From Myxococcales bacterium (GTDB taxonomy: Bacteria; Myxococcota_A; Polyangia; GCA-2747355), in assembly GCA_020431405.1 (NCBI GenBank), contig JAGQIK010000323.1, positions 1 through 40,981 of the forward strand: 40,981 bases of DNA. The letters are read 5' to 3'. Both the position numbers and the translations under genes were made by a program. The notes under the pieces were generated by a model. The model had not been told where the DNA came from and made no database searches. It was given only the letters and a program-made list of their open reading frames with translations. This document shows, in pieces, positions 1 through 40,981 of this stretch; the first letter of the stretch is position 1; every line of letters begins with the position of its first letter.

Positions 1-227
1 GTGGCCGCGGGCGCCGCTGGCGCGCGCGCGTCCGAACGCGTCGGTGACGCCGCGGCGCGCCTGCGTCGCGCGGCGCTCGTCCCGCGAGCTGGCGTCGAGC
101 CGGCAGGACGACAGCCCCCCAGCGGCAGCGCTACCCCCAAGAGCAGCAGCGCGGCCGTCGCTGCGAGTGGCGCCCTCGCACCCAGCGCCTCGCACCGCCG
201 CCGCGCCCTCTGTCGGTGGCGGCGCAT
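1..227 (-). CDS. Lipoprotein, N-terminal part only (runs off the left edge)
   Basis: Reading the minus strand from an ATG at 227 gives 75 open codons with no stop up to the window edge. The first 18 residues are basic (MRRHRQRARRR...), followed by a hydrophobic stretch at about residues 21-36 and a canonical lipobox LGGC at residues 36-39. After the cysteine comes a Ser/Thr/Ala/Pro/Arg-rich linker, as is usual for outer-membrane lipoproteins. It is divergent from the hydrolase at 298, with a 70-bp gap that must hold both promoters. The function cannot be told because the mature domain lies outside the window. The plus-strand frames over the same bases lack any recognisable protein and are taken as shadows. 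Confidence 0.55.
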   Translation of the reverse strand, partial: MRRHRQRARRRCEALGARAPLAATAALLLLGVALPLGGCRPAGSTPARGTSAARRRRAAASPTRSDARAPAAPAA

Positions 228-297
228 CTGCAAATGATGCGCTGTCACGGCGATCTGAACAAGAAATCAGCCTCCGATCTGGCATGCTCGCCTGCTC

Positions 298-981
298 ATG
301 CGGAAGCTGACCCTCGAGCTCGCCAGCGAAGGGCCCGCCGTCGGCCCCACCAGCGTTTCGGCGCTTTTTTCGCGCCCCGACGACGCCGACGTGCTGCTGG
401 TGCTGGCGCACGGCGCGGGCGCGGGCATGCACCACAGCTTCATGCAGGCCCTCGCAGAGCGGCTCGTCGCGTGCCGCGTGGCCGTGCTGCGCTATCAGTT
501 CGCCTACATGGAAGCCGGCCGGCGCCGCACCGATGCGCCAGCCAGAGCCCACGCCGCCGTCGCCGCCGCTTGCGCCGCCGCGACCGCCAACGCCCCCGAT
601 CTGCCCTGCTTCGCCGGCGGCAAGTCCTTCGGCGGGCGCATGACCTCGCAGCTCGCCGCCACGTCGGCGCTGCCGAACGTGCGCGGGCTGGTGTTCTTTG
701 GCTTCCCGCTGCACCCGGCGAAAAAGCCGTCGCAAAAGCGCGCCGAGCACCTCGCGCAGGTCACGCAGCCGATGCTCTTTCTGAGCGGCACGCGCGACGC
801 CCTCGCCGAGCTGTCGCTGCTCGAGCCGCTGGTGCGGCGGCTCGGGGCGCGCGCCACGCTGGCGCTCGTCGAAGGCGCCGACCACGGCTTCTCGGTGCTC
901 AAGCGTTCGGGGCGCACGGACGACGAGGTGCTCGACGAGCTCGCCGAGCGCGCCGCCTCGTGGATGCGCTCGCACGGTTGA
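298..981 (+). CDS. Alpha/beta hydrolase of the KANL3/Tex30 (dienelactone hydrolase-like) type
   Basis: This 227-residue protein has a complete small alpha/beta-hydrolase fold. A strand followed by LVLAHGAGAG lies at about residues 33-43 (oxyanion region), the nucleophile elbow GKSFGG puts Ser at 110, GTRDALA gives the acid Asp167, and ADHGF gives His196. The GAGAGM and GGKSFGGRM signatures match the KANL3/Tex30 family of uncharacterised bacterial hydrolases, so the substrate is unknown. There is no signal peptide, so it is probably cytosolic. It starts 70 bp from the divergent lipoprotein. The kinase start lies 50 bp downstream, so the two may be co-transcribed. Confidence 0.85.
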   Translation: MRKLTLELASEGPAVGPTSVSALFSRPDDADVLLVLAHGAGAGMHHSFMQALAERLVACRVAVLRYQFAYMEAGRRRTDAPARAHAAVAAACAAATANAPDLPCFAGGKSFGGRMTSQLAATSALPNVRGLVFFGFPLHPAKKPSQKRAEHLAQVTQPMLFLSGTRDALAELSLLEPLVRRLGARATLALVEGADHGFSVLKRSGRTDDEVLDELAERAASWMRSHG

Positions 982-1031
982 TGGCGCGACCCGCGGGGAA
1001 GTACCCTCCTCGCTCAACACGAGAGGCAGCC

Positions 1032-1967
1032 TTGAGCGACGAAAGCGGCCCAATCAACAGCGCCAACACCTTTCACGCCATGCGCTCGGGCAACATGGTG
1101 CTCGACGGGCGCTACGAGCTCTGCGAGTACCTCGGGCAGGGCGGCATGGGCCAGGTCTGGCAAGCGCGCGACAAGTGGCTCGAGATGGACGTCGCCGTCA
1201 AGCTGCTCACGCGGCAGACACGCGGCTTCAGCGAGGCGCACGATCGGCTGCGCGCCGAGTACAAGGCCATGGCGCGCCTCACGCACCCCAACGTGGTGCG
1301 CACGCACGGCTTTGGCAGAGCCAAGATCCCCGACATCCAGCGCGGTGGAGAGGTCGAGATCGACTACTTCACAATGCAGCTCGTGCCGCCGCCGCGCCAT
1401 ACGATCGAAGACCTCCTCGAGCAGGGCTCGCTGCCCGTGCCGCGCGCCTTTCGCCTCGCGCGCGATCTCGCCGAGGCGCTGCTGGCGCTCGAGGTCGCCG
1501 GCATCGTGCACGGCGACTTCAAGCCTTCCAACATCTTCGTCGTCGAGACCGACGAAGGCCTCTCGGCGTTGCTCGGCGACCTCAGCTCCTGCCGCCTGCC
1601 CGAGCAGCCGCCCGAGCCCGTGCGTACCGGCACACCACCCTACATGGCGCCCGAGCTGCTCGATGACGCCCTCGGCGAGCACCCCATCGCCAGCGTCACC
1701 ACGTCGGTGGACGTGTGGGCCTTCGGCACCGTGCTCTACGAGATGCTCGTCGGCGAAGCGCTCTTTCCAACCTCACATCACGCGCCGTCGCTGATCGACA
1801 ACGCCCGCGCCGTGCGCCAGCTGATGACCCCCGAGCACATCGACGCGCGCGTCGAGGCGGTCGACAGCATGAGCCGCCGCGTGAAGGACATGATCAAGCG
1901 CTGCCTGGCGCTCGAGCCGTCGCAGCGCGGCGGCGCCGAAGATGTCAAAGCCGCGCTCGTGCTGTAG
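1032..1967 (+). CDS. Soluble eukaryote-like serine/threonine protein kinase
   Basis: This 311-residue protein is almost only a kinase domain. The Gly loop LGQGGMG is at residues 34-40, the ATP-anchoring Lys is in AVK (57), the catalytic loop HGDFKPSN is at 160-167 and the APE motif is at 206-208. I chose the TTG at 1032 because GAGAGG precedes it by 5 bases; the open frame continues to 216 but only through the hydrolase in another frame. An ATG at 1080 is the alternative. Two key motifs deviate: HRD is HGD, making it a non-RD kinase, and DFG is DLS (183-185). Asp162, Asp183 and Asn167 remain, so activity is plausible. There is no membrane segment or sensor domain, unlike PknB-type kinases. 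The substrate is unknown. Confidence 0.88.
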   Translation: MSDESGPINSANTFHAMRSGNMVLDGRYELCEYLGQGGMGQVWQARDKWLEMDVAVKLLTRQTRGFSEAHDRLRAEYKAMARLTHPNVVRTHGFGRAKIPDIQRGGEVEIDYFTMQLVPPPRHTIEDLLEQGSLPVPRAFRLARDLAEALLALEVAGIVHGDFKPSNIFVVETDEGLSALLGDLSSCRLPEQPPEPVRTGTPPYMAPELLDDALGEHPIASVTTSVDVWAFGTVLYEMLVGEALFPTSHHAPSLIDNARAVRQLMTPEHIDARVEAVDSMSRRVKDMIKRCLALEPSQRGGAEDVKAALVL

Positions 1968-2127
1968 CGGCCCGTTGATAAATCCGGACCGAGCGAGGTG
2001 CGTCCCTGCGTGCCGCTGGCAAGGCGCGAGGAGGAGGCATATCGGGGCATACGTCGACGACGAGCAACGCAGTCAGCGGTGCGCAGGGGCGTGCATCGCG
2101 ACGGGAGGGTTTGTCAACGGGCTGCTA
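1965..2127 (+). ncRNA. Long fold-back element / candidate structured RNA
   Basis: The gap after the kinase is occupied by a 163-base imperfect inverted repeat. The outer arms, 1965-1982 and 2110-2127 (18 nt each), pair with 16 Watson-Crick and 2 G-U pairs. The inner arms, 1998-2020 and 2072-2094 (23 nt each), pair with 17 Watson-Crick and 6 G-U pairs. Between them lie equal 15-nt internal segments that pair in part (GCGA at 1993-1996 with TCGC at 2096-2099). The roughly 50-nt apical part holds a purine run GAGGAGGAGG. All eight non-canonical positions are G-U when the plus strand is the RNA; on the other strand they would be A-C mismatches. The left arm begins with the kinase stop codon TAG. 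It may be a mobile fold-back (MITE-like) repeat, a 3'-UTR structure or a small RNA. I saw no second copy in the window. Confidence 0.55.
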
Positions 2128-2168
2128 GCGGTACACTATCGAGCGCGGCCGTCGATGTAGGGGGTGAG

Positions 2169-2753
2169 ATGAACCGCACAAAAGCCACGATCGTCGCAGC
2201 GGCGCTGATGGCGTTCGGCTGCGGACAGCCTCCTGCCCACACCACAAGCGGCACCGCCGGCGCGGTTGCTGCGCGCGAAGGTGATCGTCTCGAGGTCCGC
2301 CGCGACGGCGATCACGTCACCGTACGCGTGCGCCCGCCCAGCGCCGCGCTCGCGCGCACCGACGAGCTGCACCTCGTCGCAGGCGTGACGTTTCGCGAGC
2401 ACGATCGCCAACGCGGCCTCGCCACCGTGCTCGTCGGCTTTCGCCGCGTCGGCGAGGCGTTCCGCTTCGCTAGCTGCCGCACGATCACGTTTCACGCCGC
2501 CGGCAAGCTTGTCGGCCAGACGCTGCTGCGCCGCGAAGCGCAGATCGGCGGCAAGCGCGTGCACGAGCTGGTCTTCGCGCTGCTGCCCGCCGCCGCCGCG
2601 CGCCGCCTGGCCAGCGCCGAGCGCATCTCCGTCGGCCTCTGCGGCGAGCGCTTCCCCATCAGCGACGCCGAGCATCGCCAGCTGCGCCGCTTCGTCGCGC
2701 GCCTCGCCGACCTGCGCAGCGGCTCGCTGCCCGCCGTGGTCACCCAGCGCTAG
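2169..2753 (+). CDS. Small putative lipoprotein of unknown function
   Basis: This 194-residue protein starts at an ATG preceded by a purine-rich GGGGTGAG. A hydrophobic N-terminus (residues about 5-16) ends in AFGC (Cys18), a relaxed lipobox, followed by a Thr/Ser/Gly linker. The mature part is rich in beta-prone segments (LEVRRDGDHVTVRVRP, LVAGVTFREHD, ASCRTITFHA) and ends without membrane segments. I do not recognise the family. The open frame upstream to 1998 crosses the fold-back element and was not used. It converges on the Nudix gene with a 9-base gap that includes the palindrome AGCGCT. Confidence 0.7.
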   Translation: MNRTKATIVAAALMAFGCGQPPAHTTSGTAGAVAAREGDRLEVRRDGDHVTVRVRPPSAALARTDELHLVAGVTFREHDRQRGLATVLVGFRRVGEAFRFASCRTITFHAAGKLVGQTLLRREAQIGGKRVHELVFALLPAAAARRLASAERISVGLCGERFPISDAEHRQLRRFVARLADLRSGSLPAVVTQR

Positions 2754-2762
2754 CGCCGAGCG

Positions 2763-3293
2763 CTACGCCCGAGCAAAGCGCTCGTAGTAGAGCAGCACCG
2801 CGATGGTCTTGGCGTCTTCGATCACGCCGTCGCGCACCATCGTGATCGCCTCGTCGAAGGCGCGCGTCTCGGCGACGATCTGCTCGGTGGCCTCGAGCTT
2901 CTGACCCACCGGCGTCAGCCCGCGCGCGACGTAAGCGAACATGCGCTCGGTGCACCACCCGGGCACCGGCAGAAACTGCATCAGCGCCTCGATGTGGGCT
3001 GCGCGATAGCCCGTCTCCTCTTCGAGCTCGCGCGCGGCGCAGGGCGCGGGGTCCTCACCCGGCTCGAGCGTGCCCGCCGGAAGCTCCCACAGCTCGCGTC
3101 CCACGGCATAGCGGTGGTTTCGGATCAGCACCAGGCGCTCGTCATCGAGCATGGGCAGGATCACCACCGACCCCGGATGCACCACCAGCTCGCGCTCGCG
3201 CGTCGACCCGTCGTGCGCCGCGACGGTCACACGCTCGACATCGAACTTCGCGCCTCGCAGCAGCCGCTGCCGTGATCCGGGCTCGTTGGACAT
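2763..3293 (-). CDS. Nudix hydrolase, ADP-ribose pyrophosphatase type
   Basis: This 176-residue protein contains a complete Nudix box of the form G-x5-E-x7-RE-L-x-EE-x-G-Y at about residues 72-94 (RELEEETGY is its second half), which binds Mg2+ and cleaves nucleoside diphosphate linkages. The flanking sequence (LIRNHRYAVGRELWELPAG before it, PVPGWCTERMFAYVA after it) matches the NudF/ADP-ribose pyrophosphatase subgroup, so an ADP-ribose- or NDP-sugar-type substrate is likely. The start could be this ATG or a GTG three codons upstream (3302); neither has a clear Shine-Dalgarno sequence. It is divergent from the SDR/Rieske pair and probably cytosolic. Confidence 0.87.
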   Translation of the reverse strand: MSNEPGSRQRLLRGAKFDVERVTVAAHDGSTRERELVVHPGSVVILPMLDDERLVLIRNHRYAVGRELWELPAGTLEPGEDPAPCAARELEEETGYRAAHIEALMQFLPVPGWCTERMFAYVARGLTPVGQKLEATEQIVAETRAFDEAITMVRDGVIEDAKTIAVLLYYERFARA

Positions 3294-3396
3294 GACAGGC
3301 ACTATAGCGACTGGCGCCGCCTCTGTGTTATACGCCGCGGATTCGCTGGCCGCGGAGCGGTCGGCGTCCCAGACGCGCGCACGAGGAGGCGGTTTG

Positions 3397-4575
3397 ATGT
3401 CAGATTCCCGAGTGAATTCGAAGATACCGGTCGAGCGTCACTTCGCCGGCAAGGTGCTCGTGACCGGCGCCGCTGGACACCTCGGGGCCAACCTCGTGCA
3501 CGAGCTTCTGCGGCAGGGCCGCGACGTGCGCGTGATGCTTCGCGACGGCAGCAACAACGCCGCCATGGATGGGCTGCCGGTAGAGCGACTGCGCGGCGAC
3601 CTGCGCGACCCGCGCGCCTGCGACGAGGCCGTGCGCGACTGCGAGACCGTCTACCACTGCGCCGCCAAGCTCTCCACGATCAACGGCAACCAGAGCGAGA
3701 AGCGCGAGATCTTCGAGTGCAACGTGCTCGGCACGCGCAACATCCTGCGCGCCGCACGCGCCGCCGGCGTCGAGCGCACCGTGGTGACCGGCTCCTTCTC
3801 CGCCGTGGGCCACGACCTCGACGAGCCTGGCCGCCCCGCCGACGAGACCGTCCCGTTCTTTCCCTTCGAGCACCACCTGCCCTACGCGCGCAGCAAAGTG
3901 CTCGTCGAGCACGAGTGCCTCAAGGCCGCTGTCGAAGGTCAGGACGTCGTGATCGCCACGTCGTGCGCGATCCTCGGCCCGCACGACTACAAGCCGTCGC
4001 GCATGGGCCAGGTGCTGATCGATCTGACCCACGGCCGGCTGCGCGCCTATATCCCGGGCGGCGGCTTCGAGTTCGTCGCCGCGCGCGACATCGTCGCTGG
4101 CCACCTGCTCGCCATGAGCCGCGGCCGCAGCGGTCAGAAGTATGTCTTCGCCAGCGAGTGGAATTCGCTCGAGGACGTGCTCAAGATCTACTCCGAGGTC
4201 AGCGGCAAGCCGCTGCCGCGCCTGCGCCTGCCGGCGCCGCTGCTGCAGCCTATCGCCGAGATCACCAACTTCCTGCTCGCCAACTTCTTCCCCAACGCGC
4301 CGCAAGGCCGGCTCACGCCGGCGGCGATCCGCATCCTAACGCTGCAGCGTCGCGCCGACCTGACCAAGGCCAAGACCGAGCTCGGCTACGAGCCCACCGA
4401 CATCCGCTCGGCCGTCGCCGAAGCGTACGACGACTTCGCGCGCCGCGGCCTGGTGCCTCGCCGACCGCAGGTGCAGGTGCCGGTTAAGCCCGCGGCGCCG
4501 CGCTTTGAAGCCCGTGCCGCCGCTCCGGCGCGCGAGCCAGTGGTGACCGAGATCAACAGCCGCGCCACGGCGTGA
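3397..4575 (+). CDS. NAD(P)-dependent SDR reductase, 3-beta-HSD/epimerase type (SdmB-like candidate)
   Basis: This 392-residue protein is an extended short-chain dehydrogenase. The Rossmann motif GAAGHLG is at residues 24-30, the catalytic Ser is near 133-135 (TGSFS), and YARSK gives Tyr163/Lys167. Overall it resembles 3-beta-hydroxysteroid dehydrogenase-like and NAD-dependent epimerase proteins. After about residue 345 comes an Ala/Pro/Arg-rich tail unusual for the family. The start is the ATG 7 bases after a perfect GAGGAGG (3383-3389). The next gene, a Rieske oxygenase, begins 17 bases after its stop, so the two form an operon. Bacterial sterol C-4 demethylation uses exactly such a Rieske oxygenase (SdmA) plus 3-beta-HSD-like reductase (SdmB). 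The sterol role is an inference; sugar or aromatic substrates are possible. Confidence 0.85.
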   Translation: MSDSRVNSKIPVERHFAGKVLVTGAAGHLGANLVHELLRQGRDVRVMLRDGSNNAAMDGLPVERLRGDLRDPRACDEAVRDCETVYHCAAKLSTINGNQSEKREIFECNVLGTRNILRAARAAGVERTVVTGSFSAVGHDLDEPGRPADETVPFFPFEHHLPYARSKVLVEHECLKAAVEGQDVVIATSCAILGPHDYKPSRMGQVLIDLTHGRLRAYIPGGGFEFVAARDIVAGHLLAMSRGRSGQKYVFASEWNSLEDVLKIYSEVSGKPLPRLRLPAPLLQPIAEITNFLLANFFPNAPQGRLTPAAIRILTLQRRADLTKAKTELGYEPTDIRSAVAEAYDDFARRGLVPRRPQVQVPVKPAAPRFEARAAAPAREPVVTEINSRATA

Positions 4576-4592
4576 GTCACGGAGTCAGCACG

Positions 4593-5708
4593 ATGAGCGT
4601 TCGCAAGCCGAGCCCGCCGAGCTTCGACGACGCGCGCAACCGCCGCCAGAAGGTGCGCTCCGCCGGCCTCGACCCCAACTACTGGTACGCCGTCGAGCAC
4701 GACCACAAGCTCGGCAAAGGCGAGGCCGTAGAGGTCACCTTCTGGGGCGAGTCGGTGGCGCTGTGGCGCGACGAGAACGGCGCGCTGCACGCCATCGAGG
4801 ACCGCTGCTGTCACCGCCAGCTGCGCCTCTCGCAGGGCGAGGTGCGCGGCTGCCAGCTGGTCTGCAAGTACCACGGCTGGTGCTACGACGGCAGCGGCGA
4901 GGTGGTCGACATCCCGCACGAGACCTTCGGCCGCAAGAAGCCCGCGCTGCGCGTGCGACAGTATCCGCTGCGCGTTCGCTACGGGCTGATCTGGATCTTC
5001 TTCGGCGACCCCGCGCGTGCTGACGGCGTGCCGATGCCCGAGATCCCCGAGCTCGAGGGCGATGATCGCTGGGCCTGCGTTCCGGTGGATTTCACCTGGA
5101 ACGCGCACCACTCGATGATCATCGACAACGTCAGCGACTTCACGCACGCCTACCTGCACAAGAAGTACAAGCCGTTCGATGGCGCCTCGAAGCTGACCCG
5201 CCTCGTCGAAGAAGACGACCGCGTGCTGATGAGCTACGACACCAAGGTCGGCGGCGGCAAGATCTCGGGCATGTTCGTCGATCGCAAGGCCGTCGACACG
5301 AGCTCGATGGACCTTGGCTACCAATACCCCTACCAGTGGTCCAACACGGACAACGCGATCAAGCACTGGTGCCTGGTGCTGCCCGAGAGCGAAGAGCGCA
5401 CGCGCGTGTTCTTCCTCTTCTACTTCAAGTCGTTCAAGGTGCCGCTGACGCCGCTCAAGATCCCACGCTGGCTGATGACGCCATTTCTGCGCATCTCCAA
5501 CGAGCTGCTCGTCAAGCCGCTGCTCGCCGAAGACGGCTGGGCCGTCGAGGAAGAGCAGGAGGGTTGGCGGCGCCACTGGGACGCCCCAATCGCCGAGCTC
5601 AACCCCGCGGTGCACGCCATGCAGACGCTGACGATCCGCAAGTGGGAGGAGTATCTCGCCAGCCAGCAAGGCGAGAGCCGGCGCCCGCGCCTCTCGGCCG
5701 AAGGCTAG
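4593..5708 (+). CDS. Rieske [2Fe-2S] non-haem iron oxygenase (SdmA-like candidate)
   Basis: This 371-residue protein is a full-length Rieske oxygenase alpha subunit. The cluster ligands are Cys72-x-His74 and Cys91-x2-His94 (CCH...CKYHGW). The mononuclear iron site lies in NVSDFTHAYLH, with Asn179, Asp182, His185 and His189 as the likely bridging and ligand residues. The C-terminal half is the substrate-binding catalytic domain. I chose the ATG at 4593, which has GGAG 8 bases upstream; a GTG at 4572 overlaps the SDR stop. No ferredoxin or reductase gene is nearby, so electrons must come from elsewhere. With the upstream SDR it makes a monooxygenase/dehydrogenase pair suited to oxidative removal of a methyl group. 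The substrate is not shown by the sequence. Confidence 0.9.
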   Translation: MSVRKPSPPSFDDARNRRQKVRSAGLDPNYWYAVEHDHKLGKGEAVEVTFWGESVALWRDENGALHAIEDRCCHRQLRLSQGEVRGCQLVCKYHGWCYDGSGEVVDIPHETFGRKKPALRVRQYPLRVRYGLIWIFFGDPARADGVPMPEIPELEGDDRWACVPVDFTWNAHHSMIIDNVSDFTHAYLHKKYKPFDGASKLTRLVEEDDRVLMSYDTKVGGGKISGMFVDRKAVDTSSMDLGYQYPYQWSNTDNAIKHWCLVLPESEERTRVFFLFYFKSFKVPLTPLKIPRWLMTPFLRISNELLVKPLLAEDGWAVEEEQEGWRRHWDAPIAELNPAVHAMQTLTIRKWEEYLASQQGESRRPRLSAEG

Positions 5709-5720
5709 CGTTATCCCTCG

Positions 5721-8700
5721 CTAGAGCTTGCGCTTGACCGTCATCACCTCGACGAAGGTGCGGTCCTTCATCACGACGAACGACTTCTCGCGGAACGACA
5801 GCTTGCCGCGCCCGTCGTGCTGCACCACCTGCACGCTACCCATGCCGTAGCCCATCGGCCCGCGCCGGTAGTAGTTGACCTGCAGCGTGTAGGGGAAGGC
5901 CTTGGCGCGGCCGTCGATGACAAACGCCTCGGGGCCGTAGCCGGTGGTGACGTCCGCGTAGAGCTCGCCGCCCGAGGCGAGATGCTTGTGGCTGTAGAAC
6001 GCCTTGTTGTTGTAGCGGTCATAGATGTGCAGATCGACGTCGTTGGCGTCGGTCTCCCAGCTCATGACGAAGCGCAACGATGGCCGGCGCGCGACGCCCA
6101 CGCCGAGAGCAGCCAGTCGGCGGCGAAGCGCCTTGTCCTCGCGCGGCGCTTTGCGCAGCCACGCGGCGGCCACGAGCCCCAGGTCATCGCGCATCACGCG
6201 CCGCACGCCACGAAAGCGTCCGCCCGGGTAGCTGCGCTGCAGCGCGCGCTCGAGCACAGAGAAGGCCTTGGCGTAATGGCCCGCGCGCAGCTCGGCGTAA
6301 GCGAGCAGCCGATGGCTGTTGGGGTGATCGGCGCGCTGCTTGGCAGCCACGGCATACGTATCGCGCGCCAGCGCCAGCGAGGGCTTGTCGGCAAGCGCGC
6401 TCAGTCGGTTGCCGGCGAAGCGGCGCATGTCCGCGCGCGACGGAAACAGATCGATGATCGAGCCGAAAGCGCGCGCCGCGCGCTGGCGCAGCCCCTTGGC
6501 GAAGAGTGCATCGCCGAGGCCGACGAGCGCGAGCACGTCGCCCGGTTTTTCGTCGCGCCAGCGACGCGCGAAGGCGAGCGCGCGATCGATCTTTCGCTGC
6601 GCCAGCATCGTCGTGACCTGCGCCAGCTTGCCCGTCAGGCCCGAGGCGGCACCGAGTCGCGGGCGCGCAGGTGCTGTCGGCGGGCGGTCTCGCAACACGC
6701 TCGGGGCAAGGCCGGTTCCCGAGTGGCGGAAAACGAAGGGATACGTCACGACAACGATGCCGCCGCCGCGCGCGGCCGGGAAGCGCCAGCGCCCCACCGC
6801 GCGCGAGACGCAGCGCGCGACGCGGTCGATGCCGCGGCCAGCGATGCGCCGCGGCACGGCGCTGCGTACGTGACCGGTGCCGTCGATGACGAAGCGCACG
6901 TCGAGGCGTCCGAAGTCCGCCACGGCCCCCGCACGCTGGTAGCAGGTGCGCACCTCGTCGATGTGTCGCCTGACGACGCGACGGATCATCGAGCGGCTCA
7001 GCGAGCCCAGCACGGTGGCACGCCCGGTGACCACGCGCGGCCTAGCCATGCGGCGACGAGCCACCCGCAGCCCCCTGCGAACGGGGCGCGCGAGCGCAGC
7101 GCGCGCACGGATCCGACGGCCTCCGCCGAGCGCGCCGTCGATCAGGGCGTCGAGCGAGTCGCGTCTGCGTCGCGAGGCCACCCGCCCACTGCCGCGCCCC
7201 ACGCCAAGGCCGCCGATGCCGTGGCTGTCGCCAACACGGTTGCCGACGAGCCCACCGAGCGCGTCACGCGCGTCGGTACCCAACGCCGTGTTGCCACCGC
7301 CACCACCGCCCGCGCCACGCCGGATGCTGCCCAGATCCCCGATGCGTCCCTCGCCCGTTCCACCGCCGCCTCGCCCCGTCCCGGTGACCCCCATCCCACT
7401 TAGCCGCGGCCCGCGCAGCCCATAGCGTCCTGACATCTTGCCGCTGCGGCCACGCCGCGACCCAGCCCGCTTGAGCCAGCCCGGCGCTGCGCCACTGCCC
7501 GCCGCGATGTCCTTCTTCTCCTCCTTCTTGCCGCCTTTCTCTGCCAGCTCCCGCCGCGCGGTGGTGTGCTTGCGCGAGCGCGCCGCGAGACCGCGGTGCG
7601 TCAGCGTCGGGCCCAGAGGCGTGACGGCGAGGATGTCGCTCAGCGCGCGGCGATCGAGCCCGAAGCGCCGGTAGTCGTACTCGGTCTCGAGCACGAGCAG
7701 CGCGGTGTAGTCGCTGAGCACGCGGTTGGTCGTCGAGAGCCGCACGACGCGCTCGGCGAGCTTTCGGCGCGTAGCAGCGTCCTTCGCCGAGAGCGTGGCG
7801 ATCTGCGCCTGCAGCGAGGCGATGCGCGCGCGCACGAACGCGCGATCCAGCAGCGCGCTCTCCACCGGCGACAGCGTCACGCGCGAGCGCTGTTCGCCAA
7901 CGCTGACCTGCAGCGTGCGCGCCTCGCGGGCGCCGAGCGCGCTGTCGAGCTCGGCGTAGACCAGCGCCTCGTCACCGTCTTGAACGCCGTCGAGGTGCTC
8001 GGGATAGGTGAACGCGGCGCCGCCCACGGCCACCTTGACGCGCGACGCCGTGGCGCGAGATAGGCGAGACACCACGCGATCGAGCGCCTGGTCGCGATCG
8101 ATAAGCAGCCCGTCGGCCGGCAGCGCGCCGCGCACCACCGTCGCGAGCGCGGTCTCGTCGCGGATGCCGCCCACCACCAGCGCGTCGGCGCGCTGCGTCT
8201 CTGGCTTGAGCGCCTCGGTCAGCTTGCCCAGCCCGCTGCGCTTGCCCGCGGTCAGCACGCCGTCGCTAATGATCAGCACGCGCGCGCGATCGCGCTGCGC
8301 CTTAGCCCAGCGCAGCGCCCGAGAAAGGTCCGACGCGCCCAGCGCGCCGTGCGCTCGCATCGACGCGATCTGCGCGGCGCCGAAGCCGTCGGCCCGCCCG
8401 CGATAGATCTCGCGCACGACCTGGTCGTAGCAAGCCACCACCAGCGGCATCGCGCCACCGTGCTTCTTTCGCAGCGCCTCGACCAGGGCGCCGAAACTCT
8501 TCAGCTGTCGCGCGAAGCCCAACGCGCGCGAGGCGCTGCTGTCGAACAGCACCAGCAAGCTCTTGATGCCAACGGGCCTGCGCGTGAGGCGCACGCGAGC
8601 GCGCACCACGGCGAGCTTGCCGCTGACGAGGCCGCCCACGCGGGCGCTGCCGTGTACCAGCGCGTCGCCAGCCGGCTTCTGATCACGCAGCGCCAGCGTG

Positions 8701-9494
8701 TAGATGCGGCGCGCGGTGTAGATCTCGACGTCGAGGTTGTCGACCTTGGGCAGGCCCGCCAGCGGCAGCCGGTACGCCGTCTCGGCGCCGACCAGCTGCT
8801 GCGAATAGGTGACCTTGATGTGTTTGACGCCGCGCGCCGGGATCGGAAAGACGCGCGCGCGAAAACGATTGCCGGCCTTCTTCTCGAGCAGCGCGGGGTC
8901 TTGTCGACGGTGCAGAAAGTCCTCGTAGACCTGACGCGCGCGCTGGCGCTCGACAACCTCCGCTTCTTGCCACTTGCCCGCGATGCGCATCGCGAAACGG
9001 CTGATGCTGGCGCCCGGCGGCAACGTGATCTCGAAGCGCCCTTCGATGATGCGCGCCTTGGGGTTTTCGAATGACAGCACGAGCTCCGTCAGCGCCAACG
9101 GCCCCTGCAGCGCCGCGCGCGCGCGGTAGCGGCGCAGCAGGAGCCCCGAGCCATCGCTGCTGGTCAGCGAGACGGGCACGCCATCGCGGCCGCGGGGCTT
9201 GCGGTCGAGCGTGAGCTCCACGCGACGGCGCCGCACGAGCTTGCGGCCGGGCTCGCCGAGCACGTGCACACGCACAGGCGACGCCGCCGACGGCGAAGAC
9301 GGCGAAGCTTGCGGCTTGACGCTCGTGGAGAGCGAGCCGCGGATGCTCTTGGCGCCAGCGGCGACGTAGCGGCCGGGAAATGCGCCGTTGGCGCCGCCGG
9401 CGGAGGCGCCCTCGATGCTGCAGCTGGTGCTGGTGATCGTTGTCAGCGCGAGCGCGCCGAGGAGTATGCGCCGGATGAGCGTCTCTGGAGTCAC
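5721..9494 (-). CDS. Giant envelope protein: VIT, vWA, Gly-rich linker, TonB_C/AgmX-like, TPR and DUF2135 domains
   Basis: I chose the GTG at 9494 (AGGT upstream), which gives 1257 residues beginning with an export signal and a Cys after STS, a poor lipobox. Domains in order: a VIT domain (about 105-230); a von Willebrand A domain (about 310-470) with the metal-site motif DSSAS; a helical segment; a Gly/Arg-rich linker (about 690-800); an AgmX/TonB C-terminal-like domain (about 830-940) with CYQRA, VIDGTGHV, a second Cys and a WRFPA strand; TPR-like helices (about 970-1130); and a DUF2135/YfaP-like domain (about 1145-1245) with DVDLHIYD and GYGPEAFVI. VIT/vWA proteins are surface or envelope proteins; the combination suggests a periplasmic scaffold. 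The open frame extends to 9641, but through the repeat region. Confidence 0.85.
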   Translation of the reverse strand: MTPETLIRRILLGALALTTITSTSCSIEGASAGGANGAFPGRYVAAGAKSIRGSLSTSVKPQASPSSPSAASPVRVHVLGEPGRKLVRRRRVELTLDRKPRGRDGVPVSLTSSDGSGLLLRRYRARAALQGPLALTELVLSFENPKARIIEGRFEITLPPGASISRFAMRIAGKWQEAEVVERQRARQVYEDFLHRRQDPALLEKKAGNRFRARVFPIPARGVKHIKVTYSQQLVGAETAYRLPLAGLPKVDNLDVEIYTARRIYTLALRDQKPAGDALVHGSARVGGLVSGKLAVVRARVRLTRRPVGIKSLLVLFDSSASRALGFARQLKSFGALVEALRKKHGGAMPLVVACYDQVVREIYRGRADGFGAAQIASMRAHGALGASDLSRALRWAKAQRDRARVLIISDGVLTAGKRSGLGKLTEALKPETQRADALVVGGIRDETALATVVRGALPADGLLIDRDQALDRVVSRLSRATASRVKVAVGGAAFTYPEHLDGVQDGDEALVYAELDSALGAREARTLQVSVGEQRSRVTLSPVESALLDRAFVRARIASLQAQIATLSAKDAATRRKLAERVVRLSTTNRVLSDYTALLVLETEYDYRRFGLDRRALSDILAVTPLGPTLTHRGLAARSRKHTTARRELAEKGGKKEEKKDIAAGSGAAPGWLKRAGSRRGRSGKMSGRYGLRGPRLSGMGVTGTGRGGGGTGEGRIGDLGSIRRGAGGGGGGNTALGTDARDALGGLVGNRVGDSHGIGGLGVGRGSGRVASRRRRDSLDALIDGALGGGRRIRARAALARPVRRGLRVARRRMARPRVVTGRATVLGSLSRSMIRRVVRRHIDEVRTCYQRAGAVADFGRLDVRFVIDGTGHVRSAVPRRIAGRGIDRVARCVSRAVGRWRFPAARGGGIVVVTYPFVFRHSGTGLAPSVLRDRPPTAPARPRLGAASGLTGKLAQVTTMLAQRKIDRALAFARRWRDEKPGDVLALVGLGDALFAKGLRQRAARAFGSIIDLFPSRADMRRFAGNRLSALADKPSLALARDTYAVAAKQRADHPNSHRLLAYAELRAGHYAKAFSVLERALQRSYPGGRFRGVRRVMRDDLGLVAAAWLRKAPREDKALRRRLAALGVGVARRPSLRFVMSWETDANDVDLHIYDRYNNKAFYSHKHLASGGELYADVTTGYGPEAFVIDGRAKAFPYTLQVNYYRRGPMGYGMGSVQVVQHDGRGKLSFREKSFVVMKDRTFVEVMTVKRKL

Positions 9495-9597
9495 GCTGGA
9501 CCTCGCCTGTCTTCGCCGCGCGCGTGCGCGGAGGGTGTCAACTGCGGCTTGCCTACGCCTCACATCGACACCGCGCGACGCCAACGGTTTTGCAGAA

Positions 9598-9717
9598 ATT
9601 GCATCGCGGCTCGCGCCGCGAGCAAAATCAGATCGATTCAACCGCTGGCGCGGTCGAATTGCATCGCGACTCGCGCCGCGAGCAATATCAGATCGATTCG
9701 ACCGCTGACGCGGTCGA
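9598..9717. repeat. 60-bp tandem duplication with hairpins between divergent genes
   Basis: Two copies of a 60-bp unit (9598-9657 and 9658-9717) differ at only 4 positions (9609/9669, 9626/9686, 9640/9700, 9648/9708). Each unit carries two dyads: CTCGCG-C-CGCGAG (extended to 7-bp arms at 9609-9623 in the first copy), and ATTCRACCGC-TGRC-GCGGTCGAAT at 9636-9659 and 9696-9719. The second dyad is a perfect 10-bp stem in copy two and has one mismatch in copy one. The repeat lies in the 265-bp spacer between the divergent genes at 9494 and 9760. It may be a duplicated operator or a REP-like hairpin. Confidence 0.8.
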
Positions 9718-9759
9718 ATTCATTCGAACCTTCGCGCGCGCGCGTTGTCCAAGCTCGAC

Positions 9760-10446
9760 ATGCGCATCCAAAGCAGTCTGATCACCGCCTCACTCGTCGC
9801 GTCGGCCTTGCTCGTCGCCGCGGCGCCCTCGCCCGTCGCGGCCTGCGGCAACGCCATCGAAGAGCGCGTCGACTACACCGTCGAGTATCTCGTCCGCTCC
9901 GAGAGCTACCTGCGCCGGCGTCGCCACCGCCTCGCCGTGCGCTGGGCGCTGCGCGCCTATCCCGGTCTGCGGCGCGTGCAAGGCATCTCGCGCCGCACGC
10001 CGAGCAAAGTGCGCCGCGGCCTCACCGTGGTCGCGCTCGCCGCCCTGCGCAGCGCTGGCGCGCTCGATCTCGGCGCTGGCCATCGTGGCAAGTCGGCGCT
10101 CGATAGGCAGCGCAACGTGAAGTGGGCGATCCATTCGCTGAAGAACCTCGCCAACCTCTACCCGCGCAACGTGCGGCTACGCGGCCATCTCGGCGAGGCG
10201 CTCGCCGCCAGCCCCAAGTCACACGCGCGCGCGCGCAAGATCCTCGAGAAGCTCGCCAAACGCGACCTGATCGTCAGCGCCGAAGGCTACGCCGCCCTCG
10301 CGCGCCTGCGCAGCGCGGCCGGCGACAGCAGCGGCGCACGCGCGGCGATCACGCGCTGCCAGCGCATGGCCGGTCGCCGCTTCCGGGCCGCCGTCTGTCA
10401 GCTGCCAGGGCGCGGCCGCGTCGCCGCCTTGTCCGCTTTCAGGTAG
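9760..10446 (+). CDS. Small exported protein with TPR-like helices
   Basis: This 228-residue protein has a clear N-terminal signal (MRIQSSLITASLVASALLVAAAPSP is the hydrophobic core region) ending in VAAC, which fits either a lipobox or a Sec signal with an Ala-x-Ala site. The rest is helical and Arg/Ala-rich with repeated TPR-like patterns (WALRAYPGLRRVQ, LGEALAASPKSHARARKILEKLA, ALARLRSAAGDSSGARAAI). I chose the ATG at 9760; a TTG five codons upstream is also open. It is divergent from the giant VIT/vWA protein and may share control with it through the 60-bp repeats. Its last 49 bases overlap the end of the opposing transglycosylase gene. The function is unknown. Confidence 0.72.
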   Translation: MRIQSSLITASLVASALLVAAAPSPVAACGNAIEERVDYTVEYLVRSESYLRRRRHRLAVRWALRAYPGLRRVQGISRRTPSKVRRGLTVVALAALRSAGALDLGAGHRGKSALDRQRNVKWAIHSLKNLANLYPRNVRLRGHLGEALAASPKSHARARKILEKLAKRDLIVSAEGYAALARLRSAAGDSSGARAAITRCQRMAGRRFRAAVCQLPGRGRVAALSAFR

Positions 10447-11747
10447 CGCTCGCGGTAGGTCAGGTAGGCGTTGAGCAGCTTGGGCAGGTGCACCTTGATG
10501 AGCCCGCGCGCACGCCCGGCCCCCGACTCGCCATAGTAGGGACGCATCGCCGCAGCCAGATGCGGCGCGATACGCGCGACCGTCGGCGTCTCGCCCGGCG
10601 CCAACCTGCGGCTGCCCAGCGCGCGATAGACGCGCCGCGCCACCGCGGGCCCGCTGTTGTAGCCAACGTAGGCGAGCAGCAGGTCGCCGCCAAACTGCCG
10701 CCGCAGCGTGCGGATGTAGAGCCAGCCAGCGCGCAGCGCCTTGTCCGGATCAAAGCGCGCGTCGGTGAGGTCACACGGGAAGTGCCCCTCGGCCTTGATC
10801 ACGTCGGCGACCGCGCCGCTCTCGAGCGCGCGACGCGTGGCGCGCGAGACGCGGCAGCGCCCCTCGCAGCGACACGGATAGACCTGCCCGACGCCGAAGA
10901 TGCGCCGAAAGCCGCCGGTTCGCGCGGTGCGCGAGCAGAACTGCATCAGCCCGATGCAGCCGGTGTGGCTGACGGCGAACTGCTCGCCCGCCGACTCGAC
11001 CCACATCACGGCCTTGAGCGACGCGAAGTCGTGGGCCACCGTGAGGCGACCGACCGAGCCCGACCCGCGCGCCGCGAGCACCACCGCTTTCACGCGCGCG
11101 TCCCAGCGATCCATCAGCGCCTGACCGGCGCCGCTCGCCCGCGGCACCGAGCGCCCGGCGATGGCGCGGTCGAAGGCCTCGGGCGAGACGCTCTCGCCGA
11201 GCGTCGGCCGCGCGCCAAAGCGCCGATAGAAGCCGATCACGGACTCGATCAGCGCCGCGCTGGCGCTGCCATCGACAAGGTTGGCCAGCCGCAGCGCCCA
11301 GTCGCGCGCCGAAAAGCGCGCCGGCACCATCGTCGGCTGCACCACGAAAGGCACCAGCAGCAGCGTCACCAGCAGGGAGAAGGACACGCCCAATGTCGTC
11401 GCCACGCGCCGACGCCGCTTTGCCCAGGCGCGGTAGCGGTCGAGCCAGGCGTCGATGCGCCGCCCCGCGCGCCGCCGCAGCCCGCGGATCGGGCGCCGCA
11501 GCGAGAAGTAGAGCCCGACGTGAATGGCGCCGAACAACAGCAGGCGCAGGAGCCACGACGGCAGCGGAAACGCCCGGTCACACCACAGCCACAAGCCCTC
11601 GTGCGTCTGAAAGCCCCAAAACGGCAGCAAGAGCCCCACGAGCAGATACAAAAGCCAGCCGACGAAGGCGAACAGCAGCACCCAGGCCAGCAGATAGCTG
11701 GCCAGCACGTCGTAGATGCCCTTGAGCAGACGCAGTACTAGACGCAT
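10398..11747 (-). CDS. Membrane-anchored lytic murein transglycosylase (SLT family)
   Basis: This 449-residue protein has three hydrophobic helices in its N-terminal third (about residues 13-45, 65-85 and 118-138) and a C-terminal SLT/goose-lysozyme-like domain. The catalytic Glu251 sits in MWVESAGEQF, followed by the typical GLMQF turn, and AYVGYNSGP is the AYNAGP-like motif late in the domain. It would cleave peptidoglycan glycan strands to 1,6-anhydro products in the periplasm. A Cys-rich insertion (about 290-340, with YPCRCEGRC) is unusual and suggests disulfides. Its 3' end overlaps the opposing gene by 49 bp. It is divergent from the outer-membrane barrel gene at 11820, with a 72-bp spacer. 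Confidence 0.87.
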   Translation of the reverse strand: MRLVLRLLKGIYDVLASYLLAWVLLFAFVGWLLYLLVGLLLPFWGFQTHEGLWLWCDRAFPLPSWLLRLLLFGAIHVGLYFSLRRPIRGLRRRAGRRIDAWLDRYRAWAKRRRRVATTLGVSFSLLVTLLLVPFVVQPTMVPARFSARDWALRLANLVDGSASAALIESVIGFYRRFGARPTLGESVSPEAFDRAIAGRSVPRASGAGQALMDRWDARVKAVVLAARGSGSVGRLTVAHDFASLKAVMWVESAGEQFAVSHTGCIGLMQFCSRTARTGGFRRIFGVGQVYPCRCEGRCRVSRATRRALESGAVADVIKAEGHFPCDLTDARFDPDKALRAGWLYIRTLRRQFGGDLLLAYVGYNSGPAVARRVYRALGSRRLAPGETPTVARIAPHLAAAMRPYYGESGAGRARGLIKVHLPKLLNAYLTYRERYLKADKAATRPRPGS

Positions 11748-11819
11748 GAGAACGAGTAGAGGGTCCCTCAGTGTACGGCGAGCACAGAGAGATTCTCACC
11801 CCCGTGCTAGGGTGTCCCG

Positions 11820-13388
11820 ATGCGAGTGCACGCTGCGCTCGTCCTCTGCCTGAGCCTGGCCCCCGCCGCCGGCGCCTGGGCCGAGGCCAAGCCCACCTCT
11901 CAGCCCACGTCTTCGCCCGCTCGTGCGCCGCTCTCCATCGACGGCACCGCCGTGCTGCCCGCTGCCGCGGTCCGTCGCGCAGCGGGCGCGGCGCCGCCGC
12001 ACGACGCCACCGACACGACGCTGCGTCTGTGGCTGGTGGCCGCTAGCAGCCGCATCGAACGGCTCTACGCACGGCGCGGCTACACCCAGGCGCACATCTA
12101 CAGCAAGCTCGACGGCGCACGAGGCCAGCGCCGCCTGCGCATGCGCGTCGACGAAGGCCGCGTGCTGCTCGTCGTCCACGGCGTGGGCACCTTTCAGCAG
12201 ATCCTCTATCGCGTCGACCTACAGCTGCCCAAGAACATCTTCCACGCCCCGACCGTGGCGGCCAGCGTGCGCGAGATCAAACGCAAGTATGGCCTCGCAG
12301 GCGCCTACTACCGCATCGGCTCGCAGCGCCCGCTGGTGCCGGCCGGCTTTGGCGCGCTGGTGCCGCAGCGCGTGCTCTACGTCTACATCCTCACCCGCGA
12401 GAGCTTCGGCTGGCGATTCAGGCTCTCGCTCAGCTCCACCTGGGGCATCCTGCCCGAGGTCGGCATCTCGCACCGTGGGCTGTTTCTCGAGGACGACCGC
12501 GCCAAGGCCTCGCTGCAGATCGCATTCCCCTACCGCCGCTTCGTCTTCGAGCAAGACCCCGAGTTTCAGTGGGTCCACTCGCGGCTCCACATCTCGTACC
12601 GCCTACCGGCGCTCAAGAAGAGCATCGCGCCCAAGCTCGAAGGCCGCACCGCCGTCTCGCGTTACGGGCGCTCCGAGCCCGGGCTGCAGAGCTACTACAC
12701 GTTCGGCGTCACCGGTCTGGCCAAGCTGGTGCTGCTCTTTCCCCCATTCGTGCAGGTCGAGCTTGGCGGCGGCATCGCGCACACGCGCGTCTTCGACCTC
12801 GACCGCGGCCCCGAGGAGCCGACGGCGCCGCCACGCTCGGACGAGCCGCTGACCCGCTACGTCGGGCGTGCCGACATGCGCATGCGCCTCGATCGCGATC
12901 TGCGCCGCGGCGATCTGCGCAACACCTTCGATCTCGGCGTCAAGGTCGGCGTCTCTTCAGCGGGCGACTCCATCGCCGACATCCGATTTCGCACGCAGCT
13001 CGTTGGCCACATCAAGCAGCACACCTTCATCGCGCGCGCGCGCGGCGTGTTCCTCGCCGGCGACGTCCGCTTCTGGGACGAAGAGCCGCTCGCCGGCTAT
13101 TACCAGCGCGCCTTCTTCGGCAACCGCTACTGGGTTCACGAGGCGCTGCAGCTGTCGCTCGAGGCGCGCATCTTCATCAAGCGCTGGATCAGCGCCGGCG
13201 TGTTCCACGACGTCTCGACCTTCTTCGATCGCACGACCGACAACAACATCGCGGTGGCGAACGCCTTCGGACCGAGCCTGCACTTCTTCGCCCTCGACCT
13301 GTTGGCCTTCGACATCTACTACGCCTTCGGCTTCGCGCCGGTAGGCTTCGATCACAACCTCGCCTTCCGCGTGCAGACGGTCTTCTAG
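11820..13388 (+). CDS. POTRA-type outer-membrane beta-barrel protein (Omp85/TamA-like)
   Basis: This 522-residue protein has a Sec signal peptide (about residues 1-20, ending AWA) and a short Thr/Ser/Pro linker. A POTRA-like domain follows (about 60-115: ERLYARRGYTQAHIYSKL, RLRMRVDEGRVLLV), then a long region of alternating beta strands ending FRVQTVF. The terminal Phe with alternating hydrophobic residues is the classical outer-membrane insertion signal. It is shorter than BamA (about 800) and TamA (about 570) and seems to have one or two POTRA domains. The role could be assembly or export of envelope proteins, or a surface enzyme anchor as in the patatin/BamA-like family. The specific subfamily is not assigned. 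Confidence 0.75.
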   Translation: MRVHAALVLCLSLAPAAGAWAEAKPTSQPTSSPARAPLSIDGTAVLPAAAVRRAAGAAPPHDATDTTLRLWLVAASSRIERLYARRGYTQAHIYSKLDGARGQRRLRMRVDEGRVLLVVHGVGTFQQILYRVDLQLPKNIFHAPTVAASVREIKRKYGLAGAYYRIGSQRPLVPAGFGALVPQRVLYVYILTRESFGWRFRLSLSSTWGILPEVGISHRGLFLEDDRAKASLQIAFPYRRFVFEQDPEFQWVHSRLHISYRLPALKKSIAPKLEGRTAVSRYGRSEPGLQSYYTFGVTGLAKLVLLFPPFVQVELGGGIAHTRVFDLDRGPEEPTAPPRSDEPLTRYVGRADMRMRLDRDLRRGDLRNTFDLGVKVGVSSAGDSIADIRFRTQLVGHIKQHTFIARARGVFLAGDVRFWDEEPLAGYYQRAFFGNRYWVHEALQLSLEARIFIKRWISAGVFHDVSTFFDRTTDNNIAVANAFGPSLHFFALDLLAFDIYYAFGFAPVGFDHNLAFRVQTVF

Positions 13389-13407
13389 CGCGCTCGTGGT
13401 CAGAGCA

Positions 13408-14154
13408 CTAGATGTCGACGTAGGGCGCCACGCCGATCCAGAAGGTGGCGTAGAACAGGTGCGTGTAGGCCGAGACGGTATAGCCGCGCAGAAGATACAG
13501 CGAGCCGAAGAGAAGCCCCGCGAGCGTCAGCGTGGCGAAACGCAGCGGCGTCGCCGCGGTCGCCACCGGCGAGAGGAACGTACCCACCAACGCGTAGATC
13601 GCCGTGCCCAGCGCCAGCGTCAACGCGAGCGCCAGGCCGCGGCGCAGCTGGCAGAGCCGGATCAGCACGAAGCGAAGCGCCTCGAGCAAAACCCAGCGAA
13701 AGAACGTCTCCTCGTTGATCGCCTCGCCGAGGGCCGAGACGAGCGCGAAGCTGACCTTCGGCGTCGGGTAGAGCGGCCGCACGTTGAACACCGCCATCAC
13801 CGCCCACACCACGAGGCCAGCCAGCGCCGCGTAGAACAGCGACTCGACAACCAGCGGCCCGAAGTAGCGCGCCTGAAAACGCCCGCGCCGCTGCAGCACG
13901 ATGATCAACACCAGAAACGTCACGGCCAGTGAGACCTGCACCGCCGCGTAGGCCGTCTCGCCGACGAGCTGGATCTGCAGGCGCACGAAGAAGTCGCGCT
14001 GCGCTGGCTCGAGCGGACCGAAGACGACACACAGCGTGTAGGTCAACGCCAGCGGAAAGCCCATCAGGAAGCCCGTGAAGGCCCCACGCGTGTGCTCGTG
14101 ATAGGCGCGCAGGCGCGCGCGCAAGGAGTTGGGATTTTCGCCGCGCAGGCTCAT
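13408..14154 (-). CDS. CPBP-family intramembrane metalloprotease (Rce1/Abi-like)
   Basis: This 248-residue, six- to eight-helix membrane protein contains the diagnostic motif EETFFR (Glu148, Glu149, Arg153) in the middle of a helix, a FGSLYLL segment and a later membrane His in YTHLFYATF, as expected for the CPBP (CAAX protease/bacteriocin-processing) family. These enzymes cut substrates in or near the inner membrane. It is the last gene of an eight-gene minus-strand run and follows the lipoprotein by 9 bases, so it is co-transcribed with it. No prenylation or bacteriocin gene is nearby, so the substrate is unknown. Confidence 0.85.
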   Translation of the reverse strand: MSLRGENPNSLRARLRAYHEHTRGAFTGFLMGFPLALTYTLCVVFGPLEPAQRDFFVRLQIQLVGETAYAAVQVSLAVTFLVLIIVLQRRGRFQARYFGPLVVESLFYAALAGLVVWAVMAVFNVRPLYPTPKVSFALVSALGEAINEETFFRWVLLEALRFVLIRLCQLRRGLALALTLALGTAIYALVGTFLSPVATAATPLRFATLTLAGLLFGSLYLLRGYTVSAYTHLFYATFWIGVAPYVDI

Positions 14155-14163
14155 CGTGGTCGG

Positions 14164-14751
14164 CTAATGAGACCGCCGGCGACGATGGCGCGGCGGATCG
14201 AGGGCGCGCCATGGCTGCGGCATCAAGACCCACCGCCCGTCGATATTGTAGAGGCCGTCGAAGGCGAGCGACGCCTGCTTGCCGCTGGCGACGAAGCGGA
14301 AGCGGTAGATCGAAAGCCCAGGCTTGAGGTGATGGGCGATGCGGCGGTAGCCGGCCGGAAAGTGCGCCAGCGCCTTCTCGTCGCCGGCTTTGATCGCGTC
14401 GCTTTTGACCTTGTAGAGGTCGACGCGCGTGTGGTGCGCGCGCGGGCGGATCGGCTGGCGCGCTGCGACGACCCACAGCTTGTGATAGCCCTTCTTGGCC
14501 AACGCCGCGGCGGCACCGACGAACACTCGCGCGTAGTCCTCGTCGCGCGGCCGCAGCGCGAGCGTCAGCGCGCGGTGGTCCGCCTTGGGATCGAGAAAGC
14601 GGGCGGCCATCTGGCGCGCCGCCTCGACGGTGTCGGGGTGCTTGGGCGGCGGCTGCGGTGGCGGCTTCTGCTTGGAGCTGCACGCGCTCGCGGCCAGCAG
14701 CAGCAACAACAGCAGCGGCGCCGTTGCGGCGGCGCGGAGAGAACCAGTCAT
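14164..14751 (-). CDS. Lipoprotein of unknown function upstream of the CPBP protease
   Basis: This 195-residue protein has a signal peptide with a poly-Leu core (residues about 12-19) ending ASAC (Cys24), followed by a Lys/Pro-rich linker. The mature domain has segments such as YHKLWVVAARQPIRPRAHHT and IYRFRFVASGKQASLAFDG, and ends with a Trp/Pro-rich strand and an Arg/His-rich tail. The pattern of a helical start, then strands with a GLYNIDGRWVL ending is like NTF2-like or DUF4878-type secreted domains, but this is a guess. Its stop is 9 bases before the protease start, so the two are translationally close and may act together. Confidence 0.68.
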   Translation of the reverse strand: MTGSLRAAATAPLLLLLLLAASACSSKQKPPPQPPPKHPDTVEAARQMAARFLDPKADHRALTLALRPRDEDYARVFVGAAAALAKKGYHKLWVVAARQPIRPRAHHTRVDLYKVKSDAIKAGDEKALAHFPAGYRRIAHHLKPGLSIYRFRFVASGKQASLAFDGLYNIDGRWVLMPQPWRALDPPRHRRRRSH

Positions 14752-14812
14752 CGAGCGAAGGGTAGACCGCCCACCGCTGGATGCAAACTACCGCGGTCTT
14801 GAAGCGCGCCCG

Positions 14813-15661
14813 CTAGGTGAGCGGCGTGTCCGTCACGAGCAGGATCGCGCCGTCTTCGCCGCGCACCACCCAGCGCACCTCGTCGCCGCTGCGGTGCTCC
14901 TCGATGACATAGGTGCCACCGATATACGACGCGCCGCGCGCCGGACGCCCGCGCTCGTCGAGCACGCGCATGGACGTCTCGCCCGACAGCCCGTCGAGGC
15001 CCAGCGCCTCGGCGTCGGGCGCGGCGAGGCGCTTGACGGTGGCGAGCTCGCTGCTGGCGCTGACCCAGAACAGCGTGGCGAACAGCAGCGCAGCCAGCTG
15101 CTTGAAGACCAACAGCCCCACCAGCCCGCCGACGACACAGCCGATGCGCGCCACCAGCACGGCGCGCTGCGTCGCGCGCTCGATGCCGAGCAGCGGCGTC
15201 AGCGCCGCGCGCAGGATGCGGCCGCCATCGAGCGGGAGCACGGGCAGCAGGTTGAAGACGCCCAGCGAGAGGTTGATCGTGACGAAGTAGGCGGCGATGC
15301 GGTGGTGAGTCGCCTGGTAGAAGATCTCGCCCACGCCGGCGAGGGCCAGCGATGCCAGCGGGCCGGCGATGGCGATCAGCGCTTCGTCGCGCGCCCGCGA
15401 CGGCATACCCGCCAGCTTGACCGCCCCGCCGAGCAGGTTGAGGTCGATGCGCACGGGCGGCACGCCGAGCCAGCGCGCCACCAGCGCGTGGGCCGCTTCG
15501 TGGATCAGCACCGAGGCACAGAGCAGCCCGAGCAGGCCGGTCACCAGACCGGGGGCGCCCTGAGCGACACCGTAGTAATAGGCGAGGACGACGAGGATCA
15601 GAAACGAGTAGCGCACCTCGAACGGGATGCCGAGGAGGCGGCCGAGACGTACACCGGCCAT
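14813..15661 (-). CDS. Site-2 protease family (M50) intramembrane zinc metalloprotease
   Basis: This 282-residue membrane protein carries the zinc motif HEAAH (residues 54-58) in a hydrophobic helix and the second motif NLLPVLPLDGG (137-147), which provides the third ligand Asp. The N-terminal LGIPFEVRYSFLILV is typical of SpoIVFB-type M50 enzymes. About six helices are followed by a roughly 80-residue soluble tail ending VRGEDGAILLVTDT; I see no clear CBS domain in it. I chose the ATG at 15661 with GGAGG 11 bases upstream; a GTG at 15703 would add 14 residues. Such enzymes carry out regulated intramembrane proteolysis of anti-sigma factors or signal remnants. No obvious partner is adjacent, but the CPBP protease lies in the same gene run. 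Confidence 0.87.
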   Translation of the reverse strand: MAGVRLGRLLGIPFEVRYSFLILVVLAYYYGVAQGAPGLVTGLLGLLCASVLIHEAAHALVARWLGVPPVRIDLNLLGGAVKLAGMPSRARDEALIAIAGPLASLALAGVGEIFYQATHHRIAAYFVTINLSLGVFNLLPVLPLDGGRILRAALTPLLGIERATQRAVLVARIGCVVGGLVGLLVFKQLAALLFATLFWVSASSELATVKRLAAPDAEALGLDGLSGETSMRVLDERGRPARGASYIGGTYVIEEHRSGDEVRWVVRGEDGAILLVTDTPLT

Positions 15662-15780
15662 AGGGTCTTCGTCCTCCGTGCTGCTGCGATGTTGCGGCGA
15701 CACGGGTACGACAACCGGCGGCGGCGCGGGTTCCGGCGAGGCTGCGAAAAAGTGAGACTGCGAAAAGTCGGGTCGGGGCG

Positions 15781-16371
15781 CTAGCGAAGCGCGATGGACA
15801 GATTTAGCGGGTGCGATTGGGTCAGGCGCGAAAACGGGATCTCACCGAGCGCCTTGTCGAGGCAGCTGCGCAGCGTCTTCGAGCCGCTGCGGCCATCGAC
15901 GCGCAGGCCCTTGATGCGCGCAGCACCGGTCAGATCGACCTGCACGCGCATCCAGACGGCCCCCTTCTCGACCTTCGCGCACGCCTCGAGCGCCGAGCGC
16001 TTGGCGTAGAGCGTGCGATAGGCGCGCGCCGTGTCGCGGCGATGGGGACAGCGCGCGCGGCGCTGCACGGCCGCGGCGTAGCGCGCGCCGCGCGCGGCCT
16101 CCTGCGAGACCCGCAGCGCCATGTAGACGCCGAGCGCGAGCATCGCCGAGACCGCCACCGCGATCCACGGCTTGGCCCACCAGCCGACGATGTCGTCCAT
16201 GGGCGTCTGCGCCGGCTCGTGGCGCTGAGCGTATCGCAGCGCCTCTTGAGCCCTCGCGTCGTGCGCGCGGCTGCGCGCCTCGGCCGCGAGGCGAGCGGCG
16301 CGTTCGGCTTCGAGCTCAGCTTCTAGGGTATCGACTCGGGCTCTGAGGGCGTCCTGCTCGTCGCGATACAT
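15781..16371 (-). CDS. Coiled-coil, single-TM protein with a TonB_C/AgmX-like C-terminal domain
   Basis: This 196-residue protein starts with a charged coiled coil (about residues 5-50, Glu/Ala/Arg-rich), then one membrane helix (about 65-87, WIAVAVSAMLALGVYMAL), then a periplasmic domain. That domain has the pattern of AgmX/PglI-type TonB C-terminal-like folds: two conserved Cys (about 126 and 164), VWMRVQVDLTGAARI, LRSCLDKALGEIPFSRL and a closing beta strand. A similar domain lies inside the giant protein at 5721-9494. AGG lies 4 bases before the ATG. The topology is cytoplasmic coiled coil, periplasmic C-terminus. The role is unknown; in myxobacteria such domains occur in motility and envelope proteins. 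Confidence 0.72.
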   Translation of the reverse strand: MYRDEQDALRARVDTLEAELEAERAARLAAEARSRAHDARAQEALRYAQRHEPAQTPMDDIVGWWAKPWIAVAVSAMLALGVYMALRVSQEAARGARYAAAVQRRARCPHRRDTARAYRTLYAKRSALEACAKVEKGAVWMRVQVDLTGAARIKGLRVDGRSGSKTLRSCLDKALGEIPFSRLTQSHPLNLSIALR

Positions 16372-16417
16372 ATACCTAAGTTTATGTCATAGCGGGTGCA
16401 GCAAACAACTGGCCCTT

Positions 16418-17434
16418 TTACGGCTTGCCCGTCTTTGGCGCGACCTTCTTCGCGCTGCGCCGGAAAACGATGGCGTAAGAGCCCGGTCCGCGCCGGATTA
16501 GCAGCGCCTGTTGGGCCGAGGCGCGCCGCCTGAACTCGGCGAACCAGCCCTCCTCGCTCACCAGCGAGCCCTTCTCCTCGATGTACTCGGGCACGAACAG
16601 ATCCACCTCGACGTAGCGCCCCTCGCCAGCCGCCTTGCTCGCGCGCGGGCCATAGGCGTAGGCCGCGAACTCTTTGCTCGGCGCCCGGTCGTTGTGCAGC
16701 GCGCCGCCATAGACCAGCACGAGCTGCTTTCTGGCGAGGATCGCGCGCATGCGGGCTGCCTTGTTGCCCTTGGCGTTGGCCAGCTTGGCGCGCAGGGCGT
16801 CGCGGTCCTTGCGAACGGCGACGATCTTGGCCAGCAGCTGGTCGCCCGTGAGCTTGAGAAAGCGCGCGAAGTCGACTTTGCCCTTGGGCCGCACGTGCTC
16901 GTAGTCCTTGCACGTCATCTTGAGGATGTGCGGGCGCACGTGCAGCTTGTCGGCGCGCTTGATCAGGGTCACGACCTCGTTTTCGGTGGTCACGGGGCGC
17001 TTGGTGGTCTTGCGCACGACCTTGGCCACGCGCTGCTCGGTCTTGCCGCAAGCCCCGGTGCTGACCCAGGTCTCGACGATCAGGTCCGAAGCGCGCGCGT
17101 TGACCAGCGGCAGCAGCGCCGAGGTGAAGCGCTTGATCGCCGACGTGACCTTGGCCGCGCCCTTCTTCTGGTGATACTCGCCGAAGCCCAGCACGCGCAC
17201 GTCGGGGTGCGCCGCGAGCACCGCGCGCAGCGCCGCCGCGGCGCTCTCGTGGGCACTGATGCGATAGCTCGGCTTGGGAGGCTCTGCCGGCGACGACTGC
17301 GGCTTTCTCGTCGGCGCCGCCGTCCTCTTTGTCGCCGCCGCACCAGGGCCGGGCGCCTGCGCGGCGCCCTCGTGCTTGCAGGCGCTCGACAGCGCGAGCG
17401 CCGCCACCGCGAGCGCGCCAACCACCGCCCTCAT
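16418..17434 (-). CDS. Lipoprotein with a ChaN/EreA/Tiki-superfamily-like domain
   Basis: This 338-residue protein begins with an ATG at 17434, 4 bases after the aldehyde dehydrogenase stop, and has a signal peptide ending LSSAC (Cys19). A Thr/Pro/Lys linker leads to a domain in which the first strand ends VLGFGEYHQ (about residues 75-85) and a late strand reads [12 protein letters not shown]. The paired GExH and GxxH motifs are hallmarks of the ChaN/EreA/TraB/Tiki superfamily, whose members include haem-binding lipoproteins and esterase- or protease-like enzymes. The family match is inferred from these motifs and order only. The middle helical insertion is Lys/Arg-rich. A haem- or metal-related role is possible but not shown. 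Confidence 0.6.
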
Positions 17435-17438
17435 GACG

Positions 17439-19004
17439 TCAGCGCAGCCCGAGCGCCCGCTCGAGCACGGCGCGATCGCCTTGCAGCGCCGATCGTTGCA
17501 GGTAGAGGTCGAGACCGCGGGTTCCACCGAGCTCCTCGCCGCCGCCAGCACGCCCTGGCCCGCCGTGCACGCAGCTCGGCAGCACCATACCGGGCGGCGT
17601 CGCGACATCGGCGACCTTCTTGCTGCCGACAAACACGCGACCATGATACGGCGCGAGCTCGAGCGTTAGCGCCTTGGTCAGCTCGGCATCGTCGCTGTAA
17701 ACGGACGCCACCAGACCGCCGCCGCCCATCGCCACCAGCTTGGCCGCCTGCTCGGCGCCTTCGTAGGGCATCAGCGTGGCCACTGGGCCGAACACCTCGT
17801 GCGCGTGCACGGCGATGGCCTCGTCAGGCGCGTCGGCGCGCAACAGCACCGGCCCGAAGAAGTAGCCCTGGTCGCCGCTGCGCCCGCGCGCCTCGACCTG
17901 GTTGGGATCGCCGTAGACCACGCGCGCGCCGGCGCTGACCAGCTTGTCGACACCCGCGCGCGCCTCCGCGAGCTGGGCGCGGTTGACCAGCGGCCCCATG
18001 CGCACGTCGCTGTCCGATGGATCGCCGACGACGATGCGCTGCAGCCGCTCGGCGAGGTCCTGCTCGACGCGGTCGAGATCGTCTGCCGGCACCAACACGC
18101 GCCGCGTCGCCGTGCACTTCTGTCCGGTCTTCTGCGTGACCTCCTTGACGACGTCGCGCAGAAACATCTGATAGGTGTCGTCGTCGACGTCCGGCGCGAG
18201 CACGGCCGCGTTGAGGCTGTCGGCCTCGACGTTGACGCGCACCGAGTGCTCGATGACGTTGGGCAGCGCGCGCAGCGCACGCGCCGTGGCGGCGCTGCCG
18301 GTGAAAGCCAGCACGTCCTGACCGCCGAGGTGCGTGAGCAGGTCCCCCGCCGATCCGCACACCAGCTGCCACGCACCGTCAGGCAGCGCGCCGCTCGCCA
18401 CCAGCACCTCCATCAGCCGAAACGCTAGTGCCGCCGTGCTCGTTGCCGGCTTGCTGATCACCGGCACACCGGCCAGCAGCGCCACGGCCGCCTTCTCGGC
18501 CATACCCCAGGCCGGAAAGTTGAACGCGTTGACGTGCACCGCGACGCCGCGCAGCGGCACCCGCACGTGATAACCGCAAAAGCGCGGCGAACGAGCGAGC
18601 TTTTCGCCCTGCTCGCCATCAGCCCCCTCGACGAAGAAGCCGCGATCGCCGAGCTTGCTGCCGAGGTCGGCGTAGTAGGCGATGGTGCCCGTGGCGCCGT
18701 CGACGTCGAACTTGGCGTCGCTGCGCGTGGTGCCGCCGCTCTTGATCGACTCGTCGAGCAGCATCTCGCGCGCCTCGCGCAGCGCGCCGGCGAGCTTGCC
18801 GAGCATCGCTGCGCGCTCGACGAACGACATCGCCCGCAGCGCCGGCCCGCCGACATCGCGCCCGTAAGCGACGGCCGCGGCAAAGTCGAGCCCTTCGCTG
18901 CTGACGCGAGCCAGCGGCTCCTCGGTGGTCGGATCGAGCAGCGTGCTGCCCTCGCCGGCGCCTGCTTGCCATTTGCCTGCGAGATACGACTTCAGCGTGA
19001 TCAT
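17439..19004 (-). CDS. Aldehyde dehydrogenase, BoxD/PaaZ-N type
   Basis: This 521-residue protein has a full aldehyde dehydrogenase fold. The start is an ATG with a perfect GAGGAGG 10 bases upstream. Active-site residues are Cys297 ([11 protein letters not shown]) and Glu260 (VNVEADS); the cofactor region reads FNFPAWG and [11 protein letters not shown]. The sequence fits the branch containing the N-terminal half of PaaZ and the stand-alone BoxD (3,4-dehydroadipyl-CoA semialdehyde dehydrogenase). No MaoC-like hydratase domain is attached. No box or paa genes are nearby, so it is either an orphan of aerobic aromatic-CoA breakdown or acts on another CoA-linked semialdehyde. The ChaN-like gene is tightly coupled downstream. 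Confidence 0.85.
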
Positions 19005-19067
19005 GCGGGTCTTGCCTCCTCGTCGCCCCGTCGGGCCGCGGCAACTTACCACCGCCGCCCGCGTCAC

Positions 19068-19781
19068 TCAAAGGGTGGCAAACGCGGCGCGCAGCGACGC
19101 CGCCAGGCGTGGCCCCTCTTCTCCGGTGTGGTGCTTGAAGAACACGTAGGCGTCGCTCCACGGCATCGCGTGCACGGCGCGCGCGATGTCGGCGAGTTGC
19201 TCGTCGCTATAGTCGACGCGCATCAGGCGCAGGTAGCCCCAGCCCGCCGTCGACACCAGCGGCAGCTCGCCGGGCGCGTCGGCCGCGAGGTCGTCGGTCA
19301 CGCACAGCGCCATGTCCCGATCGCGCAGCGCGGCGCGCACCTCGTCGTCGTGCCAGCTCGCGTGGCGAAACTCGAAGGTGCAGCGCCGGTCGCGCGGCAG
19401 CAACGCCAAGAACGCGACCAGCCGCGGCAGGTCGCAGCGAAAGCTCTCCGGCGTCTGGAAGAGCAGCGGCCCGAGCCGCTCGCCGAGCGTCTCGACCGTG
19501 CGCAGCAAGTAGCCCACCAGGTCGTCGGCGCGCGAGAGGCGCTGGTCGTGGGTGATGCGCTTGGAGGCCTTGAGCGCGAAACGAAACTCGGGCGGCACCG
19601 TCGCGGCCCATTGCTCGAGCACCGAGCTTCGCGGCAAGCGGTAATAGGTGCTGTTGATCTCGACGCAGTCGAAGCGCTCGCTGTAGTAGGCAAGCATCGC
19701 GTCCTGGCGCAGATCTGGCGGGTAGAAGCCGGGCTTCCACTCCTTGTAGCTGTAGCCGCAGGTGCCGACGTGTAGCCGCAT
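19068..19781 (-). CDS. DUF72 (YecE-like) family protein
   Basis: This 237-residue protein has the DUF72 hallmarks: a start with HVGTCGYSYKEWKPGFYPP, then YYSERFDCVEINSTYYRLP, FALKASKRITH, a LLFQTP segment, CTFEFRHASW, and a C-terminal YVFFKHHTGEEGP. The fold is a TIM-barrel-like domain; the molecular role is not established. I chose the ATG at 19781 over a TTG three codons upstream. The MATE gene stop lies just before it (11 bases from the ATG, or 2 from the TTG), so the two are in one transcript. It is complete compared with the usual 240-300 residues. Confidence 0.87.
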   Translation of the reverse strand: MRLHVGTCGYSYKEWKPGFYPPDLRQDAMLAYYSERFDCVEINSTYYRLPRSSVLEQWAATVPPEFRFALKASKRITHDQRLSRADDLVGYLLRTVETLGERLGPLLFQTPESFRCDLPRLVAFLALLPRDRRCTFEFRHASWHDDEVRAALRDRDMALCVTDDLAADAPGELPLVSTAGWGYLRLMRVDYSDEQLADIARAVHAMPWSDAYVFFKHHTGEEGPRLAASLRAAFATL

Positions 19782-19792
19782 CGCGGCCAAGA

Positions 19793-21178
19793 CTACACCG
19801 TCGAGGTCTGCGTCACGCTAGCCAAAGGCCCCCACCAACGCCCGCTGCGCAGCCGCCACAACAGCAGCGCCGCAGCGGCGCAGAGGCCCGCGGTCAGCCC
19901 CCACCAAAGGCCCGCCGCGCCGAAGCCGAGCCCGAAGGCCAGCACCGCGCCGAGAGGCAGCGCGATGACGAAGCTCGTCAGCGCGTGCACGCGCATGGGG
20001 AAGCCCGTGTCGCCCGCGCCGCGCAGACAGCCCGCGATCACGCCTTGCACGCCGTCGGCGAGCTGAAAGAACGCCGCGATGCGAAGCAGGCGCGCGGCCC
20101 CGTGCTGGACAGCCGCGTCCGTGGTGAAGATCGCCGCCAGCTGCTCCGGCACGAGCAGAAACGCCAGCGCCGGGACGCTCATGATGCAGGCCGCGCCGCC
20201 GACGGCGACCCACGCCGCGGTCGCCGCGCCGCGCCGGTCACCCGCGCCGCTCGCGTGGCCGACGCGGATGCTGCCGGCCGTGCCGAGCCCCATGGTCACC
20301 ATGAAGGCGCAGGCCGCCAGCTGCAGTGCCACCTGGTGCGACGCCACGTCGCGCGCGCCGAGCCAGCCCATCATCAGGGCCACCACGCTGAACATGCCGA
20401 CCTCGGAGACCAGATGCCCGGAGATGGGCGCGCCCACGCGCCACATCTCGCGCACCCCCGCCCAGTCCACGCTCACGCCGCGCGCGCGCCGCTCCTCTGC
20501 CGTGTGGCGCACGGCGAAGTCGTCGAAGCGCCGGCCGCCGTACACCAGCCACGCCAGCACGACGAGCATCGACAGCCTGCACGCCACCGTCGCCACGCCC
20601 GAGCCCAGCTCGCCCAGCGCCGGCATCCCCAGGTTGCCGTAGATCAGCACCCAGTTGAGCCCGACGTTGGCCACGTTGGCCACCACCACGGCCACCAGTG
20701 TGGGCCGCGTGTGCCCCAGCCCGTGCAGGAAGTTGCTCAGCGCCGTCGTCGCCAGCATCACCGGCGCGCCGAAGGCCAGCACGCGCATGTAGGCCGCCGC
20801 GCCGCGCGCCACCTCGGCGTTCACGCCGAGCGGCTCGAGCGCGTAGCTGATCGCCACCACGACGAGCACCAGCGGCAGCGAGAGCCAGATCGCCACGCGC
20901 ACGCCGCTTCTCAGGATCGCCCCACAGCGCGGCAGCTGCCGCGCGCCGAAGCTCTGCGAGACCATCGGATCGAGGGCGTTGACGATGCCCATGGCGAGCA
21001 CGAAAGGGGCGTAGAAGAGCGAGCTTCCCAGCGCCACGGCCGCCAGCGGGGCGGCGCCCAGCCGGCCCACCATCGCCGTGTCCACGACGCTCATCAGCAT
21101 CATGCCGAGCTGCGCCAGCGAGGCAGGCAGCGCCAGCCGCAGCGTCTCGCGTAAGTGATAAGCGTAAGTACCGGACAC
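19793..21178 (-). CDS. MATE-family multidrug/Na+ (or H+) antiporter, NorM type
   Basis: This 461-residue inner-membrane protein has about twelve hydrophobic helices in two homologous halves, as expected for MATE exporters (usual length 440-480). Typical features are LALPASLAQLGMMLMSVVDTAMVGRLG at the start of each half and the QVALQLAAC and CLRGAGDT segments. I chose the GTG at 21178 (CGAGGG 5 bases upstream), which sets the N-terminus just before the first helix; the frame is open to 21427, but that part overlaps the divergent CCA gene. It would export cationic drugs or secondary metabolites using a Na+ or H+ gradient. It heads an eight-gene minus-strand run. Confidence 0.9.
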   Translation of the reverse strand: MSGTYAYHLRETLRLALPASLAQLGMMLMSVVDTAMVGRLGAAPLAAVALGSSLFYAPFVLAMGIVNALDPMVSQSFGARQLPRCGAILRSGVRVAIWLSLPLVLVVVAISYALEPLGVNAEVARGAAAYMRVLAFGAPVMLATTALSNFLHGLGHTRPTLVAVVVANVANVGLNWVLIYGNLGMPALGELGSGVATVACRLSMLVVLAWLVYGGRRFDDFAVRHTAEERRARGVSVDWAGVREMWRVGAPISGHLVSEVGMFSVVALMMGWLGARDVASHQVALQLAACAFMVTMGLGTAGSIRVGHASGAGDRRGAATAAWVAVGGAACIMSVPALAFLLVPEQLAAIFTTDAAVQHGAARLLRIAAFFQLADGVQGVIAGCLRGAGDTGFPMRVHALTSFVIALPLGAVLAFGLGFGAAGLWWGLTAGLCAAAALLLWRLRSGRWWGPLASVTQTSTV

Positions 21179-21305
21179 GGTGACCCTCGAACGCCGCTCC
21201 AGTTTCGCCACGCGCGAATTCGGAGCGAGAAGCATTGAATATGGCGCACCGTGATCGATTTGCCTGCTGACGCAAGACCAAAACCTTCCGCTATTCTTCG
21301 CAGCG

Positions 21306-22700
21306 ATGCTCGACCCCAAAACCACCGCCGTCGCGCAAGCCATCGCCGAGGCAGGGGGCCGCGCGCTGGTCGTCGGCGGCTTCGTGCGCGATCTGCTGCT
21401 CGGCATCGCCTCCAAAGACGTCGACATCGAGGTCTACGGCCTGCCTCTCGAGGAGCTGGAGCGTGTGCTGAGCCGCTTCGGCAAGCTGCTGCGCGTCGGC
21501 CGCGCCTTCGGCGTGCTGCGCGTGCGCGGGCTCGACGTCGACTTCTCCATGCCCCGCCGCGACAACAAGACCGGCGCCGGGCACCGCGGCTTTCAGGTGC
21601 AGCTCGACCCGAGCCTCGACTTCGCCGAGGCGGCGCGCCGCCGTGACCTGACGATCAACAGCATCGCCCTCGACCCGCTCAGCGGCGAGATCATAGATCC
21701 CCACGGCGGCCGCGAGGATCTCGAGGCGCGCCGCCTGCGCGCCACCGATCCGGCGCACTTCGCCGAGGATCCCCTGCGCGGCCTGCGCGCCGCCCAGTTC
21801 GCCGCGCGCTTCGAGATGCAGCCCGACGCCGAGCTCGTCGCCCTCTGCCGCGAGCTCGACCTCTCGGAGCTCGCCGGCGAGCGCCTCTTCGAGGAGTTTC
21901 GCAAGCTGCTGCTCAAGGGGCGTCGCCCCTCGATCGGCCTCGCCTTCCTCGCCGAGTCCGAGCTCCTGCGCTTCTTCCCCGAGCTCGACGCCCTGCGCGG
22001 CGTCGAGCAGGACCCGCGCTGGCACCCCGAGGGCGACGTCTGGATCCACACGCTGATGGTCGTCGACGAAGCGGCCAAGCTGCGACGCGACGAGGGCGTT
22101 GACGACGGCGTGGATCCCGACGAGGAGCTGGCGCTGATGTTCGGCGCGCTCTGCCACGATCTGGGCAAGCCCGAGACCACGCGTCGCGAAGGGGATCGCA
22201 TCACGGCGCACGACCACGAGGGCCGCGGCGTGGCGCCCACCGAGCGTCTGTTCGAGCGGCTGCGCGCGCCGAACCTTCTGACGCAGCGCGTCATCGGCCT
22301 CGTGCGCTTTCATCTGCGCCCCGTGCAGCTGGTCAAGAGCGGCGCCAGCGGCCGCGGCTATCGCAAGCTCGCGCGCGACGCGGAGGCCAGCCAGCTCTCG
22401 CTCGACCTGTTGACCCGCATGACGCGCGCCGACCAGCTCGGCCGCGGCCCCGACGAGACGCGTGCCGAGCGCGACGCCGCCGTCGACGCCTTCGTCGCGC
22501 GCGCCGCGGCGCTGAGCCTCGAGCACGCCGCCCGCGACGCCGTCCAAGGGCGCCACCTCATCGCGCGCGGCCTGCCGCCTGGGCCACAGTTCAAGGATCT
22601 GCTGGCGCGCTGTCGCGAGCTGCAGGACGAGACCGGCTGGCAGGATCCAGAGCGGATCCTCGACCGGGTGTTGGAAGGTACTGACGAAGGCGCGGGCTGA
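21306..22700 (+). CDS. CCA tRNA nucleotidyltransferase / poly(A) polymerase family with HD domain
   Basis: This 464-residue protein has the class II nucleotidyltransferase head: VVGGFVRDLLLG then KDVDIEVYG with metal-binding Asp38 and Asp40, the RRDLTINSIA motif at about residues 111-120, and the DPLRGLRAAQFAARF segment. An HD phosphohydrolase domain follows, with HD at 284-285 (CHDLGK). Such enzymes add or repair the 3' CCA of tRNAs, and the HD part trims 2',3'-cyclic or phosphate ends. It starts at an ATG 127 bp from the divergent MATE gene. The C-terminal part past about residue 390 is an Arg/Ala-rich helical tail. A hairpin spans its stop codon. Confidence 0.9.
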   Translation: MLDPKTTAVAQAIAEAGGRALVVGGFVRDLLLGIASKDVDIEVYGLPLEELERVLSRFGKLLRVGRAFGVLRVRGLDVDFSMPRRDNKTGAGHRGFQVQLDPSLDFAEAARRRDLTINSIALDPLSGEIIDPHGGREDLEARRLRATDPAHFAEDPLRGLRAAQFAARFEMQPDAELVALCRELDLSELAGERLFEEFRKLLLKGRRPSIGLAFLAESELLRFFPELDALRGVEQDPRWHPEGDVWIHTLMVVDEAAKLRRDEGVDDGVDPDEELALMFGALCHDLGKPETTRREGDRITAHDHEGRGVAPTERLFERLRAPNLLTQRVIGLVRFHLRPVQLVKSGASGRGYRKLARDAEASQLSLDLLTRMTRADQLGRGPDETRAERDAAVDAFVARAAALSLEHAARDAVQGRHLIARGLPPGPQFKDLLARCRELQDETGWQDPERILDRVLEGTDEGAG

Positions 22701-22718
22701 GCGACCGCCCAGCCCGCG
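22691..22718. terminator. Hairpin at the end of the CCA gene, between convergent genes
   Basis: A perfect 9-bp stem CGCGGGCTG (22691-22699) / CAGCCCGCG (22710-22718) closes a 10-base loop and includes the TGA stop of the CCA-adding gene. The converging FAAL gene ends at 22732. There is no T-run on either side, so it is not a classical intrinsic terminator, but it could stop or protect both transcripts. Confidence 0.35.
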
Positions 22719-22731
22719 AACGGCAGAACGG

Positions 22732-24645
<1,914 letters not shown>

Positions 24646-24749
24646 CAAAGCGCCTCCACAACAAATGGTTGGCCTTGTTACCTTACCAACGCCAGTTTTT
24701 CAATGCTGTGCGGGCGCCACACCGCGGTCACGCGACGGGTCGAAGGCAA

Positions 24750-24766
24750 CACACACATTGTGTGTG
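24750..24766. promoter_or_regulatory. Perfect 17-bp palindrome, candidate operator
   Basis: CACACACA-T-TGTGTGTG is an 8-bp perfect dyad with a 1-base centre in the 166-bp spacer between the divergent FAAL (start 24645) and the small secreted protein (start 24812). It lies about 105 bp before the first and 46 bp before the second. Dyads of this size are typical for dimeric repressors such as TetR or GntR types. No regulator gene is adjacent. Alternating CA/TG tracts can also arise by slippage. Confidence 0.45.
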
Positions 24767-24811
24767 ATGGGGGTAGTCGGCGCGACCCCGCGGTGCTAAT
24801 TTGAACGCGTC

Positions 24812-25327
24812 GTGTCACACAGATCATCGTCGTACGCGCGTCCTGTCGCCCTGGTCCTCGGCTTGGCCTTGGCGCTGCCACTGGCAGCCTTCCAGGCAAC
24901 GCCGGCACACGCCAACCCGGCCCTCATCGCGGCTTTGCGCGCCGCGGCCGCCAAGGCGGCCCAGAAATACGCGGCCAACACCATGCGGCGCGCGATCAAC
25001 AAGCAGCTCGAGCTTCAGCTCAAGCGTCTGCAAGACCGCACAAATGAGTCGCTTCGCAGCCAGCGCCAAGCCCAGCGGCGCATGAACCGCCAACGCAGGC
25101 GGCGCCTCGCGCGGCAAGAACAGCTCGAGGCGCGAGAGACACACGTTCTGCGGCGCCACCGTACGCGTGGCCCGCTGACGGCGACCACCGGCGGCTTTGC
25201 CAGCCACGTCGTTCGCCCGGGCGATCACACCCACGACCGCCGAGACCGACACAACGTCGCGCGGCTGTCCTACCGGCGCCATACCCGCAAGAGCCGCATC
25301 GTCAAGCTCGGGCGGCCGGGCTTCTAG
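24812..25327 (+). CDS. Small, very basic secreted protein of unknown function
   Basis: This 171-residue protein starts at a GTG without a clear ribosome site. A signal peptide runs to about residue 34 with a clean AHA-N cleavage site. The mature part starts with Ala-rich helices (NPALIAALRAAAAKAAQKYA), then a Gln/Arg-rich coiled segment (about 60-105), and ends Arg/His-rich (DHTHDRRDRHN, SYRRHTRKSR). Its charge suggests binding to nucleic acid, lipopolysaccharide or peptidoglycan. I do not know the family. It is divergent from FAAL and shares the palindromic spacer. The stop codon lies in the first of three 17-bp tandem repeats. Confidence 0.6.
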   Translation: MSHRSSSYARPVALVLGLALALPLAAFQATPAHANPALIAALRAAAAKAAQKYAANTMRRAINKQLELQLKRLQDRTNESLRSQRQAQRRMNRQRRRRLARQEQLEARETHVLRRHRTRGPLTATTGGFASHVVRPGDHTHDRRDRHNVARLSYRRHTRKSRIVKLGRPGF

Positions 25328-25377
25328 AGCCGCTGGGCTTCTAGAGCCGCTGGGCTTCTAGAGCCACTGGGCTCTAG
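25321..25377. repeat. Three tandem 17-bp repeats ending in a hairpin between convergent genes
   Basis: The unit CTTCTAGAGCCGCTGGG is present at 25321-25337, 25338-25354 and 25355-25371 (one G-to-A change in the third). Each copy holds the palindrome TCTAGA. The third copy with the following bases makes a perfect 8-bp stem, CTAGAGCC-ACTG-GGCTCTAG (25358-25377). The array starts at the stop of the small basic gene and ends 2 bases before the stop of the opposing HEAT-like gene. It may act as a bidirectional stop signal; no T-run follows. Confidence 0.75.
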
Positions 25378-25379
25378 CG

Positions 25380-26642
25380 CTACTTCGTCTTCGCGGGCAC
25401 GTTCTTCGTCGTCTTCCGTGGCGCCGCCGAGCCGGCCGCCGCGCCGAGGCGCGTGCGCGAGATCATGCGCACCTTGGCGCGCCGCTGGAAGTTGCTGGCG
25501 TAGGTGATGCCGAGCTTGGCCTGCCGCGCCAGCTCCGGGTCCTTGCTCTTGAGGTAGCGAGCGAGCCGCTTCTTGCTCTTGTCGTCGGGGCGCAGAAAAC
25601 CGATCGTCCACAGCGCGAGCCCGCGCACCTTGCTGTCGATCTTCTTGTTCTTGGCGCTGCGCTCGAGCACGTCGAGCAGCTTCTGACACTGCGCGTCCGT
25701 GGCTGGCACGTTGAAGTGCAGCAGCGCGCGGCAGGCCGGCCGGATCGAGAACAGCACGCGCCGCGAGAGGTTGCCGGCGCGCACGCGCTTGTCGAGCGCG
25801 CTGATCATCGCGTCGATGTGCTCGCCGCCGCAGCGGATCAAGGCTTGCGCCGCCGAAGCCGCCATCTGACCGTCGTCGCGCGCCATGTACTTCGCGACCC
25901 ACGGGCAGATGACCTTCTTCTCCTCGTCGGTGGGCTTGCGCATGCGCGCCACAGAAGAGAGCGCCGCGCGCTGCAGGTCGAGGTCCTTGCCTTCAGCGAG
26001 CTTGGTCAGCTGCGGCATCACGCGCAGGCGCCCGTAGCGCGCCGCCTGCGAGTAGCCCACTCGCCGCACGTTGGCCTCGTGCGCGTCGAGCACCTTGTAG
26101 AGCGCCTCGTGCTTGCCTACGTGCGTCGAGACGTGGGTCACCAGCGAGACGAGGCGCATCGCGTCGCGGCCCTTGAGCTTGGCCAGCGCGGCGAGCAGCC
26201 CGTCGGCGCTGGCAGGCTTGACGCTGTCCGGCTCGCGGCGGGCGTAGTCGATGATCGAATAGAAGTAGCGCGACGCCACCCGGGCGGCGGCTGCGACGAG
26301 CTTGGCGTCCTTGTCCTGCAGCGCCTCGACCAGCTGAGGCAGCCGCTCGATCGTGGCACGCCCCGACGCCAGCTTGGCCGCCGTCTGCTCGGCGGCGCAG
26401 GGCTTGCGCACGTTGGCGATGTCGCAGGTGTTGGCCATCTCGCGCAGCGCGGAGAGGAACGGATCGCCAACAGGCGCCTGCGCGCTGCCGCTGCCGGCGC
26501 TCGAGCCGGCGGCACTGCCGCTGCCTGATCCGCCGCCGTCTTGACGGGTGCAGGCGCTGCTCAGCGCGAGGACCATCGCGAAGCAGCAAGCGATGACTTT
26601 GACCGCAGCACGGCGGTCCGCGACCAGCGTTTTTGCGTACAT
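25380..26642 (-). CDS. Lipoprotein with HEAT/armadillo-like helical repeats
   Basis: This 420-residue protein starts at the ATG at 26642. The signal peptide ends LSSAC (Cys31) and is followed by a Gly/Ser linker of about 30 residues. The mature part is a run of paired helices in HEAT-like register (LPQLVEALQDKDAKLVAAAA, RVMPQLTKLAEGKDLDLQRA, ALIRCGGEHIDAMISALDK, LARYLKSKDPELARQAKLG), a scaffold that binds other proteins. Several Cys residues suggest disulfides in the periplasm. The C-terminus is Lys/Arg-rich. It is divergent from the FIST gene, with 109 bp between them. No partner can be named. Confidence 0.75.
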   Translation of the reverse strand: MYAKTLVADRRAAVKVIACCFAMVLALSSACTRQDGGGSGSGSAAGSSAGSGSAQAPVGDPFLSALREMANTCDIANVRKPCAAEQTAAKLASGRATIERLPQLVEALQDKDAKLVAAAARVASRYFYSIIDYARREPDSVKPASADGLLAALAKLKGRDAMRLVSLVTHVSTHVGKHEALYKVLDAHEANVRRVGYSQAARYGRLRVMPQLTKLAEGKDLDLQRAALSSVARMRKPTDEEKKVICPWVAKYMARDDGQMAASAAQALIRCGGEHIDAMISALDKRVRAGNLSRRVLFSIRPACRALLHFNVPATDAQCQKLLDVLERSAKNKKIDSKVRGLALWTIGFLRPDDKSKKRLARYLKSKDPELARQAKLGITYASNFQRRAKVRMISRTRLGAAAGSAAPRKTTKNVPAKTK

Positions 26643-26751
26643 GAGGGCTTGACCTATCACATGCGCGCCAGCGGTACAAACGGCCCGCGCCTCCGCTGAC
26701 AAAGCGCGCACCGCCGCGCGACGGCGAGCCAGACCCTGCTATCATCGCGCG

Positions 26752-27981
26752 GTGAACGCCCCCTCCACTGCCCCGAACGTGCTGCCCGCCGACAAGCCTT
26801 CCGCGGCGAAGTGGGCCGCTGGCGTCTCCGACGCCGAAGCGCTCGACGTCGCCATCGAGCGTGCGCGCGCCGCGCTCGGGTCGCTCGCAGACAAGCCCGA
26901 CGTGCTGATGGTCTTCGTCTCTCCGCACCACGAGGCGCGCTACGGCGAGCTCGCCGAGCGGCTCGCGCAGAGCATCGAGCCGGCGGCGCTCGTCGGCTGC
27001 AGCGGCAACGCCGTTATCGGCGCCGGCACCGAGCTCGAAGGGCGCCCTGGCCTGGCGCTGCTCGCCGGCCGCATCCCCGGCTGCACCGTGCGCGCGCATT
27101 GGCTCTCGCCCGACGTACCACCGCCCGAGGATGAAAGGTGGCTCGAGATCGCCGGCGACGATCCGCGCGGCTTCATCCTGCTCGCCGACCCGTTCACACT
27201 CGACGCCGACGCCGTAGGCCGCGCGCTCGACCAGCGCCGCCAGGGCGCCACCGTCGGCGGCCTCGCCAGCGGCGCGCTGCGACGCGGCGAGACCGCGATC
27301 TTTCTCGACGGACGCCTCGAGCGCACCGGCGGCGCGCTGCTGTCGCTGTCCGGCGACGTGACCCTCGACGCTGTCGTCGCCCAAGGCTGCCGCCCCGTAG
27401 GTCGGCCGCGCTTCGTCACACGCGCGCGCGGCAACGTCATCGATCAGATCGACGGCCGCTCCGCGGCCTCGGTGCTGCGCGAGCTCTACGAGCAGCTCGA
27501 CGAGCGCGACTCGAAGCTCTTTCGCAACTCGCTGTTCATCGGCATCGCCATGCGCGAACAGGCCGAGACCTACCAGATCGGCGACTTCCTCGTGCGCAGC
27601 CTCATCGGCGTAGATACGCGTAGCGGCGCCCTCGCCATCGGCGCACCAGTGGAAGACTACACGGTGATCCAGTTTCATCTGCGCGACGCGCAGACATCCA
27701 CCGAGGAGCTCGAGCAGCTGCTCGCGCGCTACGTCGACGAACACACCGGCCAGACGCAGCCCGAGTCGGCGCTGGTCTTCTCGTGCCTCGGGCGCGGCGT
27801 CGGCCTTTATGGCGAGCCCGACCACGACAGCCGGCGCATCACCAACGCCCTCGGGCGGCTGCCTACGGCAGGTTTCTTCTGCAACGGCGAGATCGGCCCC
27901 GTACGCGACAAGACCTTCCTGCACGGATATACCAGCGCGCTGGCGATCCTGCGGCCGCGCGACGACAAAAACCCCGCTTAA
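26752..27981 (+). CDS. FIST-domain protein (FIST N and FIST C sensor domains only)
   Basis: This 409-residue protein has FIST N and FIST C domains and nothing else. The signature turns are ALVGCSGNAVIG (about residues 79-90) and AGFFCNGEIGP near the end (about 381-391), with CLGRG in the C-terminal half. FIST is a small-ligand (probably amino-acid-like) sensing module normally fused to histidine kinases or methyl-accepting proteins. Here it stands alone in the cytosol, starting at a GTG. An aldo/keto reductase follows 18 bases after its stop, so it heads a plus-strand cluster of five genes. Whether it signals or binds a metabolite for its neighbours is unknown. Confidence 0.85.
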   Translation: MNAPSTAPNVLPADKPSAAKWAAGVSDAEALDVAIERARAALGSLADKPDVLMVFVSPHHEARYGELAERLAQSIEPAALVGCSGNAVIGAGTELEGRPGLALLAGRIPGCTVRAHWLSPDVPPPEDERWLEIAGDDPRGFILLADPFTLDADAVGRALDQRRQGATVGGLASGALRRGETAIFLDGRLERTGGALLSLSGDVTLDAVVAQGCRPVGRPRFVTRARGNVIDQIDGRSAASVLRELYEQLDERDSKLFRNSLFIGIAMREQAETYQIGDFLVRSLIGVDTRSGALAIGAPVEDYTVIQFHLRDAQTSTEELEQLLARYVDEHTGQTQPESALVFSCLGRGVGLYGEPDHDSRRITNALGRLPTAGFFCNGEIGPVRDKTFLHGYTSALAILRPRDDKNPA

Positions 27982-27999
27982 CTGAAACGGTAGCGAGCG

Positions 28000-29001
28000 A
28001 TGAAGCAGAGCTTTCTCGGCGACACCGGCGTGCGCATCTCGCAGCTGGTGCTCGGAACGATGAGCTTCGGTCGGGACGAGCAGACCGACGCGGCGATCTT
28101 CGGCCGCGCGCGCGACGCCGGCGTCAACACCTTCGATTGCGCCGATGTCTACCAGGAGGGCGCCTCGGAGCGCGCGCTCGGGCGGCTGATCAAAGGCTGC
28201 CGCGACGAGGTGGTGATCACCACCAAGGGCTACTTCCCGACCAGCGGCGACAGCAACGCGCGCGGCAGCTCGCGCTATCACCTCGTGCGCGCGGTCGAGG
28301 CGAGCCTGCGGCGGCTCGAGACCGACTACATCGACATCTACTTTCTGCATCGCTACGACGACGTCACGTCGCTCGAGTCGACGCTGCGCGCCGTCGACGA
28401 CCTGATGCGCCAAGGCAAGCTGCTCTATGTCGCGGCGAGCAACTTCTCGGCCTGGCAAACCGTCAAGGCGCTCGGCGTTCAGACGCTGCACGGCTACTCG
28501 CGCCTTTGCTGCGTACAGCCGATGTACAACCTGCTCAAGCGCCAGGCCGAGGTCGAGATCCTCGAGATGGCGCGCGCCGAGCGCCTAGGCGTGTTCAGCT
28601 ACAGCCCGCTGGCCGGCGGCCTGCTCAGCGGCAAGTACGGCGTCGACGACACTGGCGCGCGCCGCGCACCCCAGCGCGGGCGCATCGTCGACGTCGAGAT
28701 GTACAAGACGCGCTACGACAGCGACGCCTACTTCGCCATCGCGGAGCGCTTCACGACGCTCGCACACGAGCGCGGCGTGCACCCGGCGACGCTCGCCATC
28801 GCGTGGGTCGCGTCGCACCCGTCGATCACGGCGCCGATCATCGGCGCACGGGACGTGGCGCAGCTCGAGCCCTGCCTCGCCGCGGCCGACCTCGAGCTGG
28901 ACGCCGAAGCGCGCGCGGCGATCGGCGCGCTGTCGCCCGAGCCGCCCCCTGCCACCGACCGCAACGAAGAACGCACGGCCCACAACTTCGGCTCGCGCTA
29001 G
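28000..29001 (+). CDS. Aldo/keto reductase
   Basis: This 333-residue NADPH-dependent reductase has a complete AKR (beta/alpha)8 barrel. The catalytic tetrad residues are visible as Asp and Tyr in DCADVYQEG, Lys in VITTKGYF and His in YFLHRYDD. The nucleotide-binding end reads FSYSPLAGGLLSGKY and PIIGARDVAQLE. It resembles the YajO/YghZ-like (AKR11/12-type) branch, which reduces aldehydes, sugars or xenobiotics, so the substrate is unknown. It sits 18 bases after the FIST gene and 15 bases before the TerB-like gene, so it is probably co-transcribed with both. Confidence 0.9.
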   Translation: MKQSFLGDTGVRISQLVLGTMSFGRDEQTDAAIFGRARDAGVNTFDCADVYQEGASERALGRLIKGCRDEVVITTKGYFPTSGDSNARGSSRYHLVRAVEASLRRLETDYIDIYFLHRYDDVTSLESTLRAVDDLMRQGKLLYVAASNFSAWQTVKALGVQTLHGYSRLCCVQPMYNLLKRQAEVEILEMARAERLGVFSYSPLAGGLLSGKYGVDDTGARRAPQRGRIVDVEMYKTRYDSDAYFAIAERFTTLAHERGVHPATLAIAWVASHPSITAPIIGARDVAQLEPCLAAADLELDAEARAAIGALSPEPPPATDRNEERTAHNFGSR

Positions 29002-29016
29002 GGTATCCTTCCCGCC

Positions 29017-29382
29017 ATGGACGCCAAAGACCTCACCGCCGACGAGCGGGTCGCGTTGATGGGACTGCTCAAGCTGACGGTTAGCGCCGACTCGACGATG
29101 AGCGCCGAGGAGTCGCAGGCGCTGCTCAAGATCGCCGACGCCATGGGCCGTGCCGAGTTCATCGAGGCACGCAAGCGCGCCGAGGCCGAGATCACCAACT
29201 TCGAGGCCATCAAGAAGGCCGTCAAAGCGGTGCAGCGCCCCGAGGCGCAGCGGCTGATTTACAACCTCGCCGTCGATGTCGCCGAGCCCGACGAGATCGT
29301 CGAGACCGAGGCCGACGTATTGCGCTGGGCCGCCGAGGCCTGGGGCTTCGAAGTCGACGACGAGACGCTGCGCCCCAAGTAG
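29017..29382 (+). CDS. TerB-like helical protein
   Basis: This 121-residue all-helical acidic protein has the TerB pattern: ERVALMGLLKLTVSADSTMSAEESQALLKIADAMG, that is a helix, an SAD-x-x-x-x-x-E loop resembling the TerB metal site, and paired helices with acidic residues. TerB-like proteins bind divalent metal and link stress-response or membrane complexes. The C-terminus adds an acidic segment (VDVAEPDEIVETEADVL). The TAG at 29380-29382 is followed in the same frame by an open, membrane-protein-like reading frame up to 30381, so the two may once have been one gene. Confidence 0.7.
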   Translation: MDAKDLTADERVALMGLLKLTVSADSTMSAEESQALLKIADAMGRAEFIEARKRAEAEITNFEAIKKAVKAVQRPEAQRLIYNLAVDVAEPDEIVETEADVLRWAAEAWGFEVDDETLRPK

Positions 29383-29475
29383 GGCCGTCCGGGAACCACG
29401 CTGCGTCTAGAGCCTAAGGCCGCGCTTGTCGTCGGGCTCGTCTCGGGCGCGGGTGTCGGCGTCGCTTCGCTCGTA

Positions 29476-30381
29476 GTGGAAGGCGCGCCGCTCGCTACGC
29501 TAGCGGCGGCCGTTGGCTGGGGCGCCGCGCTTGGCGGCCTGCTCGCGGGCATGCAGGCGCTGTGGCAGCTCGCGCGGCGCCGCGAGGTGGCGCTGCTCGC
29601 CTCTCCCGTGGCGGCGCTGTGCTGCGTGATCTCGGGCGCCGGCCTCGCCGCGGCCGTTGGATTGGCCGCAGCGAGCGGCCGCGCGGTGCCCGTGCTGCGC
29701 TTTGTCGGCATCGGCTTGGTGGTCGCGGCCTATGGCGCCGTGCGGCTCGCGCGTCCCGCGCGCGACCGAGGGCGCGGCCTGATCGCGGCGCTGTCGCTCG
29801 GCGTGGCGCTGCTGGCCGTGGAGCTGCCACGCGAAGCGGGCGTGACCACGCTGCGGCTGGCGAGCACGAGCATCGCGCGCGCGACGACGACAACCTGGCG
29901 CGGCGCGCAACAGTGCAGTGGCATCAACCTCGCGTCGGCAGGCATCAAGCGGCCACGCCGCGTCGCGGACCTACACCCTCGAGGCGTCGCCATCGCCGCC
30001 AGCAAGCTGACGGGAAACATCGGCTCGCTGCTGGCGGAGCGCCTCGCGCGTCGCTTGCCCTCGCCCGCCGGCGCCGGCGCCAGCACCGCATCGTTCACGC
30101 TCTCTGGCCGGCTCGACGGCGACGAGATCGCGTGCTACACGCCGCTCTATCGACGCACGCGCCTGTCGGGCAGCCTCGATGTCGCACTGCAGTTTCGCAG
30201 CGGCGGTGAGACCGCTGGAAGGCAGTGGGCCGCGAGCTGTCGCGGGGTCTACACCGCCACGATCGACATCGCCGCCTCGCTCGTCGGCATCGCCGCCTGC
30301 GTCGACGCGCGGCGCGCCATCGCCGTCGAGCTCGAGCGCGTGCTGCGCGCGAAGATACGGCAGCTAACCCGAGGCAAGTAA
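29476..30381 (+). CDS. Membrane protein of unknown function (start uncertain)
   Basis: From the GTG at 29476 this is 301 residues. Three or four Ala/Gly/Val-rich membrane helices come first (LATLAAAVGWGAALGGLL, VAALCCVISGAGLAAAVGLA, LRFVGIGLVVAAYGAV and LIAALSLGVALLAV), followed by a soluble part of about 190 residues with two or more Cys. The same frame is open back to the TerB TAG (29383), and bases 29401-29475 encode a further helix-like stretch (ALVVGLVSGAGVGVASLVV). No ATG, GTG or TTG precedes 29476, so the true start is either 29476 inside a likely helix, a CTG at 29401, or readthrough. It ends 10 bases before the YbgC gene. I do not recognise the family. Confidence 0.62.
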   Translation: MEGAPLATLAAAVGWGAALGGLLAGMQALWQLARRREVALLASPVAALCCVISGAGLAAAVGLAAASGRAVPVLRFVGIGLVVAAYGAVRLARPARDRGRGLIAALSLGVALLAVELPREAGVTTLRLASTSIARATTTTWRGAQQCSGINLASAGIKRPRRVADLHPRGVAIAASKLTGNIGSLLAERLARRLPSPAGAGASTASFTLSGRLDGDEIACYTPLYRRTRLSGSLDVALQFRSGGETAGRQWAASCRGVYTATIDIAASLVGIAACVDARRAIAVELERVLRAKIRQLTRGK

Positions 30382-30391
30382 GGAACAGCGC

Positions 30392-30796
30392 ATGATCCCC
30401 AAGCACGGCGAGATCGAGATCAAGGTCTACTACGAAGACACCGACTGCCTCGGCGTCGTGTACTACGCCAACTACCTCAAGTTCTTCGAGCGTGGCCGCA
30501 CCGAGCTAATGAACCTCACCGGGCGCAGCATCGCCGACTGGAATGCCGCCGGCGCCAACTTCGCCGTCTACAAGGCCAACGTCACATTCGTCGGCGCAGC
30601 GCGCCTCGGCGACGTCTGCAAGGTCATCACCGAGGTGGGCGACAGCGGCTCTCCCTACCGCATGCTGATGAAGCAGCGACTGGAGCGCGACGGCGACGTG
30701 ATCACGCGCGGCGAGATACACCTCGTGTGTCTCGACGAGAACATGAAGCTGCGCGAGATCCCCAAGGAGCTCGTCGACGAGCCCGAGGAAGACTGA
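30392..30796 (+). CDS. ybgC: YbgC-type acyl-CoA thioesterase (hotdog fold)
   Basis: This 134-residue 4HBT-family protein carries the motif YYEDTDCLGVVYYANYLKFF at residues 13-32, with the catalytic Asp18 at the same position as in E. coli YbgC. Later segments ARLGDVCKVITEV and RGEIHLVCLDE complete the hotdog fold. It hydrolyses acyl-CoA or acyl-ACP thioesters; in many Gram-negatives ybgC lies with tol-pal genes, but none are visible here. It begins 10 bases after the membrane protein gene and is the last member of the plus-strand cluster. Confidence 0.9.
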   Translation: MIPKHGEIEIKVYYEDTDCLGVVYYANYLKFFERGRTELMNLTGRSIADWNAAGANFAVYKANVTFVGAARLGDVCKVITEVGDSGSPYRMLMKQRLERDGDVITRGEIHLVCLDENMKLREIPKELVDEPEED

Positions 30797-30811
30797 GCCC
30801 GCGGCAGCGCG

Positions 30812-31777
30812 CTAGTAGTCGCCGTTGATGACCCAGATCTTGTGGGCGGCGTAGTCGGCGACAAACACGTTGCCTGGTGCATCCACCGCCAGGCCCGTCG
30901 GCTGCTGCAGCTCGTGTCGCTCGACATCGAGCGCGTGCAGGCTGCCCTCTACCACGCGTTGCACGCGGCCGGCGTCGGCCTCCGAGATCACCGCGTTGCC
31001 GTCGCTATCGAGCGCGATGCCTGCCGGCCCAGCCAGCGCGCCGACGCCGACCGTCGTGACCTTGCCGTCGGCGATGCGGCGCAGCCGCCCGCTGCTCGCG
31101 TCGCCGAGCTCGATCACGTAGACCGCCTTGCCGTCGGCGGAGACCGCCACGCCGAGCGGGTTGTCGAACGTCGCCTTGTCGGCGTCGCCGTCCGCGTCGC
31201 CGCGCGCCCCGGTCCCGGCCAGCGTGCGCACCGTCTTGCCCTCGATCACGCGCACGCGATGGTTGGCACGATCGGCGACATAGATCTCGCCGTCAGGACC
31301 AATCGCGACGCCGGTGGGCTCGGCGAAGCGCGCCGCCGAGACGTCGCCGTCGGCAAAGCCGCTCTCGGCGCCGGCGATGGTCGTCACCGTCCCGTCGGTC
31401 TCCACGCGCCGGATGCGGTGATTGCCGCGATCAGCGACCACGAGGCCACGCACGTCGAGGGCGATGCCGGTGGGCGAGCTGAAGCGCGCCTCCGCGCCGC
31501 GACCGTCTGCAAAACCCGAGACGCCGTTGCCGGCGAGCGTCGTGACCTGCGCGTTCTGCAGCAGCCGGATGGCGTGGTTGCCTTGATCCGCGATGTAGAG
31601 GCGCCCCGGTCCGACGGAAGCCAACGCCGAGGGCTGCGAAAAACGGGCGTCTTCAGCGGGCCCGTCGGCGAAGCCGCGCACGCTGCCCGCCACGTGGCTG
31701 AACGACTCGGCGGCGACGCAGCCGCCCAGCAAAAGCCAGGCGAGCGCGGCCACTACGATCGATCTCGGCGTGGTCAT
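30812..31777 (-). CDS. NHL-repeat (beta-propeller) lipoprotein
   Basis: This 321-residue protein starts at the ATG at 31777 with a signal peptide ending in the canonical lipobox LGGC (Cys20). The mature part is made of about six NHL-type repeats, each with the pattern P-x-G-(I/V)-A-(L/V)-x-x-x-G-x-x-(Y/V)-(V/I)-A-D-x-x-N-H-x-(I/V)-R (for example GPGRLYIADQGNHAIR and DGEIYVADRANHRVRV). This fold is a six-bladed propeller used for protein or ligand binding, or as a secreted lyase or hydrolase platform. Its gene starts 41 bp after the end of trpS. The function is not clear. Confidence 0.85.
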   Translation of the reverse strand: MTTPRSIVVAALAWLLLGGCVAAESFSHVAGSVRGFADGPAEDARFSQPSALASVGPGRLYIADQGNHAIRLLQNAQVTTLAGNGVSGFADGRGAEARFSSPTGIALDVRGLVVADRGNHRIRRVETDGTVTTIAGAESGFADGDVSAARFAEPTGVAIGPDGEIYVADRANHRVRVIEGKTVRTLAGTGARGDADGDADKATFDNPLGVAVSADGKAVYVIELGDASSGRLRRIADGKVTTVGVGALAGPAGIALDSDGNAVISEADAGRVQRVVEGSLHALDVERHELQQPTGLAVDAPGNVFVADYAAHKIWVINGDY

Positions 31778-31817
31778 GTCGACGATACTACCCCGCGGTG
31801 CCGCTCGAGGCCGCAGC

Positions 31818-32957
31818 CTATTCCTTCTTCTTCTTCTTCTTGGCGCGCTGCTCGGCCTTGCGGCGAAAGCGCGTGTACGCACGCTCGACGCCCATCGCCT
31901 TGCGCACCTCGCGCATGGTCTCGCGCGCCAGCTCGCGCACGCGCTGCGTGCCCTCGAAGAGGATCTCGTCGACGAGCCCCGACTCCTGCTCGTAGTGCCG
32001 CATGCGCTCGCGAATCGGCTCGAGGTAACGCTCGAGCGCCTCGATCAGCGCCTCTTTGACCTCGACGTCGCCCACGGTGCCAGCGCGGTAGCGCGTCTTG
32101 AAGTCCTCGATCATCGCCTCGTCCTCGGGGCGCTTGACCACCTCGAAGTACTCGAAGACGGTGTTGCCCTCGACCTTGCCCGGAACGTCGGCGTGCACGC
32201 GCGCCGGATCGGTGTAGGCCTTGCGGATCTTGCGCGCGACGGTCTTGGAGTCATCGCCGAGCATGATCGCGTTGCCGGCCGACTTGGACATCTTGCCCTT
32301 GCCATCGGTGCCGACCAGCGACGGCACCTCGCCGAGCATCGGGTCGGGCTCCGGGAAGACCTCGCCATAGAGGCGATTGAAGCGGCGCGCGATCTCGCGC
32401 GTGATCTCGACGTGCGCCAGGTTGTCCTTGCCCACCGGCACCAGGTGCGCGCGCGGCAGGAGGATGTCCGCGGCCTGCAGCACCGGATAGCCGAGCAGCC
32501 CGTAGGGCATCGACTCGTCGTCGAGGTGCGCGTTGCGCGCCATCTCCTTGATGCTGGGCAGGCGCGCGAGGCGGTTTACCGTGACCATGTTCTGCAGCAG
32601 CGTGTTGAGCTCGTAGATCTCGGGGATCGCCGACTGCAGGTAGATCGTCGCCTTGTCCGGATCGATGCCTGCTGCCAGGTAGTCGAGCACCATGCCGCGC
32701 GCGTTCTCGGCGATCGCCTCGATGTCCTCTTTGGTCTGCTTGGTGGTCAGCATGTGCAGGTCGGCGACGATCAAGATCGTGTCGTACTGCGACTGCAGCT
32801 TGACGCGGTTGAGCAGGCTGCCGACAAGGTGGCCGAGGTGCAGGCGCCCGGTGGGCCGGTCGCCAGTGAGGATGCGCTTGCGTTCGGGCTCGGTGGGGAG
32901 CGCGGTCGCGGGCGCGGTCGCGGGCGCGGGAGCGCCTTCAGCGGTATCTGAGCTCAT
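31818..32957 (-). CDS. trpS: Tryptophanyl-tRNA synthetase
   Basis: This 379-residue class I aminoacyl-tRNA synthetase charges tRNA-Trp. The HIGH-type signature is HLGH at residues 40-43 (GRLHLGHLVG) and the KMSKS loop is at 222-226 (GKGKMSKSAGN). Length and order match bacterial TrpS (about 330-350) with two additions: an N-terminal Ala/Pro/Thr tail of about 28 residues encoded by a near-repeat of a 12-bp unit, and a C-terminal run of Lys residues (KKKKKK) from a CTT/TTC tract. These tails are probably disordered. It is in a minus-strand run with the DASS transporter (34 bp upstream). Confidence 0.93.
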   Translation of the reverse strand: MSSDTAEGAPAPATAPATALPTEPERKRILTGDRPTGRLHLGHLVGSLLNRVKLQSQYDTILIVADLHMLTTKQTKEDIEAIAENARGMVLDYLAAGIDPDKATIYLQSAIPEIYELNTLLQNMVTVNRLARLPSIKEMARNAHLDDESMPYGLLGYPVLQAADILLPRAHLVPVGKDNLAHVEITREIARRFNRLYGEVFPEPDPMLGEVPSLVGTDGKGKMSKSAGNAIMLGDDSKTVARKIRKAYTDPARVHADVPGKVEGNTVFEYFEVVKRPEDEAMIEDFKTRYRAGTVGDVEVKEALIEALERYLEPIRERMRHYEQESGLVDEILFEGTQRVRELARETMREVRKAMGVERAYTRFRRKAEQRAKKKKKKE

Positions 32958-32991
32958 GGGGCACCGATTGTAGCGACCGATCAGAATCCCG

Positions 32992-34224
32992 CTACCGCAA
33001 AACCCACGCCGCCGGCCCGCTGACCCACAGGCCGATCAGCACGCCGCCGAGCGCATTGGTCACGAGACCGACGCGCATGAAGACCGTGATCGAGACGCGG
33101 CCGATGCCGGCGATAGCCAGCGCGTTCACCGGCGTGGCCAGCGGCGTCATGAACGCGCAGGTCGACGCCAGCGAGACGCCGAGCATCAGCAGCAACGGGT
33201 CGGCCCCGACGCGCCGCGCTACGATCACCGCCACCGGAAAGAGCAGCGTCGCCGTGGTGGTGTTGCTCAACACTTCGGTGGCGAAGATGGTGACCAGCGA
33301 GAGCAGCGTGGCGGTGGTGAGCGGACCTACGCCGTCGGGGATCAGCGCTGGCAGCCATCCCTCGAGCACGCCGATGAGCCCGCTCTTGGCGATCACGATC
33401 AACAGCACCAGCACGCCGATGCCTAGCAGCACGCCCCTCAGCGGCACGTCGCGCACGAGATCGCGCAGGCCGAGCAGCGCGGCGCCGCGTCGTGGCACGA
33501 ACAGCTTCAGGATCAGCAGCAGCAGCGCGACCAAGGCCACCACGTCGGCGGCCGTCAGCGAGAGCGTGTAGCCCCCGGCCTTGCTCAGCCAGAGCCGCGT
33601 CGAGCCGAGCTGCCCCACCATCGTCAGCGCGATGAACACGCCCCAGAACACCAGAAAGGCGAGGCCAACCCTGCGCGCAGAGCGCGCCAGCGCATCGACG
33701 ATGGGCGCCTCGATCCGCGCCGGCACCACCTCGCGCATGGCGCGGCGCTCGACCAGCCGCAGCAAGAGCCAGCAGGCGATCAGAAAGCCGATCGCCAGCG
33801 GCATGCCGAAGGCGAGCCACGAGACGAAATGCAGCGACTCGCGCCCCGCGATGTCGAAGATGCCGAGGTTGAGCAGCAGGTAGAGGTTGGCAGGAGAGCC
33901 GAGCAGGGAACCAACGCCGCCGATGTTGGCGCCGTAGACGAGCGCCATCGCGAGCAGCGTGGCGTAGCGGTCGGGCGCGTCGTCGCCCGCGCCGGCGCGC
34001 AGCTGCCCGACGACGGGAAGCAGCGCCAACACCACCAGCGCGTTGGGCGCCATTGTCGAGAGCGCGAACGCGCCGAGCATCAGCCCCAGCACGATGCGCG
34101 AGACGTGGCCCGCGCAGCGGCGTACCAGCCAGGCCACGAAGCGTTCGTGGCTGCGCGCGCGCAGCAACAGGCGGGACACGAGGTAGCCGCTGACGAACAG
34201 CAGCACCGTTTGGAGGGTGGTCAT
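32992..34224 (-). CDS. DASS/SLC13-family anion symporter, N-terminally short
   Basis: This 410-residue inner-membrane protein has about ten hydrophobic helices. Substrate-site hairpin motifs are seen in GSPANLYLL (first half) and LSNTTTATLLFPV (second half), with the late APTCAFMTP-type motif appearing as STCAFMTPLATPVN. These are typical of Na+-coupled dicarboxylate or sulfate (ArsB-like) carriers. The sequence starts at LLFVSGYLVSRLLLRA, which aligns with a region normally after the first two or three helices; an in-frame TAG lies three codons upstream of the ATG, so nothing more N-terminal is encoded. It may be a reduced member or degraded at the 5' end. The transported anion is unknown. 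Confidence 0.82.
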   Translation of the reverse strand: MTTLQTVLLFVSGYLVSRLLLRARSHERFVAWLVRRCAGHVSRIVLGLMLGAFALSTMAPNALVVLALLPVVGQLRAGAGDDAPDRYATLLAMALVYGANIGGVGSLLGSPANLYLLLNLGIFDIAGRESLHFVSWLAFGMPLAIGFLIACWLLLRLVERRAMREVVPARIEAPIVDALARSARRVGLAFLVFWGVFIALTMVGQLGSTRLWLSKAGGYTLSLTAADVVALVALLLLILKLFVPRRGAALLGLRDLVRDVPLRGVLLGIGVLVLLIVIAKSGLIGVLEGWLPALIPDGVGPLTTATLLSLVTIFATEVLSNTTTATLLFPVAVIVARRVGADPLLLMLGVSLASTCAFMTPLATPVNALAIAGIGRVSITVFMRVGLVTNALGGVLIGLWVSGPAAWVLR

Positions 34225-34274
34225 CGAGCGCCGCTATCATAGCGCGGCGCCCGATCCGAATCTCTGCTGCCGCG

Positions 34275-35087
34275 CTAGCGCGAGAGGGCCGCGGTGCCCC
34301 AGTCGCTGGCGTTGAAGTTGGGGCAGGCGCCCGTGTCGGCGACACGCTGGAAGCTGCTCTTCTTGGAGTCGAAGGTGCCCCAGCTCATCGGCGTGAACGA
34401 CGCGTTTGCAGGAATGCCCACCGCTTTGTCGACGGCCCAGTAGTCGACGAGCGCGCCCGCGGCGTCATAGAGGCCAACGGCGTTGGGCTTCATGGCGCTG
34501 GGGGGTCCGTTGTAGAAGGGGATGTTCTGCTTGGTGTTGACGTCGGTGCCGGCTGTGCCCTTCTCGTACTCGAGCACGTAGACGCTCTCACCTGCGGCGA
34601 TTGTCTTGGCGGCGAAGGTGTGCTCGACGGGCTTGTTGCCGTTGATGCCGTACATCTCGAGCTTGTAGCCGGCCAGGTCGATGGGTCCGCTGCCGTTGTT
34701 CTTGAGCACGACGAAGTCGAGCGTGCCGACGGCGACCTCGCTGATGCGCAGCCCGCTGCTGCTGCAGGTGGCCGGCGGCTTCGTGGCCGAGGCGCCGGCG
34801 TCTTGCTGGCCGCTGCCGGTGTCGGCGAACGTCGAAGTGCCAGCGTCTTCCTGCCCGCCGCCGCCAGTGTCGGGGAAGACGTAGCTGTCGTAGGTCGGGA
34901 TCGCGCCGGTGTCGTACTGTTGCTGCTGCTGCTGCTGCGCGTCGCCGCCACTGGGCGGCATGGTGCTCTCGCCGGCGCAAGCGCCGAGCGCCAGCAACGC
35001 GAACGCTGCGACGGATGCGGTGGGAAGGCGTCGCGGAGGACGGTTCCGCGACCCGCGGACTGCGGAGGTGGGGAGGATGCGGCGCAT
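34275..35087 (-). CDS. Lipoprotein with a lamin-tail domain
   Basis: This 270-residue protein has a signal peptide with twin arginines early on (not a clear Tat motif) and the lipobox LGAC (Cys37). A disordered linker follows with seven Gln in a row (CAG/CTG repeat near 34918-34938) and Gly/Asp/Thr-rich repeats such as PDTGGGGQEDAG. The C-terminal 165 residues match a lamin-tail domain (LRISEVAVGTLDFVVLKNNG, IDLAGYKLEMYG, GESVYVLEYE, VDYWAVDKAVG), an Ig-like beta sandwich found on secreted bacterial proteins, nucleases and cell-surface adhesins. It is probably surface-exposed. It is divergent from the TPR membrane protein, with a long spacer that contains a candidate sigma-54 promoter. Confidence 0.8.
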   Translation of the reverse strand: MRRILPTSAVRGSRNRPPRRLPTASVAAFALLALGACAGESTMPPSGGDAQQQQQQQYDTGAIPTYDSYVFPDTGGGGQEDAGTSTFADTGSGQQDAGASATKPPATCSSSGLRISEVAVGTLDFVVLKNNGSGPIDLAGYKLEMYGINGNKPVEHTFAAKTIAAGESVYVLEYEKGTAGTDVNTKQNIPFYNGPPSAMKPNAVGLYDAAGALVDYWAVDKAVGIPANASFTPMSWGTFDSKKSSFQRVADTGACPNFNASDWGTAALSR

Positions 35088-35210
35088 CGGATTCGCTCCT
35101 TGCGAAGGCAGTGGACGTCACGGCGTCACAGTGATCGACGCCAACGCAGCACCACTCAGCAACGCGCGTTCCAAGAGCGCGCCTGACGCATTTCGCTCGT
35201 TTGGCGACGA

Positions 35211-35239
35211 GTGCGCACTGTTGTTTGCATGGTGCGCAC
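35211..35239 (+). promoter_or_regulatory. Two phased palindromic sites, candidate activator sites
   Basis: GTGCGCAC, a perfect palindrome, occurs at 35211-35218 and again at 35232-35239, exactly 21 bp apart, which is two helical turns. Sites with that phasing fit binding of an activator dimer pair. They lie about 170-200 bp upstream of the sigma-54-like element, the usual place for enhancer-binding proteins. Confidence 0.4.
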
Positions 35240-35406
35240 GCCCCACGGATAGCCGCCTAGCGGCCCCAGAGTCGCCTTCGCAGCGATCATGGACGAAGCG
35301 CGAAGTCCCTCTGAGCCCAGCAAGAATGGTCGGTCCAATAGCCGCGGCATCCAGTGCGCAAGACTCGAGAGCAGCTCCAGACCGCGCGTTGAAGCGCGCG
35401 ATCGGG

Positions 35407-35421
35407 TGGCACGCATCTTGG
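35407..35421 (+). promoter_or_regulatory. Sigma-54-like -24/-12 promoter element
   Basis: TGGCACG-N4-TTGG matches the consensus TGGCACG-N4-TTGC at every defined position except the last (G for C in the -12 GC). The predicted start of transcription near 35433 would leave almost no leader for the ATG at 35435, and so favours the ATG at 35555 as the translation start. Confidence 0.35.
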
Positions 35422-35554
35422 AGACGGTGGTCGCATGCCTACGGAGTGGCACTTCACCTTTGACTTGCCCGTCGCATCTCGCGTATTGCAGGAATCGCGG
35501 TCATCGGTGCGCGCCGAAGCTGCCGCTTTTCAGCACACGAGATACGGGACGTCG

Positions 35555-37441
35555 ATGTTCACGCCTACGCCGACGACACCTACTCCATTACCGCCGCCCG
35601 TCAGCGACGAGACGGTGACCGACGTGCGCGCACCCGACCTCGACGATGCAACCCGCCGCGTGTTCTCCGACGATGTCGTGGAGCGCTCGGGGCGAGACGA
35701 AGCCGCGCTCGGACCCGCCGACGAGCTCGACCTCGATCGCGGCTCGCTCTTCGGCGTACACAAGCGGTCGCTGGCGACGAGCTACGATCTCCTCATCGCT
35801 GCCACGGCGGAGGCCGCTGACGGGCCGACCATCGAGCGCTTGATCGAGCGCCACGAGGCACGGACCTACGCAGGTGCGGTGCCGCCGCGATGGGAAGCGA
35901 ACGACCCACACGCCGCGCCAACGCGCGAGCGCCTTGCGGCGGTCGACGACGGACAGCTGGACACGCCCACGCCTCGCGTCAAGCCGCCAGACGACGAGGT
36001 GGACACGGACGAAGAGATCGCGCCGCCACCAGAGACGGCGGCGCCAACGCTCTCCCGGCCGGAAGTCCCAGCGCTTCCTCCGCTGCCCGCGCCAGCGCCG
36101 CCGCCGTTGCCGAGCCTCGTGATGCGAGGGCTACACAGCGGCGGCGTACGCTCGGCAGATGTCGCGGTGGAAGGTGACGACGAGGAGGATTTGATCCTCG
36201 CCGAGGAGGATGCGGCGGAAGGCCCGACGCTGATCAACCACGAGCGTCGCTCGACAGAGGTCGCGATCGTGCCCGGCATGCCGCTGCCGCCGGAGGACGA
36301 ATCGGCGCCGCTTGCAGGGTACGCCCTCGCGCCCGTGCAAGACGACTCGGTACCTTCGCTGGCGTCGCTCCGTCCGCCGATACCGGGCACACCAGCGGGA
36401 CCGCCGCCGACGTTGCTCCCCGATCTCGGCAGCGGCGAGCAGCCGATGCGCATCATCCCACCGGCTCCGTTGGTTCCGATCGGTGCCGTACCGCGGGCGG
36501 CGCACTCGAACGCCGGCTCTGCGCGCCGACCGACCAAATCACGGCGCTGGATCTGGATCGCGGCGGCAGGGGCGCTGGTCATCGCAGGCGGCGCGGTCGC
36601 AGGCGCACTGCTGCGGCAAACGTCACGAGCGAAGCCGCCCGAGCATGACGATCTCGTCCACCCGGCGCCCGGCACGAGCGCGATGCGCAGACGCAGCGCC
36701 GCGAGCCCAGCGACGCCTGCCGCCGCGACGGCCGCCGAACGAACCGCACTCGAACCTGTCGCGCCACAGCCCAAGGCTGCCGCGACGCAGAAACTGCCAG
36801 CGGCGCTACCACGAGACGACGAGCCCAGCTCGCCGAGGGCTTCCCTGGACGACGCTCGTCAGCTTCTGCAGCGCGGCCATTTCAAGGCCGCACACGAAGC
36901 GTTCAGTGCCCTGCTCGCCGCACGCGGCAACAACGAGCGCGCGCGCGTCGGCCGCGCGCGAGCCGCCGTAGAGCTCGACCTCCCGGAGCCGCTGCTCGGC
37001 CTGGAAGGCTCGAGGCAAACCGACGACGAGGCGCGTCTGCTGCGTGTCCGCATCGCGGTGCGGCGCGCGCTGCGCGACAGCGCCTCGGCTCCGCTGGCGA
37101 TGCACATGCTGGAAGGGCTGCCGCAGAGCCTGCGCCGCCGGCCGCGCGCTCGTCTCTGGCGTGGCCAGCTCCTCGCGGCGACCGGCCGCCAGCGTGCCGC
37201 ACGCTCGACGCTTACTGGGCTGCTCGTCGGGCGACGACGGCTTCGCACTGGCCGGACGCGTTTCGACACCATCGTCGCGCTGTCTCGAGTCCAGCTCGCG
37301 CTGGGTTACAAACCAGCCGCCAAGGCGCTCGCGCAGCGCGCGCTAGTCGTCGCCAAGCAGCTAGCGCTCGCTCCGCAGCTCGTGCGCCGCGCCGAAGCGC
37401 AGCTTCAGCGCAGCGAGCGCTCTACTCGTCTTCATCCGTAG
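35555..37441 (+). CDS. Pro-rich single-TM protein with C-terminal TPR-like helices
   Basis: From the ATG at 35555 this is 628 residues; the frame is open from an ATG at 35435 (668 residues). I prefer 35555 because a sigma-54-like element ends at 35421, but the choice is uncertain. The cytoplasmic part is acidic and Pro-rich (LPPLPAPAPPPLPSL), one membrane helix is at about 330-352 (RWIWIAAAGALVIAGGAVAGALL region), then an Ala/Pro/Thr linker and TPR-like helices from about 430 (ARQLLQRGHFKAAHEAFSAL). This layout resembles myxobacterial membrane proteins with a kinase- or FHA-binding cytoplasmic tail, but no such domain is visible. Its last 20 bases overlap the PolX gene end. Confidence 0.7.
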   Translation: MFTPTPTTPTPLPPPVSDETVTDVRAPDLDDATRRVFSDDVVERSGRDEAALGPADELDLDRGSLFGVHKRSLATSYDLLIAATAEAADGPTIERLIERHEARTYAGAVPPRWEANDPHAAPTRERLAAVDDGQLDTPTPRVKPPDDEVDTDEEIAPPPETAAPTLSRPEVPALPPLPAPAPPPLPSLVMRGLHSGGVRSADVAVEGDDEEDLILAEEDAAEGPTLINHERRSTEVAIVPGMPLPPEDESAPLAGYALAPVQDDSVPSLASLRPPIPGTPAGPPPTLLPDLGSGEQPMRIIPPAPLVPIGAVPRAAHSNAGSARRPTKSRRWIWIAAAGALVIAGGAVAGALLRQTSRAKPPEHDDLVHPAPGTSAMRRRSAASPATPAAATAAERTALEPVAPQPKAAATQKLPAALPRDDEPSSPRASLDDARQLLQRGHFKAAHEAFSALLAARGNNERARVGRARAAVELDLPEPLLGLEGSRQTDDEARLLRVRIAVRRALRDSASAPLAMHMLEGLPQSLRRRPRARLWRGQLLAATGRQRAARSTLTGLLVGRRRLRTGRTRFDTIVALSRVQLALGYKPAAKALAQRALVVAKQLALAPQLVRRAEAQLQRSERSTRLHP

Positions 37442-39497
37442 CAGCGTCGGTCGAGGCTGCACCGCCGCCGGCCATTGCCTCGCCAAAGGCGCCGAGCGCC
37501 GCCACAGGGTCCATGCTGCTGACCATCAGCCCGAACGCCTCTTGCAGCGGGTTGGTCGACCGCCGTGCGAGCGCCGCAAAGAGCGCTCCGTCCTGTTCGC
37601 CGCGCAAAAAGCCCTCGATGCGTTGGCGCACGTGGTCAGGCAAGGGACGCTGATCGAGCGCGCTGGCGAGCTCTACGTCGAGGTCGCCCGCGTCTGGCGT
37701 CGAGATGCGCGGCTCGCTGCGCTGCTCGGAGCTGTCGATGCCCGGCGGCGCATCGCTCGCCGACACGATCACCGTTCGCGCGAAACCCGCGAAGCCGAAA
37801 CGGGCCAAGCGTGCCGCACGCCATTCTAGTAGCTCGCGCGCCGAGCGTGTGTTCAGGACGTCGCCCGCTTCCAGCCAGCCGCGCCGCGCGGTCCACACGC
37901 CATAGCGCTGCTGGGCAAGCTCGGCGACGCTGTGCGCGTCCGAGCTGACGACGATCGGGGCGCCGAGCTCCTTGGCCTGCCGGCACTCGACGCCGTCGAG
38001 GTCGAGCCGTCCGGGGTTGCCGTTGCACTCGAGCGCGACGCCCGCCTGCCGCGCCGCGACGAGCACGGCCTCGAGATCGATCTGCGACGGATCCCGCTGG
38101 CAGAGCCGGCGCCCCGTCGGGTGGCCGATACAGTCCACCACCCCGCTCTCGATGGCCCGAATCACCCGTCGCGTCATGAGCGACATCGGCTGATCGAGCT
38201 CGGCGTGCACGCTGGCGACCACCCAGTCGAGCTCGGCCAACGTTGCCGGGTCGAGGTCGAGCTCGCCGTCGGGCATGATGTCGACCTCGATGCCCGCCAG
38301 CACGGTGATCCCCATCTCGCGCCCCATGGCTCGAATGGCGCTCGCCTGTTCGCGCAAGCGGCGCTCGTCGAGGCCGTTGGCCAGCCCCATCGCCTTGGAG
38401 TGATCCGTGATGGCGATGTACTCGTGTCCCAGCGTCCGTGCCCGTTCAGCCATCTCGCGGATGCTGTTGGCTCCGTCGCTGGCCACCGTGTGCATGTGCA
38501 GGTCACCCCGCAGCTGCGACGCCTCGAGAAGCTGAGGTAGCCTGCCTCGCTCCGCTGCTTCGATCTCTCCCGAGTCTTCGCGCAGCTCGGGCGCAATGTA
38601 GGCGAGCCCTACCGCTGCAAAGAGCTCCTCCTCGCTCGCTCCACCGATGCGTCGCTCGTCGTCGCGCGTATAGACGCCGTGCTCGCTGATCTTGAGCCCC
38701 ATGCGATCGGCTCGAAGACGGACAGCGATGTTGTGCAGCTGAGATCCCGTGAAGTAGTGCAAAGCGGCGCCATACTCGTGAGGCGGCAGCACCACCAGGT
38801 CGACCTGCTGTCCCGAACGCAACCGAATCGCCGAGAACGTCGAGCCATCGCGCACCACCGCTCCCGCCTGCGGCAGCGTGAGAAAACGCGCCATCACCGG
38901 CCCCGGGTCTTCTGACATCACGAGCACGTCGAGGTCACCAATGGTCGGGCTTCGTCGCCGCGCGCTGCCCGCTACCACCGCCCGTTCGACCCCCGAGATC
39001 TCGGCCAACGCTTCGGCCACGGCCTCCGCACGCCGCAGCGACTCCGCCAGCGGTACTCGCCCGACGCGTGCACGGTAGGCCTCGATCGCCCGCAGCAGGC
39101 TCTCGGCCGTGGTCTCGCCCAGGCCCGGCAAGCGGGCGAGCATGCCACTGCGTGCTGCCCACTCCAGCTCCTCGACCGTGCCCACCCTCAGGTGCTGGTA
39201 GATCAGTCGAATACGCTTGGGCCCCAAGCCTTCGATAGAGAGCATGTCGCGCAGCCCCGGAGGCAGCACGGCCCGGAGCTCGCGGTGGTCCTTGCACGTG
39301 CCGGAGCGCAGTATCTCCTTGATGCGGTGCTCACCGCCCTCACCGATCCCTGGAACGGCACGCAGCTGGCCGCGAGTGAGCATGCGCGGCAGCGGATGCG
39401 GCAGGTTGTCGATCGCCTTGCCGATTCGCCTGAACGCCCGCGCGCGAAAATCCTCGCCGCCTTTGATCTGCAGCAGGTCGGCCATCTCGAAGAACAC
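37422..39497 (-). CDS. polX: DNA polymerase X / PHP phosphoesterase (PolX), with C-terminal tail
   Basis: This 691-residue protein has, in order, the PolX helix-hairpin-helix region, a polymerase domain with GSARRRSPTIGDLDVLV (metal Asp188 and Asp190, third Asp in QVDLVV), and a PHP domain beginning DLHMHT (Asp332, His334, His336) with further metal ligands (ITDHS, GIEVDI, SSDAHS). It fills gaps and trims 3' ends in DNA repair. From about residue 570 there is a non-PolX tail of about 120 residues ending in a helical, acidic segment. The GTG at 39497 is the only canonical start, yet the upstream in-frame bases encode SNKDVSAV, which fits the conserved PolX N-terminus. The 3' end overlaps the opposing gene by 20 bp. 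Confidence 0.87.
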   Translation of the reverse strand: MFFEMADLLQIKGGEDFRARAFRRIGKAIDNLPHPLPRMLTRGQLRAVPGIGEGGEHRIKEILRSGTCKDHRELRAVLPPGLRDMLSIEGLGPKRIRLIYQHLRVGTVEELEWAARSGMLARLPGLGETTAESLLRAIEAYRARVGRVPLAESLRRAEAVAEALAEISGVERAVVAGSARRRSPTIGDLDVLVMSEDPGPVMARFLTLPQAGAVVRDGSTFSAIRLRSGQQVDLVVLPPHEYGAALHYFTGSQLHNIAVRLRADRMGLKISEHGVYTRDDERRIGGASEEELFAAVGLAYIAPELREDSGEIEAAERGRLPQLLEASQLRGDLHMHTVASDGANSIREMAERARTLGHEYIAITDHSKAMGLANGLDERRLREQASAIRAMGREMGITVLAGIEVDIMPDGELDLDPATLAELDWVVASVHAELDQPMSLMTRRVIRAIESGVVDCIGHPTGRRLCQRDPSQIDLEAVLVAARQAGVALECNGNPGRLDLDGVECRQAKELGAPIVVSSDAHSVAELAQQRYGVWTARRGWLEAGDVLNTRSARELLEWRAARLARFGFAGFARTVIVSASDAPPGIDSSEQRSEPRISTPDAGDLDVELASALDQRPLPDHVRQRIEGFLRGEQDGALFAALARRSTNPLQEAFGLMVSSMDPVAALGAFGEAMAGGGAASTDAATDEDE

Positions 39498-39592
39498 AGC
39501 CGAGACGTCCTTATTGGAAAGCCTTGTTATCGTTGCGCTCCGTGCAAAGAGGCACGCTACGATAGCCTACCCGAACCCAGAACGAGGCCAAT

Positions 39593-40312
39593 GTGACCAG
39601 CACCGAAAAGATCACCTGGACCATCGACGAGGCCATCTTCGAGGGCCACGCCGTGTGGCGCGGCGACGCCAACCCCAAACCCGCCGTCCTCGTCTGTCAC
39701 ACGTGGGGTGGGCAAAAGGACTTCGAGCGCTCGCGCGCGGCCCACCTTGCCGAGCTCGGCTACGTCGGCATCGCCATCGACGTCTACGGCAAGGGCTGCA
39801 TTGGAGACGACAAGGAGACCTGCCGCGCTCTTATGGAGCCGCTAATGGCAGATCGCGAAAAGCTCCGCCGCCGACTGCACGCGGCGATCGAAGCCGCTCG
39901 GCTCCACCAAGCGGTCGACCCACGACGTGTTGCGGTGATCGGGTTCTGCTTCGGCGGGCTGTGCGCGCTGGATGTCGCCCGAGGGGGACTGGACGTGCTT
40001 GGCGTTGTCGCCTTCCACGGCCTGCTACAGCCGAGCGGCCTCGCATCGCGAAAGGTGAAAGCCAAGGTGCTCGCCCTGCACGGCTACGACGACCCCATGG
40101 CGCCGCCGTCAGCGTTGACAGCCTTCGCCAACGAGATGACGACCGCCGGCGCCGACTGGCAGGTCCATGCCTACGGTGGCACCATGCACGCCTTCACCAA
40201 CCCCATCGCCAACGACCCGAGCTTCGGCACCGTGTACAACCCGATAGCCGAACGCCGCTCGCGTGCCGCCATGGAGCAGTTCCTCGGCGAGATCTTCGGC
40301 TCGACCGACTAG
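39593..40312 (+). CDS. Dienelactone hydrolase family protein
   Basis: This 239-residue alpha/beta hydrolase starts at a GTG. It has the DLH-type triad: Cys nucleophile in GFCFGGL (about residue 122-128), Asp in HGYDDPMAPP and His in GGTMHAFTNP near the C-terminus. The N-terminal strand PAVLVCHTWGGQKDF is also typical. Such enzymes hydrolyse dienelactones in chlorocatechol breakdown, but many members act on unknown esters; no other catechol-pathway genes are nearby. It is divergent from the PolX gene with about 95 bp between them, and faces the rRNA operon terminator. Confidence 0.88.
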   Translation: MTSTEKITWTIDEAIFEGHAVWRGDANPKPAVLVCHTWGGQKDFERSRAAHLAELGYVGIAIDVYGKGCIGDDKETCRALMEPLMADREKLRRRLHAAIEAARLHQAVDPRRVAVIGFCFGGLCALDVARGGLDVLGVVAFHGLLQPSGLASRKVKAKVLALHGYDDPMAPPSALTAFANEMTTAGADWQVHAYGGTMHAFTNPIANDPSFGTVYNPIAERRSRAAMEQFLGEIFGSTD

Positions 40313-40332
40313 TCGCTAGCCCGCCTTCGAGC

Positions 40333-40370
40333 AAAAAAAAGGGCCGCCTCGATTTTCATCGAGGCGGCCC
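40333..40370 (-). terminator. Intrinsic terminator of the rRNA operon
   Basis: A perfect 13-bp stem GGGCCGCCTCGAT (40341-40353) / ATCGAGGCGGCCC (40358-40370) with a 4-base loop is followed, on the minus strand, by eight T residues (A8 at 40333-40340 on the plus strand). It lies directly after the 5S gene, so it stops the rRNA transcript before it meets the dienelactone hydrolase gene. Confidence 0.93.
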
Positions 40371-40376
40371 AAAATC

Positions 40377-40493
40377 CCCGGCAGCGTCCTACTCTCCCAC
40401 ACAGTCGCCCGTGCAGTACCATCGGCGCTGGAGGGCTTAACTGCCGAGTTCGGGATGGAAATCGGGTGTTTCCCCTCCGCCATAGCCGCCGGA
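40377..40493 (-). rRNA. rrf: 5S ribosomal RNA
   Basis: The minus strand reads as a bacterial 5S rRNA of about 117 nt. It starts at the outer helix CCGGCGGC and pairs with GCTGCCGG at the 3' end. It contains the conserved loop region CCCGAACTCGGCAGTTAAG, GCGCCGATGGTACTGC and GTGGGAGAGTAGG. The ends are estimated from helix I and may be off by one or two bases. Confidence 0.95.
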
Positions 40494-40663
40494 AAGCGTG
40501 ATTCTCGAGAAATGAGCCGTCCGTTCGACCGCGCTAGCGGCCGAACTCGCATTGAAGCGAAGCTCTGTAGAGCTCAGCGCGAGCGCTATGAGCTCTAGAC
40601 TGGTTTCGATCCGAAGCCTCTATGCCGAAGCAACGGGAAAAAAGAAACATCGAGTATAAAATA
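40494..40663 (-). other. Spacer between 23S and 5S rRNA
   Basis: About 170 bases separate the two rRNA genes, clearly lower in GC than the rest of the window. They contain small dyads such as AGCTCT-GT-AGAGCT and a near-repeat of CCGC-GCTA-GCGG type that could be RNase processing stems. I see no tRNA and no open reading frame. Confidence 0.7.

Positions 40664-40981
<318 letters not shown>

Follow-up and report, generated by a model that had tools for sequence, protein, structure and literature searches.

A very widespread, so far unnamed family of non-coding mobile elements with a conserved hairpin core, seen at the stop codon of a myxobacterial protein kinase gene

Background

Bacterial MITEs are usually described as species- or family-restricted curiosities, and we know of no mobiliser that has been identified for ERIC or Correia in more than 30 years. 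The Correia or NEMIS elements of Neisseria are 100-160 bp long and geneless, have TA ends with a TA duplication, give a long stem-loop transcript and have no known transposase (PMC2229807, PMC10969869). ERIC/IRU of the Enterobacteriaceae (127 bp) has TA ends and a stem-loop whose plus strand folds better than its minus strand. In Streptococcus pneumoniae, RUP is a 107-bp MITE at TA targets that is attributed to IS630-Spn1 (PMC2229807). The IS5-family MITEs of Pseudomonas syringae, such as MITEPsy1, use CTAG or YTAA targets and have no coding capacity (PMC3189936). Finally, REPs and REPINs, with their RAYT or TIRYT transposases, are dispersed, hairpin-based palindromes, some of them in inverted pairs.

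The element described here, at positions 1965-2127 of a myxobacterial contig, is like Correia and ERIC in being short, with TA ends, a TA duplication, a stem-loop and no known transposase, and further like Correia in being geneless. However, Correia arms measure about 26-27 nt against 57 in the present family and its ends are TATA-type, while ERIC has shorter arms and a longer apical stem. MITEPsy1 differs in its length of 100 bp, its 4-bp duplication, its occurrence mainly in one species complex and the absence of a described conserved RNA core. RUP occurs in a single species with no core conservation reported, whereas our family has no IS630 association. REPs are 20-40 bp with a GTAG tag, whereas the present element measures 163 bp, duplicates TA and lacks a linked Y1 gene; membership of the REP/RAYT class was rejected, as the element is not a GTAG-tagged 20-40 bp palindrome linked to a Y1 transposase. 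We file the family as a MITE of unusually broad distribution whose structured core is conserved: its members are short, multicopy and dispersed, and have terminal inverted repeats, a target-site duplication and no transposase coding capacity.

Results and discussion

A long hairpin inserted in a kinase stop codon

The window, i.e. the whole stretch of 40,981 nucleotides that was analysed, contains a plus-strand protein kinase gene (1080-1967, 1080 not being a set start codon; PF00069, E = 1.9e-39), whose TAG stop at 1965-1967 holds the insertion. The whole element, from TA to TA, spans 163 bp on the plus strand (1965-2127), as delineated by independent copies with equal ends and length and by its fold, and is the longest inverted repeat within positions 1-8000. 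This length leaves no room for a transposase gene of its own. A sequence-only reading of this stretch had noted that the left arm begins with the kinase stop codon and that the arms pair over 41 positions; both observations hold, the recount being identical at 33 Watson-Crick and 8 G-U pairs with no other pair. The outer arms (18 nt) contribute 16 Watson-Crick and 2 G-U pairs, and the inner arms (23 nt) 17 and 6.

In the fold, the outer helix is formed by the terminal inverted repeat TAGCGGCCCGTTGATAAATCC (1965-1985) and the right strand GGGTTTGTCAACGGGCTGCTA (2107-2127), whose exact end recurs elsewhere in the genome. The TA dinucleotides at 1965-1966 and 2126-2127 are the left and right copies of the target duplication, as indicated by an empty-site comparison in a related subfamily and by flank statistics. 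The strands of the inner helix (1998-2020 and 2072-2094) are supported by the fold and by a compensatory pair relative to the copy on contig C562. They enclose an apical core, AAGGCGCGA...GAGCAACG (2021-2069), that is conserved across phyla. Within it, alignment A1 and pair counts identify GAGGAGGAGG (2028-2037) as the left strand of three tandem G.A/A.G steps with single G-C pairs between them, and GACGACGA (2056-2063) as the right strand of this tandem G.A stack.

The plus-strand RNA of 1950-2140 has a predicted folding energy of -116.5 kcal/mol (z = -8.0 against dinucleotide shuffles, with 0 of 200 shuffles matching it), versus -79.3 for the minus strand (z = -2.8). The z-scores indicate that the asymmetry between the strands is real. 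Folded alone, the 163 nt gave -106.9 and -72.9 for the plus and minus strands, respectively.

Copies and taxonomic range

The element is one copy of a so far unnamed, very widespread non-coding mobile family. The window genome (G000) has about 20 divergent copies, with different arms that each fold to the same long hairpin with the same tip. It also has two further near-identical full copies of the window element (97-98%), a fourth copy broken up by an insertion, several divergent families and some partial copies. A copy of the window subfamily on contig C58 (L030) is interrupted within the core by a GC-rich palindromic insert of about 95 bp, flanked by the short repeat GCAAC. Distinct subfamilies occur in related genomes, where a single genome can hold up to 31 copies.

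A scan of named genomes with the tip pattern GGCAAGGCGCGA-N22..36-GAGCAACGCAG recovered at least 120 genome stretches. Among the matches listed, the hosts include Acidobacteriota, Gemmatimonadota, Myxococcota, deltaproteobacterial lineages, Binatia, Eisenbacteria, Planctomycetota, Verrucomicrobiota, Bacteroidota, Actinomycetota and alpha-, beta- and gammaproteobacteria, a list that misbinned contigs may have inflated, though they would not explain it wholly. It takes in isolates, such as Lysobacter and Pseudomonas, and several chromosome-level MAGs. Homologues, on which the sequence-only reading had made its proposal of a structured element depend, are thus present both in the window genome and in other phyla. 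E. coli genomes and phages gave no match, and plasmids none to a consensus core; four plasmid records match the Pseudomonas form. No Rfam 15 family scored above its gathering threshold for the element, a permissive search bringing up nothing beyond plant-miRNA hairpins at noise level (E about 0.2 or worse), and in the literature searched we found no paper describing the family. The same structured core, fixed hairpin length and YTAR target rule, often realised at a stop codon, are found in Myxococcota as well as in Acidobacteriota, Gemmatimonadota, Bacteroidota and Proteobacteria.

Constant length and covariation under divergent sequence

The distance from TA to TA is 161-167 in 41 of 42 elements with both ends defined (163 in 17, 164 in 15), the outlier measuring 176, while the identity of their outer 18 nt averages 43%. 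The left arm measures 56-58 nt in all 42, a constancy that was not imposed by the search, which allowed 42-72 nt, and the right arm 57-59 nt in 37. The tip follows the layout C-[GA]-N-[GA]-N-[GA].../...[GA]-N-[GA]-N-[GA]-G, then a short stem, and thus forms a ladder of tandem G.A steps with single covarying pairs between them. In some members a G.A step is swapped for Watson-Crick pairs, as in L039 (GGCC/GGCC).

Compensatory changes, named by the sequence-only reading as a test of structure, are abundant, and arm sequences differ between subfamilies while their pairing covaries. Across 22 divergent cores 90.7% of cells are paired (26-41% in slid controls), 17 of 21 pairs show double changes, and there are 75 double-change cells against 23 after shuffling. 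The complete chromosome G143 carries 11 copies, all of 164 bp and 98.3% paired, with 14 double-change cells against 4.8 in shuffled data and pairs varying as U-A, U-G, C-G series. Even the window copy and its 97% identical sister on C562 differ by one compensatory change, C-G to G-C, at element positions 41:123.

These data also bear on the Shine-Dalgarno-like run that had been noted in the apical region and taken to suggest a hidden or exposed ribosome-binding sequence. The run GAGGAGGAGG is present, but it forms the left side of the tandem G.A stack, with GACGACGAG as the opposite strand, and homologues swap it freely (e.g. GACGAGGGAG, GAGGCCGAGG) while keeping the cross-strand pairing. A ribosome-binding-site switch is therefore not supported: the run itself is not preserved, and no start codon lies at a constant distance downstream.

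A single-strand signal confined to the inner hairpin

In the arms of 32 distinct elements, under a scoring that treats both mismatches alike, the inner arms contain 101 G-U against 42 A-C (p = 9e-7), and so favour G-U over the A-C mismatches that had been named as evidence against a structured RNA. The terminal 20 bp, a smaller set, contain 36 against 26 (p = 0.25); the bins are approximate, their boundaries overshooting in some copies. This distribution suggests that the ends serve as sites for a DNA transposase and that selection acts on the hairpin in the form of one strand, either RNA or single-stranded DNA, given that a strand-specific tolerance of wobble pairs implies that one strand folds alone. 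Of the earlier alternatives of a structured RNA or a MITE-like fold-back, the mobile, MITE-like nature and a structure conserved at the level of a single strand are both upheld, and the ribosome-binding part is not supported. The contrast between wobble-tolerant inner arms and symmetric ends offers a tangible and testable mark of a single-stranded step during a MITE's life.

Target site and preference for stop codons

Insertion occurs at YTAR, mostly CTAG, with duplication of TA. Of 55 elements, 48 have C or T immediately before the left TA and 45 have G or A immediately behind the right one; the elements end in TAG (49/55) or TAA (6/55). A 4-bp CTAG duplication was considered and rejected, as flanks such as GTA...TAG in the window copy and TTA...TAA in L157 fit a 2-bp TA duplication better. 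In genome G122 several copies lie inside another repeat with more than 110 occurrences. Its empty form, CCGCC-CTAG-CCTCG (115 pattern matches), can be compared with the filled site CCGCC-CTA[GGGCC...GGCCC]TAG-CCTCG, and one copy sits at the same repeat site in the opposite orientation. A landing repeat, GCTCCTCGCGCTCCGCCCTAGCCTCGATTCGCTCGC, which contains CTAG and has more than 110 copies, was observed in G122 and G072 (e.g. L273-L292).

In the kinase gene, the TA of the stop codon is the left target duplication and the G is supplied by the element. The stop codon survives insertion because the element's own G comes after the duplicated TA, rebuilding TAG. In 15 of 29 elements, as opposed to 26 of 89 other CTAG sites, a coding-like frame of 200 codons or more terminates precisely there; counted per end, the figures are 17/54 and 26/178 (p = 0.009). 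In G143, a long open frame terminates at the element in 8 of 11 copies. This habit probably reflects the scarcity of CTAG within genes, its enrichment at TAG stops and the sparing of the protein by such insertions; CTAG is five-fold depleted in element-bearing loci. Rebuilding the TAG at a targeted stop codon is a neat route to harmlessness for a parasite.

Relative to the gene whose stop is occupied, 8 copies are in sense and 9 in antisense orientation, and the insertions are spread over unrelated genes. Among the 8 G143 copies with a long frame the corresponding numbers are 3 and 5. Since copies lie either way round, the 3'-UTR regulatory RNA for the host gene that the sequence-only reading had entertained is not favoured.

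Search for a mobiliser

In G122 the N-terminus of an IS5-like transposase (NF033580, PF13340), a fragment scoring under the curated cut-offs, lies behind the end CTAGGGCGTGTCCCT, which is near-identical to the CTAGGGCCTGTCCCT in which the elements of that genome end. PF13340 (IS5) turned up in just 2 of the 12 focal genomes, but draft assemblies break at IS copies and lose them, which makes a missing match elsewhere weak evidence. We detected no autonomous relative; in the complete chromosome G143, with its 11 copies, there is no larger element sharing the ends, and no pair of element ends occurs at IS-like spacing. A search of the window genome for a large element with the window's ends gave only fragments, a 27-bp mini-hairpin and altered copies. 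IS630 (DDE_3) was rejected as the mobiliser, as it co-occurs with the element in 7 genomes against 9.9 expected across 113, with no association in the window genome. A search for ISAzo13 (PF07592) gave zero matches but is uninformative, the control being likewise silent.

Y1 genes are numerous in G000 and G036, while three of the five genomes with many elements, G003, G006 and G017, have no match at threshold. Y1/RAYT was rejected because none of the Y1 genes detected is flanked by elements and the ends of the one examined, a G036 copy with GTCCGACCCC, differ. The multicopy, divergent Y1-transposase-like genes at L228-L246 (12 matches in G000, 34 in G036) encode about 230-280 aa and are unrelated to the hairpin. 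On an Azotobacter plasmid (L250, 2450-3920) about 100-130 bp separate an element from an IS630 copy with ends CTAGTGTTATGACAC / GTGTTGAGACACTAG. Our best guess is that the mobiliser is a CTAG-targeting DDE transposase acting in trans.

Interpretation

Taken together, we consider it probable that 1965-2127 is a non-autonomous MITE whose ends are the sites of a trans-acting transposase and whose hairpin is kept by a single-strand step. The many copies, the insertion at YTAR/CTAG with a TA duplication, the constant 163-bp hairpin, the cross-phylum core, the covarying arms and the insertion at stop codons are all direct observations. In this model the terminal ~20 bp would be recognised on double-stranded DNA by a transposase presumably of the DDE type that targets CTAG/TA, an IS5/IS427-like enzyme being the best single candidate. 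The inner hairpin and its tandem G.A tip would persist because one strand folds alone at some step, more likely as RNA than as single-stranded DNA. Given the random orientation to host genes, such a step would more likely serve the element's propagation or maintenance than host regulation.

Long palindromes are prone to template-switch correction, and such quasi-palindrome correction could produce paired changes without selection. It is conceivable, though on the doubtful side, that this is an ordinary IS-derived MITE in which only the terminal inverted repeats matter and the hairpin is an old fold-back maintained as a by-product of correction, with no single-strand function. The YTAR target, the TA duplication and the IS5-like ends in one genome fit such an origin, as does MITEPsy1, whose targets are CTAG/YTAA and which has been ascribed to a relative of IS5 (PMC3189936). 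However, correction would remove both the G-U pairs and the conserved internal loops of G.A pairs, whereas these asymmetric loops persist, the bias of G-U over A-C is restricted to the inner arms, the core is conserved across phyla under differing ends, and arm length is constant while arm sequence is not. A portable stem-loop useful to the host, stabilising mRNAs, being cut by RNase III or terminating transcription after stops, would explain why about half of the tested copies lie exactly at stop codons, and has parallels in Correia transcripts, which are cut by RNase III, and in ERIC, which alters mRNA decay at gene 3' ends (PMC10969869, PMC2229807). Yet the wobble bias marks one strand while sense and antisense copies are nearly equal, and the insertions are scattered over unrelated genes; this even placement makes a step in the element's own propagation a simpler reading than selection on host mRNAs, and we regard a host-useful RNA as decidedly unlikely.

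A single-stranded-DNA element mobilised by a Y1 (HUH) transposase, as in the REP/RAYT/TIRYT systems, would also account for a strand-specific hairpin with G.T wobbles. The abundance of Y1 genes in G000 and G036 and the GTAG with a REP-like hairpin at the end of the betaproteobacterial form agree with this. To our knowledge, however, Y1 transposition makes no TA duplication, and the lack of Y1 matches in three element-bearing genomes and of flanking elements at the Y1 genes found further renders it very improbable, even though RAYT-like genes can have long inverted-repeat flanks with dispersed copies (PMC3733652). An IS630/Tc1-mariner MITE, already disfavoured above, is equally improbable in our estimate: IS630 inserts at CTAG and duplicates TA, and an Azotobacter IS630 with CTAG ends adjoins one element, but no association was seen over the 113 genomes.

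A more speculative reading, which we think unlikely, makes the fold itself the mobility signal, with a machine that reads the tandem-G.A tip on RNA or single-stranded DNA and measures ~57 nt to the ends, which would leave the end sequences free to change. ERIC and Correia would then join the same superfamily as shorter-armed members, with anchors 26-28 nt from their TA ends, and the family offers a handle on the old question of their mobiliser. By eye, Correia (L248) has a left anchor CAAGGCGACGA and a right anchor GGCAACGC in the same order as in the family, and ERIC (L247) has AAGGCG ... GAGCGAACGC anchors and a tandem G.A beside the apical stem. Covariance model R1 gave no meaningful score at the Correia position and no match at that of ERIC; as the model recognises neither, we do not file the family with them. 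In both L247 (ERIC, E. coli, 330-520) and L248 (Correia, N. gonorrhoeae, 350-560), AAGGCG stands about 26-27 nt in from the left TA, with an AACGC-type anchor on the right-hand side, the two anchors being almost equally far from the TA ends; this arrangement resembles the family with arms shorter by 30 nt.

Variant forms

Several composite or reduced forms were also encountered. The Pseudomonas form (L089, L093, L112, L152) is about 265 bp long and consists of the core and, about 15 nt further on, a second, inverted degenerate core. In the betaproteobacterial form (L106, L114, L138, L142; about 245 bp) the core hairpin is followed by GTAG and the REP-like hairpin, and this form is possibly related to the Bordetella BRE repeat (PMC3110155). 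G122 has elements of about 240 bp (L294-L299) with the family ends and left arm and no core, suggesting that ends and core are exchangeable. Mini-hairpins composed of the two ends only, of 27 bp (L209, about 1008-1034, on G000 contig C655) and 34 bp (L314, 254-287, in G143), are deletion or excision remnants.
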